The notes under the pieces are model-generated. The model had not been told where the DNA came from. It worked only from the letters and a program-made list of their open reading frames with translations, and searched no databases. A stretch of DNA of 64,000 nt from Terriglobus roseus. GTDB taxonomy: Bacteria > Acidobacteriota > Terriglobia > Terriglobales > Acidobacteriaceae. Each line of letters opens with the position of its first letter. Position 1 is the stretch's first letter. A program made the translations under genes and the position numbers. Shown piece after piece: positions 1 to 64,000 of the stretch. Where the stretch lies: assembly GCF_900102185.1 (NCBI RefSeq), contig NZ_LT629690.1, positions 4,030,001-4,094,000 on the forward strand. Direction: 5' to 3'.

Positions 1-2
1 TG

Positions 3-653
3 AATGCGAGTTCGCATTACATTGTTTGGGGATTGTCGCAGGGTGCTCATGCAGCGCTCTTCACTGGCGAAGAAGCTCATCCGTATGCCCCGGAGCTGCA
101 CCTGGTGGGAGTCGCGGCGGCTGCACCTCCGACTGATTTGACGAAGAATCTAGCAGCCACTGGCAATCCGGTGGTGCACACCATTCTGACTGCGTTCGCG
201 GCTGAGAGTTGGTCGCAGGTGTATCACGCGGATCTATCGACCATTCTTTCGCCGATGAAACAACGCGTACTTCATCGCCTTGCGCAAACTTGCGGGAGCG
301 AAGATCCAGCGCTTCGTACGAAGATTCAAGTCCTGCGGCTACGCGATCTCGGAAAGATCGACCTCTCAGCGATTGAGCCGTGGCGCAGCCTGTTGAACAC
401 AAATTCCGCTGGCCATCAGCCTGTTGGCGCACCACTCTTCATCGCGCAAGGAACGAAAGATGTTGTGGTGTCTCCGAACGTCACCAAGCAGTTCGTAGAT
501 GAGGCATGCAAGCGCGGCGAACGAGTTCGGTTTATGTCGATTCCTGACGGCGTTCATCGTACGACAGCCATGGCATCCTCAACAGAGGCCATACGGTGGA
601 TGACAGACCTGTTCGCAGGAAAGCCCGCCTCGAATGGATGTCCACTCAATTAA
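3..653 (+). CDS. Alpha/beta hydrolase, secretory-lipase-like, 5' end outside window
   Basis: The frame is open to the left edge, so the N-terminus is missing. A TTG at 33 could pass for a start but is an internal Leu codon: the nucleophile elbow G-L-S-Q-G (GxSxG, bases 30-44) begins before it. The other triad members are plausible: Asp in A-Q-G-T-K-D (near base 460) and His in D-G-V-H-R (near base 560), in the usual Ser-Asp-His order. The segment after the elbow resembles secreted lipase/esterase families of the LIP type, but the substrate cannot be read from it. It ends 28 bp from the convergent HD-GYP gene, with no convincing terminator in the gap. Confidence 0.8.
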   Translation, partial: NASSHYIVWGLSQGAHAALFTGEEAHPYAPELHLVGVAAAAPPTDLTKNLAATGNPVVHTILTAFAAESWSQVYHADLSTILSPMKQRVLHRLAQTCGSEDPALRTKIQVLRLRDLGKIDLSAIEPWRSLLNTNSAGHQPVGAPLFIAQGTKDVVVSPNVTKQFVDEACKRGERVRFMSIPDGVHRTTAMASSTEAIRWMTDLFAGKPASNGCPLN

Positions 654-681
654 GGCTCTCCAGGTCTCGCGACAGTGAGAC

Positions 682-2103
682 TCAAGGCACGATGTTGAAA
701 TGCTTTGCCTGCATCAGGATGTTCTTGAGAGCCGCGACGCAGTCGGCATCCAGCAGATGCGGCGTTAGCGTCTCCATGATCCTTAGCACGGTGTCTGGCT
801 CCAGATTGTTTCGGTAAGGACGGGGCGAGCAGATGGCGTCATACACGTCGGCCACGCTGAGGATGCGCGTGGGCAGATCAATGTCTGCTGCGGTGAGTCC
901 CTGCGGATAACCGGAGCCATCCAGACGCTCATGATGATCGCGTGCGATGCGTGCAATGTCTTCAAAGCCGCGCACTTTGCACAAGAGGTTATAGCTGTGC
1001 TGAGCATGTTCGCGAACTGAGGACCACTGCTGCTGTGTGAGCGGGCCTTCTTTATCCATGATGGCGTTCGAGATTCCCAACATGCCGATGTCATGCAGCA
1101 GGGCCGCGCGACGCAGAGATGTGATCTGATCTTCGGGCAAATGCATCTGTCGAGCGATCGCTTCTGTGAGCATGGCGACGTTCTGCGAATGCATGAATGT
1201 GTAATGCGACTTGGCGTCGATCATGTCTGCGAACGCAGAGCAGATGTTCTCAAACGCGTCGTAGTCGCAGGCAATACTGTCTGGATCCGGATCGCGCGAG
1301 ATCACTTCCCGCATAAGGTCAGGAGTATCTGCACCGTTCCACAGGGTGCCTTCCTCATGCATGATGATGACGAGAGCCACAAGCCCGGGATCAAACCAGG
1401 TGCCAGAGCGGGCTTCAATGATGCGGACCGCTTCGTCGCGCCCCAGGAGAGTGTCCAGCGATTCAAGCGTCTGCGCAATGGAACACGTCTGAGCCATCAA
1501 CGGGATCTCATGTTTCTTCAGTCCCGCAGGACCTCCCGAACCATCCCATCGTTCATCCACGCATCGGATGGCGTCAATCGTAGCTTCTGAACGCGCGACC
1601 TTACGTGCGATGAGTTCGCTTGTAACCGCACGTGGGCGAGCGGACTGCCATACAAGACGTCGATTCCGCAGAAGTCGAAATATAGGTTTCAGTCTGGATG
1701 GCCATGACCGATCGCGGAAAGAGTGACGGAAGACAAAGCGTATCTGCGGCCATGTGATCTTCGTCCAATCGAAGACGCGTAGCGCCTGGCGGCAGAGGTG
1801 TTCCTCCATACCCATTCGTTCGCAGATGTCGACGGTGTTGCTCGTGGTCCCTACATCTTTGAGAAGCAAGGCGTAATAGAGTTCGTTCATCCACTCCTGC
1901 GAGGGGCAGATATTTCGTCCCAGGTTCATACCCAGAACACAGGTTCGTAGTGTGTGCCCAGAGTGTTCGCCTGAGCCCAGATCGAAAGCATCAGTAAGCC
2001 CCGCAACGAGTTCGCTGAACACTGCGGGCCTAGACGGAAATTTGAGCACGGCGGCTTGCCTGTGCTCATCCTGCATGGCGGGATTGGGGGTATCGAGCTG
2101 CAT
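682..2103 (-). CDS. Tandem HD-GYP domain protein, probable cyclic-di-GMP phosphodiesterase
   Basis: A 473-residue soluble protein with no signal peptide or membrane segment. The C-terminal half (about 280-470) is a complete HD-GYP domain: H337-D338 in L-L-H-D-I-G, H390-H391-E392, and the G-Y-P signature at 398-400 within D-G-S-G-Y-P. This is the family that hydrolyses cyclic di-GMP. The N-terminal half (about 35-250) repeats the same layout in degenerate form: K82-D83 where HD is expected and D-E-R-W-D-G-S-G-G in place of HHE...GYP. It is therefore probably a non-catalytic or regulatory copy. No receiver or sensor domain is visible. It is the first gene on the minus strand downstream of the ompA-like and giant lipoprotein genes, on the far side of the Tad locus from the GGDEF-EAL gene. 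Confidence 0.9.
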   Translation of the reverse strand: MQLDTPNPAMQDEHRQAAVLKFPSRPAVFSELVAGLTDAFDLGSGEHSGHTLRTCVLGMNLGRNICPSQEWMNELYYALLLKDVGTTSNTVDICERMGMEEHLCRQALRVFDWTKITWPQIRFVFRHSFRDRSWPSRLKPIFRLLRNRRLVWQSARPRAVTSELIARKVARSEATIDAIRCVDERWDGSGGPAGLKKHEIPLMAQTCSIAQTLESLDTLLGRDEAVRIIEARSGTWFDPGLVALVIIMHEEGTLWNGADTPDLMREVISRDPDPDSIACDYDAFENICSAFADMIDAKSHYTFMHSQNVAMLTEAIARQMHLPEDQITSLRRAALLHDIGMLGISNAIMDKEGPLTQQQWSSVREHAQHSYNLLCKVRGFEDIARIARDHHERLDGSGYPQGLTAADIDLPTRILSVADVYDAICSPRPYRNNLEPDTVLRIMETLTPHLLDADCVAALKNILMQAKHFNIVP

Positions 2104-2151
2104 ATCAAGACAGGGAGTTCGGGGACTCCTCAGATTTCCATCCTTTCAAGA

Positions 2152-2182
2152 TTGGAGAGCCGACGGAATCGCGGCTCTCCAA
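2152..2182 (-). terminator. Hairpin between ompA-like and HD-GYP genes
   Basis: An 11-bp perfect stem (2152-2162 with 2172-2182) and a 9-base loop lie about 40 bp past the ompA-like stop and 50 bp before the HD-GYP start. There is no strong U-tract on the minus strand, so it may attenuate or stabilise rather than fully terminate. Confidence 0.5.
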
Positions 2183-2222
2183 CTTTCATTGGCACAAAAG
2201 CAATGCTCAAGACATCAGTTGC

Positions 2223-3323
2223 TCATCGAGAGTGATTCTCGAGAGAGGCTCGACGGTTCTTTTGGAAACACGCCTCGTTATCGTCGCTGCACGACGGTTT
2301 TTCTTTGCCATAGCTGACAACATCCAGCTTGGAGGGAGATACACCATCCGCGATGAGTTGATCACGCACAGCCTGCGCACGTTTTTGCCCCAGCGCAATG
2401 TTGTATTCAGCCGTGCCGCGCTCATCGGCATATCCGGCCACAACAATGTCCAGATCAGGATGCGACTTGAGATACGTGGCGTTTTTCAGTACTGCAGCCA
2501 GAGCATCCGGACGGAGTTCGTAACTGTCGTAATTGAAATATGCACTCTCTACGCTTTGGTCGAAATCCGCGCCGGACGACGCAGGTGCTGCAATGGTGGT
2601 GGAAGTTGCTGGCGGCGGTGGAGGTGGTGGCGGCGCTGCAGCTACGACCGGAGCCTCTGGCTTGGCATCATGCGCTTGCTTCTCCATGTCGCGCTGCACC
2701 TTGTAGGCATCGTTACGTGAGGAATCGTCACGATATGCGCTGCCAAACCGGAACAGAAGGCCAGTACTGAAAACCGTGTGGTTCTGCTTGTTGTTTCCGG
2801 CATTTGGAAAGCTTGTCTTCAGATACTCCACCTGGGCTGCGCGAACACCAACGTGACGCGTAAGACCAATGTCGATACCACCGCCAGTGCTGATCGCAAA
2901 ACTGGTGGCAGAGCTGCTGACGGAATTACCAGATGGGAAATACGAATCGCTGCCTTGAGCAGCACCGAAGAGTCCGTGACCAAAGAACTCAAAGCGACCT
3001 GCGGGCACAACGATCTGCGGACCGAAGGTGTAAGTGATGAGCGTCAGATCCTGACCGAGGCTTCCGATGTGATTCGCGTGGCTTCCGGTGACTTCACCAG
3101 CGACACGAAACCACGGCAAAACAGAGTAAGCAGCGGATAGATATCCGCCATTGGCGCCAAAACAGTTGCATTGGCTGGGGGGTGCGTTGGAACGCACGTT
3201 GGCATAACCAACGGACAATGTGGTGCGCGGTGCAGACCAATCAGCGCCACTGGGGCGCGCTTGCGCAAAGGCCAGGGGAGATGCAATGGATGCAACGAGA
3301 AGAACAGACATGATGCGAGTCAT
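2223..3323 (-). CDS. OmpA-family outer-membrane protein (beta-barrel plus peptidoglycan-binding domain)
   Basis: 366 residues from the ATG at 3323, chosen because an AAAAGGA ribosome site lies about 6 nt upstream and a signal peptide (M-T-R-I-M-S-V-L-L-V ... A-F-A-Q) begins there; a longer frame to 3395 lacks both. The order is signal peptide, an N-terminal region of about 190 residues rich in alternating aromatic/hydrophobic strands (8-stranded barrel type), a run of eight prolines as linker, then an OmpA/Pal domain of about 110 residues. That domain carries the recognisable Y-F-N-Y-D-S-Y-E-L-R-P start, G-Y-A-D-E-R-G-T and N-R-R-A motifs that bind diaminopimelate in peptidoglycan. It should tie the outer membrane to the cell wall. 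It lies directly downstream of the giant lipoprotein gene but is separated from it by a strong hairpin. Confidence 0.9.
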   Translation of the reverse strand: MTRIMSVLLVASIASPLAFAQARPSGADWSAPRTTLSVGYANVRSNAPPSQCNCFGANGGYLSAAYSVLPWFRVAGEVTGSHANHIGSLGQDLTLITYTFGPQIVVPAGRFEFFGHGLFGAAQGSDSYFPSGNSVSSSATSFAISTGGGIDIGLTRHVGVRAAQVEYLKTSFPNAGNNKQNHTVFSTGLLFRFGSAYRDDSSRNDAYKVQRDMEKQAHDAKPEAPVVAAAPPPPPPPPATSTTIAAPASSGADFDQSVESAYFNYDSYELRPDALAAVLKNATYLKSHPDLDIVVAGYADERGTAEYNIALGQKRAQAVRDQLIADGVSPSKLDVVSYGKEKPSCSDDNEACFQKNRRASLENHSR

Positions 3324-3361
3324 AAAAATCCTTTTCTGAACGAGGACTTTGGAAGTCTCCG

Positions 3362-3403
3362 GATGTGGAGTGAGGTTGGTATTTGCCAACCCCACTCCGC
3401 ATC
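3362..3403 (-). terminator. Long hairpin after the giant lipoprotein gene
   Basis: An 18-bp stem (3362-3379 with 3386-3403; one A-C mismatch, one G-U) with a 6-base loop starts 9 bp past the stop at 3412. There is no long U-tract. The position makes termination or 3'-end protection the likely role. Confidence 0.65.
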
Positions 3404-3411
3404 GCGGTGAG

Positions 3412-6400
3412 TTAGTACAGCAGCGCCGTGTAAGGAGCCGTGCTCAGCGCACCACCCTCCAGGATCACGAAGCGTCCGGGCGACAGAGCGTAGACCACAC
3501 GCGTGCCATCGATCAGGAAGCGTCCTGCCGTTGCATCGGTGACGGTGTACGTACTGCTTCCTGTGACACCCAACTGCAGGATGTTCAGGTTGCCCACGCC
3601 GACGTTGGTATCCGTGGTGTAAGTGACGTTCCCAGCCCCATCTGCGGTGAAGGTTCCATCACCGTCGATGGTGGCCAGGCTGCTTGCCGGTACCGTTCCG
3701 TAGATATAGGTGCCGTTCAGAGTTGCCGTGGTGAACGGTCCTGCTGCCTGCGCTTCCAAGTGACCGAGGCCTGCGTAACCGGTCTCCAGGAAGTAGCCCT
3801 CGTTGTTGCCGGTGAGATAAACCACACGCGCCGGCGGCGGATCGGTTCCGAGTCCCAGAAGGGCCAGAATCGGGCTGAGGATGTTGTTGGGTGCGGGGTA
3901 GTTGTAGACAGCGCGTCCGTTGCTGGCCACAGCACAGCTGCTGTTACCCAGTGACTGATACGTGCCAAGGATTGCGTTCAGGACGTTGACGCCGCCGCCG
4001 AGACCGGTCAACGAGTTGACCAGGCCGGTGAGGCCGCCTACATCGACGTTGGTGGTGGTGCAGGTGCCGTTGCTGTTACCCGTGCCACGGATGATGGTGG
4101 CCGAGGACAGATTGAGCACGGCGTCTACCGTCTTACCCACAAGGCCAGGGTTGACCGGAGCGTTCTCATAGCCGACGAACGGACCGTTGAGCGACGCGTT
4201 GCTGAACGTTGTCTGAGACTGCGACAGAATGGTGCCTGCCTGCAGCACATAGGACGAGTGCTTGTCCGTGGACATGATGAATGCGTGGGTCTGATCCACC
4301 AGGTACACAGCGTAGTGAGTTGGGTATGCCACTCCGGAGAGCTTGGAGCTGGTCAGGGTCATACCGACGCGGCCATTGGTGTCCGCAGCGGAGCTGGCGC
4401 CTGAGAGCGTGGAGCTGGCGTAGTTAGTGCTGGCGACATTTGCATCGCCCACACCGGTGATGGTTCCACCGTTGGCTGTGAACTGTCCGACCGATGCAAC
4501 CGGTCCGGCGATGAGGCCGATGGTGCAGGTGGGCAGGCAGGGAGTGTCACCGGAGACACCGTAGGCATAGCCTCCGTTGAGACCGTTGCCGTACACGTTG
4601 GCGTTCTGCGCCAACAGCGTTCCGGATCCCTTGGTTGCAAGGAGGACGGTACCATCCGACTCAATCATGCTGCCGCTGGAGGAAGCCGTGGCCGGAGCCG
4701 TGGGCAACTTCAGCGCGAGTGAGTACAGGGTGGTGTTGCCCGCCGTGCCATCAGCATTGATGGTGGTTACGGCAAGAGTGCCGCGGCCATCTGTACCGAT
4801 GGTGTACGTGCCCAGCAGTTCATTGCTGGCGATGATGTTGCCGGTGGGGTTAGAGGACTGGTGATTGCTGTCGAGTTCGCCAGCGGTCAGCAGGCCATTG
4901 CCATCTGCGGTGATGCTGCCGATGGTTGCAGTCTGGTATGCGAGTACACCTGCCACCACATCGTCATAGCCCTGGAAGAGGAACGCGTACGGTCCCTTCA
5001 GGAGAGCGTCAGACGGCGTGGACGGATAGACAACCTGCATGGTCAGCGGGAGGCTGGCCTGCTGCGGCGTTGTCTGGCTGTCAGTTGCGGTAATGGTGAA
5101 GCTGCTTGCGCCCACCGCAGTTGGGGTTCCGCTGACAACACCGGCGCTGGAGAGCGAGAGACCCGCTGGCAGCGATCCGGAGGTGACAGTGTAGGTGTAC
5201 GGCGGGAGTCCGCCCGTGGCTTGCAGCGTCTGCGTGTATGCCACGCCGAGCGTTGCATTCGGCAGACCGCCGGTGAGCGTCAGAGGACTGATCGGGTTGA
5301 CTGTCATGACAATGTTCGCGGTGCCGGTTTTGGCCGGGCTGGCCGAGTCGGTTGCCGTGACATTGAAGGTGGACGTGCCAGCCGTGGTTGGCGTGCCTGT
5401 GATGGCGCAGTTTGCGGCCATCGTCAGACCTGCAGGCAGGCTGCCGCTGTTGAGCGCGCAGGTGTACGGAGCGGTTCCGCCCGTGACACCAATGGCTCCG
5501 CTATACGGTGTGCTGACCGTTGCGTTCGCGGGTCCGGTCAGGGTGAGCGATGACGTTGCGCCGAGGATGGTGATTGGCACAGCGGCAACGGTTGAGTTGA
5601 CTGGGCTGGCCGAATCGTGGACAGCAACATTGACCGAGAACGTGCCTGCCGAGGTCGGCGTGCCCGAGAGGGTGCAGTCGCTGTGCAGCGTGAGGCCAGG
5701 AGGTATTGTGCCCGAAGACACCGAGCAGGTGTACGGCGGTGTTCCACCCAGTACGAGGATGACGCCGACGTAGGGTACGTTCACCACACCCACTGGAGGT
5801 GCCGTGAGTGTGAGGGTAATCAACGCGCCCTGCACCGTGATGGTGACCGGAGACGTCTTGGTGTTTGCAGGATTGGCGGAATCCGTGGCCGTGATGTTGA
5901 CCGTGGATGCGCCAGGTGTGGTCGGTGTACCGGTGATCACGCAGTTGGCGTTCAGCGTGAGACCGGCAGGCAGAGTTCCCGACGCCACCGTGCAGGTGTA
6001 GGGAGCGATGCCGCCAACAACAGTGACCAGGCCAACGTAAGGCACGTTCACCACTGCGACCGGCGGCGCGGTGATGGTTAGCGTGAGCAGGCTTCCGATC
6101 ACGGTGATGTTGACGGTGGTGGTCTTGGTATTTGCCGGGTTGGCGGAATCAGTAACCGTGATGCCTACCGTGGAAGTACCCGGCGTTTGCGGCGTTCCGG
6201 TGATGACGCAGTCCGAGCCCATGGTGAGACCATTGGGCAACGTACCCGAGACCAGCGTGCACTGATACGGAGCAGTGCCACCTGCGACAAGGATGGTTCC
6301 GACATACGGCACACCAACCACTGCCACTGGAGGAGCGGTGATGGTGAGCGTGATGAGGGGAGACTGCACCGTGACAGTGACAGTTGCTGTGGTGATGTTT

Positions 6401-7839
6401 GCAGGGTTGGTGGAATCGGTTGCTGTGACACCGATCGACGTGGTCCCTGCAACCAGCGGTGTGCCGTTGATGACGCAGTCCGAACCGAGCGTGAGGCCGG
6501 CAGGCATAGCGCCCGACGCGAGCACGCAGTGATACGGTGCGGTTCCACCGGTAACCGAGACAGCGCCGCTATAAGGCAGGCCAACGGTTGCTGGCGGAGG
6601 CGATGAGAGGACAAGCACTGCCGACGCAGGGTTGATGACGATGGTGATCAAACCTGTTCCAGAGTTAGTCGGGTTGGCAGCATCCGTGACATGCACTGTG
6701 AATGTGCTGGTGCCTGCGGTTGTAGGAATGCCGGTGACTGCGCAGTTGCTACCTAACGTGAGCCCCGCAGGAAGCGAACCAGAATCGACCGTGCAGGTGT
6801 AAGGAGCCGTGCCACCCGTGACAGTGATGCTGGCAGCGTAAGCAATCTGCACCGTGCCGCTGGGCAGTGTGGAAGTGGCGATGGTAAGCGTTCCGCCCGT
6901 CGATGCAGCGTTGATCTTCAGCGTGAGATTGAGTGTTGCGGTTGCGCCTGCGGCATCCTTCACCTGTGCGGTGAATGTGGATGTTCCTGCAGCCGTCGGC
7001 GTGCCCGAGATAATGCCGGTCGCGGAGAGGTTCAAGCCTGCTGGAAGCGTTCCGCTTGTAATGCTCCAGGTGTACGGGCTGGTACCGCCGCTGGCCTGCA
7101 ATACAGAAACATAGGACACATTCACTGTGCCATCGGGCGTGGTTCCTACCGCCTGCAACGCAGAGTTAGAAGAGCTTGCGTTCACCTTCAGGGTGATCGT
7201 GGAAGTCACCGTGAAAGGCACATCGCTGGAATCTACAGCCTGAAGCGTAAATGTGCTGGTGCCGGCAGCCGTCGGCGTGCCGGAGAGGATACCAGTGGTG
7301 GTATTAAAGCTGAGTCCCGCAGGCAGAGTGCCCTTTACTGCAAGCCATTTCAATGCGGGCGTGCCGCCTGAAAGAGCAAATGTCGTGCTGTACGCCGTGC
7401 CAACCGTTGCATCGGGCGCTGTGCCGCTGATCTGCGGAGCCGGATTGACGATGATGGTCGTTGTGCTGGTGGATTGAGTTCCGGTGACCGTACTTGTAAG
7501 CGTTACCGTCATCTGCTGCGTCACAGAGGGAGCGACATAAGTAGCTCCCAGTGCAGATCCATCGCTCAACGTGCCACATGTCTGGCCAGAGCATGCTGCG
7601 CCAGAAAGTGACCAAGTGAGGGGAAGATTAGAAGGATTGGTAGCCACGTCCAGGAAGGTCTGGCCGCTATCAATGGTGATTTTGGAAGATGCCAGGCTTG
7701 GAACAACACCGCCGGCATAGCCGCCACCGCAGCCAGCGATGACAACACACATGAGAAATAGGGCGAGCTGAGTTAAGAACAGCCCTCCGCGCAGAAACCG
7801 TATTGGTCTCTCTTTGATGACACTGGGAAGATCAAGCAT
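3412..7839 (-). CDS. Giant He_PIG (Ig-like) repeat lipoprotein, putative adhesin
   Basis: 1475 residues. GGAGG sits 5 nt before the ATG. A lipoprotein signal peptide ends in V-I-A-G-C with Cys37 as the lipidated residue, so the protein should be anchored in the outer membrane or exposed at the surface. Residues about 134-938 hold nine He_PIG (putative immunoglobulin-like) repeats, each with the core S-G-x-L-P-A-G-L ... G-T-P-T-x-A-G-T-S-T-F. Repeats 3-8 are exactly 89 residues apart and each carries a Cys pair 17 residues apart (349/366, 438/455, 527/544, 616/633, 705/722, 794/811). The last 530 residues contain several segments starting L-x-G-x-Y or L-N-G-P-F, a Gly/Thr/Ser-rich beta architecture seen in large secreted acidobacterial proteins. 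No sortase or type I/V secretion domain is visible. Adhesion is an inference from architecture and from the pilus locus next door; no ligand is known. Confidence 0.88.
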   Translation of the reverse strand: MLDLPSVIKERPIRFLRGGLFLTQLALFLMCVVIAGCGGGYAGGVVPSLASSKITIDSGQTFLDVATNPSNLPLTWSLSGAACSGQTCGTLSDGSALGATYVAPSVTQQMTVTLTSTVTGTQSTSTTTIIVNPAPQISGTAPDATVGTAYSTTFALSGGTPALKWLAVKGTLPAGLSFNTTTGILSGTPTAAGTSTFTLQAVDSSDVPFTVTSTITLKVNASSSNSALQAVGTTPDGTVNVSYVSVLQASGGTSPYTWSITSGTLPAGLNLSATGIISGTPTAAGTSTFTAQVKDAAGATATLNLTLKINAASTGGTLTIATSTLPSGTVQIAYAASITVTGGTAPYTCTVDSGSLPAGLTLGSNCAVTGIPTTAGTSTFTVHVTDAANPTNSGTGLITIVINPASAVLVLSSPPPATVGLPYSGAVSVTGGTAPYHCVLASGAMPAGLTLGSDCVINGTPLVAGTTSIGVTATDSTNPANITTATVTVTVQSPLITLTITAPPVAVVGVPYVGTILVAGGTAPYQCTLVSGTLPNGLTMGSDCVITGTPQTPGTSTVGITVTDSANPANTKTTTVNITVIGSLLTLTITAPPVAVVNVPYVGLVTVVGGIAPYTCTVASGTLPAGLTLNANCVITGTPTTPGASTVNITATDSANPANTKTSPVTITVQGALITLTLTAPPVGVVNVPYVGVILVLGGTPPYTCSVSSGTIPPGLTLHSDCTLSGTPTSAGTFSVNVAVHDSASPVNSTVAAVPITILGATSSLTLTGPANATVSTPYSGAIGVTGGTAPYTCALNSGSLPAGLTMAANCAITGTPTTAGTSTFNVTATDSASPAKTGTANIVMTVNPISPLTLTGGLPNATLGVAYTQTLQATGGLPPYTYTVTSGSLPAGLSLSSAGVVSGTPTAVGASSFTITATDSQTTPQQASLPLTMQVVYPSTPSDALLKGPYAFLFQGYDDVVAGVLAYQTATIGSITADGNGLLTAGELDSNHQSSNPTGNIIASNELLGTYTIGTDGRGTLAVTTINADGTAGNTTLYSLALKLPTAPATASSSGSMIESDGTVLLATKGSGTLLAQNANVYGNGLNGGYAYGVSGDTPCLPTCTIGLIAGPVASVGQFTANGGTITGVGDANVASTNYASSTLSGASSAADTNGRVGMTLTSSKLSGVAYPTHYAVYLVDQTHAFIMSTDKHSSYVLQAGTILSQSQTTFSNASLNGPFVGYENAPVNPGLVGKTVDAVLNLSSATIIRGTGNSNGTCTTTNVDVGGLTGLVNSLTGLGGGVNVLNAILGTYQSLGNSSCAVASNGRAVYNYPAPNNILSPILALLGLGTDPPPARVVYLTGNNEGYFLETGYAGLGHLEAQAAGPFTTATLNGTYIYGTVPASSLATIDGDGTFTADGAGNVTYTTDTNVGVGNLNILQLGVTGSSTYTVTDATAGRFLIDGTRVVYALSPGRFVILEGGALSTAPYTALLY
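5026..7440 (-). repeat. Nine tandem He_PIG coding repeats, six at exact 267-bp period
   Basis: Tandem repeats within the giant lipoprotein gene. The codon of the first Cys in successive repeats lies at 6793, 6526 and 6259, and so on, every 267 bp (89 codons), for six units. The outer repeats (two before, one after) lack the Cys pair and are more diverged. A period kept without indels suggests expansion by in-frame duplication or recombination. Confidence 0.9.
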
Positions 7840-7978
7840 GGTGCCTCCAACAACGTTCCGGGGAGATTTGCGAAGGGGAAAGCGCAGCCGTTGCCGTCGC
7901 TCAGGCTCCTATCGTCGAAAGCAACCATAACTTGTAAAAACCCCGAAAAATGGGCCGGAAATGATATTCCAAAGTTTT

Positions 7979-7996
7979 GATATCACTGGGGATATC
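7979..7996 (-). promoter_or_regulatory. Double GATATC element upstream of giant lipoprotein gene
   Basis: GATATC-N6-GATATC, preceded by TTTT, with half-site starts 12 bp apart and 140 bp upstream of the start at 7839. The same arrangement, in the same orientation and with the same 6-base spacer length, occurs upstream of the Flp pilin (19564-19581). It is probably an operator or activator site; the factor is unknown. Confidence 0.5.
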
Positions 7997-8090
7997 AGGG
8001 AGTCTCGCGACCTATAGGGGATGGTGCATAGTTCTAACCAAGCACTAACTTCGCGAGGAAACGATGCGAAGAACTGTGTAGGTAAGTAGA

Positions 8091-8117
8091 CGAATAGTTC
8101 CATTTTGGAACTATTCG
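8091..8117. repeat. Perfect 11-bp inverted repeat
   Basis: 11-bp arms (8091-8101 and 8107-8117) around a 5-base ATTTT loop in the middle of the divergent intergenic region. It has no T-tract and no gene ending nearby, so an operator or an RNA hairpin in a leader is more likely than a terminator. Confidence 0.55.
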
Positions 8118-8314
8118 AATGTGTTCTGTACCATGCCTTTTCTCGCCACAGCATTGTTGCTAACGCTAGGAGGGACTAAAAGGGCAATGTTGTTCAGGAA
8201 GGAATTTTGGGGAGATTAAGTTAATGACTCCAGCCGATATCTCTACTTGCAGAACAGGACAGAACTTATCGCAAACAATGTCGGGTACCGGGCGATAAAC
8301 GACATACTCCACGT

Positions 8315-8330
8315 GCGATCATTTGATCGC
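8315..8330. promoter_or_regulatory. GCGATCA-TT-TGATCGC palindrome upstream of RHH gene
   Basis: Perfect 7-bp arms separated by 2 bp, 145 bp upstream of the ribbon-helix-helix gene. Short dyads are typical RHH operators, so autoregulation is possible. This is inference only. Confidence 0.35.
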
Positions 8331-8475
8331 TGGTCGTGTCAACATCCCCCGTACTTATAGATGGATTGCTTCAACAACGAACCAGCATCGCTCTATCAAA
8401 ATCGAAGATACAGCGATGTAAACGCACACCAAATCGGTCTGACTTTGCCGCGAGTGTGCAATGTGAAAAAGGGCT

Positions 8476-8697
8476 ATGGAACAAAAGAAAGTACTGAGTT
8501 TTCCTCTCCGTCTGAGTCCGTCGGTACGCATGCAAGCCACAGATCTTGCGCGTCTGGAAGGTATCTCCCTCAACCACTTCATCAGTCTGGCCGTCGCAGA
8601 GAAGATCAGCCGCATGGAACATGAAAGCTGGCTGCGACAGCAAGGTAAGACTGCATCCACCAGCTTGCCGATGCAGACACCCATGCGTCGCTTCTGA
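8476..8697 (+). CDS. Ribbon-helix-helix (Arc/HicB-antitoxin-like) small protein
   Basis: 73 residues. A strand-like N-terminus (V-L-S-F-P-L-R-L) is followed by two helices with the L-A-R-L-E-G-I-S-L-N-H-F-I motif, the signature of ribbon-helix-helix proteins of the HicB-antitoxin/Arc type, which bind DNA as dimers. No HicA-like toxin or RelE/ParE partner lies next to it, so a plain regulator or orphan antitoxin is as likely as a toxin-antitoxin module. A paralogue with the same core (E-D-L-A-R-Q-Q-G-I-S-L-N-H-F) sits at 22116-22307, and the two bracket the Tad pilus locus. It is convergent with the last Tad gene. Confidence 0.75.
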   Translation: MEQKKVLSFPLRLSPSVRMQATDLARLEGISLNHFISLAVAEKISRMEHESWLRQQGKTASTSLPMQTPMRRF

Positions 8698-8723
8698 GTT
8701 ACTTGCTCTTCTCTGTGTTGTCC

Positions 8724-8745
8724 ATAGTTATCGACGGATAACTAT
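8724..8745 (+). terminator. Hairpin between convergent RHH and tadE genes
   Basis: A 9-bp perfect stem (8724-8732 with 8737-8745) and a 4-base loop, 27 bp after the RHH stop and 50 bp before the convergent tadE end. No U-tract; it may serve either direction. Confidence 0.45.
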
Positions 8746-8795
8746 AGGATCACGTTATCGCTTACTAAACTGGTATTTCTTACGAGCTGTCTTGC

Positions 8796-9299
8796 TTATT
8801 GAGAAATTATCGTGGATCGACTTGCGGAGAGGGTAATGCCTTTATTCAAGGGCGCAGGAAGCATAAAGGTAAACGGGTAGCTGACGGTTACGGTCACCAT
8901 GCATCCCGGACTATTACTTCCCTGCGCTGTATCGCATGCGCCAGATGCTCCCGATGTACCCGGCCATGATGCTGTGACAGATATGTTGGATGCACTAATT
9001 CCTGGCGCCACATTTGTTCGAATGTAGTTCTGGATGTCGCTCGCTCCCGCCTCACAATAGTTTGAATTTGACGTTGCGCACATTGTGCCGCTGTATGTAG
9101 AACCCCGCACTGTGGCATACCGAGCACCTGCAGATGCAGCCCATTCGACGTAGTGCTCGGTATACACCGCCAGAGAACATTCCATAATGCCGAGAATGAC
9201 GAGCAGCACAAGGCTGAGACACAGTGACGTCTCCAGCAATGTGCTGCCTGTTTCCTCGCATAAGACTTCACCTGCACGAAGATGTTTAACGTGACGCAC
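8796..9299 (-). CDS. tadE: TadE-like minor pseudopilin (second copy)
   Basis: 167 residues. The N-terminus has a prepilin-type cleavage site (T-G before S-T-L-L-E, with Glu at +5), followed by one hydrophobic segment of about 20 residues and a variable extracellular domain with several Cys. This is the TadE family: envelope-anchored minor pseudopilins needed for Flp pilus assembly and presumably processed by the CpaA peptidase encoded at the other end of the locus. It overlaps the upstream tadE by 14 bp, which implies co-translation. It is the last gene of the Tad transcript. Confidence 0.85.
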   Translation of the reverse strand: MRHVKHLRAGEVLCEETGSTLLETSLCLSLVLLVILGIMECSLAVYTEHYVEWAASAGARYATVRGSTYSGTMCATSNSNYCEAGASDIQNYIRTNVAPGISASNISVTASWPGTSGASGACDTAQGSNSPGCMVTVTVSYPFTFMLPAPLNKGITLSASRSTIISQ

Positions 9300-9768
9300 G
9301 GAGTCTCACCTTCGCTGTAAGAGGAATGGTAGTAGAAATACCAGGCCATGGAAGCAAGGGTGTATAGGTGGAACTGGTATCCAACTCCACGTAGTACACG
9401 CTGTTCATGGAGCTGGAGCAGGTTGGTTCAGACGAACAGGAAGCAATAGCACTCGTGCCGTCTGAACATTCACAACCGTACGTCGCGACAGGCTTCACAG
9501 TGATAAGTGTGGACGCATCGGTTTGCGCCGCAAGCTTCATGCCCGCAACGTCAGTTGGATAATGAATGCCGTATGCAGTGCCCGTACGCGCTGCCGCGTT
9601 CACGATCATAGCGGCACGAAAACCGCGGCCAATGTCTACAGCACCGGCAAGCAGGAGAAGCAAAACGGGAAGTACAAGGGCCGTTTCAATCAGGCTGTTG
9701 CCGTCCTGGCGCTGTGCGAGCGATGCCGATTGTGCGATGAGACGAAACAACGGAATTTGTTGACTCAT
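9286..9768 (-). CDS. tadE: TadE-like minor pseudopilin (first copy)
   Basis: 160 residues. A cytoplasmic leader is followed by D-G-N-S-L-I-E-T-A-L (cleavage after Gly, Glu at +5), a hydrophobic helix, and an extracellular part with a cluster of four Cys (Y-G-C-E-C ... S-C-S ... T-C-S) that could form disulfides. It belongs to the TadE family. The start codon overlaps the tadG stop (ATGA), a sign of translational coupling. It shares only the N-terminal helix architecture with the following tadE copy, so the two are likely to have different roles in the pilus. Confidence 0.88.
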   Translation of the reverse strand: MSQQIPLFRLIAQSASLAQRQDGNSLIETALVLPVLLLLLAGAVDIGRGFRAAMIVNAAARTGTAYGIHYPTDVAGMKLAAQTDASTLITVKPVATYGCECSDGTSAIASCSSEPTCSSSMNSVYYVELDTSSTYTPLLPWPGISTTIPLTAKVRLRASR

Positions 9769-11192
9769 TGCACCAGCTCCGAATGATCTCCGCCCAACGG
9801 TGAGCCGGACTGGAGTGAGGAGTAATCGTTGGAAATAGTGCTGAGCACGCCTGCGTTGAATTGCACCTTATCCGCCACGATGCCGTTGTAACCACCGCCC
9901 GCGTTAATGACATTTACCGCGTAACTAACAGTTGCTCCTGGTTCGTAAATGACACCATTCAACTGTTGACCAGACAGAAGTGTGGGGGCCAGGAAGGTAC
10001 CTGTGTTAGTGATGTTTTTGGCCTGCCAAAACAGAATGCCGCCATATTGTCCGCTGGTTGGTGCACTGAAAGCGAAGTTCGACAATCCAAGGGGCAGGGT
10101 GGGAAGCGTGAGAGATATGCCGTTGTTGCTTTGGTTATAAAACATCACTCCCTTGCCTTGAATTGTGCTGAGAGCCGCGACGCTAATGACAAATCCAGAG
10201 CTAACAGGAGCCGGCGTGTTGCCGAAGATATCTTTCGGTGCTTGATAGTTGCTGATGATGTATGTTCCAGGATTAAACGTGATCGTGGAGCCGACAGACG
10301 CCGTGATAGTAATACCGCCACAGTAGACGCCGGGGTTGAAGGTTATATTCGCAAGGATGGGCAGAATGGTCACGGGACCAGGAGCCCCTGTATAAGGAGA
10401 GCCCGTAGTTTTGCCGCATGGCGCATTGGGTTGAGCTGGTGCGGGGAGGTACGCGAGAGGATCTGCAGGGACAGGGAGAGGAGCTTGCGTGACTCGTGTA
10501 TTTCCAAGACACAGAAGGCTGGCACCTCCTCCAGTTGGAGAGACCTGTACGTACGGCGCGGTGACACCGAGACCCACGAGGCAATTCACGGAACTGGGGC
10601 TGCTAGATTCGACGACAACGCCACAGTTGGCCCTGAAGCCAAGGCCGACCGCCACATTGAGCGTGCCAGAATCGGTAGGATTGAGCGCATAGAGACAGGG
10701 CCCGCCGATGCCACGTGCTGCCTGCGCGCGCGCTTTAAGGGAAAATCCCGTGAAACCGAAGATCCGCGAGAAGTACAACGGCGCCGTCTCAGAAACCTGA
10801 GTCTCCACATAATTGAGACGGTTCAGCGTCGTCGAACCAGAGGTCATCGTATTTGTAACGATGCATGTGGGGTTGTTCACCATAACAGTGAGCCCAGTTC
10901 CAGCGGACGCGCATTGCGTGATGAGAGTGGCTCCGCTGTATCCGTTCTCTACCATCGCCTTCTGCACCGCGGTTTGCATTGTCCCGCAGTTGGACGTACT
11001 GCCACAGACTCGCACCTCGAGTGCTGCCGCCAATGCAGTGGCATCGGCAGCGTTCTGCAGGCGCCGTTGCTCATGGCGGACGGCGCCAATGTCCACGGCC
11101 AGACCGAGAAATCCAATCAGTACGACCATGCACAAAGCGGCGACGACCAGTACCTGGCCGCTGTCATCACGAAGTTGGGATAGGCGCCTCAT
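9765..11192 (-). CDS. tadG: TadG-like Flp pilus assembly protein with beta-helix-like C-terminus
   Basis: 475 residues. It begins with the TadG/TadE-type N-terminus (D-D-S-G-Q-V-L-V-V-A-A-L, a transmembrane helix, then D-I-G-A-V-R-H-E-Q-R-R-L-Q-N-A-A-D-A-A/T pattern) typical of the pilus-assembly TadG N-terminal domain. The position +5 Glu of true pseudopilins is replaced by Val. Unlike classical TadG I see no von Willebrand A metal site. Residues about 250-450 instead contain repeated F-N-P-G-V-Y / F-N-P-G-T-Y-I-I and G-V-M-F-Y elements that suggest a beta-helix-like exported domain. It overlaps the DUF192 gene by 26 bp upstream and tadE by 4 bp downstream. Confidence 0.85.
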   Translation of the reverse strand: MRRLSQLRDDSGQVLVVAALCMVVLIGFLGLAVDIGAVRHEQRRLQNAADATALAAALEVRVCGSTSNCGTMQTAVQKAMVENGYSGATLITQCASAGTGLTVMVNNPTCIVTNTMTSGSTTLNRLNYVETQVSETAPLYFSRIFGFTGFSLKARAQAARGIGGPCLYALNPTDSGTLNVAVGLGFRANCGVVVESSSPSSVNCLVGLGVTAPYVQVSPTGGGASLLCLGNTRVTQAPLPVPADPLAYLPAPAQPNAPCGKTTGSPYTGAPGPVTILPILANITFNPGVYCGGITITASVGSTITFNPGTYIISNYQAPKDIFGNTPAPVSSGFVISVAALSTIQGKGVMFYNQSNNGISLTLPTLPLGLSNFAFSAPTSGQYGGILFWQAKNITNTGTFLAPTLLSGQQLNGVIYEPGATVSYAVNVINAGGGYNGIVADKVQFNAGVLSTISNDYSSLQSGSPLGGDHSELVQ

Positions 11193-11565
11193 GTAACAGG
11201 CCGGACTCCTGAATGCGAAGTTGGTCCCCTAGCTGCAGGCCGGATTCGACGATCCTGCCTGCAGCGAGTTCGAGGACGGTGCGTACCGACGGCACGATGG
11301 CAGTGAGGCGATACGGTTTGAGCGAAGGCCAGAGACGCACCACGCGAAGCTGTGCGTCCAGGCCAACTACGTCGATCGGAAAGCGCATGCCGATGGTATG
11401 CACGCCCGAAGACGGTTTGATCCAGATGCCTTCTTCCCGCTGAAGATGGCTGCGGCCCAGCAAGCCGACTGCGCGACTAACGGATGTATCAGCGACCATA
11501 ACGCTTGAAGCTACGACAACATCTTCCGCAAGCGTATGAACGGATACCATGCGTTTGTTCCGCAT
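11167..11565 (-). CDS. DUF192 family protein embedded in the Tad locus
   Basis: 132 residues. It shows the DUF192 pattern: G-L-L-G-R ... E-G-I-W-I, then H-T-I-G-M-R-F-P-I-D-V-V-G-L-D, and a late V-L-E-L-A-A-G. Most family members are small secreted or lipid-anchored proteins of unknown function; this copy has no obvious signal peptide. It starts 2 bp after the stop of the 30-codon membrane microprotein and ends inside the first codons of tadG, so it is translated with the pilus genes. DUF192 genes do occur near TadE/G genes in other bacteria, but no mechanism is established. Confidence 0.8.
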   Translation of the reverse strand: MRNKRMVSVHTLAEDVVVASSVMVADTSVSRAVGLLGRSHLQREEGIWIKPSSGVHTIGMRFPIDVVGLDAQLRVVRLWPSLKPYRLTAIVPSVRTVLELAAGRIVESGLQLGDQLRIQESGLLHEAPIPTS

Positions 11566-11567
11566 GG

Positions 11568-11660
11568 TTATGCCTGTTTACGGCGGCGATACACAATCAC
11601 TGCAAGAATCAATACCGCGAGAACACCGGCTGCTACGCGGATCATTGTGGTCATGTCCAT
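11568..11660 (-). CDS. 30-residue single-pass membrane microprotein in the Tad operon
   Basis: Between tadC and the DUF192 gene there is an ATG (11660) with an AAGGAG ribosome site 9 nt upstream and a stop at 11568, two bases before the next start. The product is 30 residues: M-D-M-T-T-M-I-R-V, a hydrophobic stretch of about 15 residues (A-A-G-V-L-A-V-L-I-L-A-V-I-V-Y), then R-R-R-K-Q-A. It reads as one transmembrane helix with a positively charged cytoplasmic tail. The strong ribosome site, tight spacing and sensible topology argue for a real gene. I do not recognise a family, and nothing in the sequence says what it does. It could equally be a small stabilising subunit of the TadB/TadC platform. 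Confidence 0.7.
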   Translation of the reverse strand: MDMTTMIRVAAGVLAVLILAVIVYRRRKQA

Positions 11661-11730
11661 TGGAACTATCTCCTTTAGGTTTATGTTTCGATTTCGTTGA
11701 TCAAACTAACTGGGTGGATCTCAACTTGAA

Positions 11731-12624
11731 CTACTGGAGGTCTTTAAAGACTCCGGACAAACTAATAATTGCCGGTGCCAACAAGACCAGGAACAGGCAG
11801 GGGAAGATAAAGAAGACCAGAGGAAATACAATTTTGACGCGGGTTTTAGCAGCGGCTTCCTCAGCCCGTTGCCTTCGGTTCATGCGCAAATCGTCTGCAA
11901 ATCGACTAAGTGCGCGCGCAATGGGTGTTCCAAATCGCTCGGACTGGATAAGCATTCCAACAAACGATCGAACTTCTTCTAAGTCGGACCGTTCTGCAAA
12001 CCGTTTCCAGGCGTCCATTCTTACCCCGCCCACACGCTGCTCTAACAAGACACGTTGAAACTCCCCATGTAGCTCCCGGTGACTTAGCGCCAACTCGTCA
12101 GAGACGCGCACCATTGCTTGATCCAAACCGAGCCCAGCTTCCACGCAGATGTTCAGCAGATCAAGTGCATCTGGCAGGGATCGTACGAGACTCGCCTTAT
12201 ACAAACGAATGCGGCGTCGCAACCAGATATCTGGACCGAGATAGCCAATCGCAGCAAGAGTCACACATGCGAGCAGCATATTGCTGCGAACAAAGGTACC
12301 GAGAAAAAGCCCGGCCAAAGGCGCGATGCCTTGCGCCAGAGCATAGGTGTCCCTTTGCAGCGAAGTTCTCAGTCCCGCAGCCTCAAGCTTTTCTCTTGCC
12401 TGTTCGCTTTGGCGTGTGCCGGCACGCGGCCGTAGCACTGCAGTCCAACGAGCCAGAACTTCTCTCAACCGCGGTGACTTTGGCTTTACTTCAACATCCT
12501 TTACCTGTACCAAGTGCCGAAGACGATCCGAGTTGGCAGACTCGTTCCAGACCATGGGCATGGCAAGGAGCAGGACGACGGAGAAGAGCATGAAGCCGGC
12601 GGACCCTATAAGAAGAAAACTCAT
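11731..12624 (-). CDS. tadC: TadC inner-membrane platform protein
   Basis: 297 residues. An N-terminal membrane helix and a paired helix near 95-130 precede a T2SSF-type cytoplasmic domain (about 140-265: L-P-D-A-L-D-L-L-N-I-C-V-E-A-G-L-G-L-D-Q-A) and a C-terminal membrane helix. This matches TadC, which with TadB forms the inner-membrane platform on which the CpaF ATPase acts. The gene starts 4 bp after the tadB stop, so the two are coupled. The C-terminal K-T-R-V-K-I-V-F-P-L-V-F-F-I-F-P helix is characteristic of the family. Confidence 0.93.
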   Translation of the reverse strand: MSFLLIGSAGFMLFSVVLLLAMPMVWNESANSDRLRHLVQVKDVEVKPKSPRLREVLARWTAVLRPRAGTRQSEQAREKLEAAGLRTSLQRDTYALAQGIAPLAGLFLGTFVRSNMLLACVTLAAIGYLGPDIWLRRRIRLYKASLVRSLPDALDLLNICVEAGLGLDQAMVRVSDELALSHRELHGEFQRVLLEQRVGGVRMDAWKRFAERSDLEEVRSFVGMLIQSERFGTPIARALSRFADDLRMNRRQRAEEAAAKTRVKIVFPLVFFIFPCLFLVLLAPAIISLSGVFKDLQ

Positions 12625-12628
12625 ACAA

Positions 12629-13591
12629 TCACACTTCTATCCCGCGGATGATCTGACGAATGGTGAACACACCGAGGCATAAGAGAACGACACCTGTGTA
12701 GAGAAGCTTGCGGCCCATGGGATCGGTGAAGAGGATGCGCGAATATCCCGGGCTCATGGCGTTGATAACGAGCATCAGTCCTACCGGTAACAGACAGAGA
12801 ATCCATCCGGTGAGTCGGCCTTGCGCGGTATGTGTACGCACCTCTCCTTGAATGCGAACGCGATCGCGAATGACTGCAACGATGCGATCCATCACGTCAG
12901 GAAGATTGCCACCTGTATCTTTCTGGATGAGGAGCCCGGTGACAAAGATACGCAAGTCACGGGAGGGAACACGCTCCAGCATGGAGGAAAATGCATCGCG
13001 GATGGGCAAGCCATAGTTCTGGTCGCGGTGCACTTCCGCAAAGTCCAGACGCACGGCAAGAGGCGCTTCTTCTGCAAGCACACCAATGGCAACCGGAATC
13101 GCATGGCCTGCGCGCAGAGAACGCGCAAACATTTCCAGCGCTTGCGGAAGTGCAGATTCAAAGTCTTTGATACGACGCTGCCGCTTAATACGAAGCCACA
13201 ATACCGGAGCAAAAGAAAAAGCGAATGCGGCGGCTGTGAGAATGGGGTTCGCCGTTACAAGGTATGTCAACAGTGGCAATGCAACAGCAATGCAGACCAC
13301 CGTGAGAATGACTCCGCCCGGACTCCAATCGCTTCTGGACTGCAACAGCAGTAAACGGATGTGGCGCAGGAGACGAGTGCCTTCAAGATACTTCTCTACC
13401 CAGGAGTACGAATTTGGAACCTTCTTCTCCAGGCTGGCCTGCAGCGTCTTTGGCTGCGACGGCTTCGTAAAGACGACAAGTGTCTGCAGACGCAGCTCCG
13501 CTTCCGTGGCTACCTTCGAAGGTGTGGTGCCATACATTACGGCACCGAAGATGATCGATGTGAGCAGGGCGAAGCAAAGAGCGATCCACAT
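12629..13591 (-). CDS. tadB: TadB inner-membrane platform protein
   Basis: 320 residues. Membrane helices lie at the N-terminus, at about 100-130 (two) and at the C-terminus. The central T2SSF-type domain has L-P-Q-A-L-E-M-F-A-R-S-L-R-A-G-H-A and V-T-G-L-L-I-Q-K-D-T-G-G-N-L. It is the TadB paralogue of TadC and partner of the CpaF motor. It starts 4 bp after the cpaF stop. Order and spacing (cpaF-tadB-tadC) are the conventional Tad arrangement. Confidence 0.93.
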   Translation of the reverse strand: MWIALCFALLTSIIFGAVMYGTTPSKVATEAELRLQTLVVFTKPSQPKTLQASLEKKVPNSYSWVEKYLEGTRLLRHIRLLLLQSRSDWSPGGVILTVVCIAVALPLLTYLVTANPILTAAAFAFSFAPVLWLRIKRQRRIKDFESALPQALEMFARSLRAGHAIPVAIGVLAEEAPLAVRLDFAEVHRDQNYGLPIRDAFSSMLERVPSRDLRIFVTGLLIQKDTGGNLPDVMDRIVAVIRDRVRIQGEVRTHTAQGRLTGWILCLLPVGLMLVINAMSPGYSRILFTDPMGRKLLYTGVVLLCLGVFTIRQIIRGIEV

Positions 13592-13595
13592 GCCG

Positions 13596-14894
13596 TTAGA
13601 CCTCCACGCTCACGTTCAGGAGTTCCGCAAGGGCCTGAGGCGGTATGTCATGAAGTCTGCCTGCAAAGCGAGGAAGAATGCCCGGTGAGTAAAAGCGACC
13701 AGCGACCTTGCCGGCAGCATCAGTCCCCTTACGTTCAAAAAGATAAAGGTCATTCAGTGCGACGATCTCAGCCTGTGTTCCCACAACTTCTGCAATGTGC
13801 GTGATGCGGCGTGAACCATCGCTCATACGAGCTACCTGCACAATGAGGTGAACTGCCGATGCAATCTGATTACGGATCGCTTTTTCCGGAAGACCAACGT
13901 TGGCCATCATGGCCATGGTTTCAAGACGGGCAACGGCGTCGCGCGGAGAGTTTGCATGGATGGTCGTAATAGAACCATCGTGGCCTGTATTCATCGCCTG
14001 CAACATATCCAGTGTTTCTTCGCCACGGACTTCGCCGACCACAATGCGGTCGGGACGCATACGCAGTGCGTTGATGATGAGTTCGCGTTGACGAATAGCA
14101 CCGTGCCCCTCCAGATTTGGCGGACGCGTTTCAAGACGTACGACATGCTCCTGGCGAAGCAAGAGTTCGGCGGAGTCTTCCACCGTAACGATGCGTTCAC
14201 GACCAGAGATAAATCCTGACAGCACATTCAACAGCGTCGTCTTACCGGCACCGGTGCCTCCGGAAACCACGATGTTCAAACGCGCTTCCACAGCCATGCG
14301 AAGAACCTCAAGCATGGAAGGTGCAAGCATCTTCGAACGGATGAGATCTTCCGCAGTGAGAGGTGTATTGCCGAAGCGACGGATTGAGAGGATTGGCCCG
14401 TCAATCGCCAGCGGCGGAATGATGGCGTTCACACGCGAACCATCCGGCAAGCGGGCGTCGACCATGGGCGACATCTCATCCACACGCCTCCCCACCGCCG
14501 ACACGATCTTCTCAATGATGTGCATCAGGTGGCGGTTGTCTTTGAAGACGATATTGGTCTTCTCAAGAAGGCCGCGACGCTCTACATACACTGAGTTCCA
14601 GGTGTTAACGAGAATGTCGCTGACTGTTGGATCGTGGAGCAGGGGTTCGATAGGGCCGAGGCCGAAGACCTCATTCAATACCTCTTGCGTCAGGCGATCG
14701 CGCTCCGCTGCACTCAGCGGAATTCCCTGCTCGGTAACGATGCGATGGATGATGCCAAAGAGCTGTTGCTGGCTGGAACGTGTCTCATTGAACTCGGCCA
14801 GACGTTCAAGATCGAGCCTCTTCAGGAGCTCACGATGCACCGCCGACTTCACCTCCTGCTGGGTGGCCTCCGAGATGCTATGACGAATGGGCAT
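13596..14894 (-). CDS. cpaF: CpaF/TadA pilus-assembly ATPase
   Basis: 432 residues from the ATG at 14894, preferred because GGGGAG lies 6 nt upstream; an in-frame ATG at 14939 would add 15 residues. It is a hexameric type II/IV secretion ATPase. Walker A G-G-T-G-A-G-K-T is at about 212-219. The Asp box lies around [10 protein letters not shown], Walker B in [12 protein letters not shown], and the His box in [11 protein letters not shown]. It powers Flp pilin polymerisation at the inner face of the cytoplasmic membrane and should dock on TadB/TadC. It is the most conserved gene of the locus. Confidence 0.95.
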
Positions 14895-14977
14895 TGTGAT
14901 CTCCCCCTCATCGATCGTGATCATGCTGTTAACAGCCATTGGCTTCTACGTTCCTTCGTTCAATAGGTGAGGTCCGA

Positions 14978-16216
14978 CTACCAGGCAGGTATGAGCTGCC
15001 GCCAGCGGGAAGCCAGCTTCTCTTCTTTACGTTTGGGTGCGGGTTTCGTGCTGACGTCCGCTAGCTTGCTGCTCCACGCGTGCAGACCCGCCGCAAGCTG
15101 GCTTGGGCCAGGGAACTTGAGCGTCTTACCTGCGTTGGAAGCGAAAACCATTTCGCCAGGGCTGTCCTGAAGCTTGAGCGCAATAGGAAGCTTCAGAACT
15201 TTCTCAATCTGATCTGCGGCCACGGCATGCGGCGCGTTATAGCGATTGAGAATGACCTTTAGCTTTGACGATGCACCTTCTGTCACAACAAGACCGTCAG
15301 CAATGCGAGAGAGATCGCGCACGGCAGCAACTTCCGGTGTGGTAACCATCAGAATCTCGGACGAAGTAGCCACCAGGCTGGGCCAGAGATCCGTCTGCCT
15401 GCGATCGCAGTCCAGAATGATGTAGTCGTATTCCCCGCGCAAAAACTCGAGTGCACGCGTGAACTCTTGTGCAGGAACGGGTTCCTGATTGTCGGGCACA
15501 TCCGGCGAGGACAGGATATCGAGACCGCTGAAATGATGCGCGACAAAGCCGTGGAGTAACTCGCTGTCCATGCGCTTCAGATTGCGAACAAACTCTCCAA
15601 GCGTGTGGTGTTCGCCGTCAATCCCCAGATACACGCAAGCGTTGCCCAGCATCTGTTGCTGATCAATAAGCAGCGTTCTCTTCTGGTGGTACTGAGCAAG
15701 GTACGCAGCGAGGTGCACTGCAATGCTGGTCGACCCAACTCCTCCCTTGGCTCCGAGAATGGAGAGGACGGTGCCGTTGGTGGCGTTGTTCCCTACCTCA
15801 GTGAAGCAGTAATCCTGAAAGCGATCGAGAAGTACATCCAGTTCCTGTTGCGAAGAGTGCTTGGTGAAGTACTCGCTGCAGCCCGCGCGCATGGCAGCCA
15901 GGATGGCTGTCGACGTGGGACGCTTGCCCACAGCAACGATAAGGACTTTCCCAGGAAAAGCCTTCGAAAGATACTGTGCGGTTTCGGCCGCTTCATCGGG
16001 ATTGCGATCGTAATCAACAAACGCAAGACAGCCGTTCGAAGACGAGATGTACTGCCCAATGGATGGGTGCCGGAGCGATGTGAGATACCGCTCAAAATGA
16101 AATGCGCTGCTGGACCAATTGCGCATATTCACCACATCAAGAAGTTCCCGGGTGACGCGTTCTTCCGTTCCGATTGTGAGCACAACGACATCAAGAGTTC
16201 CGTTCATCTGATACAT
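14978..16216 (-). CDS. cpaE: CpaE/TadZ-type ParA/MinD-like localisation ATPase
   Basis: 412 residues from ATG 16216 (AGGAAGG about 9 nt upstream); a GTG at 16237 and an ATG at 16207 are alternatives. The N-terminal about 130 residues form an atypical receiver-like domain. A ParA/MinD ATPase domain follows, with deviant Walker A G-A-K-G-G-V-G-S-T-S near 155-164 and L-L-I-D-Q-Q-Q in place of the usual Asp-rich switch. The second half (Y-D-Y-I-I-L-D-C-D, then L-V-V-T-E) keeps the P-loop fold. CpaE/TadZ proteins place the pilus machine in the cell. It sits between the secretin and motor ATPase genes, as in other Tad loci. Confidence 0.92.
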   Translation of the reverse strand: MYQMNGTLDVVVLTIGTEERVTRELLDVVNMRNWSSSAFHFERYLTSLRHPSIGQYISSSNGCLAFVDYDRNPDEAAETAQYLSKAFPGKVLIVAVGKRPTSTAILAAMRAGCSEYFTKHSSQQELDVLLDRFQDYCFTEVGNNATNGTVLSILGAKGGVGSTSIAVHLAAYLAQYHQKRTLLIDQQQMLGNACVYLGIDGEHHTLGEFVRNLKRMDSELLHGFVAHHFSGLDILSSPDVPDNQEPVPAQEFTRALEFLRGEYDYIILDCDRRQTDLWPSLVATSSEILMVTTPEVAAVRDLSRIADGLVVTEGASSKLKVILNRYNAPHAVAADQIEKVLKLPIALKLQDSPGEMVFASNAGKTLKFPGPSQLAAGLHAWSSKLADVSTKPAPKRKEEKLASRWRQLIPAW

Positions 16217-16258
16217 TCCCTGCGTCCTTCCTGACACCTCTGTCCGGGCGTGTCTTTT

Positions 16259-17761
16259 CTAGTGTTTTGTTGATTTCTGCATCTTTTGATCAAAGACTGG
16301 CCGATCAAGCATCTTCACTGCCAATGCTGGCTCTTTCACCTGCTCCTTCGATGGATCAACAATCTCGGGCGTGACCAGAACCAACAATTCTGAAGTGGAG
16401 TGATTAATGTTTTTGCTCTTAAACAGATTCCCAATGATCGGAATGCTGGCAGCACCAGGTGTACGGCCTAGCTGGTCCGTCGTACGTTGATCCAAAAGTC
16501 CGGAGATTGCAAACGTCTGTCCGTCACGAAGTACCACCTCCGTATCCGCTCGGCGGCTCGAGATGGCAGGAATGGTGTAACCGCTGATCTGTACGGCATT
16601 GGTGTAATCCAGCGCACTTACTTCTGGTGCGACCTTCAGGTCAATGGAACCGTCGGTATTTATCTGCGGAAGAAATTCAAGCTTTACGCCATAAGGCCGA
16701 AATTGAACCGTGATGGAAGTAAGACCGCTAACGCCTCCCTGAACTACAGGAAACGGAAATTCACCACCCGCGAGGAAGTTGGCTTTTTCGCCACTTAGAG
16801 TGGTGATATTCGGCTCTGCGAGAATCTGCAGAACATTCCGCTGCTCCAGATCCTGGATCATGGCACCGAGATTTAGATCGGCGCTATAGAGCAGAAAGTT
16901 CAATGGATTGGTAACGGAAACAGTCTTGCCTCCTACGGTGTAGGTATTGTTGGTGCTCCCACTGCTGCCGCTGCTACTTCCCGTTGTTGTCGTAAGAGAG
17001 GAGGGAAACTGCGAGGTGCTACTGGTCGCCAATGTATTGCCGCCGGCACTGAAGAGGTTGAAGCCCATCTGCTCCAGTTTGGTTCGATCGACCTCCACGA
17101 TACGAACATGCAGACGGACCTGACGTGAGGTTGCAGGATTCACAACGATCGCGTTAGATACATCTTTGGAATACTGGCCAGCGAGCTTTTCTGCGGTTTG
17201 ATAAGACGTGACATTACCAACCGTGCCAGAAAGCAGAATGCGTGAGCCTTCCGCCTGCACCTTAATGTTCTCGTTGGGCAGCGCCGACTTCAACACGCTT
17301 TCCAGCAGCGATGTCTCCGTGTCAGCCGAGTAGAAATAGGTGTGCGTTTCACCACTTTCATCCCAGATCATGAGCGAACTTACACCCGGCTCCTTCGCGG
17401 TAACCAACACTTCATTGGGAGTGGCGGTATACGCAGACAACACATTGGGGTTGGTGATGTACACGCGCGACAGACGTTTTTGAGAGGTGACATATGCCGA
17501 ACGGCCAATGAGAAGATGCGTTGGCGCATCGGACAGCACTGCACTCTCCATTCCCGATCCTGCCGATTGATTGGAAGAACTCGCACCGTCAGGGCTATCC
17601 GCTACAGGTTGCGCAGTAGCCGCACTGCTCTTCTCCGCATCGGTAGGCGCCGAAGCAGTGCGTGGCTGCGGACGCTCCGCGTACACCGACGTTGACGCGA
17701 GCGTTGCCGCAAGGGCAACGCAGCAGATGGATCGATCAAGGAAAGCATTCAGGCGATACAT
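16259..17761 (-). CDS. cpaC: CpaC/RcpA-type outer-membrane secretin
   Basis: 500 residues. A signal peptide (to S-V-Y-A) is followed by a long Pro/Ala/Ser-rich segment, a pilus/secretin N-domain (about 80-220) and the secretin core. Recognisable core parts are V-L-Q-I-L-A-E-P-N-I-T-T-L-S-G, G-G-E-F-P-F-P-V, and V-P/A-x-I-G-N-L-F near the end. It forms the outer-membrane channel for the Flp pilus. The start overlaps the cpaB stop by one base (TAATG). A Gly/Ser/Thr-rich insertion (about 250-275, S-G-S-S-G-S-T-N-N-T) probably marks a surface loop. Confidence 0.93.
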   Translation of the reverse strand: MYRLNAFLDRSICCVALAATLASTSVYAERPQPRTASAPTDAEKSSAATAQPVADSPDGASSSNQSAGSGMESAVLSDAPTHLLIGRSAYVTSQKRLSRVYITNPNVLSAYTATPNEVLVTAKEPGVSSLMIWDESGETHTYFYSADTETSLLESVLKSALPNENIKVQAEGSRILLSGTVGNVTSYQTAEKLAGQYSKDVSNAIVVNPATSRQVRLHVRIVEVDRTKLEQMGFNLFSAGGNTLATSSTSQFPSSLTTTTGSSSGSSGSTNNTYTVGGKTVSVTNPLNFLLYSADLNLGAMIQDLEQRNVLQILAEPNITTLSGEKANFLAGGEFPFPVVQGGVSGLTSITVQFRPYGVKLEFLPQINTDGSIDLKVAPEVSALDYTNAVQISGYTIPAISSRRADTEVVLRDGQTFAISGLLDQRTTDQLGRTPGAASIPIIGNLFKSKNINHSTSELLVLVTPEIVDPSKEQVKEPALAVKMLDRPVFDQKMQKSTKH

Positions 17762-18588
17762 TAAAAGGTCTCCACGGAATCCTTATCGCCGCGGCGAACC
17801 TGGATGCTGTAAGTGGCGGGAGTCGACTTGGTGTGAACTGGCTGAGCCTGAGTGTGCGCCGGTGCATGAGGGACAGCAGCGGGTGCAACCGTAGAGGATG
17901 CCTGAACACCGAGTGCGGAAAGACTCATCGGAGCATTAGCTGCCACGACATGATCTCCGCCGTTTCTGAGAACGAAGTGAACTGTTCCCTGCGTACTGGC
18001 GAGCACAATCTTTTCTGCTTCTTCCGGCGATACCAACAACGTGACAACGTCTACCTTGCTGGCGTGACCATCGGGATCGGGCTGCATCTTTTCGCCAGCG
18101 GTAAGCACCTGCGCGTCTTGAAGCACGATGGATGTCACAGGATCTGTAGAAGAAGCCGCGCGCACTGTCACCAGCACATCTACGTGCGTGCCGGGCAGAA
18201 GATATCCAGCAACACCAACCACCTCATTCGACTTGAGTGAGATAGCGCGCATGCCAGCAGGAATGTGAGCAGAAAGGCCAGCGCTGGTAGCGAGCTGACG
18301 TGCCGTCAGTGGCTCGCCTGCCTGCAAGGGATAGAGAGCCGACTTGCCGATAACTTCATCGGTACGGACAAAAGCACCAGGCAGAGGCACATCGGACGGC
18401 CACGAAACCTGCTTCAAGTCGTCTGCAGCAATGATCTGTCCTGGGTCCAGATTCTTAGCGAGAGCAACATACTTCGTGGATCCGGAGCTACTGCCCCGAT
18501 GCGACAACCTGGTACCCAGCCAAAGCGTGAACAGACCAGAGACGACGAGTGCAACTGTAAGTGCAATGAGGATGCGGCGTGGCTGCAT
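17761..18588 (-). CDS. cpaB: CpaB/RcpC-type Flp pilus assembly protein (SAF domain)
   Basis: 275 residues from the ATG at 18588, four bases after the cpaA stop; a TTG at 18612 is an alternative that would overlap cpaA. One N-terminal membrane helix is followed by a SAF domain (V-A-L-A-K-N-L-D-P-G-Q-I-I, then P-L-Q-A-G-E-P-L-T) and an RcpC-type domain (G-V-A-G-Y-L-L-P-G-T-H-V-D-V-L-V-T). The last 50 residues are low-complexity Ala/Pro/His. CpaB is periplasmic and helps the secretin assemble. Confidence 0.92.
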   Translation of the reverse strand: MQPRRILIALTVALVVSGLFTLWLGTRLSHRGSSSGSTKYVALAKNLDPGQIIAADDLKQVSWPSDVPLPGAFVRTDEVIGKSALYPLQAGEPLTARQLATSAGLSAHIPAGMRAISLKSNEVVGVAGYLLPGTHVDVLVTVRAASSTDPVTSIVLQDAQVLTAGEKMQPDPDGHASKVDVVTLLVSPEEAEKIVLASTQGTVHFVLRNGGDHVVAANAPMSLSALGVQASSTVAPAAVPHAPAHTQAQPVHTKSTPATYSIQVRRGDKDSVETF

Positions 18589-18592
18589 GATG

Positions 18593-19129
18593 TTATTGCC
18601 CCACCTTCTCAAGGGAAATCGTCAGCAGCGTACCGGCGGTAATGGCCAGCGCATACGGCAGACGAAGATTGCGTTTGTTGCGAACGTTCAATTCCGGATG
18701 TGGCTCCAAACCGTTCTCACAGTGATGCGCGACGATGCGGCCAACATTCCTCACGGAATGCCACACCCGCCGATGCCACACGATGACAACGATTGCCATC
18801 ACTCCTCCGCACAATGCGGTAAGAACAAGAAGGGCTCCAGTATTCGAGAGGCCAATCCCTGCTGCAATCGCAGCAATCAGCTTTACATCTCCTCCGCCCA
18901 TTCCTCCTGCCAGAAACAACACGAGGAAGAGAGAGCCTGCAAGCACGGACGCGACGAACGATAGCGCTAGTGCATGCAGGCCTCCGATGGTCACCTGCAG
19001 TATGAGGGCTCCAACGAGCGTTGGAAGAGTAAACCAATTTGGAATGCGGCGCGATCGGACATCCATAACAGCAGCACAAAGTGCCACCGCTGCGGTGTAC
19101 GACTGCAACACGTTTGCATGCGATATCAT
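18593..19129 (-). CDS. cpaA: CpaA/TadV A24-type prepilin peptidase
   Basis: 178 residues with about six hydrophobic helices. The two catalytic Asp of A24 peptidases are in place: M-D-V-R-S-R-R-I-P-N (first) and G-G-G-D-V-K-L (second, the GxGD motif). It lacks the N-terminal methylase domain of PilD, as expected for TadV/CpaA. Its substrates should be the Flp pilin at 19202-19381 and the two TadE proteins, all with G|xxxxE sites. An AGGAGG lies 11 nt upstream of the start. Confidence 0.93.
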   Translation of the reverse strand: MISHANVLQSYTAAVALCAAVMDVRSRRIPNWFTLPTLVGALILQVTIGGLHALALSFVASVLAGSLFLVLFLAGGMGGGDVKLIAAIAAGIGLSNTGALLVLTALCGGVMAIVVIVWHRRVWHSVRNVGRIVAHHCENGLEPHPELNVRNKRNLRLPYALAITAGTLLTISLEKVGQ

Positions 19130-19201
19130 CGCCGCTTTTACCTCCTGGCAGAAATACGGAACAAGGGCACGAGGCCAAAAAGTGGTACCGGGTGTTGTTG
19201 T

Positions 19202-19381
19202 CTAGGTAGTCGGGGTAAGTGCCGTCACAACTCTGCCCAGAGCGTTCTGGATAGCGGTAGCGAGTCCAGAGAGGGCGGTGACGCAAACAGCGCCGACGAG
19301 TCCTGCGACCAGTGCGTATTCGATGAGGTCCTGTCCTGATTCGTCCTGTGCGAGATCATTCCAAATGCGATGAAGTTTCAT
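19202..19381 (-). CDS. flp: Flp-type major pilin
   Basis: 59 residues from the ATG at 19381 (AAGGAG 7 nt upstream). The leader M-K-L-H-R-I-W-N-D-L-A-Q-D-E-S-G is cut before Q-D-L-I-E-Y-A-L-V-A-G-L, giving Glu at +5 and Tyr at +6, the Flp signature. A hydrophobic helix and a short Thr/Ala-rich tail follow. The mature protein is about 43 residues, normal for Flp. It is the first gene of the Tad operon, 72 bp before cpaA. Confidence 0.95.
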   Translation of the reverse strand: MKLHRIWNDLAQDESGQDLIEYALVAGLVGAVCVTALSGLATAIQNALGRVVTALTPTT

Positions 19382-19563
19382 TCCGTGCTCCTTGAGTGTT
19401 CTAGGTAATGCGTTGGGGGTTCGTTGCTGTTCCCTCCGTATCCTGTTCCGCCCAGTAACTGCGCAAAAACTGAAATTCAGAGGAACTGCTCCACTATCTT
19501 GCAACGAGAAATGACTATTGGTCACCACGGCGAGTTACCTAAATCCAAATAAAACTTGATTTT

Positions 19564-19581
19564 GATATCAGGGGTGATATC
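19564..19581 (-). promoter_or_regulatory. Double GATATC element upstream of Flp pilin
   Basis: TTTT-GATATC-N6-GATATC, 183 bp upstream of the pilin start and 122 bp upstream of the GGDEF-EAL start. It matches the element at 7979-7996 in half-site, spacing, orientation and the preceding T-run. Confidence 0.5.
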
Positions 19582-19657
19582 GCCACTAAAGAGCAAGGGC
19601 AACATAGCGATTTGCACGGTACAAAGAGACAGGACGCACATGAACTTTCGGTGCTCG

Positions 19658-19672
19658 GTTAAGTGACTTAAC
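19658..19672. promoter_or_regulatory. GTTAAGT-G-ACTTAAC dyad upstream of GGDEF-EAL gene
   Basis: A perfect 7-bp inverted repeat about a central G, ending 32 bp upstream of the TTG start at 19704. Position and symmetry suit an operator for the cyclic-di-GMP gene. Confidence 0.4.
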
Positions 19673-19703
19673 GGCAGTTTGCGAGGTCACTTGAGGCTGC
19701 TAT

Positions 19704-21974
19704 TTGCCGATAAGTGGAGATGAAGAGAAAGGAAGCTGTAACTTGTACCCAGCCTTCGAAATCCAGGGATTGCAACTCACAATGGCGCACCAACCGCAGG
19801 GTGTTGCTGCTGGCTTCCTGTTGATGCTGCTTACCATGTTCAGTGCCTTTCGATTCGCCGAGGCTCTTACCTCTGTTGACGAGAGGCGCAGGAATCTATG
19901 GACGATTGGGGCCGCTATCATTGCGGGTTATGGTCGTTTCTCGGTTCAACTTTGCTTTCTGTCTTTGTTCCAGGTGCCGCAGAGTACTTCCTTTGATCTG
20001 TCATTGTTTGCACTTGCTCTACTGGTAACCGTCCTTGGGCGGACAATCGCGTTTCGTAGTGTCATTCGCGAGAACATTCGGATGCGTATGCTTCTTCCGT
20101 CGAGCCTGCTGGAAGCGTCGACGATCCTCTTTTCCCAACAGTTGTTGTTAGTGGCATCGCACGTCCGGTATCCCTCGCGCCCCATGAGTGTCGCCGCCAC
20201 ATTTTTCCTTGCGATTGCTTTGTGCTTTCTTTCGCAGATCATCGTCGCGAGTCTGCTGCGGAGGACAGCATCACGGCGTGGCACACGCTTTGCGTATCCA
20301 ATCATCAGCGTGATGTCCTCAGCTTTGGTTACCTATCTGATCTGGACGTGGGCCAAACACGCACCGCCACCTCAGCACATCGTTCTCGACACTGCTTCTA
20401 TGCAGCTGCAGTCATCGCCATTCATTGTGCCGATTGCGATTGGAATCGCCGTATTGATACTGTGTGGGACGGATGCCGGGCTGTTTCTTTACTCGAGAAG
20501 CGTCCGGTGGAGCCGCGGACTTGCGGAAGCAGAACAAGAGAAAGAGATTGCAAAAGCTCTCGCAGAACAGAGAGCGATGCGAATGCAGAACGAAGCTCTT
20601 CTGGAAGAAATCAGAGAGCGAAAGCGGGCAGAAGCAAAGTTGGCCGCATTCGCATTTAGTGATCCAGTAACAGGCCTGAACAACCGCAGCTACCTCAATG
20701 ATCGTCTGCGCACATTGCTTCAAAAGAAAGTCGCTCGCGGCTACTCATATCACGCGCTGCTCTACATCGATCTGGATAACTTCAAATCCGCGAATGACAT
20801 GCTCGGCCACGCGCAGGGTGATTCCCTTCTAAAGGAAGTCGCAACACGTCTACGGACGCTTGCGACGAATGACGATGTACCGGTGCGAATCGGAGGAGAT
20901 GAATTCGCCATGCTCGTCAATTGCGCATCGGACGCTGAGTGTGCAATGCGATTTGCGCGGCAAGTTTTGACGATTCTGGAACGACCTTTTGAGTTCGCGG
21001 GAAACTCACTTCACCTTTCCGCCTCCGTTGGTTTGTGCACGATTGATAGTAGCTATACCGATCCGGACTCGGTACTTCGTGATGCGGATCTCGCCATGTA
21101 TTGCTCCAAACGTGAAGGCGGAGCGCGTGTTACGGTCTTCGCTCAAGAGATGTACTCCAACATGCTGCGTGCGATTGAAGACCGCAAAGAGCTGAAGCGG
21201 GCCATTGCAGAAGAGGAATTTGTGTTGTGGTACCAACCACTCGTGGATATGAAGGATGGTTCCATCTATGGCTCTGAGGCATTGATTCGTTGGCAACATC
21301 CGGTGCGAGGTCTGCTCGGCCCCTATACCTTTATTCGTCTCGCCGAAGAGACCGGACACATCATCGAAATTGGAAACTGGGTTCTCCGCAAGGCATGCAG
21401 TGACTTTCATAAGTTCCAGGAAAAATCGTCTAGGCCGCTCTTGCTTTCTCTTAATGTCTCTTCGAAGCAATTGGAGCTTCCTGGATACTTTGACCTTCTG
21501 ACACGGACACTGCAGGAAACGGGTATGCCGCCTGATCACTTGCAGCTGGAGATTACAGAGAGCATTCTCATGAGCGAACCTGCGTTAATGGGGCCGCTTC
21601 TGCAGAGGATTCGAGCGCTGGGGATCAAGATTGCCTTTGATGATTTCGGGACAGGCTACTCATCCCTGAGCTATATCCAGAAGTTCCCTGTTGACACCTT
21701 GAAAATCGATCAGAGCTTTGTTCGCTCCGTCGTCGATTCCTCTGTCAACGGGAAGATCATCCAATTCATCATGGGAATGAGTGAGGCGTTGGGCATGAGC
21801 GTTTCAGTGGAAGGTGTAGAAACAGAATTTGAAGCAACAACGTTGTTGGGCTTCGGATGCCGCATTGCACAAGGCTTTTTGTATAGCAGGCCAGTGGAGA
21901 GAGAAACCTTCTTTGGCCTTCTAAAAAGAAAAAGCTTAATACCGTCAGAAGTAATTCGTATACCCGCCGCATAA
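19704..21974 (+). CDS. Membrane GGDEF-EAL protein (cyclic-di-GMP turnover)
   Basis: 756 residues from a TTG at 19704 (GAGG 8 nt upstream); an ATG at 19782 is an alternative but has no good ribosome site. The N-terminal about 265 residues hold roughly seven hydrophobic helices resembling an MHYT-like sensor, but without its M-H-Y-T motif. A charged coiled-coil linker (270-315) is followed by a GGDEF domain with intact G-G-D-E-F (397-401). There is no R-x-x-D inhibitory site; T-N-D-D occupies it. The EAL domain has E-A-L-I-R-W (525-530), L-E-I-T-E-S, D-D-F-G-T-G-Y and V-E-G-V-E-T, so synthesis and hydrolysis both look possible. It is divergent from the Tad operon, which suggests it sets local cyclic di-GMP for piliation. 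Confidence 0.92.
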   Translation: MPISGDEEKGSCNLYPAFEIQGLQLTMAHQPQGVAAGFLLMLLTMFSAFRFAEALTSVDERRRNLWTIGAAIIAGYGRFSVQLCFLSLFQVPQSTSFDLSLFALALLVTVLGRTIAFRSVIRENIRMRMLLPSSLLEASTILFSQQLLLVASHVRYPSRPMSVAATFFLAIALCFLSQIIVASLLRRTASRRGTRFAYPIISVMSSALVTYLIWTWAKHAPPPQHIVLDTASMQLQSSPFIVPIAIGIAVLILCGTDAGLFLYSRSVRWSRGLAEAEQEKEIAKALAEQRAMRMQNEALLEEIRERKRAEAKLAAFAFSDPVTGLNNRSYLNDRLRTLLQKKVARGYSYHALLYIDLDNFKSANDMLGHAQGDSLLKEVATRLRTLATNDDVPVRIGGDEFAMLVNCASDAECAMRFARQVLTILERPFEFAGNSLHLSASVGLCTIDSSYTDPDSVLRDADLAMYCSKREGGARVTVFAQEMYSNMLRAIEDRKELKRAIAEEEFVLWYQPLVDMKDGSIYGSEALIRWQHPVRGLLGPYTFIRLAEETGHIIEIGNWVLRKACSDFHKFQEKSSRPLLLSLNVSSKQLELPGYFDLLTRTLQETGMPPDHLQLEITESILMSEPALMGPLLQRIRALGIKIAFDDFGTGYSSLSYIQKFPVDTLKIDQSFVRSVVDSSVNGKIIQFIMGMSEALGMSVSVEGVETEFEATTLLGFGCRIAQGFLYSRPVERETFFGLLKRKSLIPSEVIRIPAA

Positions 21975-22115
21975 GTCGGATATAAGGCATAATTTTTCCC
22001 GAATTGGGATAAGCTCTGAAGTTTTTGAATTGTTAGTTCTGCTTTTTAAACAGCCACGCCTAAGATATGAAAATTATTTGTGGCAATTTCTGCGTTGATT
22101 TCTCTTGAGGCACTT

Positions 22116-22307
22116 ATGGACTCCCTACGTCACGAAAACATTCCGGTTCGAATCGCACTTTCTCTTCGGCAACAGGCTGAAGACCTTGCGCGTCAACAGG
22201 GGATATCTCTCAACCATTTTGTTACGCAAGCGCTGGAAGAAAAGATGTGGCGCATGCAACACCCGGCACTACCAAGTTTGGCAAGTCGTCTGCGGTCTGC
22301 GAGCTGA
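22116..22307 (+). CDS. Ribbon-helix-helix (Arc/HicB-antitoxin-like) small protein, second copy
   Basis: 63 residues from the ATG at 22116 (TTGAGG about 6 nt upstream); a GTG at 22080 is an alternative. The core V-R-I-A-L-S-L-R, then E-D-L-A-R-Q-Q-G-I-S-L-N-H-F-V, matches the RHH protein at 8476-8697 closely, including the following E-K-x-x-R-M-x-H. It is probably a DNA-binding dimer. No toxin gene neighbours it. It follows the GGDEF-EAL gene by 141 bp and ends before a T-rich terminator. Confidence 0.75.
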   Translation: MDSLRHENIPVRIALSLRQQAEDLARQQGISLNHFVTQALEEKMWRMQHPALPSLASRLRSAS

Positions 22308-22363
22308 TCCCCCGCGATCCGTTTTGGGGATGGCCGCCGCGACGCGATTCGAGTTTGGCAAGA

Positions 22364-22392
22364 GGGCAGCTTGAAACACTGCCCCTTTTTTT
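22364..22392 (+). terminator. Intrinsic terminator after second RHH gene
   Basis: GGGCAG (22364-22369) pairs with CTGCCC (22379-22384) around a 9-base loop, followed by C and seven T. The stem is short but the T-tract is good. Confidence 0.65.
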
Positions 22393-22456
22393 CCGTTTAC
22401 AGAAAAGCGATCTCTCATGGCGCATAATCTTGCATAGCATTGCGGGAGAAGACACC

Positions 22457-23227
22457 ATGCAGATCAAAGACAACACAATTCTGATCACCGGCGGTGGCAG
22501 CGGCATTGGTCGCGGGCTGGCCGAGGCATTTCATAAAGAAGGTAACCACGTCATCATTGCAGGACGTCGTAAGTCTGTTCTGGATGAAGTGGCCGCAGCA
22601 AACCCTGGCATGAGCGCTGAGGTGCTGGATATTGACAGCGCAGAGGCCACCAAGGCGTTCGCGACCAGCCTGATTGCAAAGTATCCGAAGCTGAATGCCG
22701 TGCTGCATAACGCTGGCATCATGCGGAACGAAAAGCTAGCCGACGGCAACGCGGAAGATGCCGAAGCCATGATTGCAACCAACTTGTTAGGGCCGATCCG
22801 TCTGAACTCCGCCCTGCTGCCGCATCTGTTGAAGCAGCCCTCAGCCACCGTAATGACCGTTACCAGCGGATTGGCCTATGTTCCCCTTGCCATGACGCCG
22901 ACCTACTGCGCCACGAAAGCTGCCATTCACAGCTACACCCAGTCGCTGCGTTTCCAGTTGCGAGACACGGGCGTTCAGGTAATCGAAATCATTCCGCCGT
23001 ATGTGCAAACAGAACTGATGGGCGACCGCCAGAAGAATGATCCTGCGGCGATGCCGTTGGCGGACTATCTGCATGACACGTTCGCTATCCTGCGCGATCA
23101 GCCGGATGTGGAGGAAGTCGTCATTGATCGCGTAAAGCCACTTCGTTTTGCCGCAGAAAACGGTGATTACGCAAACTTCTTCCACATCTTTAACGAACGC
23201 ATGGTTGCAGCTCGTCCCAACGGATAA
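22457..23227 (+). CDS. Short-chain dehydrogenase/reductase (DltE-like)
   Basis: 256 residues. The ATG at 22457 is chosen for GGAGA about 8 nt upstream; the open frame extends further but reads as non-protein. Rossmann glycine motif T-G-G-G-S-G-I-G, N-A-G at about 83-85, the Ser of V-T-S-G and catalytic Y-C-A-T-K are all present, so it should be an active NAD(P)-dependent oxidoreductase. The sequence is nearest to the DltE-like SDR group, whose substrates are unsettled. It is a single gene with its own hairpin terminator. Confidence 0.88.
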   Translation: MQIKDNTILITGGGSGIGRGLAEAFHKEGNHVIIAGRRKSVLDEVAAANPGMSAEVLDIDSAEATKAFATSLIAKYPKLNAVLHNAGIMRNEKLADGNAEDAEAMIATNLLGPIRLNSALLPHLLKQPSATVMTVTSGLAYVPLAMTPTYCATKAAIHSYTQSLRFQLRDTGVQVIEIIPPYVQTELMGDRQKNDPAAMPLADYLHDTFAILRDQPDVEEVVIDRVKPLRFAAENGDYANFFHIFNERMVAARPNG

Positions 23228-23244
23228 TCGGGCCGTTGGATAGA

Positions 23245-23280
23245 GAAAGGGCATGGCTTAAGCCATGCCCTTTCTTTCTT
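23245..23280. terminator. Bidirectional terminator between SDR and MFS genes
   Basis: A perfect 15-bp palindromic stem (23245-23259 with 23260-23274, centre TTAA) with a T-rich flank on each strand. It separates two convergent genes. Confidence 0.85.
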
Positions 23281-24709
23281 AGATCAGTGCTGATTCTGCT
23301 TCTCCAATCTCTGGTTGATGACCGCTGGTGTCTGCGCCTGCATCGTGGGGCAGTGCAAGGCTGTCAAAGACCGGCCCCAGCGCCACGACGGACATCAAGA
23401 GAATTGCCCAGCGGAAATCTGCTAGATGCGGAGTGGCTGCGGAATGTCCACGTGCGTGAGCTACAGAACGCAGAGTCACCGCGCCCACAGCCACTCCCAT
23501 ACCGACGCTCAACTGCATGATGGCGCTCAAGAATCCGTTCGCGCGACTCATGCGCTCTGGTGGGATCTCTGAGTAAGCCAACGTCGTGAGGCACGTGAAT
23601 TCCATGGAGCGGCATGCTCCGTGCACAAACAGCACCAGAAGAAGCAGCACCACCGGTGTGGACGGCGAAAGAAACGCGCACACCACCATGGATAGCGCCG
23701 TGAGGATACCGTTCACGATGAGGATGCGGCGGAAGCCAAACCGCTTCAGCAGCGGCAGCACGATCGACTTCATGCTGAGATCGCCGCCGAAGAGAGCCAA
23801 AAGATAGAGGCCGCTACGGAACGCGTTCAAGCCAAACGCAATCTGGAACATCAGCGGCAAGAGAAACGGCAGGACCGATACGGCAACACGAAACGCACTG
23901 GCTCCATAGATGGAGAGTGAATAGGTCTTGTTCCGCATGGATTCAAAATCAATCAGCGAGGTCTCTTGCCTGCGCCGTGCATACACAATCGCCAGCACGC
24001 CGCACAACAAACTGAGCACAAGCATGGTCACTGGAACAGGCCAGCGAGTCTCGCCTCCGCCCAGTAGTTCCATGGCATACACACTTCCCGCAGAAGCTAT
24101 GCCACCCAACGCGAACGTGCCCCAATCGAACGGATGGCGTTCCTCTGTGCGGACATTTTCAATCCACAACATGGCAAGGATGAGCGCGGCAATACCCAGC
24201 GGCACATTCATCAAAAAGATCCAATGCCAGCTTGCGTAGGTGGTAATGAATCCACCAAGAGGTGGCCCCAGGACAAGTGCTGTTAAGCCCGGCCACGAGA
24301 TGTACGCAATCGCCTGTGCCAGCTTGTCTTTGGGTGTCTCGCGCAACACGATCAGGCGGCCTACCGGCACCATCATCGCGCCGCCCATGCCCTGCAGAAT
24401 GCGCATCAGCGTGAACTCTGTAAGGTTCCGCGAAACCGCGCACAACAACGACGCCACAGTGAAGATACCGACTGCCGCAGCGAATACCGAACGCGATCCA
24501 AAACGATCCGTTACCCATCCGCTGATGGGGATCAGCACGGCCAGGGTGAGCATGTACGCCGTCATGCCAATGTTCAGGCTGACTGCGCTGGCATGGAAAC
24601 TCTTCGCCATCTGCGGCAGTGCCGTGGCAATCACGGTGCCGTCCAGGTTCTCCATGAAGAACGCACCCGCAATGAGCGAGGTGACATAGAGCGGAGATCG
24701 AGGCTTCAT
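23279..24709 (-). CDS. MFS drug-efflux-type transporter, DHA2 (14-helix) family
   Basis: 476 residues. It has the DHA2 landmarks: helix 1 L-D-G-T-V-I-A-T-A-L-P, the loop 2-3 motif G-W-V-T-D-R-F-G-S-R, and R-I-L-Q-G-M-G-G-A in helix 4. About 14 hydrophobic segments can be counted. It is probably a proton antiporter exporting drugs or metabolites; the substrate is not predictable. It is not followed by an MFP or OMF gene, so it likely works alone in the inner membrane. Only 35 bp separate it from the nucleoside hydrolase gene upstream, so the two may be co-transcribed. Confidence 0.9.
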   Translation of the reverse strand: MKPRSPLYVTSLIAGAFFMENLDGTVIATALPQMAKSFHASAVSLNIGMTAYMLTLAVLIPISGWVTDRFGSRSVFAAAVGIFTVASLLCAVSRNLTEFTLMRILQGMGGAMMVPVGRLIVLRETPKDKLAQAIAYISWPGLTALVLGPPLGGFITTYASWHWIFLMNVPLGIAALILAMLWIENVRTEERHPFDWGTFALGGIASAGSVYAMELLGGGETRWPVPVTMLVLSLLCGVLAIVYARRRQETSLIDFESMRNKTYSLSIYGASAFRVAVSVLPFLLPLMFQIAFGLNAFRSGLYLLALFGGDLSMKSIVLPLLKRFGFRRILIVNGILTALSMVVCAFLSPSTPVVLLLLVLFVHGACRSMEFTCLTTLAYSEIPPERMSRANGFLSAIMQLSVGMGVAVGAVTLRSVAHARGHSAATPHLADFRWAILLMSVVALGPVFDSLALPHDAGADTSGHQPEIGEAESALI

Positions 24710-24744
24710 ACCTCTATGTTAGTTTCTTCGGCGTTTTTTCGTCT

Positions 24745-25725
24745 TTAGCGCGGCTGATACGGCGGCAAGTTATGCGTGGCAGTGAAGTGGTCCAAGTCGG
24801 CGAAGAAGTCCTTCCACAGCGTTGTCGTATCCACATGGCTAATGGTTTCCCAAGTGGCACCGTTCTGGCCTTGGGCGAAACGCACGCTATCCGTGAGTGA
24901 TGGCCGAGGTACCGTCTCTGTGGTCACCAGTCCGCGGACATACGCCGCCGTGATGATGTCCCAGATCACGTGATTATGCGTGTAGTCCGTGGAGCGCAGG
25001 GGTTTGACATGCGAGAAGTACCACATGCGATATTCATCCCAGAGCCATGCACCGATGGGGCCACGGTTTGCCAGCATTTGCTGCGCCTGAGCGTAGCCCA
25101 TGGACAGATCGTGGCGGCAGACTTCGCCCGTACCAATCGCCACCGGCACATGCGACTTCAGGATCGCCTGCCACGCATGCGGATCGTTCTCTACGTTAAA
25201 TTCCTTAGCTCCCTCTGGCTTCAGATTGGTAAATCCCATCGCCACGATACGGATGCGGTCTGCGAGAGTCGGGTCCAGCAGCAGCGCGGAAGCCGTATCC
25301 GTGGCTGCTCCGATGGTGAGGACGGTGAGCCGGTTCGTCGAAGAGAATCCCTTGGACTGCTCCACCAGAAAGCGCGCGGCCGCGCTGGGCTGCGGCGTGG
25401 AGGCATCCGTCATGGGCGTGCTGGCGCCCTCCAACAGCGGCGGATGCACCGTGAGGCCCATGTGGTTCTCCACCTGGTCACGGAGGACACCCAGTGTCCA
25501 ATGCGCGGAGGGATCAGGCAGCGTGGGCGCCTGCGCCGACAGAATGCCACGTACATCGAATGCCGGGTCGGTCAGGAGGTAGAGGATCACCCACTGATCG
25601 TCCACCTCATTGCCCGTGTCGGTGGACAGAATCACTGGCACAGGCGCTTTGGGAGCCTGTTGCGCTTCCAGAGACAGAAAGGCCGCACTTGCGGCAAAGA
25701 TGAGGGCAAGTGCGGCCAATCGCAT
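24745..25725 (-). CDS. Exported nucleoside-hydrolase family protein
   Basis: 326 residues from ATG 25725 (AAAGGA about 8 nt upstream); a longer frame to 25788 overlaps ppa and lacks a ribosome site. A signal peptide (M-R-L-A-A-L-A-L-I-F ... L-E-A-Q) is followed by a nucleoside hydrolase domain. The calcium site is S-T-D-T-G-N-E-V-D-D, close to the family D-x-D-x-G-x-D-D. F-N-V-E-N-D-P and a late H-N-H-V-I-W-D agree with the active site. The fold predicts cleavage of an N-ribosidic bond, here in the periplasm, presumably for salvage. The first metal ligand differs (Ser for Asp), so activity is not certain. Confidence 0.85.
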   Translation of the reverse strand: MRLAALALIFAASAAFLSLEAQQAPKAPVPVILSTDTGNEVDDQWVILYLLTDPAFDVRGILSAQAPTLPDPSAHWTLGVLRDQVENHMGLTVHPPLLEGASTPMTDASTPQPSAAARFLVEQSKGFSSTNRLTVLTIGAATDTASALLLDPTLADRIRIVAMGFTNLKPEGAKEFNVENDPHAWQAILKSHVPVAIGTGEVCRHDLSMGYAQAQQMLANRGPIGAWLWDEYRMWYFSHVKPLRSTDYTHNHVIWDIITAAYVRGLVTTETVPRPSLTDSVRFAQGQNGATWETISHVDTTTLWKDFFADLDHFTATHNLPPYQPR

Positions 25726-25744
25726 ATCGTGTTTTCCTTTGGTC

Positions 25745-26275
25745 TTACTTTGCGTTCTTTTCCGCGTAAGCCTTGATGGACTTCTCAATGACTTCGTATG
25801 CGTAATCGACCGGCTTCCAGCCTTCGATCTTCACCGTCTTGCCTTCGAGATCCTTGTAGGTGGAGAAAAAGTGGACGATCTCCTTCAGCTTGTGCGGGTG
25901 AATCTGCTCATAGCTGGTGATGTCAAAGAAGCGCGGGTTGGCGCAGCCAACGGCAAGGATCTTTTCGTCGCCTTCGCCGCCGTCAATCATCTCCATCAGA
26001 CCGATGGGACGCACTTCCTGCAGGCAGCCGGGAAAGCTGGGTTCATCGACCAGAACCAGCACATCCAACGGATCGCCGTCGTCGCCCAGGGTGGAAGGCA
26101 GGAAGCCGTAATCGCCGGGGTAATGCACCGGGCTGTACAGATTGCGGTCCAGCCGGAAGACTTCCAGTTGCTTGTCGTATTCAAATTTCATGCGGCCTTG
26201 GTAAGGGATTTCAATCACCGCGTTTACGACTTTTGGCGCTTTGGCGCCAACTGGCAACTTCAAATAGTTCGGCAT
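25745..26275 (-). CDS. ppa: Inorganic pyrophosphatase (family I)
   Basis: 176 residues from the ATG at 26275, the same length as the E. coli enzyme. The signature D-G-D-P-L-D-V-L-V and the upstream E-I-P-Y-Q-G-R-M-K-F-E-Y-D are intact, and P-G-D-Y-G-F-L-P is present. It hydrolyses pyrophosphate in the cytoplasm with Mg2+. It lies 19 bp upstream of the nucleoside hydrolase gene and is divergent from purS. A housekeeping gene with no oddities. Confidence 0.96.
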   Translation of the reverse strand: MPNYLKLPVGAKAPKVVNAVIEIPYQGRMKFEYDKQLEVFRLDRNLYSPVHYPGDYGFLPSTLGDDGDPLDVLVLVDEPSFPGCLQEVRPIGLMEMIDGGEGDEKILAVGCANPRFFDITSYEQIHPHKLKEIVHFFSTYKDLEGKTVKIEGWKPVDYAYEVIEKSIKAYAEKNAK

Positions 26276-26438
26276 AGGGCTCTTTTCGGGTCTCTTTGTC
26301 GAGAAGGTGTGGTCGCCGGGGAACAATACGCTCCGCAGTGGGTTTTCGGCAACACCGCATCAGTTTACCTTCGACGCCAGCTATCTCCAAACCACCCATT
26401 CGTGTGAGGACCAAAAGGCGTTGGATGGCCGAAATCGC

Positions 26439-26444
26439 TATAAT
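26439..26444 (+). promoter_or_regulatory. -10 box of an apparently leaderless purS transcript
   Basis: A perfect TATAAT lies 6 bp before the purS ATG, so transcription should start on or next to the start codon. There is no ribosome site. No good -35 box lies at the normal distance; TTGGAT at 26421 is too close. Confidence 0.5.
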
Positions 26445-26450
26445 CCGGGC

Positions 26451-26696
26451 ATGCGCGCCCATGTTTACGTCACGTTGAAGACCACGGTTCTCGATGCCCA
26501 GGGGCAGACGATTGCCAATGCCCTTCGCCGCCTTCACCATCCGCAGGTAGAGTCTGTCCGCCAGGGCAAATACTTCGTTCTGACCCTTGCCGACAGCCTG
26601 ACCGGCGACGCCGCAAAGGCCGAAGTTGAGCGCATTGCCAATGAAGTTCTGACGAACCCCGTGATTGAGGAATACACGTACCGGTTGGAAGAGTAG
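26451..26696 (+). CDS. purS: PurS subunit of FGAM synthetase
   Basis: 81 residues. It has the typical small PurS length and pattern: A-H-V-Y-V-T-L-K, then V-L-D-A-Q-G-Q-T-I-A-N-A-L, G-K-Y-F, and N-P-V-I-E-E-Y at the C-terminus. With PurQ and PurL it forms phosphoribosylformylglycinamidine synthase of purine biosynthesis; neither partner is in this window. The ATG at 26451 aligns with family N-termini and follows a TATAAT by 6 bp, implying a leaderless mRNA. A hairpin separates it from the convergent frr. Confidence 0.92.
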   Translation: MRAHVYVTLKTTVLDAQGQTIANALRRLHHPQVESVRQGKYFVLTLADSLTGDAAKAEVERIANEVLTNPVIEEYTYRLEE

Positions 26697-26715
26697 TCCC
26701 GGAAAAACGATTGAA

Positions 26716-26749
26716 AAAGGCCGTTACCTCGCGAGGGGTAACGGCCTTT
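26716..26749. terminator. Bidirectional terminator between purS and frr
   Basis: A perfect 13-bp stem (26716-26728 with 26737-26749), A-rich on the left and T-rich on the right, between convergent genes. Confidence 0.85.
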
Positions 26750-26773
26750 CTGATGGTTGGAGCTGGCAACGGA

Positions 26774-27358
26774 TCAGACCGTCATCAGTTCCTTTTCCTT
26801 CACCTTGAACATGTCGTCCAACTGCTTGATCTGCGCGTCGGTCATCTGCTGGATCTCTTCCGTAGCGCGCTTTTCATCGTCGGCGCTGATCAGCTTGTCC
26901 TTGGCAGATTTCTTCACACTGTCGTTGCCGTCGCGGCGGATGTTGCGGATGGCCGTCTTATGGTCTTCCAGGATGCCTGAGAGCTGCTTCACGGCGTCGC
27001 GGCGTCGCTCTTCGGTCATGGGAGGGATCGGCACGCGGATGATCTTGCCGTCATGCATGGGGTTGAAGCCCTGACCGCTGGTACGGATAGCCTTTTCAAT
27101 CAGGCCCACCGTGCCCACGTCGAACGGCTGCACCACAATCTGCTGCGGTTCCGGCGCGGACAACTGCGCAAGCTGATTGATGGGCATTTCGCTGCCGTAA
27201 TAATCCACGCGAATGTTGTCCAGCATGTGCACGCTGGCGCGGCCGGTGCGCACTGCCAGCAGGTTGGTGCGGAAATCTTCCACAGCCTTGGTCATGCGGG
27301 TGCTGAGCTGTCCGTGCAGGTCCTTCAGCGCGGGGATATTTGCCATCTGGGATGCCAT
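26774..27358 (-). CDS. frr: Ribosome recycling factor
   Basis: 194 residues, slightly longer than the usual 185 because of a short N-terminal extension; the ATG at 27343 (M-A-N-I-P) is an alternative. Core motifs are R-T-G-R-A-S, V-D-Y-Y-G-S-E-M-P-I-N-Q, V-Q-P-F-D and P-P-M-T-E-E-R-R, and the C-terminal helix is rich in Lys/Glu. It splits post-termination ribosomes together with EF-G. A housekeeping gene; pyrH and tsf, its usual neighbours, are not here. Confidence 0.96.
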   Translation of the reverse strand: MASQMANIPALKDLHGQLSTRMTKAVEDFRTNLLAVRTGRASVHMLDNIRVDYYGSEMPINQLAQLSAPEPQQIVVQPFDVGTVGLIEKAIRTSGQGFNPMHDGKIIRVPIPPMTEERRRDAVKQLSGILEDHKTAIRNIRRDGNDSVKKSAKDKLISADDEKRATEEIQQMTDAQIKQLDDMFKVKEKELMTV

Positions 27359-27577
27359 CGTTTTGTTCCTCTACGGCGCGATGTGCGCAACGGGGTTGAT
27401 TTTATCGGAATCGCCGCCGACCTGCCTCCTGCGCGATATCACAGTGCATTTTGCACAGCCGCATTCGTTGCCGTGCAGGGAACATTCCGGATCATTCGAT
27501 CCGTATTGCCAGAAACGTGCGGCGCAGTGGTCGCAGGTTTCGCATCACCCTCAGTTTGAGGAAAGGACCACATCGAA

Positions 27578-27925
27578 ATGCTGACACGCATCGCAGCCGC
27601 ACTCCTATGCACGCTTTCAACCGCAGCCCTGGCCCAGGCACCGTCCGTGAGCGGACAGTGGAACGTCCACATTGACGTGATGGGCAACGAACGCGACTTC
27701 TCCTGCAAATGGACACAGGAAGACAAAAAGCTCACCGGCGCTTGCGGCGATATGTCTGACTTCGTGGGTTCAGTAGATGGCAGTAACGTGACCTGGCAGG
27801 CCAAGGGCGATCAGGCATCGCTGAAATTCAACGGCAAACTGAACAGCGACGGCACCATCACTGGCACCGTCAATGTCATCGAATACAGCGTGGACGGCGA
27901 GTTCAAAGCCACTCCCGTGAAGTAG
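27578..27925 (+). CDS. Small secreted beta-rich protein of unknown function
   Basis: 115 residues. A signal peptide (M-L-T-R-I-A-A-A-L-L ... A-L-A-Q) is followed by short alternating strands with S-G-x-W, G-T-I-T-G-T-V and a Cys pair (C-K-W, A-C-G-D). The pattern resembles small lipocalin/avidin-like exported proteins of Acidobacteriota, but I cannot assign a family. AAAGGA lies about 10 nt upstream of the ATG. It is convergent with the flavin reductase gene, whose end is 6 bp away. Exported location is well supported; function is not. Confidence 0.7.
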   Translation: MLTRIAAALLCTLSTAALAQAPSVSGQWNVHIDVMGNERDFSCKWTQEDKKLTGACGDMSDFVGSVDGSNVTWQAKGDQASLKFNGKLNSDGTITGTVNVIEYSVDGEFKATPVK

Positions 27926-27931
27926 CCGAAG

Positions 27932-28573
27932 CTACTTCTTTGGAAAGTCCTTCCATGCAATTCGCGGGATCGTGAAAGTGTCGCGCGTGCGCATGTAGTC
28001 CCCTGCTCCACCCATGCGGCCAATGAGGTTCAGCTTGGCGTTATCGATGTAAAGCCGTTCCTCATCTGCAAACACGTCGCGGCGAATGTGCAAGCGTTCG
28101 CCGCGCGCGATCAGCACCGTGGATGATCCGCCGGTTTCAATCCATTGAAACGTCCGGCATTCAATCGACACCGGTGATGCTGCAATGCGCGGTGGCAGCA
28201 CAACTTCGCTGGGAGCGATCTCAAGCCCCGCGATGACCAACTCGTCCAGCCCACGCGGCGCATCCGTCGCCGTAATGTTCATCGCCTCAGCCAGCTCTTC
28301 CGAAACAAGGTTGATAACCAGTTCGCCTGATGCGCGGATGTTCGCCAGCGTATCTTTGCCCTCACGGTCAGGAGCAGCCGAAAATCCCACGCAGAACAGT
28401 GGAGGATCAGAACTGATCACATTGAAGAAGGAAAACGGCGCAGCATTCGGCCGCCCGTGGGCGTCCAGCGTGGTAATCCACGCGATAGGGCGCGGCGTAA
28501 CCGCGGAAGCCAGCAATTTGTAGGTATCAGGAAGCGAAAGCGTAGTCAGATCAAAACTGCGGTGCGAACTCAT
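27932..28573 (-). CDS. Flavin reductase-like (FMN-binding split-barrel) protein
   Basis: 213 residues. It shows the flavin-reductase-like pattern T-P-R-P-I-A-W-I-T-T near the N-terminus, then N-A-A-P-F-S-F-F-N-V-I-S, K-D-T-L-A-N-I and E-L-V-I-N-L-V. Such proteins bind FMN and either reduce free flavin for a partner oxygenase or act as oxidoreductases themselves. No oxygenase gene is adjacent. No signal peptide, so cytoplasmic. Single gene, convergent with the small secreted protein gene. Confidence 0.87.
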   Translation of the reverse strand: MSSHRSFDLTTLSLPDTYKLLASAVTPRPIAWITTLDAHGRPNAAPFSFFNVISSDPPLFCVGFSAAPDREGKDTLANIRASGELVINLVSEELAEAMNITATDAPRGLDELVIAGLEIAPSEVVLPPRIAASPVSIECRTFQWIETGGSSTVLIARGERLHIRRDVFADEERLYIDNAKLNLIGRMGGAGDYMRTRDTFTIPRIAWKDFPKK

Positions 28574-28679
28574 GGATACCTATTGGATGCAGCCACCACC
28601 TGCACGGAATCAGGTCTGTAATCCGGCAAAGAGACATCTCCCAAGGGAACATCGGCAAAGATCACACGTATAAACGGTT

Positions 28680-29492
28680 ATGGAAAATCCTTTGTCTCGT
28701 ATCCGGCGATGGAACACGCCTGTCACGCTCGCATCCTTGCTGGTGCTCTGCAGCATTGTTCCTTCCGCAGCATTCGGACAAAAGGCGATGCCCGCAAATG
28801 CCGACCCGGACTGGGAAGTCGCATCGGTAAAAGCCACCGATCCCACGGAGACACGCGGCCAGCACATCAACATGGATGGAAGACGCGTGCTACTGCTTGG
28901 CACCACCGTGCAACAACTTCTGCTGATTGGCTATGGCATGCAAAAAGTTCAGATCGCCAATATCCCGGCGTGGGCCGAGACACAACGCTGGGACATTGCT
29001 GGGGTCCCGGACACAGAAGGATCACCCAGCCTGACTCAGGTACAGACGTTGATGCGGAAGATCCTGGCGGAACGCTTTGGACTGCAACTACACCACGAAC
29101 AGCGGGAGATACCCGTGTTCGTGTTGACCGTGGCAAAGGGTGGCTCAAAGATGGTCGCGAACACGAGCAAACCCAATGGCCCGATGGACCAGAGAAACAG
29201 CCACTCCAGCGCGCTGCACGTGGAGAATCTTACGAACACGGCCATCTCCGAACTTGTGTTGATCCTGCAATTCAGCGTGAACCGGCCTATCGTGGACCAG
29301 ACAGGGCTGAAGGGACGTTATGACCTGAAGCTGGAATGGGCACCGGACGATGCTCCGCCCAGTGACGCTGCCGACGCACCACCGGGCCTGTTCACGACAA
29401 TCCAGTCACAAGCCGGGCTGAAGCTACAGCCAGTGAAAGCACCCGCGGATACGCTCGTGATCGACGCGATATCGAAGCCAAAGCCAGACTGA
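28680..29492 (+). CDS. TIGR03435-type 'soil-associated' secreted protein
   Basis: 270 residues. A signal peptide (to A-F-G-Q) is followed by F/W-E-V-A-S-V-K-A, a W-A-E-T-Q-R-W-D-I-A block, M-R-K-I-L-A-E-R-F-G-L, and a C-terminal V-D-Q-T-G-L-K-G-R-Y-D-L-K-L-E-W that defines this family. TIGR03435 proteins are expanded in soil Acidobacteriota and their function is unknown. A paralogue lies at 36489-37247 with the same order of motifs. It is the first of three genes in a row on the plus strand, followed by alr after 43 bp. Confidence 0.88.
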   Translation: MENPLSRIRRWNTPVTLASLLVLCSIVPSAAFGQKAMPANADPDWEVASVKATDPTETRGQHINMDGRRVLLLGTTVQQLLLIGYGMQKVQIANIPAWAETQRWDIAGVPDTEGSPSLTQVQTLMRKILAERFGLQLHHEQREIPVFVLTVAKGGSKMVANTSKPNGPMDQRNSHSSALHVENLTNTAISELVLILQFSVNRPIVDQTGLKGRYDLKLEWAPDDAPPSDAADAPPGLFTTIQSQAGLKLQPVKAPADTLVIDAISKPKPD

Positions 29493-29535
29493 TCTGTACT
29501 GTGCAATCGCAGAACGATAGCATCAGAACAGCCGT

Positions 29536-30780
29536 ATGCGATCTGTACTTCCAAGCCACACGCGCCCCATCTGGGCGGAGATTTCCGCTTCACGCCTTGT
29601 CGCCAACTACCGCGCACTGCAGGCCGCTGCAGGACCGCAGGTGGAGATGCTTGCCGTCATCAAGGCAAACGCCTACGGCCACGGAGCCACGGAATGCGCA
29701 CCGATTCTCGCCGCTGCTGGTGCGAAGTGGCTTGGTGTTACATCCGTAGAAGAGGGTGTGGCAGTACGGCAATCGCTGGGCATTCTGCCGCAGGGCATGC
29801 CGCAACCTCGACTGTTGGTGATGTGCAGCGTTTGGTTTGGCGAAGAAGCTTCGGTCCTCGATTACGGCCTCACTCCAGTTGTGTGGGAGACGTACCACCT
29901 GGATCTGCTGGAAGCAGAAGCAAAGCGGCGAAGACTCCCTGCGCGATCGCTTGCTGTGCATGTGGAGATCGACACCGGCATGTCACGACAGGGCGTTGCT
30001 CCCGGTGCGTTGCTGCAGCAACTGCTGGCGCGCTTCACTGAAGAATCGCCGCTGCTGCTGGAAGGTGTGATGACACATCTTGCATCAACGGAGATCGCCG
30101 ACGATCCGCAGGACCGTCGCCAGATGCGCGACTTCAAACTTGCGTTGGAACAAGTGGCCGCGGCGGAATTACAGCCAGCATACGTACACGCAGGAAACAC
30201 CTCATCCACTGATAGTGGCTACATGCCCACCGCGATTCCCGCGTTGGCGGCTGAACTGGGCGCAAAGGCTATGACGCGCGCGGGGCTTGCACTGTACGGC
30301 TATACGCTACCGCTGGAGCTGTGCATGAGCGGCGGCTTCCCTGAACCGCACGTTGGCTGTTCTCTTCGACCAGTGATGACGTGGAAGACGCGCGTGGTGA
30401 GTCTCCGCGATATCGCTGAGGGAACAAGCATTGGTTATAACTCCACTTTCGTTGCAACCAAGCCGATGCGGGTGGCTCTGTTACCAGTGGGTTATGCGGA
30501 TGGCTTCCGTCGTGGACTTTCTTCTTCGACAGAAGAGGCAGGTGGATATGTTTTGCTGCACGGCATGCGCGCGGCGATTCTGGGCCGCGTATCCATGGAC
30601 CTGACTGTTGTGGACGTGACACATCTCCCACAAACCAAGATTGGTGACGAGGTGGTGTTGGTTGGCAGCATGGGCACAGAGTTTGTAGGAGCCAACGAGC
30701 AGGCCCGGATTGCAGGCACCAGCGTGTACGAAGTCCTATGCGGCATTAGCGATCGCGTGCCACGCGTCGTGGTGGAATAA
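29536..30780 (+). CDS. alr: Alanine racemase
   Basis: 414 residues. The pyridoxal-phosphate lysine lies in V-I-K-A-N-A-Y-G-H-G (K43). The C-terminal domain has R-A-G-L-A-L-Y-G and the catalytic Tyr in I-G-Y-N-S-T-F, followed by L-P-V-G-Y-A-D-G and G-R-V-S-M-D-L-T-V-V-D-V. It makes D-alanine for peptidoglycan. It is about 40 residues longer than the E. coli enzyme, mostly in loops. It stands alone, not with the usual replicative helicase or ligase genes. Confidence 0.95.
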   Translation: MRSVLPSHTRPIWAEISASRLVANYRALQAAAGPQVEMLAVIKANAYGHGATECAPILAAAGAKWLGVTSVEEGVAVRQSLGILPQGMPQPRLLVMCSVWFGEEASVLDYGLTPVVWETYHLDLLEAEAKRRRLPARSLAVHVEIDTGMSRQGVAPGALLQQLLARFTEESPLLLEGVMTHLASTEIADDPQDRRQMRDFKLALEQVAAAELQPAYVHAGNTSSTDSGYMPTAIPALAAELGAKAMTRAGLALYGYTLPLELCMSGGFPEPHVGCSLRPVMTWKTRVVSLRDIAEGTSIGYNSTFVATKPMRVALLPVGYADGFRRGLSSSTEEAGGYVLLHGMRAAILGRVSMDLTVVDVTHLPQTKIGDEVVLVGSMGTEFVGANEQARIAGTSVYEVLCGISDRVPRVVVE

Positions 30781-30858
30781 CGCACACGCAATTTACACTC
30801 AGTCGATCTCGCGCGTGAACGATCGCGCGCTGCCACTTCGTTGGGAGAGTTTCACGCA

Positions 30859-32589
30859 ATGCTTCTGCGCATCCTCACGGCAACTGCTGTTCTTCTGCTT
30901 GCTGGCTCATCGCTTGCACAACATGCAACGAAAGCACCCGACCTGGGCCCGAATGTGTTCGTCTACTCTCCCAAAGACAACGCAGAAACGATGCAGGCAA
31001 AGATCGACACAGTCTATGCCGAACAGCACCACAGCGAATTCGGCAGCGGCCGTTATGCCTTCATCTTTCTTCCGGGCCAATATCACTTAAATGTTCCTGT
31101 GGGCTTTTACACACAAGTCATCGGTGCAGGTGCGTCGCCTGAGGATGTGCGCATCTCTGGCGATGTCCACTCCGATGCTGCGTTGAAGAACAACAATGCC
31201 ACCACCACGTTCTGGCGCGGCGTCGAAGGATTCTCCGTAACCCCGACAAACGGAACGATGCAGTGGGCTGTGTCGCAGGCAATCTTCTTTCGCCGCATGC
31301 ATGTGTATGGCGACGTGGTGCTGCACCAGCAACATGGATGGGCGAGCGGCGGATGGATGAGCGACACGGTTGTGGATGGAGTCGTCGATTCCGGGTCGCA
31401 ACAACAGTGGCTCTCCCGCAATACCGAATGGCAACGCTGGACCGGCTCGAACTGGAACATGGTCTTCGTTGGTACGAACAACATGCCTGAAGGCGAGTGG
31501 CCTAAACCGCCCTACACGAAAGTTGCGAAGACCCCTGTGGTGCGTGAGAAGCCATTCCTCTTCGTCGGTGCGAAAGGCATATGGTCTGTGCGCGTACCTG
31601 CGTTGCAACACGACTCCGTGGGTGCGACATGGCATGGCGGAAACACTCCAGGCCACAACATTCCTCTGTCGCGCTTTTTCATCGCACATCCCGAACACGA
31701 CACTGCAGACACCATGAATGCCGCGCTGGCGCAAGGCAAACACCTGCTGCTGACACCAGGCACATACGACCTGAACAAGCCATTGCGTGTAACTCACGCG
31801 AACACTGTTGTACTTGGTCTGGGTTTCGCAACGCTGCACCCTGTTGCAGGCACAGAAGCGATGACGGTTGCCGATGAAGACGGCATCACCGTCTCTGGGC
31901 TGTTGTTTGATGCAGGCGAAAAGAAGTCGCCTTCGCTGCTGGAAGTGGGAACACAGCACAGCGTTCGCTATCACGCGGCGAACCCGATCTCACTGCATGA
32001 TGTGTTCTTCCGCGTTGGCGGAGCAACCGTTGGAAAGGCGGGCGCGAATCTTGTGATCAACAGCAACGACACGATTGTGGATCACACTTGGATCTGGCGC
32101 GCTGATCACGGAAAGCCCGGCACCGTTGGCTGGAACATCAATGAAAGCGACAACGGCCTGATCGTCAATGGCAATCGCGTAACGATCTACGGCCTCTTCG
32201 TAGAACACCATCAGCAGTATCAGGTGCTGTGGAATGGCGAAGCCGGACGCACCTACTTCTACCAATCCGAAATTCCCTATGACCCGCCGACACAATCCGC
32301 ATGGACAGACACAAACGGCGCAAAGGGTTGGGCCTCATACAAAGTAGCGGACAACGTGAAACAGCACGAGGCGTGGGGTCTGGGCATTTACAGCGTCTTC
32401 CGCCATCCGGACGTGGATCTGGATCGAGCCATCGAAGTGCCGAACACGCCACAGGTGCGTTTTCATCACATGATCACGGTGGCCCTGGATAACCTGGGTG
32501 CCATTCGCAACGTGATTAACGACACAGGTGGAAGTACTCAGACAAAGCCGCGCAAAACACCGCAAGTGGCCGAGTACCCCACACCTTAG
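30859..32589 (+). CDS. Secreted right-handed beta-helix protein
   Basis: 576 residues from the ATG at 30859 (GGGAGAG about 9 nt upstream). Signal peptide to S-L-A-Q. The body reads as two beta-helix blocks, each opened by the same kind of sentence: F-I-F-L-P-G-Q-Y-H-L-N-V-P-V near 75 and L-L-L-T-P-G-T-Y-D-L-N-K-P-L near 305, each followed by a V-x-G-x-G turn. That double arrangement resembles GH55/pectate-lyase-superfamily enzymes. I see no certain catalytic residues, so enzyme or binding protein cannot be decided. Databases often call relatives 'adenylyl cyclase', which nothing in the sequence supports. Confidence 0.75.
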   Translation: MLLRILTATAVLLLAGSSLAQHATKAPDLGPNVFVYSPKDNAETMQAKIDTVYAEQHHSEFGSGRYAFIFLPGQYHLNVPVGFYTQVIGAGASPEDVRISGDVHSDAALKNNNATTTFWRGVEGFSVTPTNGTMQWAVSQAIFFRRMHVYGDVVLHQQHGWASGGWMSDTVVDGVVDSGSQQQWLSRNTEWQRWTGSNWNMVFVGTNNMPEGEWPKPPYTKVAKTPVVREKPFLFVGAKGIWSVRVPALQHDSVGATWHGGNTPGHNIPLSRFFIAHPEHDTADTMNAALAQGKHLLLTPGTYDLNKPLRVTHANTVVLGLGFATLHPVAGTEAMTVADEDGITVSGLLFDAGEKKSPSLLEVGTQHSVRYHAANPISLHDVFFRVGGATVGKAGANLVINSNDTIVDHTWIWRADHGKPGTVGWNINESDNGLIVNGNRVTIYGLFVEHHQQYQVLWNGEAGRTYFYQSEIPYDPPTQSAWTDTNGAKGWASYKVADNVKQHEAWGLGIYSVFRHPDVDLDRAIEVPNTPQVRFHHMITVALDNLGAIRNVINDTGGSTQTKPRKTPQVAEYPTP

Positions 32590-32595
32590 AGCGCG

Positions 32596-33945
32596 TTAAA
32601 CGCCAAGCTCTGCGCGAATCGCATCCGCAATGGCCGAAGCGTGGAGCTTCATGGAAGACTCGTCTTCGGCTTCAATCATCACGCGTGCCAGCGCTTCGGT
32701 TCCGCTGTAACGAATGACCACGCGTCCCGTATCGGCGAGCGCGTTTTCAGCTTCACGAATCTTTTCCGCAACAGAAGGAATACCCTCCAGCGGTTTCTTC
32801 TCGCGCACCTTCACGTTGACGATGACCTGCGGGAATGTCTTCAGATCTTCCGCCAGCTTCGCTAACGATGTTCCGCTGCGATGCACAATGTCCAACAGCA
32901 ACAGCGCTGTCAGCAGACCGTCGCCCGTTGTGGATTTGCCTGTGAACAGGATGTGGCCGCTCTGTTCGCCGCCCAGCGAGGCTCCGGTGCCCTTCATCTG
33001 TTCCAGAACATATTTATCGCCCACGGGTGCACGAAGCATGCGGATGCCGCTGCGCTTCAATGCGGCTTCAAGCCCCATGTTGCTCATGGTGGTGGCCACG
33101 ACTGTGTTGTCATGCAGCAATCCGCGTGCCTGCAGATCACGCGCGGCAAGCAGCATGACCGCATCGCCATTGATCACGCGACCATTCTCGTCGGCAAACA
33201 TGGCGCGATCCGCGTCACCGTCAAAAGTGATGCCGATGTCGGCCTTATCTTCAAGCACGTACTTCGCTACAACTTCAGGCTTGGTTGCGCCACACTCGAC
33301 ATTGATGTTGCGTCCATCAGGGCTGGCGTTGCGGATGCGAACCTCGCCTCCGAGTCCCGCGAACAACTGGGGTGCAACTGCCGACGCAGCTCCATTCGCG
33401 CAATCGACCACGAGGCGCTTGCCATCCAGCGATAGACCCGGGACTGCGGCCAGCAACGAACGCACATACTCCGCTCGATCGGCTTCTTCCACGGCAGGGG
33501 CCGCGGTGTGAATCGACGAGTGGTTCGAGTTCGACTCCAACTGACGGAAAATCTCTTCTTCAATGGCAAGCTCGGTTGCGTCAGGCAGCTTGTATCCGTC
33601 CGGACCGAAGACCTTGATGCCGTTGTCCTGCCATGGATTGTGAGACGCAGAGATGACCACACCCGCAGAAAAGCCGTGGGAACGAGTCAGGAACGCAATC
33701 GCCGGCGTGGTGATAACGCCTGCGGATTCCACCACGGCACCGCCATTGCGGAGTCCTTCGGTGATGGCAGCAGCAATCCATTCACTGGATTCGCGCGTGT
33801 CCATACCGAGGATGACCTTCGGTTGTGTGCCGGGGGCGGCAATATGATGCGCCAGTGCAACGCCAACTGCGTGGACTGTGCGAGGGTCGAGGGGGGCTTG
33901 TCCTGCAACGGCGCGGATGCCGTCTGTTCCGAAGAGCTTTCTCAT
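32596..33945 (-). CDS. glmM: Phosphoglucosamine mutase
   Basis: 449 residues. It starts M-R-K-L-F-G-T-D-G-I-R, the GlmM N-terminus. The phosphoserine is Ser101 in V-I-S-A-S-H-N-P. The metal site is F-D-G-D-A-D-R, and the sugar loop G-G-E-Q-S-G-H and phosphate-binding R-Y-S-G-T-E-A are intact. It makes glucosamine-1-phosphate for UDP-GlcNAc, and hence peptidoglycan and lipid A. It stands alone, 60 bp from xseA upstream, and ends 6 bp from the convergent beta-helix gene. Confidence 0.96.
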   Translation of the reverse strand: MRKLFGTDGIRAVAGQAPLDPRTVHAVGVALAHHIAAPGTQPKVILGMDTRESSEWIAAAITEGLRNGGAVVESAGVITTPAIAFLTRSHGFSAGVVISASHNPWQDNGIKVFGPDGYKLPDATELAIEEEIFRQLESNSNHSSIHTAAPAVEEADRAEYVRSLLAAVPGLSLDGKRLVVDCANGAASAVAPQLFAGLGGEVRIRNASPDGRNINVECGATKPEVVAKYVLEDKADIGITFDGDADRAMFADENGRVINGDAVMLLAARDLQARGLLHDNTVVATTMSNMGLEAALKRSGIRMLRAPVGDKYVLEQMKGTGASLGGEQSGHILFTGKSTTGDGLLTALLLLDIVHRSGTSLAKLAEDLKTFPQVIVNVKVREKKPLEGIPSVAEKIREAENALADTGRVVIRYSGTEALARVMIEAEDESSMKLHASAIADAIRAELGV

Positions 33946-34005
33946 TCGTGTCTGATTCCTGCCGTATCCATTCTAGGCGTGGGATATGAGAAATTGACGG
34001 CGATA

Positions 34006-35571
34006 TTAGGGATTCCGCGTGTTTCCGCTAACTATCGCACGGACTGCACCATGCGCCACACGCGCCGTAATGGTTTCTCCCTCCGCCGTGCTCGATGCGT
34101 CCCTGAGGAGGGAGCCATCTTCGCGATACACCAAGGCGTAACCGCGTTCCAGAATGGCCGTGGGTGAAAGCGCATACAGACGTGCCCCTGCACGCTCCAA
34201 GCGCTGTCGAGAGTGCACCACGAGCCCAGCCGCCGTGCGCTCCAGTCGCTGCTGCAAATGCTGCTGTTGCGCTGTCGCCAGCAATACCCGACGATGGACA
34301 TCCTGCCGCTGCAGCCGTTCCGAAACCTGACGAAGCTGTGCGGCACGCGCCTGCAAAAGCCGCTGCGAAAGCGCCTCCAGGCGGAAACGCGCACTGTCCA
34401 CACGCTGATGACGGCGGTTGATGCTGTCACGAAGGCGTGCGAAAGTACCCTCTGCGGACACGCGCAGAAAACGCTGTCGCGCATGCATCTGCTGGAAACG
34501 GACAGCCCGAAACAACCGCGCTTCCAATGACTGCACACGCTCTTCAATGCGATGTTGCGCCGCAGTAACAATCTCAGCAGCGGCAGAGGGCGTGGGAGCG
34601 CGCAGATCTGCTACGAAATCCGCGATAGTGAAGTCCGTTTCATGACCAATAGCAGAGACAACGGGAATGTCGCTGCTGGCGATGGCCCGCGCCAGAGCCT
34701 CGTCGTTAAAACCGCTCAAGTCCTCCGCTGAACCGCCCCCGCGCGCGATCAGGATGACGTCCACGCGATGCGCTTCCGGCGCGTCATTGAAGTAGCGCAG
34801 GCCACGCATCACATCCGGAGCGCACGTTGGCCCCTGCACCGTCGCGGCAAACACCAGAAGATTCAACCTTGCATGCCGCCGCCGCACCACCGTGGCAATG
34901 TCGCGCAGCACGGCACCCTGCGTGCTGGTAATCACGCCAACCGTGCGTGGAAACGGTGGCAGCGGGCGCTTCCGATCCTCGTCAAACAGCCCTTCGGCAC
35001 GCAGTTTCGCCTTCAATTGTTCAAAGGCAAGCTGTAACGCGCCCGCGCCGCGCGGTTCCAGTGAATTTGCAATCAGCTGCAGCTGCCCACGGCTCTCAAA
35101 CACGCTGACACGCCCGCGCGCCAATACACTAAGGCCATCTGTAGGTTTGAATTTCAGCAGCGCTGCTTCACGACGGAAAAGCACCACCGGCAACTGCGCA
35201 TCGCCGTCCTTCAGCGTGAAATACAAATGACCTGACGGCGCGGGGCGGCAATTGGAAACTTCGCCCTCAACCCACACATCCGCGTACTCGCGCTCCACGC
35301 GAAAACGCAACGCCGAAACCAATTCCGCGACGGACCAGAGCCTGCGCTCTGGAACCCTCTCATCTTCGCGTTCAGGGAGAGCTTCCGGCTCATCTTCTTC
35401 TGCAACTGCCTCTACCTCAGGCTCGGCAAAGAGAAGCCCAAACTGGCCCAGCCGATCAGCCACGGGAGGCTTTGTCGCAGACGGCGATGGCGGCTCCTTT
35501 GGCCTTCCGGCACTGGAGCGTCGACGAATCAACTCTGCCAATGTTGCCGGTGGTTTCTCGGGAGCCGCCAT
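34006..35571 (-). CDS. xseA: Exodeoxyribonuclease VII large subunit
   Basis: 521 residues, longer than the usual ~450 because of an N-terminal extension of about 75 residues rich in Pro, Glu and Asp before the OB-fold. The OB-fold begins at W-S-V-A-E-L-V ... V-W-V-E-G-E-V-S-N-C. The catalytic part has V-G-V-I-T-S-T-Q-G-A, A-R-G-G-G-S-A-E-D-L and S-A-I-G-H-E-T-D-F-T, all typical. A long Arg/Gln/Leu coiled coil forms the C-terminus. It degrades single-stranded DNA with the XseB small subunit, which I do not see here. It starts 23 bp after the YfgM-like gene. Confidence 0.94.
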   Translation of the reverse strand: MAAPEKPPATLAELIRRRSSAGRPKEPPSPSATKPPVADRLGQFGLLFAEPEVEAVAEEDEPEALPEREDERVPERRLWSVAELVSALRFRVEREYADVWVEGEVSNCRPAPSGHLYFTLKDGDAQLPVVLFRREAALLKFKPTDGLSVLARGRVSVFESRGQLQLIANSLEPRGAGALQLAFEQLKAKLRAEGLFDEDRKRPLPPFPRTVGVITSTQGAVLRDIATVVRRRHARLNLLVFAATVQGPTCAPDVMRGLRYFNDAPEAHRVDVILIARGGGSAEDLSGFNDEALARAIASSDIPVVSAIGHETDFTIADFVADLRAPTPSAAAEIVTAAQHRIEERVQSLEARLFRAVRFQQMHARQRFLRVSAEGTFARLRDSINRRHQRVDSARFRLEALSQRLLQARAAQLRQVSERLQRQDVHRRVLLATAQQQHLQQRLERTAAGLVVHSRQRLERAGARLYALSPTAILERGYALVYREDGSLLRDASSTAEGETITARVAHGAVRAIVSGNTRNP

Positions 35572-35594
35572 GCGGTGTTCCTTTTACGTGTTAC

Positions 35595-36332
35595 TTAGCG
35601 TGCCGCGGGGCCGTTCAGCTTTTCGCTGGCCAGTTCAGCAGCGGCGCTCTTCGGATCCTTATCCTTGATCTCCGCGTAAATCTTCTTCGCGTCGGCAGAC
35701 TTGCCGTCAGCATCGTACATTTCCGCAAGCTGCAGCTTCGCCAGACCAGAAGGCACCAGGTTCGACGGCTTGGCGATGATGCGGTTGTACTCTGCCACGG
35801 CGTCGCTGGTGCGGCCCGTCTGGTGGTACAGACCGGCCAGCGCCAACCCCGCCAAGTTCGAGATATCGCGATTCCAGCTTCCGGCGGACTTCTTCAGCAA
35901 CTCCTCAGCCGAGGCATTCTGGCCGGTCTGCAGGGCGGTCAAGCCCTCCAGATACAGCGCATTGCGGCCTGCATCGGTCATGCCGTAGGTATCGGCAATA
36001 GCCTTGAACTCTGCATTGGCAGCCTTTGCACGCTCATCCGTGGAACCAAAGCTGCGCGTGCTGGCGGGAACTGGATTCTCCGCGGAACGGATGGGTGCCG
36101 CGTAGGTCTGCATGGCAGCAGAAAGCTGGTTCGCAGCCTCAGCGGAGCGGTGGTTGTACACCAGAACGCCTGCCGCCACGACAACGACCACAACCACCAC
36201 AGCGATGGCCAGGTTCAATGCGAGCTTGCGGTTATTTGCAAGGCTGTCCAGAACGCCTGTCTTCTTGGTCACGAACGATGCGTCAGCGTGAACGGGCAGC
36301 GGCGAGGTACGGGTGCGGTTGGGTGTGTCCAA
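35595..36332 (-). CDS. YfgM-like membrane-anchored TPR protein
   Basis: 245 residues. A cytoplasmic N-terminus of about 38 residues is followed by one membrane helix with nine consecutive valines but one alanine pair (about 43-58), then an exported TPR-rich domain. Repeats are visible at A-L-Y-L-E-G-L-T-A-L-Q-T-G, L-A-G-L-A-L-A-G-L-Y-H-Q-T-G and L-A-K-L-Q-L-A-E-M-Y-D-A-D-G-K. The architecture matches the YfgM/tetratricopeptide-like family, linked to the Sec translocon and periplasmic chaperones in E. coli. It precedes xseA by 23 bp and is probably co-transcribed. Confidence 0.82.
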   Translation of the reverse strand: MDTPNRTRTSPLPVHADASFVTKKTGVLDSLANNRKLALNLAIAVVVVVVVVAAGVLVYNHRSAEAANQLSAAMQTYAAPIRSAENPVPASTRSFGSTDERAKAANAEFKAIADTYGMTDAGRNALYLEGLTALQTGQNASAEELLKKSAGSWNRDISNLAGLALAGLYHQTGRTSDAVAEYNRIIAKPSNLVPSGLAKLQLAEMYDADGKSADAKKIYAEIKDKDPKSAAAELASEKLNGPAAR

Positions 36333-36488
36333 GAGTCAGAATCCTTTTGCGTGCGGCGGTCGCCTTCTTCTTGAGGCCCGGGCGCGAATGAGTCGGCGCA
36401 AATTCCGCCAAGCGTAAGTTTAGCAGTGAAGGGTAGCGGCAGCGGATAGCAGGCTGTATGCTGCCCCGAAAGTGGTGCAGGAGGCAGA

Positions 36489-37247
36489 ATGAGCGGTTGT
36501 AACTTTCTGGTTGCAGCTCTGTTGACCATGCCATGCATGGCACAGATACCAACACCACCCACAGGCTTTGAGGTGGCGACCATCAAACCGACACCGCTTG
36601 TGAATGACGGGCGCAGTCATATCAACTATCCGCAGGGTGGCGACTTCAGCACATCCAACGTGACGCTGATGCAGTTGATTTCATGGGCATTTGATATGCA
36701 GCCAAAGCGCATTTTGAATGGACCAGACTGGATCAACAACCAACGGATCGATATTCAGGCGAAAACCGATGCCTCGGCAGATGCCAAGCTGCGAACGATG
36801 TCGAACACCGATGCCAACGCCGAGAAGCGTCGCATGGTGCAGGCGTTGCTGGTGGAGCGGTTTGCTTTAAAGGTGCACCGGGAGACGCAGACGCTGAATG
36901 CGTTCGATCTGATTGTCGATGGCCAATCCAAACTGACAGCCAGCACCACCAACGACAACCGCTGGGATGGTGGAAGGACATATCTGCGCGGTACGGGCTT
37001 CTCAACAGACATACTCGCAGAGCAGCTGAGCCGACCAGCGGGCAAGGTGGTGGTAAACCACACCGGCCTGGCTGGCCGCTACGATGTGAAGCTGGAATGG
37101 TCACCCGACGACGGGAGCGCTCCCAACAGCGACGCACCGGGCTTCTTCAAGGCCGTCCAGGAGCAGCTTGGGTTAAAGCTCGTGCCAGCGAAGGAACCTC
37201 TGGACGTGCTGGTGCTGGACCATGTGGAGCAGCCCTCGCAGAACTAG
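36489..37247 (+). CDS. TIGR03435-type 'soil-associated' secreted protein, second copy
   Basis: 252 residues; GGAGG precedes the ATG. Short signal peptide (M-S-G-C-N-F-L-V-A-A-L ... C-M-A-Q). Family motifs: F-E-V-A-T-I-K-P-T near the N-terminus, I-S-W-A-F-D-M-Q, L-V-E-R-F-A-L-K-V-H-R-E-T, and the diagnostic V-N-H-T-G-L-A-G-R-Y-D-V-K-L-E-W. Paralogue of 28680-29492. The role is unknown; members are exported and often occur in many copies per genome. It ends 4 bp from the convergent outer-membrane-like gene. Confidence 0.88.
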   Translation: MSGCNFLVAALLTMPCMAQIPTPPTGFEVATIKPTPLVNDGRSHINYPQGGDFSTSNVTLMQLISWAFDMQPKRILNGPDWINNQRIDIQAKTDASADAKLRTMSNTDANAEKRRMVQALLVERFALKVHRETQTLNAFDLIVDGQSKLTASTTNDNRWDGGRTYLRGTGFSTDILAEQLSRPAGKVVVNHTGLAGRYDVKLEWSPDDGSAPNSDAPGFFKAVQEQLGLKLVPAKEPLDVLVLDHVEQPSQN

Positions 37248-37251
37248 CCGC

Positions 37252-38082
37252 TTATTCCACCTCAGACGGCTTCTTCCAGGAAAACCGGCGGCCGAGGATG
37301 AACTTCACAATTAGGTGATCCGTCGCTGCCGTGGCGCCTAATCCAGCGCCGAAATTGATCTCCCATTTTGGCGACACGTTCAGATCTGTGACCAGAAAGA
37401 TCTGCTGCTGCTGGTTATGAAGGTTGTCGAACTGACCTAACCGGCCGTAGTCCGCATAGTATTCCGGCCCAATGCTGACGGCACGATTTACGTCATAGCT
37501 GACTTTGACGCCGGGCGCAAAACCCAATCCCTGCCCAACATCCGGACCATGCCAGGTGCGTTCCAGCGCTGGATTTAAGGCGAAATACCATCGGCCCACC
37601 GACTTATCGAGAATCGGACGGATCTCCCACGTCCACGTATCCGGTGAGTAGACCGCGCGTTGATAACCAACCTCTGTGGATAGGCTGACACCAATCGGCC
37701 AATGCCAGCTATCCGGCACGCGGACGCGTGGACGAATATGATCGCCCACCCACTGAAGGCCATGCCCATCCTGCTCGCTGGTGAAGATGTAAAAGCCCAC
37801 CTCTGACCAGTCGTTCAGTCCCTGCGTGATCTCAATGGTTTCGTGTTGCTGATGATTGGTGGGGTAGACGCCCTGCAACGTGTAACGCTGGCCCTTCGCG
37901 GTGAAGTTCGAATGGAGCTCCACCATGGTGTTGCCACGAGGCACCGTGTCCGAGCCATAGACCTGAATCTCGTAATTGCCCTGCGCCATGACACTGCGTG
38001 AGGCACACAGGCCTGCCGTGGCTATCGCCGTCAGCAACCAGCCCCGCGCGTTCGTCCATCGCTGTGCCGTTTTCTCAGGCAT
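37252..38082 (-). CDS. Putative outer-membrane beta-barrel protein coupled to multicopper oxidase
   Basis: 276 residues. A signal peptide (to V-M-A-Q) is followed by regular amphipathic strands with many aromatic residues and a C-terminus with I-V-K-F-I-L-G-R-R-F-S-W, as in outer-membrane barrels; the overall look is that of transporter-like outer-membrane proteins of unknown substrate. No established family motif is certain. Its start lies 8 bp inside the multicopper oxidase gene, so the two are translationally coupled and probably function together, perhaps in metal handling or export of an oxidised product (inference). Confidence 0.65.
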   Translation of the reverse strand: MPEKTAQRWTNARGWLLTAIATAGLCASRSVMAQGNYEIQVYGSDTVPRGNTMVELHSNFTAKGQRYTLQGVYPTNHQQHETIEITQGLNDWSEVGFYIFTSEQDGHGLQWVGDHIRPRVRVPDSWHWPIGVSLSTEVGYQRAVYSPDTWTWEIRPILDKSVGRWYFALNPALERTWHGPDVGQGLGFAPGVKVSYDVNRAVSIGPEYYADYGRLGQFDNLHNQQQQIFLVTDLNVSPKWEINFGAGLGATAATDHLIVKFILGRRFSWKKPSEVE

Positions 38083-39427
38083 AGCGGAACACCATCATGA
38101 AGCCTAGATCCATGTGGTTTTGCTGGTGGCAGTGCAACAGCGAAAGGCCCGGATTGGACGCGGTAAACTCCACCGCCGTCTCCGCGCCAGCAGGCACCAG
38201 CACCGTGTCTTTCATGACACCGCGGGTCCGCCTTCCGCCAGCCAGTTCTCGCAGTTCAAACGTGTGACGATGCAGATGCATCGGGTGGTCGTCCATGCTC
38301 TTGTTTTGAAAACGCAGACGATAGCGACGACCCTGCACCAGCACTGGCATATCGGTATCGGGATAGGACTTGCCGTTGATCATCCAACGTTCCTGCGAGC
38401 CGTGCCCCTTGAAACGGCTCTCCAGCACAAGCGGAATCTCTTCTACTTCCGAAGCGGCCACTGCATCTGCGTCGGCGGTTCCGAACTGCGCATAATCCCA
38501 GGCCAACGACGAAGACTGTAACCACGCCGGCTTCTTCGTGCTTCCGGCATACTCAATCACCGTGCCCATGCCAGCCGCTTGAATGTGTTTGCGGACCTCG
38601 CCCAGCACCCACACGCCCGGATGATCCATCTCAACCCACGCGGACACGCGCTCTGCTGGCGCAAGGCGAAGCATCGTAGCCGTAGAAGGCGTAGCGACTG
38701 GATTGCCATCCAGTGCAATGACATGAAAGGTATGCCCCGCCAGCCCGATCCAGTGCACCTCAGTCGGCGAAGAATTCAGGATGTGGAACAGAACACGTTG
38801 CCCCTGCTTTACGCGAATGGGTTCGCCATAGCCGAGCATGCGGCCGTTCACCGTGCTGATGTCATACGTGGGATTCATGGAGCCGTCGTCGCCGCCGGTC
38901 AGATATCCGTTCCAGTCGTGCAGCGCCAGAAAATGTTCCGCGTCATAGTTGCCCGGCTCATTTGCCGATTCCACGTACAGAAATCCGTGCTGGCCGCTGT
39001 ACTGCGCCTTCCGCAAATCGTTCCCGGCAAAGGTATGCGTGTGATACCAGCGGAAACCTGCCGGTTGGGGCGTCATCTGGAATTGCACCGTGGCGCCCGG
39101 CGCCACCATGGGCGTTCCCTCTTCCATTGCGCCGTCAATCGCAGAGGGAAGGTGCAGACCATGCCAGTGCACAATCTCCTCCGACTTGGTGCGATTCACC
39201 ACTCGGATAGTGCTGGCGCGCCCTTCACGCAAGCGCAGCAAGGGCCCAGGAACCTGGCCGTACCCAACAGTGCGGATAAGGTGCTTCGGCGAAGCTTCCA
39301 CGGTGCAGGCATCAATGGTGACGATGTGGTCCGGAGTCTCTTGCGCACGGGAATCCAGCAAACCCACACAGGCAGCCGCGCCTGTGGCCATCATGAAGTC
39401 ACGCCGATTCCATGTGCGGGGTTGCAT
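38075..39427 (-). CDS. Tat-exported multicopper oxidase
   Basis: 450 residues from ATG 39427 (AAGGAG 6 nt upstream); the frame upstream to 39604 is not protein-like. A Tat signal (N-R-R-D-F-M-M-A-T-G-A-A) is followed by three cupredoxin domains. All copper motifs are visible: H-W-H-G-L-H and W-Y-H-T-H-T in domain 1; H-P-M-H-L-H-R-H and L-L-H-C-H-Q-Q-N-H-M-D-L-G-F-M in domain 3. T1 and trinuclear sites therefore look complete. The Met-rich insert of CueO-type copper oxidases is not obvious, so a laccase-like or other phenol/metal oxidase remains open. The outer-membrane-like gene downstream overlaps it. Confidence 0.92.
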   Translation of the reverse strand: MQPRTWNRRDFMMATGAAACVGLLDSRAQETPDHIVTIDACTVEASPKHLIRTVGYGQVPGPLLRLREGRASTIRVVNRTKSEEIVHWHGLHLPSAIDGAMEEGTPMVAPGATVQFQMTPQPAGFRWYHTHTFAGNDLRKAQYSGQHGFLYVESANEPGNYDAEHFLALHDWNGYLTGGDDGSMNPTYDISTVNGRMLGYGEPIRVKQGQRVLFHILNSSPTEVHWIGLAGHTFHVIALDGNPVATPSTATMLRLAPAERVSAWVEMDHPGVWVLGEVRKHIQAAGMGTVIEYAGSTKKPAWLQSSSLAWDYAQFGTADADAVAASEVEEIPLVLESRFKGHGSQERWMINGKSYPDTDMPVLVQGRRYRLRFQNKSMDDHPMHLHRHTFELRELAGGRRTRGVMKDTVLVPAGAETAVEFTASNPGLSLLHCHQQNHMDLGFMMVFRYA

Positions 39428-39503
39428 CGAAAAGCTCCTTCGGAGGAGGACAGCGTTTGAGGGAGCTGTTCTGCTATCTCTCGCTACGCTAACCCGCACC
39501 CCA

Positions 39504-39522
39504 TCGGACACTTCCAGTCCGA
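39504..39522. promoter_or_regulatory. TCGGAC-N7-GTCCGA inverted repeat
   Basis: A 6-bp inverted repeat 77 bp upstream of the multicopper oxidase start, in the 242-bp divergent gap (39428-39669). Operator-like in position; no regulator is encoded nearby. Nothing else of note in the gap. Confidence 0.3.
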
Positions 39523-39669
39523 GAAGCCCTGTTTTCGCCAATTTCCCTGTTTTAGGCCTCAAGATGAACAAGATGTCATGCATCTCGCCAATCCAGAGCG
39601 CCACGGCTTGCCCATCGCCGGAGGAATCCTTAGTCTGGAAGCAGCACCCGCTGCGAGAGGACCCTGCTG

Positions 39670-40104
39670 ATGTACGAGGATTTCACCGTCGAAGATAAGT
39701 GGACCGAAGAAAAGCTGCACTGCGTCTGGAAGGGCACGGTTGTCGCCATTGCCACGCGCCACGCGGACGCCACGGACATTCGCTTTGACGTGAGCGGCCG
39801 CCCGGTTTGGATTGCCATGCCCAACGTGGCCTGGGTGCAGATGAAGCGCGCCACCGGTTTCGTTATCACCGACTATGCCGCCGCGCAGGCCGCAGGCAAG
39901 TATCTGAAGACCATCATCCAGAACGGCTACGACAATGGTCGCGAGATGTACACCATGACCATCGATGAAGTGCTGGCAAACGTGAAGGCCGTGGTGGACG
40001 AAGCCGGATCGACTGGCAACCTGCCCGCGCTTCCCGTGATTAATGACAACGTGGCACCGGAAAACTACTTTGGCCATCTGCCGGCTGAAGGCGGCACGCT
40101 GTAA
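39670..40104 (+). CDS. Conserved hypothetical protein
   Basis: 144 residues, no signal peptide, no membrane segment. AGAGGA lies 8 nt before the ATG, and a hairpin follows the stop, so it looks like an expressed single gene. The middle is strand-rich (V-W-K-G-T-V-V-A-I-A-T-R ... R-F-D-V-S-G-R-P-V-W-I), and the C-terminal half is helical with an acidic loop. I do not recognise a family. Divergent from the multicopper oxidase gene. Confidence 0.65.
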   Translation: MYEDFTVEDKWTEEKLHCVWKGTVVAIATRHADATDIRFDVSGRPVWIAMPNVAWVQMKRATGFVITDYAAAQAAGKYLKTIIQNGYDNGREMYTMTIDEVLANVKAVVDEAGSTGNLPALPVINDNVAPENYFGHLPAEGGTL

Positions 40105-40132
40105 GTTAGCTTTTGAATTTCAGTGGTTACGA

Positions 40133-40155
40133 AAGGAGCGCCCTGGGCGCTCCTT
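40133..40155 (+). terminator. Hairpin after hypothetical gene
   Basis: A 10-bp perfect stem (40133-40142 with 40146-40155) with a 3-base loop, 29 bp after the stop. The downstream tract is only moderately T-rich. Confidence 0.65.
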
Positions 40156-40240
40156 CACTGTTTGCTATGAACAACATCTGAGGCCGCGTGGCGGGTTGCA
40201 TGAAGGCGTATGCTGGTGGCGCGTCCCCGGAGCCCTCGCA

Positions 40241-41380
40241 ATGAATCGTCGTCACTTCGCCTTTGGCCTGCCTGCTACCGCCTTTGCCTTACGCTCCTTT
40301 GCCATCCAGCCGACACTGTCGCTCCATCGCAAAACAGCCTTCATCGGCACCACGGGCAAGGAGGCGCAGGGCATCTTCCAGACCTCGTTCGATGCGAAGA
40401 CCGGCACCTTCGCGCCGCCGGATATGGCAGCCAAACTTCCTGGCAACGACTCCATGACGTTGAATCCGCACCAGCGCAATCGTCTTTACACCACCGCCAT
40501 AGTGGAAGGGATTGCAGCGGTACAGGGCTTCGAGATTACTGGCAATGCAGAACAGCCGTTGCGGCCCATCAATCAGCAGACCGCCAAGGGCAGCATCCCA
40601 AACTTTATTTCCATTGACCCCAGCGGACGCGTGGCCATGGTGGCCGATTGGGGTAGCGGCGACGTGAGCACCTACCGCGTTGATCACAACGGCGAGCTAT
40701 CACCTTATGTCGAACACATCGAATACGGCGCAGACCACCACGGCCCACAACCCGCGCAACCGCACAGCCGTTGCCACTCCATTCTGACCGCGCCAGGTGG
40801 CCGCTTTGTGCTCGTGAACGACTTCGGCTGCGACCGCATTTACGTCTATGCATTCAACGCAGAGACGGCAAAGCTCACACCGCATGACCCACCGTTCTAC
40901 ACAGCGGCGCCCGGTTCTGCACCACGGCATCTTGTGTTTCACCCCAACGGCAAGTGGATCTACTGCAATAACGAACTCACGAATACCGTCGATCTGTTGG
41001 ACTGGGATGCGAAGCGCGGCACGCTGAAACTTCGTGAAAGCGTGAGCACGCTTCCGGTAGACGCTCCGCCAAAGTGCCGCACGGCGGACATGGCGCTTTC
41101 AGCAGACAACCGTTTTCTTTATTGCAGCGTGCGCACGCTCGAAAGCTTCGTCACTTACGCTGTGCAGCCCGACGGAACGCTGCGGCGCATCCAGTTCCTG
41201 GCATCGCAGGGAGTGGAGAACCGCTGCATCACGCTGGATGCCACAGGGCACTGGTTGATTGCAGCAAACCAACGAAGCAACGATGTATCCGTCTTGCCGC
41301 GCAATCCAAAGACCGGCCTGCTGAGTGCGCAGGTGAGCAGCATCAAACTGCCGGGTGCCTGCTTCGTCCTTTGGGCTTAG
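40241..41380 (+). CDS. 6-phosphogluconolactonase-family beta-propeller, exported (copy 1)
   Basis: 379 residues from the ATG at 40241 (GGAG about 9 nt upstream). A Tat-like N-terminus (M-N-R-R-H-F-A-F-G-L-P-A-T-A-F-A) precedes a seven-bladed propeller with the Pgl/lactonase pattern: F-I-G-T-T-G-K, P-N-F-I-S-I-D-P-S-G-R, N-D-F-G-C-D-R-I-Y-V-Y, and P-R-H-L-V-F-H-P-N-G-K. The cytoplasmic family enzyme (YbhE type) hydrolyses 6-phosphogluconolactone. An exported copy is more likely to act on another lactone or bind a ligand. First of three paralogues in a row. Confidence 0.85.
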   Translation: MNRRHFAFGLPATAFALRSFAIQPTLSLHRKTAFIGTTGKEAQGIFQTSFDAKTGTFAPPDMAAKLPGNDSMTLNPHQRNRLYTTAIVEGIAAVQGFEITGNAEQPLRPINQQTAKGSIPNFISIDPSGRVAMVADWGSGDVSTYRVDHNGELSPYVEHIEYGADHHGPQPAQPHSRCHSILTAPGGRFVLVNDFGCDRIYVYAFNAETAKLTPHDPPFYTAAPGSAPRHLVFHPNGKWIYCNNELTNTVDLLDWDAKRGTLKLRESVSTLPVDAPPKCRTADMALSADNRFLYCSVRTLESFVTYAVQPDGTLRRIQFLASQGVENRCITLDATGHWLIAANQRSNDVSVLPRNPKTGLLSAQVSSIKLPGACFVLWA

Positions 41381-41404
41381 CGCGAATGCGCTACCATCGC
41401 ACCC

Positions 41405-41671
41405 ATGTTCGTTCGTCGCATTGCGCTGGAAGTGGTCCACGAAGACGGCGCCACTTCTCCTGTTCCGTTGAAGGGGCTGGACAGTTTCGCCATGCGCAAC
41501 TTCACCAACGACGCGATATTCGACGACACGCTCCCACTTGCGGACGGCCTGATGGAAGTGGGCCTGCGCGTTCCGCTGGACCTGCTGCGCGATCGCATGG
41601 AGGACTGGCTGCGCCGCAAGGGCTATCTTGGTAGGGACGAAAAACTGCGAGTGAGCGAAGTGTCTGAATGA
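41405..41671 (+). CDS. Small conserved hypothetical protein
   Basis: 88 residues, inserted between two lactonase-family paralogues. It has no signal peptide and is acidic, with a central L-P-L-A-D-G-L-M-E-V-G and a C-terminal helix ending R-R-K-G-Y-L-G-R-D. A TACCAT -10-like box stands 7 bp before the ATG with no ribosome site, so it may be leaderless. I do not recognise the family, and shortness makes the call less secure. Confidence 0.5.
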   Translation: MFVRRIALEVVHEDGATSPVPLKGLDSFAMRNFTNDAIFDDTLPLADGLMEVGLRVPLDLLRDRMEDWLRRKGYLGRDEKLRVSEVSE

Positions 41672-41698
41672 GGCTTCGCTGAAAAAGGAGTGAAGCGG

Positions 41699-42856
41699 GT
41701 GCAGACACGGCGTGAGTTTCTGGCGGGATCGGCGGCAGTAGGAGCCTCAATGATGGTGCGTGGCGCGGCAGCGCAGGCAAAGGGGCAGCGGTTGTTCATT
41801 GGCACCGCCAACACCGCGCGTGACGGCTCCGGCATTGGCCCCGGCATCTTCGCCGCACAGTTTGTCGATGGCAAACTCACCCAGCCCGAGTTGATTGCGA
41901 AGATCGATAGCCCCGGATTCCTCGCTACAGCGAAAGGAATGCTCTTCGCGCAGGCTACCGCATCGAACGCCGCAGGCAAGCGCGTCTCGGTGGCCGTGAG
42001 CTACCGCATTGGCAGCGGTCATTCCATCTCGGAACTCGGCCGCGCGTTCTCGCAGGATGGCGGCGGATGCCACATTGGCGTGTCGAAGGATGCGCGTGCG
42101 GCTTTCATTTCGAACTACGGCCCGGGCAACGTCTCGTCATTTCTTGTGGAGCCGAGCGGCAAGATGAGCGAGGCCAGCTTCATTCAGTTCCCCGCCAGCG
42201 AACATGGCCCTGACAAGGATCGCCAGACGAGCGCGCACGCTCATTCCGGACTCACGTCGCCGGATGGCGATTTTGTTTTCGTCAACGATCTGGGCTGCGA
42301 TCGCATTCACGTCTTCCGCCTCGATCACGCAACCGCAAAACTAGAGCCGCATAAGCCAGATCACTGGGCAGGAACCGCAGGCGCAGGCCCACGCCATCTT
42401 GTGTTCCATCCCAACGGCGAATGGGTTTACAACATCAACGAAATGGGTTCGAGCGTAGACCAGCTTCTGTGGAATCCAACCCACGGCGTGCTGACCACCA
42501 AGGGCACATGGAGCACGATTCCCAACGGCGCACCCGGCAAGGATCAATCGCGTTCGTGCGAGATGTGTTTCTCCAAAGACTTCCGCTTTCTATACGCATC
42601 GAACCGTATCCACGAAAGCTTCGCCGTTTTCGCGATTGATGCCGCCACCGGCAACTTGAAACTGATCCAGGAGCGCATGAACCCAGGCCACGAGTCGCGC
42701 CATATGGCGATTGACGCCAGCGGTAAGTGGTTTCTGAGCGCCAACCAGTTCTCTGGCGACATTTCGGTCTTCCCCATCGACACCGCGACAGGAAAACTGG
42801 GCGAGCGCACCTCGCAGGTGCAGATTGCCGGGCCAAGCTGCCTGCTGTTTGCCTGA
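41699..42856 (+). CDS. 6-phosphogluconolactonase-family beta-propeller, Tat-exported (copy 2)
   Basis: 385 residues from the GTG at 41699, preferred because AAAGGAG lies 9 nt upstream and the Tat motif T-R-R-E-F-L-A-G-S-A-A-V-G-A-S follows at once; an in-frame GTG at 41690 sits on the ribosome site. The propeller carries N-D-L-G-C-D-R-I-H-V-F, P-R-H-L-V-F-H-P-N-G-E-W and V-Y-N-I-N-E-M-G-S-S-V-D-Q-L, the last shared almost exactly with copy 3. Exported lactonase-like enzyme or binding protein; substrate unknown. Confidence 0.85.
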   Translation: MQTRREFLAGSAAVGASMMVRGAAAQAKGQRLFIGTANTARDGSGIGPGIFAAQFVDGKLTQPELIAKIDSPGFLATAKGMLFAQATASNAAGKRVSVAVSYRIGSGHSISELGRAFSQDGGGCHIGVSKDARAAFISNYGPGNVSSFLVEPSGKMSEASFIQFPASEHGPDKDRQTSAHAHSGLTSPDGDFVFVNDLGCDRIHVFRLDHATAKLEPHKPDHWAGTAGAGPRHLVFHPNGEWVYNINEMGSSVDQLLWNPTHGVLTTKGTWSTIPNGAPGKDQSRSCEMCFSKDFRFLYASNRIHESFAVFAIDAATGNLKLIQERMNPGHESRHMAIDASGKWFLSANQFSGDISVFPIDTATGKLGERTSQVQIAGPSCLLFA

Positions 42857-42887
42857 AAACAAAGCATCATAAGAAGCAGGAGAAGCA

Positions 42888-43934
42888 ATGAGTCAGGAAC
42901 GTGTTTTCATTGGCACCAGTAGCGGTGGCCGCGGCATCTATAAAGCCTCCTTCGATTCGGAGCGAGGTCTGCTGACCGAGCCGGAACTGGTGTCCGATGC
43001 GCCCAAGCCAAGCTGGCTGCGGTTTGCTGGAAACGGCAGCCTGTTGACCACATCGCAGCCATCGGGTGACGGTGTACCCGGCGAAATCATCGCCTTTGCT
43101 GTGGACGCTGATGGAAAGCTCACCCAACAGAGCCGTGCCGCGACTGGCGGCCAAAATGCCGTGGCTTTTGACGAGCGTGACGGCATCGTTGTCGCAGCGA
43201 ACTACCTCAGCGGATCGGCAGCATCCTTCCAGTTCTCTCTTGGTGGACTGCTGACACCGGAGACGCTGGCGACCTTTGACGCCGAAGAACACGGCCCCGA
43301 TCCGAAGCGTCAGGACCACAGCTACGCGCACGATGCGACGTTCTCGCCCTGCGGCAATTACGTCTTCATCAACGACCTTGGCTGTGACCGCATCCGCATC
43401 CTGAAAGTGGATCGTCCCAGCGGAAAACTGAGCGAATACGGAGCATGGCTGGCTACGCCGTGCGAGGGGCCGCGTCACGTTGCGATTCACCCCAACGGCG
43501 TGTGGGTTTACAACATCAACGAGATGGGCTGCACGATTGACCAGCTTGCCTGGGATGCCGCCGCCGGTACGTTGACGACACTGTCCACGGTACGCACCCT
43601 ACCGCCAGGTGTTTCCAAGGTGGACGTGCGCGCCAGCGAAGTCATCTTCGGCAAGGATCTGCGCTTCCTCTACGCCTCCAACCGCGTGCATGAAGACTTT
43701 GTGGTGTACGCCATTCACCCGGAAACTGGCGGACTGCTGGAGGTACAGCGCCTCGCCAACCCCGGCAAGGAGTCGCGCCACATTGCTATTGATCCCACAG
43801 GCCGCTGGTTCCTGAGCGCCAACCAGTTCACAGATGAAGTGTTGGTGTTCCCCATCGACGAAGCAACAGGATTCCTGCAGCCGACCGTCTCCGGTGCGGC
43901 TGTGAAATCACCAAGCTGCATTCTGTTTGGTTAA
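42888..43934 (+). CDS. pgl: 6-phosphogluconolactonase-family beta-propeller, cytoplasmic (copy 3)
   Basis: 348 residues, 31 bp after copy 2. No signal: it begins M-S-Q-E-R-V-F-I-G-T, directly at blade 1. N-D-L-G-C-D-R-I-R-I-L, P-R-H-V-A-I-H-P-N-G-V-W and N-I-N-E-M-G-C-T-I-D-Q-L are the family motifs. Being cytoplasmic, it is the best candidate of the three for the true 6-phosphogluconolactonase of the pentose phosphate pathway. No glucose-6-phosphate dehydrogenase gene is near, so the gene symbol is provisional. It ends at a 20-bp-stem terminator. Confidence 0.85.
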   Translation: MSQERVFIGTSSGGRGIYKASFDSERGLLTEPELVSDAPKPSWLRFAGNGSLLTTSQPSGDGVPGEIIAFAVDADGKLTQQSRAATGGQNAVAFDERDGIVVAANYLSGSAASFQFSLGGLLTPETLATFDAEEHGPDPKRQDHSYAHDATFSPCGNYVFINDLGCDRIRILKVDRPSGKLSEYGAWLATPCEGPRHVAIHPNGVWVYNINEMGCTIDQLAWDAAAGTLTTLSTVRTLPPGVSKVDVRASEVIFGKDLRFLYASNRVHEDFVVYAIHPETGGLLEVQRLANPGKESRHIAIDPTGRWFLSANQFTDEVLVFPIDEATGFLQPTVSGAAVKSPSCILFG

Positions 43935-43949
43935 ATCTCAACGCAACGA

Positions 43950-43994
43950 AAAATCCCGGATCATTCTCAGCGATTGAGAATGATCCGGGATTTT
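43950..43994. terminator. Bidirectional terminator with 20-bp perfect stem
   Basis: Arms 43950-43969 and 43975-43994 pair perfectly around a 5-base GCGAT loop, with AAAA on the left and TTTT on the right, between convergent pgl and apt. Confidence 0.9.
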
Positions 43995-44019
43995 CTGACT
44001 TAAACGCGCAGAGTTCGGG

Positions 44020-44559
44020 TTACTCGTTGTAATGCAGGAGCGAGTACACATCGACATCCGGGAACTTCTGGCGACCCTTCAGGAAGTCCAGTTCCACGGC
44101 AAATGCCACACCGGCAATCTCTCCACCAAGCTGCTTCACAAGCTGCACCGTAGCCTGCATGGTGCCGCCGGTTGCCAGCAGGTCATCCACAATGACCACA
44201 CGCTGGCCGGGCTGGATGGCATCCAGATGGATCTCCAGCGAGTCCGAACCGTACTCGAGGTCATAGGTCACGCGAGCGGTGGGAGCGGGCAGCTTCTTCG
44301 GCTTACGCACGGGCACAAAACCTGCGTTCAGGCGATACGCCATCGCCGGCCCAAAGATAAAGCCACGGGCCTCAATGCCCAGAACCAGGTCAATCTGCTT
44401 GTCGATGTAATACGCCGCAAAGGCGTCAATCATCTGCGCAAAGCCAGCTTTGTCTTTTAGCAGCGTGGTGATGTCGTAAAAGAGGATGCCGGGCTTGGGA
44501 AAGTCAGGGACCGTGCGGATGAGGTCCTTCAGAGGTTCGCAGTTGATGAGGTGGGACAT
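44020..44559 (-). CDS. apt: Adenine phosphoribosyltransferase
   Basis: 179 residues from ATG 44559, the normal family length; the frame runs on upstream to 44841 but is not protein-like. [14 protein letters not shown] near the N-terminus, [10 protein letters not shown] and the PRPP loop [13 protein letters not shown] are intact. It salvages adenine to AMP. Divergent from the DUF2188 gene. GGAGG lies only one base before the ATG, an unusually short spacing. Confidence 0.95.
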
Positions 44560-44694
44560 GCCTCCATTGTAGCCAGATGGCGCGTGGAAACGTTGCCTGA
44601 TCTGCACCACGCAAAGCACCGTCCTGCCGGTTGCCGCCACCCGATTCAACGGCTGCGGAGCCGGAGGCATCTCACAGCAGCAAGGAGATGCGTA

Positions 44695-44901
44695 ATGTCC
44701 ACAAACAAGCACTATTTCGTCGAAAAGAACGAGGGCGGCAAGTTCGCGGTGCGTGCGCAGGGTTCCCACCACGCCAGCAGCCTGCACGCAACGCAAGAAG
44801 AGGCCATTGCAGAGGCAAAACGCCTGAATCCCGCCGACCACCCGAACGTGGAGCGTGTACGTAATGTGGGAGCTGGCCCGGATAAGTGGCGCGCCGCATA
44901 G
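44695..44901 (+). CDS. DUF2188-like small protein
   Basis: 68 residues from the ATG at 44695 (AAGGAG 7 nt upstream). [15 protein letters not shown], then [15 protein letters not shown], matches the two-strand-plus-helix DUF2188 pattern. Members are small cytoplasmic proteins of unknown role, often stress-induced in other bacteria. Convergent with acyP; they share a hairpin terminator. Confidence 0.78.
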
Positions 44902-44919
44902 GCACGTCGCTTCCCGTGA

Positions 44920-44945
44920 AAGGCGCCTACGTTACACGGCGCCTT
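44920..44945. terminator. Hairpin between DUF2188 gene and acyP
   Basis: AAGGCGCC (44920-44927) pairs with GGCGCCTT (44938-44945) around a 10-base loop. Its right arm lies inside the last codons of the convergent acyP. Confidence 0.65.
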
Positions 44946-45237
44946 CAATACGAAATTCCGTGAGCGAATCCGCTTCCGCATCCTCAAGGTTGTGGATGCG
45001 GATTCGATCCACTCGAGATCCCCTGCTGCCGCGTTGCAGAGCGGTTTCCAATTCCGCAATTTGCTCCGGTGAGCCCGCGGCAACCGCCTCCACGTGGCCA
45101 TGAGGAGAGTTGCGCACCCATCCTCGCAGGCCGATTTCCGCGGCCTCGCGCTGCACAAACCAGCGAAAACCCACGCCCTGGACGCGGCCCTCCACCTGGT
45201 AATGCCGCACGATCAAACCCTGTTCCTGTTCACTCAC
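44932..45237 (-). CDS. acyP: Acylphosphatase
   Basis: 101 residues. The signature V-E-G-R-V-Q-G-V-G-F-R-W-F-V carries the phosphate loop with its catalytic Arg, and G-W-V-R-N supplies the Asn that positions water. It hydrolyses acyl phosphates such as acetyl phosphate. Length is slightly above the usual ~92, due to a charged N-terminus. The start codon overlaps the stop of the upstream epoxide-hydrolase-like gene (ATGA). Confidence 0.94.
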   Translation of the reverse strand: MSEQEQGLIVRHYQVEGRVQGVGFRWFVQREAAEIGLRGWVRNSPHGHVEAVAAGSPEQIAELETALQRGSRGSRVDRIRIHNLEDAEADSLTEFRIEGAV

Positions 45238-46136
45238 GCGTTTGGCTCCAGCAGGTGTTGCAGAATTGCGTCCGTTACAGGGCCCGGTTGTTCACGTTGC
45301 GGGAAATGCCCCACACCCTCCAACAGCAACCGGCGATAGCCGTTGGTGAAGTGCCTGCCTGCACCGTCGGTGGTCTCGGGCAACACGCAGTAATCTTCCA
45401 TTCCGTGAACCAGCAGCGTAGGCACATCCAACGTCACCGTTGCATCGTAACGCGCCTGCTGCACGGCATATTGCGGATCAGCTTCTGCATGACCCCAGCG
45501 CACACGGTAGTAGTGCAACACCACGTCGACAAAATCCTTGTTCGTCCAGCATTGCGCGGCGGCGGCCAGTTCCTGTTCTGAGAACCAACCCTCCGGTCCC
45601 CACGTATGCCACTGGCGTTTGCAGAATGCCAGCGGATCCACGCGGAACGCCGCTTCGCCAGGCTTGGTGCACAGAAACCACTGGTACCAGTACGCCTCTG
45701 ATTGCGACAACTTCGGAGCTTTCAGCGAACCAGGTTGAAACGCCACAGACAATGTCACCATGCGGTTCAGCCGCTTGGGATGCAGTGCCGCCAGCGTGTA
45801 GCCAACGCGCGCACCCCAATCGTGACCAACAAAATCGAACGTCTTCCACTTCAACGCATCCGCCAGATCAAGAACATCCTGCGCAAGAGCAACAGCCTGC
45901 CCCGTGCGACGAGGCTTGCGGCCAAGCAACGGCGAGCGAAACTCCGTGGCGCCATAACCGCGCAGATACGGGACGACAGTGCGATACCCCGCGCCATGCA
46001 ATGCTGGCAATAGCTTGTCAAAAGTTCGCGGCGAATCCGGCCAGCCATGCACCAGCATCAGCGGCCTGCCATTCTTTGGGCCACCCTCTTCGTACACAAG
46101 CTTCAGGGTGGAGGTCTTCACTTCGTGAACGCGCAT
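45234..46136 (-). CDS. Epoxide hydrolase-like alpha/beta hydrolase
   Basis: 300 residues from ATG 46136; a GTG 12-15 bases upstream is an alternative, and neither has a clear ribosome site. H-G-W-P-D-S (30-35) is the oxyanion region and V-G-H-D-W-G-A puts Asp106 as nucleophile, which separates epoxide hydrolases and haloalkane dehalogenases from Ser esterases. The His lies in G-V-G-H-F-P-Q-R-E. A helical cap of about 90 residues with several Tyr and Trp fits epoxide opening. No signal peptide. Coupled by a 4-bp overlap to acyP. Confidence 0.87.
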   Translation of the reverse strand: MRVHEVKTSTLKLVYEEGGPKNGRPLMLVHGWPDSPRTFDKLLPALHGAGYRTVVPYLRGYGATEFRSPLLGRKPRRTGQAVALAQDVLDLADALKWKTFDFVGHDWGARVGYTLAALHPKRLNRMVTLSVAFQPGSLKAPKLSQSEAYWYQWFLCTKPGEAAFRVDPLAFCKRQWHTWGPEGWFSEQELAAAAQCWTNKDFVDVVLHYYRVRWGHAEADPQYAVQQARYDATVTLDVPTLLVHGMEDYCVLPETTDGAGRHFTNGYRRLLLEGVGHFPQREQPGPVTDAILQHLLEPNA

Positions 46137-46188
46137 ATCTTTAGGATGCACCCCTTGTGCAGTTTGAAACACACAACCGATTCGGAAA

Positions 46189-46662
46189 TCAGGTGGTGTG
46201 GTCCAGAACAATCTTCCATCCCTCTGCTGTTTTCTCAAGCACCAGGGAGAACGTGCCGGACGCATTGCCACCTTTGTTCTTGGCGCGTTCCAGCGAATAC
46301 CTGCCCGTGGCCATGGCAAAACGAGCATCCAGAATGTGTGGCTCCAGATCGCTGAAGGTCAGCACGCCCATGGTGGCCCGGTCGGGATAATTTTTCTTGT
46401 ATGTGGCCTCTACATCTTCAAAACCGTGTGCCACACCATTGCTGATCACAATCAGGTCTGGCGATTTCTTATACAAACTCAGGAAGCCGTTGAGATCACC
46501 CGCGTTCCATGCGCGTTCCTGCGAGAGCAACACTTTCACCACATCCAGCTCGGCCTGCGGCAGCACCTTCATCTGCTCGCCTTCGGTACGCTGCGCGGAG
46601 GCACACAGCGGCGTAGTCACCACTGCGATTGCAAAAACCACACTGCGGATGATGCGACGCAT
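46189..46662 (-). CDS. Exported SnoaL/DUF4440-like protein
   Basis: 157 residues from the ATG at 46662. Signal peptide (M-R-R-I-I-R-S-V-V-F-A ... C-A-S-A-Q), then the cone-shaped NTF2-like pattern: E-R-A-W-N-A-G-D-L-N-G-F-L-S-L-Y near the start and G-W-K-I-V-L-D-H-T at the end. DUF4440/SnoaL-like proteins bind or convert small molecules; no catalytic residue is certain. Divergent from the molybdopterin oxidoreductase gene, whose -10 box lies in the 65-bp gap. Confidence 0.83.
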   Translation of the reverse strand: MRRIIRSVVFAIAVVTTPLCASAQRTEGEQMKVLPQAELDVVKVLLSQERAWNAGDLNGFLSLYKKSPDLIVISNGVAHGFEDVEATYKKNYPDRATMGVLTFSDLEPHILDARFAMATGRYSLERAKNKGGNASGTFSLVLEKTAEGWKIVLDHTT

Positions 46663-46715
46663 TCCCGGAAAGCCTCCGCTGCAGATTGACCGTTCTCTTT
46701 GCCACATGGAACTTC

Positions 46716-46721
46716 TACAAT
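46716..46721 (+). promoter_or_regulatory. -10 box of an apparently leaderless oxidoreductase transcript
   Basis: TACAAT lies exactly 6 bp before the ATG at 46728, the same geometry as at purS. No ribosome site and no convincing -35 at the usual spacing. Confidence 0.4.
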
Positions 46722-46727
46722 CATCTT

Positions 46728-48890
46728 ATGGGCAGCGGGAACGAACTCGCGTCGGCAACACGCACAGTCCATGTGACCTGCTCGCTGGACTGCCCGGATA
46801 GTTGCGGCATCATCGCCACCGTCGACAACGCAACGGAGCGAGTCGTCCGCATCACCGGCGATCCAGAGCATCCTGTCACGCGAGGATTCCTCTGCGGCAA
46901 GGTCGCGCGATACCTCGACCGGGTTTACGCACCGGACCGCCTGCTGCACCCCATGAAGCGTAAGGCGAATGTGCCGAAAGGCCCGCTGAAGCACGGCGAA
47001 GAGTTCGCTGCATTCGAGCGCATTTCGTGGGATGAAGCGCTGGACACCATCGCGCAGCGCCTGCAATTCATCAGCGATGAGCACGGGCCGGAATCAGTTC
47101 TGCCCTACAGCTACGCAGGAACCATCGGCCAGCTTGGCTACGGCTCCATGGATCGCCGTTTCTTTCATCGCCTGGGAGCGTCGCAGCTTGATCGCACCAT
47201 CTGCGCCAGTGCGGGGTCAGCCGCGCTGAATACGGTTTATGGCGTACGAATTGGGCCGGAGCCGCAGAGCTTTGTTCACGCGAAGCTGATCCTTGCATGG
47301 GGTGCGAATCTGCACGGCAACAGCATCCACCTTTGGCCCTTCGTAGAGGAGGCACGCCGCAATGGTGCTCGTCTTGTGGTGATTGATCCGTATCAGACGA
47401 AGACAGCAAAGCTTGCAGATGAACACATTGCTCTGACACCCGGTACAGACACCGCACTGGCCATGAGCATGATGCATGTGATCCTTCGCGATGGATTGGA
47501 GGATCGCGACTACATTGCCGCATGTACGCATGGCTTTGAAGCATTGCGTGAACGTGTGATGACTGCGGAATACGCTCCGGAGAATATAGCGAAGATTTGC
47601 GGCATTGACGTAGAAACCATCGTCACGCTGGCACGCCGCTATGCCACTACAAAGCCTGCGGTCATCCGCATGAACTACGGCATTCAGCGCACCGATAACG
47701 GTGGCACAGCCGCGCGCGCCGTGGGCATGCTGCCGTTGCTCACCGGCGCATGGAAACACCATGGCGGCGGCCTGATGTTGTCGTCATCAAATGCGTTCGG
47801 CTTCAACTCTGCAAAGCTGCAGATGCCGGAGCTGATGCACGCGAGTCCGCTTCATCGTGAAGCACGCATGGTAAACATGAGCCAGCTTGGCCATGCTCTG
47901 ACCGAACTAACCACGCCGCACATTCATGCGTTGTTCGTCTACAACTCCAATCCCGGAGCCGTTGCGCCCAATCAGAATGCGGTGTTGCGTGGCATGCGTC
48001 GTGATGATCTCTTCACCGTCGTACACGATTGCTTCCTGACAGACACGACGGACTATGCGGACATTGTTCTGCCATCGCCCTCGTTCCTGGAACAAGATGA
48101 CGTGCAAGGAGCCTACGGCCATTACGTGGCACAGCTTTCTTTGCGCGCCATGCAGCCACAGGGCGAAGCACGCAGCAATGCATGGCTGTTCGGCCAGCTT
48201 GCGCAACGCATGGGATTCGATGAGCCATGCTTCCGCGATACAGAACACGATCTGATCCGACAGGCGCTGGACACGCAGCATCCATGGCACCAAGGCATCA
48301 CCATGGAAGCACTTCAAGCGCACGGAAACATGATGCAGTTGACATTGCCGCGCAATGAATGCGGCGAGTTCATGCCTTTCACCGACGCATCGTGGTTCAG
48401 AACGCCTAGCGGAAAAGGCGAATTCTATTCGGAATCACTGTTGGAACAAGGACTGGACCCGCTGCCGGCGTACGTTGCCGCCCCTGAGCGCAAAGACAGC
48501 ACGCAACCGCTCCGCATGCTGGCACGCAAGGCAGACAACTGGATGAACTCCACCTTTGCGAACATGGCGAAACATCGCGGCATGGAAGATGCGCGCATTG
48601 GCTTAAACATTGTAGAGATGCATCCAGACGATGCTTCTGCCCGTGGTCTGCATGAAGGTGATGAAGTCGAAGTAGCGAATGAACGCGGCTCGATTCGCTT
48701 GGAGGTTGCTTTCACTGGTCGTGTGGTGAAAGGCACGGTCGCTACATCGTTGGGCTGGAACAAGCTGTCGCGCGACGGCAACGGAGTCAACGTGCTCACC
48801 AGCGAACGCGTCACCGACATTGGCGGCGGAGCCACCTTTTACGCCGTCAACGTGCAGGTTTCGCGTGCTGCAACATCCGTCCTGCAGTAG
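46728..48890 (+). CDS. Molybdopterin-dependent oxidoreductase (formate dehydrogenase/DMSO reductase family)
   Basis: 720 residues from the ATG at 46728; the frame opens at 46686 but the family N-terminus starts here. A [4Fe-4S] site C-S-L-D-C-P-D-S-C plus F-L-C-G-K lies at the N-terminus. Typical blocks follow: W-D-E-A-L-D-T-I, G-A-N-L-H-G-N-S, V-V-I-D-P-Y, and a molybdopterin dinucleotide-binding C-terminal domain (M-H-P-D-D-A-S-A-R-G-L). No Tat signal, so cytoplasmic. No FeS or cytochrome subunit gene adjoins, so it may act as a single subunit. The molybdenum ligand is not obvious (region around T-I-C-A-S-A-G). Substrate cannot be assigned. Confidence 0.88.
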   Translation: MGSGNELASATRTVHVTCSLDCPDSCGIIATVDNATERVVRITGDPEHPVTRGFLCGKVARYLDRVYAPDRLLHPMKRKANVPKGPLKHGEEFAAFERISWDEALDTIAQRLQFISDEHGPESVLPYSYAGTIGQLGYGSMDRRFFHRLGASQLDRTICASAGSAALNTVYGVRIGPEPQSFVHAKLILAWGANLHGNSIHLWPFVEEARRNGARLVVIDPYQTKTAKLADEHIALTPGTDTALAMSMMHVILRDGLEDRDYIAACTHGFEALRERVMTAEYAPENIAKICGIDVETIVTLARRYATTKPAVIRMNYGIQRTDNGGTAARAVGMLPLLTGAWKHHGGGLMLSSSNAFGFNSAKLQMPELMHASPLHREARMVNMSQLGHALTELTTPHIHALFVYNSNPGAVAPNQNAVLRGMRRDDLFTVVHDCFLTDTTDYADIVLPSPSFLEQDDVQGAYGHYVAQLSLRAMQPQGEARSNAWLFGQLAQRMGFDEPCFRDTEHDLIRQALDTQHPWHQGITMEALQAHGNMMQLTLPRNECGEFMPFTDASWFRTPSGKGEFYSESLLEQGLDPLPAYVAAPERKDSTQPLRMLARKADNWMNSTFANMAKHRGMEDARIGLNIVEMHPDDASARGLHEGDEVEVANERGSIRLEVAFTGRVVKGTVATSLGWNKLSRDGNGVNVLTSERVTDIGGGATFYAVNVQVSRAATSVLQ

Positions 48891-48956
48891 AAACAGGAAC
48901 TGGTTCGCTCATAAGACCCTCTTTCGATACCGAAATTCAAGAACCTTTCAACAACT

Positions 48957-50723
48957 GTGGCAACATCTTCGGGCACCTCATGGCTCAAACGGAGGATGAT
49001 TCGTCGCCTTGCCCTGATCCTGTTTCTCGCGACGCCGATTGTCGCCACTGCACAGAATCCGCTTCTTGATCAGACGATCAAATCTGGTGCCTTTGCAGAG
49101 TCGGTCACTACGATTTGCTCCCAGAAAAATCCTCGCGGAGCACAGCAATACAACGCTGCGCTGGCAGCATGGAAGCAGCGCAACCACTGGGACGCCATTC
49201 TGCCCAAGGCGACGCCGGGCGCGTACGACGAGGCCTCCGCAACGGCAGTGCAGGCGCTTCGCAGGCAGGGCTCCAAGGCAATCGCCCTGTGCCTGGATAT
49301 GAACAAAACTTTGAGTGCCTTTGACCCGTCGCGGCAACATGCGCAGGAGCTGGCACAACTCGCCTCCGGTGAAGGTGAAGCTCCAAGCAATGGAACGCAG
49401 TCGCAGCCACCAACCATCACGGCGCAAACCCCGTCGCCATCGCCCAGTGCGCCCACCGTCGCACAACAGGCCGCGACACAACCGACTGCACCACCCGCCA
49501 CAACTCCACCACAACAAGCACCAGTGGTTGCCGCTGCGGCAGGTGGCAGAGCACAGGTGGGCGACGCCAGCTTCGTCGTCCCCGCTACGTGGCGCGCTGG
49601 TAAAACAACCGCAACGGGCGCACTCTATCAACGCCCTGCGAAGGACCGAGGCTCGTTCACTGCATTCGTGCTGGAACAGAAGCCAATGCAGGGCGATCCC
49701 AAGTCTTCCTTTGCAATGAGTGTGCGTGGCATGTTTCCGGGCAAGACGCCGCAGCTGAAATACATTTACGAAGCAAAGACCCGCACGGGTCTTGCCGCCT
49801 TTCAGGTACGCGATGGCAGCCAGTTGATGACTGGCGGTCGCAGCAAATCGGTAGCGCTGCGCGCGGTTGGCGTGCAACTGCCCGGCAATCAGATGTTCGT
49901 GATTTTGCTCATCAGTTCCGACGGCTACTCCGGTAAGTCCGACGCAGAGAAAGAGCTTGGTGCCGTGGTCTCGTCTCTGAGCTTCCGTTCGCAGAGCAGC
50001 GGTCAACCTTGGGACCCATTGACGAACCACGGCAACGGCAATGCCACAGGCGTCTACTGGTACTCCACCATTACCAACATGCCCAATGCGTTTGGCGGCA
50101 TGGATACACGCGCCGAGCGTAAGTATGTGGTGCTGTTGCCGGGAGGGCGTGCATATCGCGACCTGCCAAAGGGCGGTCATATCACGGACATGGACTTTGC
50201 CCGTGTCTGCAGCGATCCCAAAGCGATGCAAAACTGCGGCAGCTATGACCTGCAAGGCAGCACGGTAACGTTTCGCTGGCCATCAGATTTTGGCCTGATG
50301 AGTGTGAGTTCTGGCCCGTACGTTGCAGGCAAGTCGCTGAAAAACGAAGACTCTGAGTACTATTACGTCAAACCCGTGTCGGGAGACGTTCGGCTGAGTG
50401 GCCGCTACACCAGCTTCTTCGCAAGCGTGGGTTCTACTGCCTTTAGCTCAAACTCGGTCTCATCTGAAAAATCGATTACTTTCGCTCCGGATGGCCGTTA
50501 TCAGAAGCAGGGGTTTTCCGCTGCCAGCTTCACCAACTCAGGTGCCGCAGGTACATTTGGCGGTAACAAAGCGCCTACGCAGGGCACGTATCAGATCAAT
50601 GGCTACGAGTTGATTCTCAAACCTTCCAGCGGACCACCAGAGAGCTACACCGTTGTTTTTGAAGAGCAGAGTGCTCATCCCAAAGCCGTGTTCATTGACG
50701 ATGATGGGTACCTGGCGAAGTAG
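48957..50723 (+). CDS. Large secreted protein with Pro/Thr/Gln-rich linker, unknown function
   Basis: 588 residues from a GTG at 48957; an ATG at 48996 is preceded directly by GGAGG with no spacing, so the true start is uncertain. Signal peptide around L-A-L-I-L-F-L-A-T-P-I-V-A-T-A-Q. An N-terminal helical part of about 100 residues with two Cys precedes a low-complexity linker of Pro, Thr, Ala and Gln (about 145-195). The C-terminal 390 residues are strand-rich, with V-Y-W-Y-S-T-I-T-N and repeated G-R-Y / G-T-Y-Q turns. No family recognised. Followed by the VWFA gene after 65 bp. Confidence 0.72.
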   Translation: MATSSGTSWLKRRMIRRLALILFLATPIVATAQNPLLDQTIKSGAFAESVTTICSQKNPRGAQQYNAALAAWKQRNHWDAILPKATPGAYDEASATAVQALRRQGSKAIALCLDMNKTLSAFDPSRQHAQELAQLASGEGEAPSNGTQSQPPTITAQTPSPSPSAPTVAQQAATQPTAPPATTPPQQAPVVAAAAGGRAQVGDASFVVPATWRAGKTTATGALYQRPAKDRGSFTAFVLEQKPMQGDPKSSFAMSVRGMFPGKTPQLKYIYEAKTRTGLAAFQVRDGSQLMTGGRSKSVALRAVGVQLPGNQMFVILLISSDGYSGKSDAEKELGAVVSSLSFRSQSSGQPWDPLTNHGNGNATGVYWYSTITNMPNAFGGMDTRAERKYVVLLPGGRAYRDLPKGGHITDMDFARVCSDPKAMQNCGSYDLQGSTVTFRWPSDFGLMSVSSGPYVAGKSLKNEDSEYYYVKPVSGDVRLSGRYTSFFASVGSTAFSSNSVSSEKSITFAPDGRYQKQGFSAASFTNSGAAGTFGGNKAPTQGTYQINGYELILKPSSGPPESYTVVFEEQSAHPKAVFIDDDGYLAK

Positions 50724-50788
50724 CGGTATGCTTGTGCGTATCGATTTCGCTGTAGGCCGGTGCGGAGTCATCTTTAGGTAGACGTCGA

Positions 50789-51742
50789 ATGCCTTCCCTT
50801 CCACGCATCTCCGTGTTGTTGGTGTCCTCCATGGTGTTTGGAGTTGCCATGTACGCACAGGATGTGCAGGTGGAAACGCTGCATGTGACGTCGCGTTTGG
50901 TGGAAGTCTCCGCCGTAGTGACAGACAAGACTGGTGAGCCACACACCGGCCTTACCAAAGACGACTTCACCCTGAAACAGGATGGCAAAGAGCAGACGAT
51001 CCAGTACTTCTCTCAGGGCAATGAACTGCCGCTGACCTTCATCGTGATGATTGACACCAGCGGTAGCCAGCGCACCTTCATTGACGATGAACAACGCGCC
51101 TGCGATGTCTTCTTTGAAACCGTGCTCGGTCGGCCACAGGACCGCGCCGCGCTGATTGAGGTGAACGCCAACGTCCTCGCGCACAGCGATCTGACCAACG
51201 ATCCGGGCAAACTGCACCTGGCGCTGTATGGGCTGCACTACGAGCAGCGGGCCGCTAACGCCACTCGCTTGAACGATGCCATCTACGCCCTCAGCAAAAA
51301 CGTGCTTGCAAACGTTCGTGGACGCAAAGCGATCATCCTGATCAGCGACGGCGGTGACAACGGCAGCGCCACGAAACGCGCCGACGCCATTGCGGAAGCG
51401 CAGCGCGACAACGTGCCTATCTACGCTGTGTCTTACAGCGCATGGAGCGGTCTTCCGCAGCCCGCCTTCGCCAACTCCCCTGGGCGTTCCGGTGGCGATC
51501 CCGGGATGGAGAATCTGCAGGCGTGGTCTTCCGCCACCGGTGGGCATGTGTATCAGGTCAGCGCCGGCAGGACGCTCAAACACATCTTTGAAGACATTGG
51601 CCAGGAACTGCGCACGCAGTACGAAATTGGCTATAGCTTACCCTCCGACACCACGCCAAAGCAGTTCCACAAGCTGGAACTGAAGACGAAGGACAAGTCG
51701 CTACGAGTGCAGGCACGCAACGGCTTCTTCACGAATCCCTAA
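50789..51742 (+). CDS. VWFA-related acidobacterial protein (TIGR03436-like)
   Basis: 317 residues. A signal peptide (to M-Y-A-Q) is followed by V-T-D-K-T-G-E-P-H-T-G-L-T-K-D-D-F-T, the conserved entry of this family, and a von Willebrand A domain with a complete metal site D-T-S-G-S and a later I-S-D-G-G-D-N. The C-terminal R-T-Q-Y-E-I-G-Y fits too. Such proteins are expanded in Acidobacteriota and presumably bind other envelope proteins. The last gene before trpE, 40 bp away. Confidence 0.9.
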   Translation: MPSLPRISVLLVSSMVFGVAMYAQDVQVETLHVTSRLVEVSAVVTDKTGEPHTGLTKDDFTLKQDGKEQTIQYFSQGNELPLTFIVMIDTSGSQRTFIDDEQRACDVFFETVLGRPQDRAALIEVNANVLAHSDLTNDPGKLHLALYGLHYEQRAANATRLNDAIYALSKNVLANVRGRKAIILISDGGDNGSATKRADAIAEAQRDNVPIYAVSYSAWSGLPQPAFANSPGRSGGDPGMENLQAWSSATGGHVYQVSAGRTLKHIFEDIGQELRTQYEIGYSLPSDTTPKQFHKLELKTKDKSLRVQARNGFFTNP

Positions 51743-51782
51743 ACGGCGATGCGGACAGTCCAGTACCATTAGTTCAGCCGCC

Positions 51783-53300
51783 ATGCCACGCACCATTTCC
51801 GCCACGCCCGATCTGAAGAGCTTCCTCGCGCTCGTGAAGAAGAAGCACACGCTCATCCCTGTCTACCGCACGGTCACCGCCGATCTGGAGACGCCGGTAA
51901 GCGCCTTCCTGCGCATTGCCGCGGAAGAGCCGGAAGCATTTCTGCTGGAGTCGGTCGAAGGCGGCGAACGCATTGGCCGTTACACGTTCATTGGCATCCG
52001 TCCGTATCGCAAGCTGGAATCGCGTGGCCGCTCCATCACGGCGATCGATGGCAAGAAGACACGGCAGTATGAAGGCGACATCTTCCACGAGCTGAAGTCT
52101 GCGTTGAGCGAACACAAACCCGCGAAGCTGCCGGGCCTGCCACCCTTCACTGCTGGTGCCGTTGGTTTCTTTGCATACGACGTGGTGCGCCAGATTGAAC
52201 GTCTTCCAGAGTCCGCAAAGGACGAGCTCGGCGTGCCCGACGCATGCCTGATGTTCTTCGACGAAGTGCTTGCGTTCGATCATGTGAAGAAGGAAATCTT
52301 CCTCATCATTACGGCCGATCTGAAACGCGAACCGGATGCGGAGAGAGCGTATGCAAAGGCTGTTCGCCGTCTGGATCGCCTTGAGAAACAGCTTGCGGGA
52401 CCACTGCCTGCAATGAAGAAGCACAAGCCGCTGGGTCCGCTGCAGCTGACGCCTCGCACCGCCAAACGCGATTACATGAAGGCAGTTGCAAAGGTGAAGG
52501 ATTACGTCACCGCTGGCGACATCTTCCAGTGTGTTCTGTCGCAGCGCTTCGATTGCCAGCCCGGCGTCGATCCATTTGAGATTTATCGTTCGCTGCGCAT
52601 CGTGAATCCGTCGCCGTACATGTATTTCCTGCGCTTCCCGATGAAGAAGCCAGGCTCAAAGACAGAGACGCCTGCGCACATTGTGGGTTCATCGCCGGAA
52701 CTGCTCGTACGCGTTCACGGCGGACAGATTGAGTATCACCCTATTGCCGGAACGCGCCCGCGCGGCGCTGACGAAGCCAGTGATAAGCAACTGGAAGCAG
52801 ACTTGTTGCAGGACACGAAGGAAACCGCCGAACACGTCATGCTGGTCGACCTGGGCCGCAATGACCTGGGCCGCGTCAGCCAGTTTGGCTCCGTTGAAGT
52901 GAAGAAGTTGATGTTCATTGAGCGCTACTCGCACGTGATGCACCTGGTGAGCGCGCTTGAGGGCAAGCTGCGGCCTGATCTTGCTCCGATTGATGCGTTC
53001 AGATCCTGCTTCCCGGCAGGCACTCTCAGCGGCGCACCGAAGATCCGCGCCATGGAGATCATTGAAGAGCTGGAACCCACGCGCCGCGGCGTTTATGGCG
53101 GCAGCATCTTCTATGCTGATTTCAGCGGCAACCTGGATAGCTGCATCGCCATCCGCACGCTCTTCATGCACGGCAAGGACGGCTACATTCAGTCCGGTGG
53201 CGGCGTCGTGGCCGACTCTGTTCCGCAGACTGAGTACGAAGAGACCGTGAACAAATCTAAAGCTGTTGTGCGGGCGATTGAACGCGCGCGGTCGCGTTAG
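51783..53300 (+). CDS. trpE: Anthranilate synthase component I
   Basis: 505 residues. Chorismate-binding motifs are all present: G-D-I-F-Q-C-V-L-S-Q-R, P-I-A-G-T-R-P-R-G, L-V-D-L-G-R-N-D-L-G-R, H-L-V-S-A-L-E-G, F-P-A-G-T-L-S-G-A-P-K-I-R, and I-Q-S-G-G-G-V-V-A-D-S. The N-terminal region has E-S-V-E-G-G-E-R-I-G-R-Y-T-F, close to the tryptophan feedback site. The partner glutaminase trpG is not next to it. Its TAG stop overlaps the TAA stop of the convergent glycosyltransferase gene. Confidence 0.96.
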   Translation: MPRTISATPDLKSFLALVKKKHTLIPVYRTVTADLETPVSAFLRIAAEEPEAFLLESVEGGERIGRYTFIGIRPYRKLESRGRSITAIDGKKTRQYEGDIFHELKSALSEHKPAKLPGLPPFTAGAVGFFAYDVVRQIERLPESAKDELGVPDACLMFFDEVLAFDHVKKEIFLIITADLKREPDAERAYAKAVRRLDRLEKQLAGPLPAMKKHKPLGPLQLTPRTAKRDYMKAVAKVKDYVTAGDIFQCVLSQRFDCQPGVDPFEIYRSLRIVNPSPYMYFLRFPMKKPGSKTETPAHIVGSSPELLVRVHGGQIEYHPIAGTRPRGADEASDKQLEADLLQDTKETAEHVMLVDLGRNDLGRVSQFGSVEVKKLMFIERYSHVMHLVSALEGKLRPDLAPIDAFRSCFPAGTLSGAPKIRAMEIIEELEPTRRGVYGGSIFYADFSGNLDSCIAIRTLFMHGKDGYIQSGGGVVADSVPQTEYEETVNKSKAVVRAIERARSR

Positions 53301-55219
53301 TAGATCGTGTCGCGGTTGCTGATGATCTGCTTTCCGCCACCTTCTGCAACGATGTAAGTTCTGCCCGGCAACACGGGCAGCTTGCCCGTCTCTGTCCACA
53401 CAAAGATGCGCTGCACGCCCGTCCAGCGCAGGCGCATGGATGCGTCCGTCTCAAAAATATCTGGCGCATCCGTGAAGAACGAGCCATACCAAAGGCTCGA
53501 CGAGCGTCCATTCCAGATATGAATGTTGTCGCGATGCAGATAGAAAGCAAGTGACGATGCTGACTCATACTTACCGTTGAACACAATCAGATCATCAGGC
53601 CGCAAATCTTCCTTGATCGTCAGAGCCAATCGTTCACTGCTGAGTACCGGAGCGAAGGTTTGCAACCCCTTATGCGCTGCAACAAGAAACATCGCAGTAG
53701 CAATGCCCAAAACGATGTTGGCATGATGCGGGCGATAGTTTTTTCGCAACCACCAAGCGACCAACGTGCCCATAAACAAAGCAATTGCAGCCAGCGTCAA
53801 CGGATCGCGAAAAGCCCCCAAAGCGGTTGTATTCAGATCAAGAACATGCCCTAACAACGACGCGTGACCACCGCGATTCTGTCGCAGCATGGTTGCGAGA
53901 TCGAATGTTGGCGGAGGCTCTTTCGCATGAAACAGAAAGAAGACGCAGACCAGCGAAGCAAGAGTTCCGAGCGCCACCAGGACAGCGGCGATGCGTTGAC
54001 CACTCTGCCCTAACGGTGACGGAATCACTCCGTCCTCAACCTCGGTCGCTTCACGATCTATCCAGCCGCCAATCAAGATCGCAAAGAACGGCAGCGAGGG
54101 CAAAACGTAATACTCCTGCCGCGTGGAGAAGGAGAAGAGCACCAGCGGCGATAACGCAGCAATGGTCAGTAGCAGCAGCGTTTTCTGATCGTTGTTTAAT
54201 GACGCGGCAACGCTGCGCGAACGAAACGCACGCCACGGTGCAGCGCCAACTGCCTTGAACAAAAACGCGCTCCACGGCATCATCCACACCAGCAGCAGCG
54301 CCCAGAACAACAGCAGCGGCACAGTGTCATAATCTCGTGGCATGCGAAGATTCAGGTAACGCAACAGGTGCTCGTTCATGAAGTAGAACCAGGTCCACCC
54401 ATGCACGTTGCCATACGTCGGCTGGCCCACTTGCCAGCCCTTCCAGAACAGCGGAAAGATGTGCCCCGCATGCGTTAAACCTGCGGGATGCCCTTCCGTT
54501 GGGTTCGCGTGATCAACGGCAACATGCCACGGCGCACCGATAAGCAGGAATGCCACCAACGCCGAGATGGGGTGCAGCTTCCACATGCGGCGCAGAGTTC
54601 CCGCAAAGCCACGCGTGAGCAGCAGATACAGCACGATTGTGCCGATGGGAAGGACAACTCCGATCAATCCCTTGGTGAGGATGTTCAACGCGCAAGCCGC
54701 ACCAAATCCAATGGCAGGTAAACGCCACGGATGCTCGCCCTGCTGCTCTGTGATCCAGAAGCAATACAGCGAAGCCGTGAGCCAGAGACACACGATGACG
54801 TCGGGTATCAGGATGCGCGTGAAGATGAATATCCCGAAGCTCAACAGCAACAACATCGACGCATAGAGACCTGCGCGTGCACTGCGAAAAGCACGGCGCG
54901 CGAAGCTCTCAGCCACCAGAAACATCGCCAGCGCGAACAGTGCCAGCGGCAGGCGCGCTGCAATGATTCCCACGCCGAACAGCTTCATACTGGCCGCCAT
55001 GGACCAGTAAAGAAGCGGCGCTTTCTCCAGATAACGGATGCCGTTGGCGTACGGCGTGACGAGGTCGACGCGCTGCATCATCTCACGCGCGACTTCTGCA
55101 TTCACAGAATCTGCGCCATCCAGCAGTGGCGGCACAATCAGCGTGAACGACGCGTAGAGAAACAGCCACAGCGCTATGAGGATTTTGCGATTACGGCTCG
55201 GGGTAAGCTCATACGCCAT
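53297..55219 (-). CDS. ArnT/PMT-type (GT39/GT83) membrane glycosyltransferase
   Basis: 640 residues with about 11-12 hydrophobic helices in the first 440. The first periplasmic loop reads D-G-A-D-S-V-N-A-E-V-A-R-E-M; in ArnT relatives the acidic pair D-E stands where D-S is here, while the following A-E-V-A-R-E-M is conserved. Y-L-E-K-A-P-L-L-Y-W is a family motif. It should transfer a sugar from a polyprenyl phosphate donor to lipid or protein on the outside of the inner membrane. A C-terminal soluble domain of about 150 residues follows. Convergent overlap of 4 bp with trpE. Confidence 0.88.
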   Translation of the reverse strand: MAYELTPSRNRKILIALWLFLYASFTLIVPPLLDGADSVNAEVAREMMQRVDLVTPYANGIRYLEKAPLLYWSMAASMKLFGVGIIAARLPLALFALAMFLVAESFARRAFRSARAGLYASMLLLLSFGIFIFTRILIPDVIVCLWLTASLYCFWITEQQGEHPWRLPAIGFGAACALNILTKGLIGVVLPIGTIVLYLLLTRGFAGTLRRMWKLHPISALVAFLLIGAPWHVAVDHANPTEGHPAGLTHAGHIFPLFWKGWQVGQPTYGNVHGWTWFYFMNEHLLRYLNLRMPRDYDTVPLLLFWALLLVWMMPWSAFLFKAVGAAPWRAFRSRSVAASLNNDQKTLLLLTIAALSPLVLFSFSTRQEYYVLPSLPFFAILIGGWIDREATEVEDGVIPSPLGQSGQRIAAVLVALGTLASLVCVFFLFHAKEPPPTFDLATMLRQNRGGHASLLGHVLDLNTTALGAFRDPLTLAAIALFMGTLVAWWLRKNYRPHHANIVLGIATAMFLVAAHKGLQTFAPVLSSERLALTIKEDLRPDDLIVFNGKYESASSLAFYLHRDNIHIWNGRSSSLWYGSFFTDAPDIFETDASMRLRWTGVQRIFVWTETGKLPVLPGRTYIVAEGGGKQIISNRDTIY

Positions 55220-55245
55220 GGCCCCTTCAGCCTATCGCGAACGCA

Positions 55246-56613
55246 TTAGTACCCACGCGGATACATGCGCGAAATGCGGTCGTGCCAACCGAGATTCTCT
55301 TCGTCCATGCACGCCCACAACAGCCCCAACCCCAACGGCATACCCGCCAGCAGCAGAGCAAAGATCCGATGCAGCATCGCCTTGCGCGTGGGGTTTTCAT
55401 CGCTGAAGGTGCACAGCCCAATGCGCGCGTAACGCATGCCGGGTGTGGTGCCGCTCAGGGAGAAGAACAGTGCCTGGTAGCCAATGGCAAACGCAAACAG
55501 AGTTCCGACAGATGCAAGCACCGCGGGCAGTCCCGTGGGCAGAACCGGCGAAGCGTAAGCCGCCACAGTGACTGCCATCAAGAATCCGGTGACAACGCAG
55601 CAGGCATCCACCAGGAACGCCATCATGCGTTGGCTGCCCGGTGCCACGTAGAGCGGCATGGCAAACGAGATCTGCGCATCCGGCGACTCGGCCAGCCGGA
55701 CCGGCGCATCCATGTCCAGACGGATGGTGTGCCACTCCGGCAGAACGCTTTCCACCACGGGTTCGATAGAGACTGCGCTGGCTTCCACCTCAAAGATACG
55801 AAGCTGTGCGCGCTCGGGTGTGGCATCTGCCTCGTCACGCAGAGGGCCTTCCGCCAGACGCGGACGAGCCTTACGCGCAGCCACAAGCTGGCGAGGAAAT
55901 TCGATTAGGTTCGTCGGCAGCGCGACAGCAGAATCCAACGGTCCGGTAGCCAGCCCCAGGCGCTCAGCCAAGGTCGCCGGTCGTTCCTGAATCTCATTGA
56001 CCGCAGCGGTGAACACCTGCGCAAAATCCGGACGAGCCGGAGCTGCGGGAACAACCGGCTCGGACACAACGGGCGCAGCTACAGATTCTGCCAACTGAAC
56101 ACGCAGTTCGGGAGCGCTCACTGGCTCTTCAACCGCAACGATTCTGGCTTCTGTAAGAGCCTCAGAAACGCCCAGCGGCGATTCCGTTTCCACCGGCGCA
56201 GCAAAGGTGATGACCTCGGCAGGGCCATGAGCTTCCGGCTGGGGCGCTACTGGTTCATTCCACTGCTCAATCTCTTCCAGAAGCTGCTGCTGCGCAGCGG
56301 CAATGGCTTTTGCATTGCGGCGGGCCACTTCGGCGGCTGCCTCGGCCTGCCGGATGGCGGCCTCCGCTTCCTGCTTCAGAAAATCGCTATAGGAGACGGA
56401 GCGGGCATAGCGAGCAGCCACGGAATCCGCAACACGATGGCGAGGCGCGGGGACTTCAATAGGCAGCGAAGCCTGCGTCTCGGCGGGCCGTCCGCGGCGC
56501 TGACGATGTTCGGCCAGGCGGTTGGCGATCTCACGCTTGAGGGCGCGTGCTTCCTCTTCAGAAACGGTGCCAGCGGGTAGCGGCTGTAGGGGGAGAGGGC
56601 TCGCGGTGCTCAA
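55246..56613 (-). CDS. RDD-family membrane protein with long charged N-terminal region
   Basis: 455 residues. Residues 1 to about 310 are Ala/Glu/Pro/Val-rich low complexity, with a likely coiled coil near 75-115 (A-E-A-A-I-R-Q-A-E-A-A-A-E). The C-terminal 145 residues are an RDD domain: R-M-M-A-F-L-V-D-A at the first helix, three to four membrane segments, T-P-G-M-R-Y-A-R-I and W-H-D-R-I-S-R-M-Y. RDD proteins are small membrane proteins of debated function (some are sodium/proton exchangers). The large cytoplasmic tail is unusual and may be a scaffold. Divergent from lptD, 31 bp away. Confidence 0.8.
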   Translation of the reverse strand: MSTASPLPLQPLPAGTVSEEEARALKREIANRLAEHRQRRGRPAETQASLPIEVPAPRHRVADSVAARYARSVSYSDFLKQEAEAAIRQAEAAAEVARRNAKAIAAAQQQLLEEIEQWNEPVAPQPEAHGPAEVITFAAPVETESPLGVSEALTEARIVAVEEPVSAPELRVQLAESVAAPVVSEPVVPAAPARPDFAQVFTAAVNEIQERPATLAERLGLATGPLDSAVALPTNLIEFPRQLVAARKARPRLAEGPLRDEADATPERAQLRIFEVEASAVSIEPVVESVLPEWHTIRLDMDAPVRLAESPDAQISFAMPLYVAPGSQRMMAFLVDACCVVTGFLMAVTVAAYASPVLPTGLPAVLASVGTLFAFAIGYQALFFSLSGTTPGMRYARIGLCTFSDENPTRKAMLHRIFALLLAGMPLGLGLLWACMDEENLGWHDRISRMYPRGY

Positions 56614-56644
56614 GGCGTCTCACTTTCGTAGAATAGAAACTTCA

Positions 56645-59269
56645 GTGAGCAGCAACGCCATTTTCCGGAAGAACGTAACGCAGACATCCAGCACGCGCTC
56701 CGGGGTGTTGCCGCCTGGCTTCGCATCCGTGCGCGAAGCCTGTATTTGCTGGTGTATCACTTTGGCAGCGACGTTTGGAGTGTCTGCGACGGCACAGCAG
56801 GTAACTGCCAAGGAACCCCCTGCGGATACATCCTCTGCCGCAGCGCCGCAACAGCGCGATCTGCCGCAGGATCCGGGCACGGAACGGTTTCCCACAGCCA
56901 TTCCTGTGCCGGAGCCCTCCGCAAAAAAGATCACCATCGACAGCGACCGCCAGAGCCGAAATGGCAACATGCTTCTTCTGGACGGCAACGTGGTGGTCAC
57001 CTACGGCGACTATCGGCTGGAAGCCGACCACATCCGCTATGACCAGACCACCGGCGACGCGGAAGCCGAAGGCCATGTGCACATCACGGCGGACAGTGGC
57101 CGCGAAAGCATGCAGGCCACTCGCGCCCTGTTGAACATCCATACGGAAAACGGCCGCATGTACAACGTGTCCGGCTCCATTGGCGTAAAGCTGTCGACAC
57201 GCGGCACCACGTACACCACGGACAACCCATTCCTCTTTACGGGCCGTGAAGTGATCCGCACGGGGCCTCAGCAGATGGAGATTATCGAGGGCACTGTCAC
57301 CAGTTGCCAGTTGCCGCACCCCGATTGGCAGTTGGCTGCCGGACACTTCCTGATACGTGACGGCAAGGCCCGCGCCAAGAACACCATGTTCCGCCTGTAC
57401 AACATCCCCGTGTTCTTCCTGCCGTACGCCACGCACCCCACCGACAGCGAAGAACGCCAGAGCGGCTTCATGATTCCCATCATCGGCAACTCGACGACCA
57501 AGGGCATCGTGATTGGCGAGCAGTTTTACATGACGCTGGGCCGTTCGGCCGATCTGACGGTGGGAGCGGAATACTTCTCGAAGCGCGGATGGGAACAATC
57601 CGCCAGCTTCCGCATGCAGGGCCGCAACAACGACTTCCTCCGCGCACGCTACTCAGGACTGCTGGACCGCGGCTTCTATCAGGCAACCTCCACCACGGTG
57701 AATGGCCAAACCACGACGACGAACGCCTATGTGAATCAGGGTGGTGAAGATGTAGCGTTCTCCGGCCGCAAAGACTTCACGCTGCATACACGCGTCGCCG
57801 CCGATGCCGAATACCTGAGCAGCTACATCTATCGCGAAGCCTTCACGGACAACTTCAATCAGGCCGTGTCGTCCGACATCAAGTCGTATCTGTATGGCAC
57901 GACCGCTCGCAACGGCTATGTGGCCGCCTTCGAAACAGATCGTTATCAGGGTCTCAAGATTGTCAGCACGGGCGAGCAGATTCGTATCTTCCACGCACCT
58001 GTGTTCGATCTGGATTCGCTGGAACGCCGCATTGGCACCACACCGCTTCTGTGGAGTTCCACCATGCAGTATGCAGGGCTGAAGCGTACACAGGGCACAC
58101 CGTCAGCGCAGACAGGGTTTGCGTCGGATCTGGTGAGCCGGTACGACGTTCATCCTCAGCTTGCCATGCCCTTTGGCTTTGCAGGATTCCGTTTCCGGCC
58201 CTCGGTCGGCCTGCATGACACGTATTACTCGCACTCGCGGTCTGCAACAGCTCTACCGGGTCCGGTGCCAACGGAACGCGCACCCGGCCTGAACCGCTTT
58301 GTTACGGAAGCCGGCATGGAGATGCGTTTCCCTGTTCTGGAACGCACCTTCGACACAGGAGCTTTCAGCAAAATATTGGGACGCGAAGCGCGCCACACCA
58401 TCGAACCCGAAATGACATACCGCTATGCCAGCGGTGTTACGGACTTCGCCCGTACGCTACGCTTTGACGACACCGATGTCGTCGCGAATCGTAACGAGCT
58501 GGAGTACGGATTCACTCAGCGCCTTTTCCTGCGCCCCTCGAAGGAACGTGCCTGCGGTGCGAACGAAGATCCCGCAGAAACCAACTCGCCCTGCGGCGGC
58601 ACACGCGAAACCATTCGTTGGAAGCTGGTGCAGCGCCACTACTTCGACGACACCTTCGGCGGATACCTGACGACCACAAATCCCAACGGCGTGCTGGTGC
58701 TGAATCGCCGGAACGTTCTGGACAGCACGCTCGATTTGAGCGGCATTGCATTCCTTACCGACTTTCGCAGCGCCTCGCCCATTGTGAGCGAGATGAAACT
58801 CAGCGCGACCGACCACATCGACCTGGAATGGGATTCGGCTTATGACCTGCACGCCGGACGCATGCGTCAGAGCAACGTCTTTCTGGACTTCCATCAGGGC
58901 AACTTCTTTGGCGGATTGAGCCACGCTCGCCTTTACGCTCCGGGACGCTTCACCGCGGACACCGGCAGCGGCAGCACCGCCACGTCGCTCATCAGCGACT
59001 TCAGCCAACTCCGCGTCCTGCTCGGCTATGGCACGCCCGTTAAGCCGGGTCTGAGTATTGCTGCCAACGCAGGTGTGGACCTCAAACTGAGCCAGGTCCA
59101 ATACGCTGCGGGACAGGTTTCCTACAACTGGAATTGCTGCGGCATCTCCGGCGAATACCGCAAATACGAACTGGGAACCATCCGTAACGAAAACGCCTAT
59201 CGCTTCAACTTCACGCTGGCCAACATTGGCACTGCGGGCAATCTGCGTCGGGCGGAGCGTCTGTTCTAA
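56645..59269 (+). CDS. lptD: LPS-assembly protein LptD
   Basis: About 874 residues from a GTG at 56645; the start is uncertain because the frame is open back to 56522, inside the divergent RDD gene. Signal sequence near C-I-C-W-C-I-T-L-A-A ... S-A-T-A-Q. An LptA-like jelly-roll follows (about 105-230: M-L-L-L-D-G-N-V-V-V-T-Y-G-D-Y-R-L-E-A-D), then V-T-S-C-Q-L-P-H-P-D-W and the LptD barrel (P-Y-A-T-H-P-T-D-S-E-E-R-Q-S-G-F onward). It inserts LPS into the outer leaflet with LptE, which is not recognised here. The neighbouring lpxA and fabZ genes support the assignment. Confidence 0.9.
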   Translation: MSSNAIFRKNVTQTSSTRSGVLPPGFASVREACICWCITLAATFGVSATAQQVTAKEPPADTSSAAAPQQRDLPQDPGTERFPTAIPVPEPSAKKITIDSDRQSRNGNMLLLDGNVVVTYGDYRLEADHIRYDQTTGDAEAEGHVHITADSGRESMQATRALLNIHTENGRMYNVSGSIGVKLSTRGTTYTTDNPFLFTGREVIRTGPQQMEIIEGTVTSCQLPHPDWQLAAGHFLIRDGKARAKNTMFRLYNIPVFFLPYATHPTDSEERQSGFMIPIIGNSTTKGIVIGEQFYMTLGRSADLTVGAEYFSKRGWEQSASFRMQGRNNDFLRARYSGLLDRGFYQATSTTVNGQTTTTNAYVNQGGEDVAFSGRKDFTLHTRVAADAEYLSSYIYREAFTDNFNQAVSSDIKSYLYGTTARNGYVAAFETDRYQGLKIVSTGEQIRIFHAPVFDLDSLERRIGTTPLLWSSTMQYAGLKRTQGTPSAQTGFASDLVSRYDVHPQLAMPFGFAGFRFRPSVGLHDTYYSHSRSATALPGPVPTERAPGLNRFVTEAGMEMRFPVLERTFDTGAFSKILGREARHTIEPEMTYRYASGVTDFARTLRFDDTDVVANRNELEYGFTQRLFLRPSKERACGANEDPAETNSPCGGTRETIRWKLVQRHYFDDTFGGYLTTTNPNGVLVLNRRNVLDSTLDLSGIAFLTDFRSASPIVSEMKLSATDHIDLEWDSAYDLHAGRMRQSNVFLDFHQGNFFGGLSHARLYAPGRFTADTGSGSTATSLISDFSQLRVLLGYGTPVKPGLSIAANAGVDLKLSQVQYAAGQVSYNWNCCGISGEYRKYELGTIRNENAYRFNFTLANIGTAGNLRRAERLF

Positions 59270-59290
59270 CGCATCGTGTAGCGTGAACAC

Positions 59291-60085
59291 ATGCAACATG
59301 AAGGTGTCTCACTCTCTCTGGAAGGCCGCGTCGCTCTCATCACTGGCGGATCGCGCGGCATTGGCGCGGCTGCTGTCCGGTTGTTTCGCAAAGCAGGTGC
59401 GAAGGTCGCGTTTTCTTACCGAGCGGCAGAAGCGCAGGCTCTGGCATTACAAGAAGAGTGCGGTGGACCAGAATGGTGCTTGGCCATTCGCCAGGAACTT
59501 GCTACCGCTGCCGATGGCGACTCCCTCGTAAAAGCCGCCGTGTGTCACTTCGGCTCATTGAACATTCTCGTTGGCAATCACGGCATCTGGCCACCACATG
59601 ATGCGCCCATCGGCAGCATGACGGATGCGCAATGGAACGGCACCATCGGCATTAATCTGGACAGCGTTTTCGGCCTCATCCGCGCCTCGGTCGCGCAGAT
59701 GCAGACGCAGGAACCCATCGACGGTGTGCGCGGCCATGTCATCCTTGTCAGTTCCACCGCCGGACAGCGCGGAGAAGCCTTCCACGCCGACTATGCCGCC
59801 ACCAAGGGCGCACTCATCAGCATGACCAAAGGCCTATCCACAGAACTAGCGCCGCAGAGCATCCGCGTGAACTGTGTTGCGCCGGGTTGGGTGCATACCG
59901 AGATGACTGAAAGTACTCTCACCGATCCAATCGCGTCTAAGAAGGTGTTCAGCGCCATTCCGCTGGGCCGTGTCGCCACGCCGGAAGAGATCGCAGGCCC
60001 CATCCTGTTCCTGTGCACACCGCTTGCAGGATTTGTGACGGGTGAGATCTTCAACGTGAATGGCGGGGCCGTGCTAGTTGGATAA
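59291..60085 (+). CDS. Short-chain dehydrogenase/reductase (FabG-like)
   Basis: 264 residues. T-G-G-S-R-G-I-G-A near the N-terminus, Ser in L-V-S-S-T-A-G-Q and catalytic Y-A-A-T-K are intact; the usual N-N-A-G is replaced by V-G-N-H-G-I-W. The C-terminal I-F-N-V-N-G-G-A-V-L is typical of FabG-like enzymes. It may act in fatty-acid or sugar metabolism; its place between lptD and fabZ-lpxA hints at envelope lipids but does not prove it. It has no ribosome site and lies 21 bp after lptD. Confidence 0.87.
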   Translation: MQHEGVSLSLEGRVALITGGSRGIGAAAVRLFRKAGAKVAFSYRAAEAQALALQEECGGPEWCLAIRQELATAADGDSLVKAAVCHFGSLNILVGNHGIWPPHDAPIGSMTDAQWNGTIGINLDSVFGLIRASVAQMQTQEPIDGVRGHVILVSSTAGQRGEAFHADYAATKGALISMTKGLSTELAPQSIRVNCVAPGWVHTEMTESTLTDPIASKKVFSAIPLGRVATPEEIAGPILFLCTPLAGFVTGEIFNVNGGAVLVG

Positions 60086-60103
60086 GAGGCTATGGAGAGA
60101 TCG

Positions 60104-60973
60104 ATGAAAAAGCGCGTTCGCAACGGGATCACAACAATCGCTGCGTGCTGCTTTCTGATGCCGTTCGTTGCTCATACGCAGGAACGGGTGCTGACGCTCC
60201 CTCCCAAACAAGAGAACAAGCGCGAAGAGCAGATCATTGTCACGCAGCCCAAGCCCGGCGAAGAGATTGATCAGGCCAAGGCCCGCGCCGCGCTGAACAC
60301 CATGTACACCGCGCTGGGCGGACAGAAGTGGCTGAACCGCGGCGACTACATTCTGCGCGGCCGCACCTCGTCGTTCTATAAAAACGAGCCCACCGGCGTG
60401 GGCGAATACATACAGTTCCACCACGCGCTGCCCAACAATCAGTGGGAAGACCGTATTGAGCTAACGAAGAAGCGCGACATCGTGCAGATATGGACGACCA
60501 CCGAAGGCGTGGAAGTGACCTATCGCGGTCGTAAACCGCTGCCCAAAGAAGATCAGCAGGCATACTTTCGCCGCATTCATTACTCCATCGACTCCATTGC
60601 CAACACCTGGCTCACCGATCCGAAGACGCTATTGATTTACGGCGGACACAAGGTCGTCGCTCGCCGTGAAGTGGAAGAGGTCACGCTCATCGACAAGGAC
60701 AATGACTCCGTCACGGTCGATATTGAGCTAAGCAATCACTACCCGCTGCGCCGTGTTTTCCAGTTCCGCAACGAAAAGTACCAGGACTTTGACGAAGACG
60801 TGGAAGAGTACAGCGACTGGCACGACGTGGATGGCATTCCCACGCCTTACGTCACCACCCGCTACTTCAACGGAGACATGGTGGCGCAGCGCTTCGTGGA
60901 AGAGATTCACTACAAGCCGGTCGATCCGGCACTCTTCGCACCGAACGCGCCCATCGGCAAGCACAAGGACTAA
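60104..60973 (+). CDS. Exported protein of unknown function (LolA-like fold possible)
   Basis: 289 residues from the ATG at 60104 (GGAGAG 4 nt upstream); an ATG at 60092 is an alternative. Signal peptide (K-K-R-V-R-N-G-I-T-T-I ... A-H-T-Q), then a helical pair (A-L-N-T-M-Y-T-A-L-G-G) and about 200 residues of regular strands with V-x-G/R-x-T patterns like those of lipoprotein-localisation (LolA/outer-membrane-lipoprotein-sorting) folds. Many acidobacterial proteins of this kind are listed as hypothetical. Between an SDR and a lipoprotein gene, 18 bp from each. Confidence 0.68.
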   Translation: MKKRVRNGITTIAACCFLMPFVAHTQERVLTLPPKQENKREEQIIVTQPKPGEEIDQAKARAALNTMYTALGGQKWLNRGDYILRGRTSSFYKNEPTGVGEYIQFHHALPNNQWEDRIELTKKRDIVQIWTTTEGVEVTYRGRKPLPKEDQQAYFRRIHYSIDSIANTWLTDPKTLLIYGGHKVVARREVEEVTLIDKDNDSVTVDIELSNHYPLRRVFQFRNEKYQDFDEDVEEYSDWHDVDGIPTPYVTTRYFNGDMVAQRFVEEIHYKPVDPALFAPNAPIGKHKD

Positions 60974-60992
60974 CAGCCGCATCCAACCGAAG

Positions 60993-61556
60993 ATGAAGAA
61001 AGCATCATGTCTGGGGATCGCCGCCTTCCTGCTTCTGTCGTGTGGCTGTTCCTCGCCATCTCGCGGGAAAGGTCTGGTCACTCCCCCGCAGCCGCAGCAA
61101 GAGTCGAAGCCATCCGCCTGCGCGGCGCTCGACATCGCTCTGAGCTTTGACTCCGCCGACGGTGAGTTCAACGGCATGTCCCACTCTGGCGCCTATCTTG
61201 TGCTGACCAACATAGGGCTGCGAACCTGCACGGTTCCGCGACGCCCGCAGGTCACCTGGTTGGACATCACCAACGCTACCCTCAACGCCCAGGCGGACAC
61301 ACCCAAAGGCATGCACCCCGGCCCGGTGCTAACGCCTGTAGCTCTCGCTCCGGGCAAGTCCGCCCGTGCAGCTCTACGCTGGGTCTCCGGCGAGGTCTAT
61401 GACCACAACAAATGCGTGAATGTGGCAAAAGGCACCGTGAAACTGGATAAGGGCGAGGTCTCCGCTCCGCTGCAAGCGAAAATGTGCGGCGACGCCACCA
61501 CCGGTCCGCGCTTCGAGGAGCAGTGGCTACAGCCAAATGAGCCATCTGTTCACTGA
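60993..61556 (+). CDS. DUF4232-like lipoprotein
   Basis: 187 residues from the ATG at 60993. A lipoprotein signal (M-K-K-A-S-C-L-G-I-A-A-F-L-L-L-S-C) ends in L-L-S-C, with a second Cys two residues later. After a Pro/Gln-rich spacer, C-A-A-L-D-I-A-L-S-F-D-S-A-D-G starts a beta-sandwich of the DUF4232 type, including L-V-L-T-N-I-G-L-R-T-C-T-V. Exported and membrane-anchored; function unknown. 49 bp before fabZ. Confidence 0.75.
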   Translation: MKKASCLGIAAFLLLSCGCSSPSRGKGLVTPPQPQQESKPSACAALDIALSFDSADGEFNGMSHSGAYLVLTNIGLRTCTVPRRPQVTWLDITNATLNAQADTPKGMHPGPVLTPVALAPGKSARAALRWVSGEVYDHNKCVNVAKGTVKLDKGEVSAPLQAKMCGDATTGPRFEEQWLQPNEPSVH

Positions 61557-61605
61557 AACGTAATCGGAACGTGAGAAGACTCGGCGAACTATACTCACAA
61601 GAGTC

Positions 61606-62142
61606 ATGAGTGAGATCGTCGCCCCCGTCATGGATGTGCAGCAGATCATGAAGCTGCTGCCGCACCGCTATCCGTTCTTGTTGATTGACCGCGTCCTTGA
61701 GGTCGAGCCGAAGCAGCGCATCGTCTGCCTGAAGAACATCTCAGTCAACGAACCGCAGTTCACCGGCCACTTCCCGGACTACCCGCTGATGCCGGGCGTG
61801 CTGATCATTGAGGCCATTGCACAGGCGGGCGGCTTGCTGCTGCTGAACGAAATCCCTGACCGCGAGAACAAACTGATGGTCTTCACGGGCATTGATGGCG
61901 CGAAGTTCCGCAAGCCCGTCGTTCCCGGCGACCAGTTGAAGATTGAAGTCACCGTGCTGAACTGGCGTTCGCGCGCAGTGAAGATGCATGGTGTGGCCAC
62001 GGTTGATGGCAAGGTAGCCTGCGAAGCCACCGTAATGTGCCAGCTCGTGCCGCGTCCATCGCAGACTGCTGCTCCGGCAAAGACTGCTGGCGAATCAAAC
62101 CCGCAGCAGGACGGCCCGACGCTTCCTGAGGCTGCAGTCTAG
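61606..62142 (+). CDS. fabZ: 3-hydroxyacyl-ACP dehydratase FabZ
   Basis: 178 residues. The hot-dog fold active site is plain: His55 in F-T-G-H-F-P-D-Y-P-L-M-P-G-V and Glu69 in L-I-I-E-A-I-A-Q. The C-terminus has about 30 extra residues, rich in Ala, Pro and Gln, beyond the normal ~145. It removes water from 3-hydroxyacyl-ACP in fatty-acid synthesis and balances flux to lipid A. The gene is followed 4 bp later by lpxA, the classical arrangement. A TATACT box stands 10 bp before the ATG. Confidence 0.96.
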   Translation: MSEIVAPVMDVQQIMKLLPHRYPFLLIDRVLEVEPKQRIVCLKNISVNEPQFTGHFPDYPLMPGVLIIEAIAQAGGLLLLNEIPDRENKLMVFTGIDGAKFRKPVVPGDQLKIEVTVLNWRSRAVKMHGVATVDGKVACEATVMCQLVPRPSQTAAPAKTAGESNPQQDGPTLPEAAV

Positions 62143-62146
62143 TTCC

Positions 62147-62932
62147 ATGGCAATTCATCCCACCAGCTTCGTTGCGCCGGGTGCGGTCATTCCCGAAAGC
62201 TGCGCCGTGGGCCCCTTCTGCACCGTCGGACCCAACGTTGTGCTGGGCGAGCGCTGTGAACTGGTAAGCCACGTTGTGTTGGACGGCCACCTGACCATGG
62301 GCGACGACAACCGCGTCTTCCCGTTCTCATCGGTCGGCTGCAGTCCGCAGGACCTGAAGTACAAGGGCGAGCCAACAAAGCTGACCATCGGCAACGGCAA
62401 CACCATTCGCGAATGCGTAACCATCAGCCGCGGCACGGTTGGCGGCGGTGGTGAAACCATGATCGGCGACGGTTGCCTGATCATGGCTTACGTCCACATC
62501 GGCCACGACTCAAAGATTGGCAACGGCTGCATTCTTCCCAATGGCTCCACACTTGCCGGCCATGTCACGGTGGAGGACTACGCCGTCCTCAGTGCCAACG
62601 CGCCTGTACACCAGTTCTGCACCATCGGCGCGTACGCCTACATTGGCGGCGGCACCACCATCACGCAGGACGTGTTGCCGTACAGCCTGACCAGCGTGCG
62701 CCGCGAGAACAAGGCCTTCGGCATCAACAAGGTTGGCCTGGAGCGTCGCGGCTTTACCCCGGAAGAGATCAAGCAGCTTCGTCAGGCCTATCGCCTGCTG
62801 CAGGCAAGCGGGCTGAACACCACGCAGGCGCTCGAAGCGATCCGCGAAAAGGTAGCCAGCGGCGAGTTCGGCGAGCGTGTCGTTTATCTCGCAGAGTTCA
62901 TCGCCAAGAGCGAACGCGGCGTCATCAAGTAA
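62147..62932 (+). CDS. lpxA: UDP-N-acetylglucosamine acyltransferase LpxA
   Basis: 261 residues, the normal length. Left-handed beta-helix hexapeptide repeats fill residues 5-190. The catalytic His is H120 in I-G-H-D-S-K-I-G, followed by L-A-G-H-V-T-V, and V-H-Q-F-C-T-I-G-A-Y-A-Y-I-G-G-G is conserved. The C-terminal helical domain starts at Y-S-L-T-S-V-R-R-E-N. It adds the first acyl chain of lipid A, so the organism makes LPS. Coupled to fabZ by a 4-bp gap. Confidence 0.97.
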   Translation: MAIHPTSFVAPGAVIPESCAVGPFCTVGPNVVLGERCELVSHVVLDGHLTMGDDNRVFPFSSVGCSPQDLKYKGEPTKLTIGNGNTIRECVTISRGTVGGGGETMIGDGCLIMAYVHIGHDSKIGNGCILPNGSTLAGHVTVEDYAVLSANAPVHQFCTIGAYAYIGGGTTITQDVLPYSLTSVRRENKAFGINKVGLERRGFTPEEIKQLRQAYRLLQASGLNTTQALEAIREKVASGEFGERVVYLAEFIAKSERGVIK

Positions 62933-62978
62933 GCGCGCCAACCATTCATCGCAAGGATGAGCGCGGAGAGGATGCACG

Positions 62979-63401
62979 ATGGGATGGATGTCCTGGGCGT
63001 TATTGTCCGCACTCTTCGCCGCATTGACAGCGATTCTGGCGAAGAAAGGCGTCGCGCACGTCGAGCCAAATCTAGCGACCGCAATCCGAACGACTGTGGT
63101 GGTCGTGTTTGCGTGGGCCATCGCGATTGCATTCGGACGGCCGCATGAGTTGGGTTCGCTTGACCGCAAAACATATGCGCTATTAGCGCTCTCAGGAATA
63201 GCAACAGGCCTATCGTGGATCTGCTACTTCCGGGCGCTGTCACTTGGGCAGGCATCGAAGGTCGCGCCAGTCGACAAGCTGAGCGTCGTCTTCGTACTGC
63301 TGCTTGCGTGGCCTCTCCTCGGTGAACAACTGTCCCTCGGAAAGATTTTGGGCGCAGGACTCATCGCTGCTGGAGCCATTGTGCTAGCGGTTCTGCCTTA
63401 G
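62979..63401 (+). CDS. Single-domain EamA-family transporter
   Basis: 140 residues with about five hydrophobic helices. It is one EamA/DMT unit (helix 1 A-L-L-S-A-L-F-A-A-L-T-A-I-L-A-K-K-G, last helix I-L-G-A-G-L-I-A-A-G-A-I-V-L-A) rather than the usual two, so it must dimerise to transport. The substrate is unknown. 46 bp after lpxA; convergent with the last gene of the window. Confidence 0.87.
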   Translation: MGWMSWALLSALFAALTAILAKKGVAHVEPNLATAIRTTVVVVFAWAIAIAFGRPHELGSLDRKTYALLALSGIATGLSWICYFRALSLGQASKVAPVDKLSVVFVLLLAWPLLGEQLSLGKILGAGLIAAGAIVLAVLP

Positions 63402-63420
63402 GGCGCTGGCAAGATGCCCT

Positions 63421-63999
63421 CTACTGCGCCACCGTCACAGCCTTCGATTCAATCCGGATACTCGTTCCCTCGCCCACCACGTCTGGCACAAACCGGATGG
63501 GGACATTCAGAGTGCGGTTGCAGGTGCGGACGGTCCATATCTCATTCCACGCGGCGCGTGCAACGGCCGGAACGGGGCCGTCGAGCTTCGTATCCAGCAC
63601 ATCCACCGGACAGGTCTTGCCTTTGACGACGAACTCCGCCGTTGCTTTGATCAGCGGCATCTGCGCGTCGGTTTCCAACTGCGGCGTCGCGATGCTCTCC
63701 CCCGGCAGCAGCGGCGCAACGGCCGCGTGGCCGCCGCGGATGGTTACCAGAACACGATAGCGACGATGTTCGCCACACGCCGTGCCGGGAACACTCTCCA
63801 CCCACGTCGCATTGTTCAGGTTGCCGTCATCGCCCGTGACCGGCTTGCCATAAATCTTGTGCGATGCAGCGTTCCAGTCTGGAGTGACCGTGGGGCAGTG
63901 CGTGCTGAGGCGCGCTTCGTACCCCTGGAAGTTCTTCAATGCCGCATCGCGAAAGCCCGGCGATGTTTCCACTGTGTGCACGGCGGCATCCTGCGCAGC
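63421..63999 (-). CDS. Exported hypothetical protein, 5' end outside window
   Basis: The frame stays open to the right edge; a GTG at 63981 could serve as a start, but the residues before it (A-A-Q-D-A-A) look like the end of a signal peptide, so the true N-terminus lies beyond the window. The visible 190 residues contain Cys in S-T-H-C-P, G-T-A-C-G-E-H, G-K-T-C-P-V and V-R-T-C-N-R, compatible with two disulfides. No family recognised. Confidence 0.68.
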   Translation of the reverse strand, partial: AAQDAAVHTVETSPGFRDAALKNFQGYEARLSTHCPTVTPDWNAASHKIYGKPVTGDDGNLNNATWVESVPGTACGEHRRYRVLVTIRGGHAAVAPLLPGESIATPQLETDAQMPLIKATAEFVVKGKTCPVDVLDTKLDGPVPAVARAAWNEIWTVRTCNRTLNVPIRFVPDVVGEGTSIRIESKAVTVAQ

Positions 64000-64000
64000 G

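Follow-up and report, generated by a model that had tools for sequence, protein, structure and literature searches.

Many bacteria use Tad pili, the products of the Tad/Flp (type IVc) systems, for adhesion, biofilm formation, and predation. The inner-membrane platform of these pili has thus far been described by models (PMC12307814, PMC13170226). In the passages of these two reports that were consulted, no extra single-helix subunit is named for the platform formed by TadB and TadC (CpaG and CpaH). The microprotein presented here is encoded in the same cluster as the platform proteins, after tadC. A literature search, for which most subscription journals and preprints were out of range, gave no account of such a protein in the titles and abstracts among the matches listed. 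By analogy, the microprotein may be compared with CydX, KdpF, and AcrZ, which likewise contain ~30-50 residues, consist of one helix, and lie beside a larger membrane complex. The partners of these proteins are an oxidase, a transporter, and a pump, respectively, rather than pilus machines.

The window, which is the whole stretch of DNA that was analyzed, encompasses 64,000 nucleotides from Terriglobus roseus. The source genome consists of one contig of 4.85 Mb, and it contains this stretch in a single copy. The Tad genes of the window, from the Flp-like gene through those for TadE, all lie on one strand (minus). The first of these encodes a probable Flp pilin (19202..19528), the match of which to Flp_Fap (2.7e-6, 27.5 bits) falls under the curated cut-off of 32.2. 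There follow the genes for a tadV-type prepilin peptidase (18593..19129; Pfam Peptidase_A24, 7.6e-18), rcpC/cpaB (17761..18612; RcpC, 1.1e-27), and an rcpA/cpaC-type secretin (16259..17761; Secretin, 8.8e-44). The Tad names of the next three genes were assigned from their order, and these are a tadZ/cpaE-like ParA-family ATPase (14978..16237; AAA_31 and CbiA), a tadA/cpaF-type ATPase (13596..14939; T2SSE, 9.8e-63), and tadB (12629..13591; T2SSF, 8.4e-16). The second T2SSF gene, tadC (11731..12624; 6.9e-19), encodes a protein that shares 68% and 82% identity with its counterparts from two congeners, and it lies directly upstream of the microprotein gene. Beyond the latter are a DUF192 gene (11167..11565; 1.6e-16), a tadG-like gene (9765..11192; Pfam Tad, 5.9e-13), and two genes for tadE-like pseudopilins (9286..9768 and 8796..9299; TadE, 2.4e-11 and 1.2e-9, respectively).

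The microprotein gene itself extends over positions 11568..11660 on the minus strand. As the original prediction had it, the frame contains 31 codons, namely those for the 30 residues of MDMTTMIRVAAGVLAVLILAVIVYRRRKQA and a stop, and the Shine-Dalgarno sequence AAGGAG is located 9 nt before the ATG (11670..11675 on the minus strand, read from 11675 to 11670). The proposed R-R-R-K tail is likewise present at the C terminus of the translated protein. The one transmembrane helix that had been anticipated agrees with a model calculated with AlphaFold2 from the single sequence, in which residues 3-29 are predicted to form one helix (mean pLDDT 90.5, pTM 0.40). The gene had further been described as packed between its two neighbors. 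This description is correct for the DUF192 side, where the ATG (11565) lies 2 bp past the microprotein stop, but not for the tadC side, where 70 nt separate the tadC stop (11731) from the microprotein start. When the 64-kb window was scanned in its entirety, on both strands, for short open reading frames having a hydrophobic segment, a basic tail, and a Shine-Dalgarno-like site, in a slightly stricter form of the criteria applied below to the position after tadC, only the frame for MDMTTMIRVAAGVLAVLILAVIVYRRRKQA was returned. A frame of this length is near the lower limit of gene callers, and some relatives of the microprotein may already be annotated as hypothetical proteins. A promoter and terminator scan of 8700-13600 gave no more candidates than were found in shuffled sequences. 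The 3' end of tadC contains an imperfect hairpin, GGAGTCTTTAAAGACCTCC, at 11736-11754 (minus strand); it lacks a T run, and no terminator was called there.

The window protein has no match in Pfam at an E-value of 0.001. This includes the Flp_Fap and TadE profiles, neither of which is among the best 25 of the 35 families matched at an E-value of 1 by the 47 aligned relatives described below. Among the matches listed, those of the 47 members are weak and involve helix segments of unrelated families, the best E-value being 0.00027 (Syndecan, one member). With NCBIfam, the window protein matched LPXTG_anchor (TIGR01167) at 16.7 bits, which passes the cut-off of 15.9 by 0.8 bit (E-value 0.0089), and 29 of the 47 members matched the same model at an E-value of 1 or better (best 0.001). 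An LPXTG-anchored protein was considered and rejected: there is neither an LPXTG motif nor a passenger domain, and only positions 14-33 of the 34 in the profile, corresponding to the helix and the tail, are matched. The models of C-terminal sorting signals (LPXTG_anchor, GG_III-CTERM, PEP_CTERM, and others) share with the microprotein the pattern of a helix followed by a basic tail. The Flp pilins and TadE pseudopilins are, like the microprotein, small single-helix proteins of the same cluster. The microprotein differs from them, however, in that it has no Pfam match and no pilin cleavage site by eye, and its predicted orientation is opposite to theirs because the basic tail is on the C-terminal side.

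A conserved small membrane protein gene between tadC and the DUF192 gene, under purifying selection, was looked for in relatives and was found. An alignment of 47 sequences of ~30-40 residues (alignment A1), one of which is the window protein (profile E-value 1.9e-14), gives the consensus MDxxTxIRxVAGVLxVxVLxxLIxRRK. The strongest constraints are on R25, R26, and R8, which are retained in 46, 45, and 43 of the 47 sequences, respectively; A11 is found in 41 and G12 in 37. Over the first 26 codons, comparison of the gene with that of the nearest relative in the set, congener G154 (TadC 82% identical), reveals 12 synonymous differences and 2 non-synonymous ones; for congener G031 (TadC 68% identical) the numbers are 13 and 8. 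In 621 pairs that were formed among 157 distinct homologous genes and have 72-95% nucleotide identity, pN is lower than pS in every case (621/621; pooled values 0.124 and 0.532), although 621 is not a number of independent events because the pairs share ancestry. The same alignments read in frame +1 give a pN of 0.226 and a pS of 0.212, and those read in frame +2 give 0.273 and 0.103. The differences within the 621 pairs number 3005, 1287, and 7116 at codon positions 1, 2, and 3, respectively. The 30-residue open reading frame is a real gene that is conserved in many Acidobacteriota.

The 47-sequence profile matches 150 of the 398 genomes of the taxonomic family to which T. roseus belongs, or 109 of 256 when only those of high quality are considered; the 398 genomes include a 150-genome sample, in which 88 have a TadC relative. 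In the window's genus, TadC is present in 11 of 19 genomes and the microprotein in 8, leaving 3 of the 11 TadC-bearing genomes without it. A phylum-wide sample of 396 genomes produced profile matches in 33, including 11 outside the family. Nine of these 11 are directly after tadC, one (L170) adjoins DUF192 and a fragment of TadA on a small contig, and one (L171) is a false match within a long open reading frame. The profile family is patchy outside the taxonomic family, because 53 of the sampled genomes there have TadC and only 11 have a profile match. Four of the outside forms (L163, L164, L166, and L169) carry an N-terminal extension of ~18 residues, such as MNLALWLLQAAPE, which is partly hydrophobic and could be signal-like or a second membrane segment.

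Loci were also read individually. After the removal of seven (six repeats and one filler), there were 108 TadC loci from the family and the genus. In 55 of these a microprotein starts from 15 to ~300 nt past the tadC stop, in most cases with a Shine-Dalgarno-like site ahead of it, and in 53 there is none in the stretch read. Three of the 53 end at tadC, and in two others a copy lies farther downstream, at ~1.5 kb (L015) and ~5 kb (L114); the loci that end at or just after tadC are L006, L044, and L107, with L006 showing a microprotein start. Among 80 named tadC loci, 72 have a microprotein no more than 900 nt downstream, present as a single copy in 51, a double copy in 18, and a triple copy in 3. 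The carriers include Terriglobus albidus, Granulicella aggregans, Silvibacterium bohemicum, and Occallatibacter savannae. The named loci and the sampled family genomes overlap in part, and therefore the two sets are not independent.

The association with tadC is tight in one direction. In the 150-genome sample, all 49 carriers have tadC, 39 genomes have TadC without the microprotein, and 62 have neither, given thresholds of 1e-20 for TadC and 0.001 for the profile (Fisher p 1.7e-15, a statistic that ignores relatedness). The microprotein is co-inherited with tadC in that none of the 62 genomes without tadC carries it, yet many tadC loci are without the microprotein. On a TadC tree of 156 rows, which is a quick tree with long branches from which rows of less than 200 residues were left out, the microprotein label requires 10 changes versus a mean of 50.0 for shuffled labels, and 0 of 500 shuffles was as low; the shuffles ignore relatedness, and three of the rows labeled as having none (L044, L107, and L343) end early. 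Five genomes (G014, G030, G048, G073, and G147) each contain a pair of TadC loci that belong to different clades, and in each pair only one locus has a microprotein of the profile family. At residue 132 of TadC there is an aspartate in 50 of 56 family carriers and an arginine in 37 of 45 family non-carriers. A charge contact between this residue and the RRR tail was rejected, as a tree-aware test, run both for the profile family and for any transmembrane microprotein, revealed no signal in tree-independent pairs (median p of 1).

Several copies are found in other settings. Genome G227 has two that are away from tadC, the first (L172) flanked by a TadZ-like gene and by one that contains DUF192 and the second (L174) between an ftsK-like and a beta-propeller-like gene, the names having been assigned from the reading of the open reading frames. 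Beside the orphan copy in L172, at 4997-5890 on the minus strand, is an open reading frame for 297 residues, in which a DUF192 region is joined to a C-terminal part that appears PilZ-like by eye. In L177 the microprotein follows an Flp-like gene. Genome G092 has three extra microprotein frames (L366-L368) that are partly degraded in appearance, and no T2SSF gene occurs in the stretch. Microprotein-like frames were found in none of 11 proteobacterial plasmid Tad loci, nor in the one Gemmatimonadota locus examined (L258).

The position after tadC was further analyzed with fixed criteria, namely a length of 18-75 residues, a hydrophobic segment followed by at least three Lys or Arg residues, and a Shine-Dalgarno-like site. 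A fitting frame occurs after tadC in 57 of 104 family loci and in 18 of 58 loci outside of the family, the other 40 of which have none. The corresponding numbers at the ends of other open reading frames of at least 200 residues are 2 of 462 (family) and 1 of 501 (outside), and on the opposite strand they are 0 of 104 and 0 of 57. Seven family loci contain frames for 24-40 residues that are unmatched by the profile, such as MTPAVVAVLVILLVLGLVAYNRQKDQA, and that by eye overlap the tadC stop or start no more than 9 nt past it; three of the seven pass the fixed criteria. Nine of the 18 outside loci have frames that the profile does not match, exemplified by MPSSTIVLMGVAGVFLMLYLARRRSRLKRDDA and, among the longer ones, by MLILAALFLQESERPDLTLNYFIIAFLLVIAAVLSVIVVRRRMKEKDDDWE. 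In two loci of the window's genus (L035 and L036), the region between tadC and DUF192 contains an Flp-pilin-like gene and then a 28-residue hydrophobic frame without a basic tail, MAHIFGLDAIWLLVVPCVVTIVGLHCHQ in L036 and near-identical in L035, which stands in place of the microprotein. Tentatively, and with slightly less than an even chance of being correct, it is proposed that many Acidobacteriota Tad machines keep a position for a single helix beside TadC, overlooked in descriptions of these systems, that is filled either by one family distributed patchily in the phylum or, in other lineages, by helices of the same design that differ in sequence. Selection would then act on the presence of a basic-tailed membrane helix at the platform and not on one exact sequence.

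The best reading of the microprotein is that of an accessory helix of the TadB-TadC platform, because tadC is its most constant neighbor; whether this reading is right or wrong appears to be about evenly balanced. On the basis of hydropathy and the positive-inside rule, the latter of which underlies the N-out/C-in assignment, the helix is predicted to span the inner membrane so that the Arg/Lys tail lies in the cytoplasm and the short, acidic N terminus on the outside. The small residues A11 and G12 may pack it against the membrane helices of TadC and TadB, and the packed helix would stabilize or tune the assembly platform at the site of docking of the ATPase TadA. Association with TadB/TadC and any influence on assembly are both putative, and a gene neighborhood does not prove a physical partnership. 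The original prediction, that of a small subunit or regulator acting in the TadB/TadC platform, is retained, and no observation distinguishes between these two roles. The microprotein does not, however, belong to the general core of Tad machines, because 53 of the 108 TadC loci are without one in the stretch read. Given the many TadC loci and genomes lacking the microprotein, it follows that the platform can work without it.

It is unlikely, though deserving of consideration, that the microprotein functions as a membrane regulator or tether, the basic tail of which would bind acidic surfaces of TadA/TadZ or anionic lipid and thereby set the engagement of the motor. The tail is its most conserved feature (R25 in 46/47 and R26 in 45/47), basic tails recur in other microproteins of the same position, and the two or three copies in 21 of the 72 carrying named loci suggest that dosage may matter. 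The tail is not specific for a regulator, however, because it also fixes the N-out/C-in orientation.

The Tad system is split in some family genomes (L382, L384-L387, L391, and L404-L423), where the genes for RcpC, RcpA, TadZ, TadA, TadB, TadC, DUF192, and usually Flp are together and those for TadV and TadE/TadG are elsewhere. In L382, L386, and L391 a protein of 664-841 residues of unknown function is encoded after DUF192. Within the same family, one large TadC clade (45 tree rows) includes 38 rows with no microprotein and 7 with one of another kind, and DUF192 mostly comes soon after tadC. Twenty-one larger stretches, hand-picked and including the window, were read. Thirteen have TadE/TadG-type genes, and all 13 have a transmembrane microprotein (nine of the profile family and four others). 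Six have neither TadE/TadG nor a microprotein, and tadV is absent from these as well; in L392 and L393 the microprotein is present and TadE/TadG are absent from the stretch read. The weak TadE/TadG matches in L382, L385, L386, L387, and L391 correspond to their Flp-like open reading frames. In 19 genomes that are non-carriers or have the other type, and that cover three of the six loci with neither (G045, G028, and G143), TadE/TadG are elsewhere, and tadV accompanies them in 18 of 20 such stretches. No microprotein candidate was found in these separate TadV/TadE/TadG clusters (20 stretches, 241 kb, both strands). As a positive control, the same scan recovered the microprotein in 11 of 11 profile-family stretches (10 of the 20 larger stretches plus the window), and it also gave other frames in L390, L393 (two), L395, and L397; it could miss microproteins of the other kind, because it found only one of four (L389, and not L383, L388, or L390). 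TadE is present in 95 and Tad/TadG in 91 of the 150 genomes, non-carriers included, and for this reason it is cluster linkage, rather than the presence of TadE/TadG in the genome, that tracks the microprotein. The microprotein goes with united Tad loci, an association that is a correlation only because the six loci come from one TadC clade.

This association bears on the idea that the microprotein has as its partner either the prepilin peptidase or the pilins and pseudopilins (TadE/TadG/Flp); it might, for instance, hold pseudopilins at the platform. The 13 of 13 loci with TadE/TadG-type genes, the absence of tadV from the six loci with neither, and its occurrence in 18 of the 20 separate stretches are in keeping with such a role. 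Yet TadE/TadG are missing from the stretch read in two loci that do have the microprotein (L392 and L393), the 21 loci were chosen by hand with the six belonging to one clade, and the microprotein displays no pilin-type cleavage site by eye. Such a partnership is regarded as quite improbable.

There is little likelihood that the gene is a translational coupler or leader that delivers ribosomes to DUF192, as might be imagined from the 2-bp spacing in the window and from a DUF192 gene that by eye has no strong Shine-Dalgarno sequence of its own. The amino acid sequence of the microprotein is under strong selection, and several loci outside the family have no DUF192 match beside it. Moreover, in 117 partly overlapping loci the DUF192 alignment starts 1-394 nt (median 144) past the last copy, a distance on account of which DUF192 coupling was rejected as the main role. 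In most family loci read, whether or not they have a microprotein, DUF192 itself is located no more than a few hundred nucleotides past tadC, and no role for it with a pilus is mentioned in the titles and beginnings of abstracts among the matches listed.

A small hydrophobic type I toxin that sits in the operon by chance would agree with the size, the hydrophobicity, the occasional two or three copies, and the one copy (L174) away from Tad genes, but it is very improbable in light of the manner in which the microprotein follows the TadC tree, the lack of any carrier without tadC among the 150 genomes, and the recurrent position after tadC. For a chance open reading frame no supporting point was found, and the coding selection, the recurrence in relatives, the position controls, and the whole-window scan effectively rule it out.

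An open reading frame near the length limit of gene callers can, as observed here, be conserved across families of one phylum. If the microprotein is indeed an accessory helix of the TadB-TadC platform, this conserved extra helix in one set of Tad machines would provide a small and genetically simple handle on how the Tad platform is held together or switched, and it would be relevant to attempts at reconstructing a Tad system of Acidobacteriota on the basis of gene annotations.
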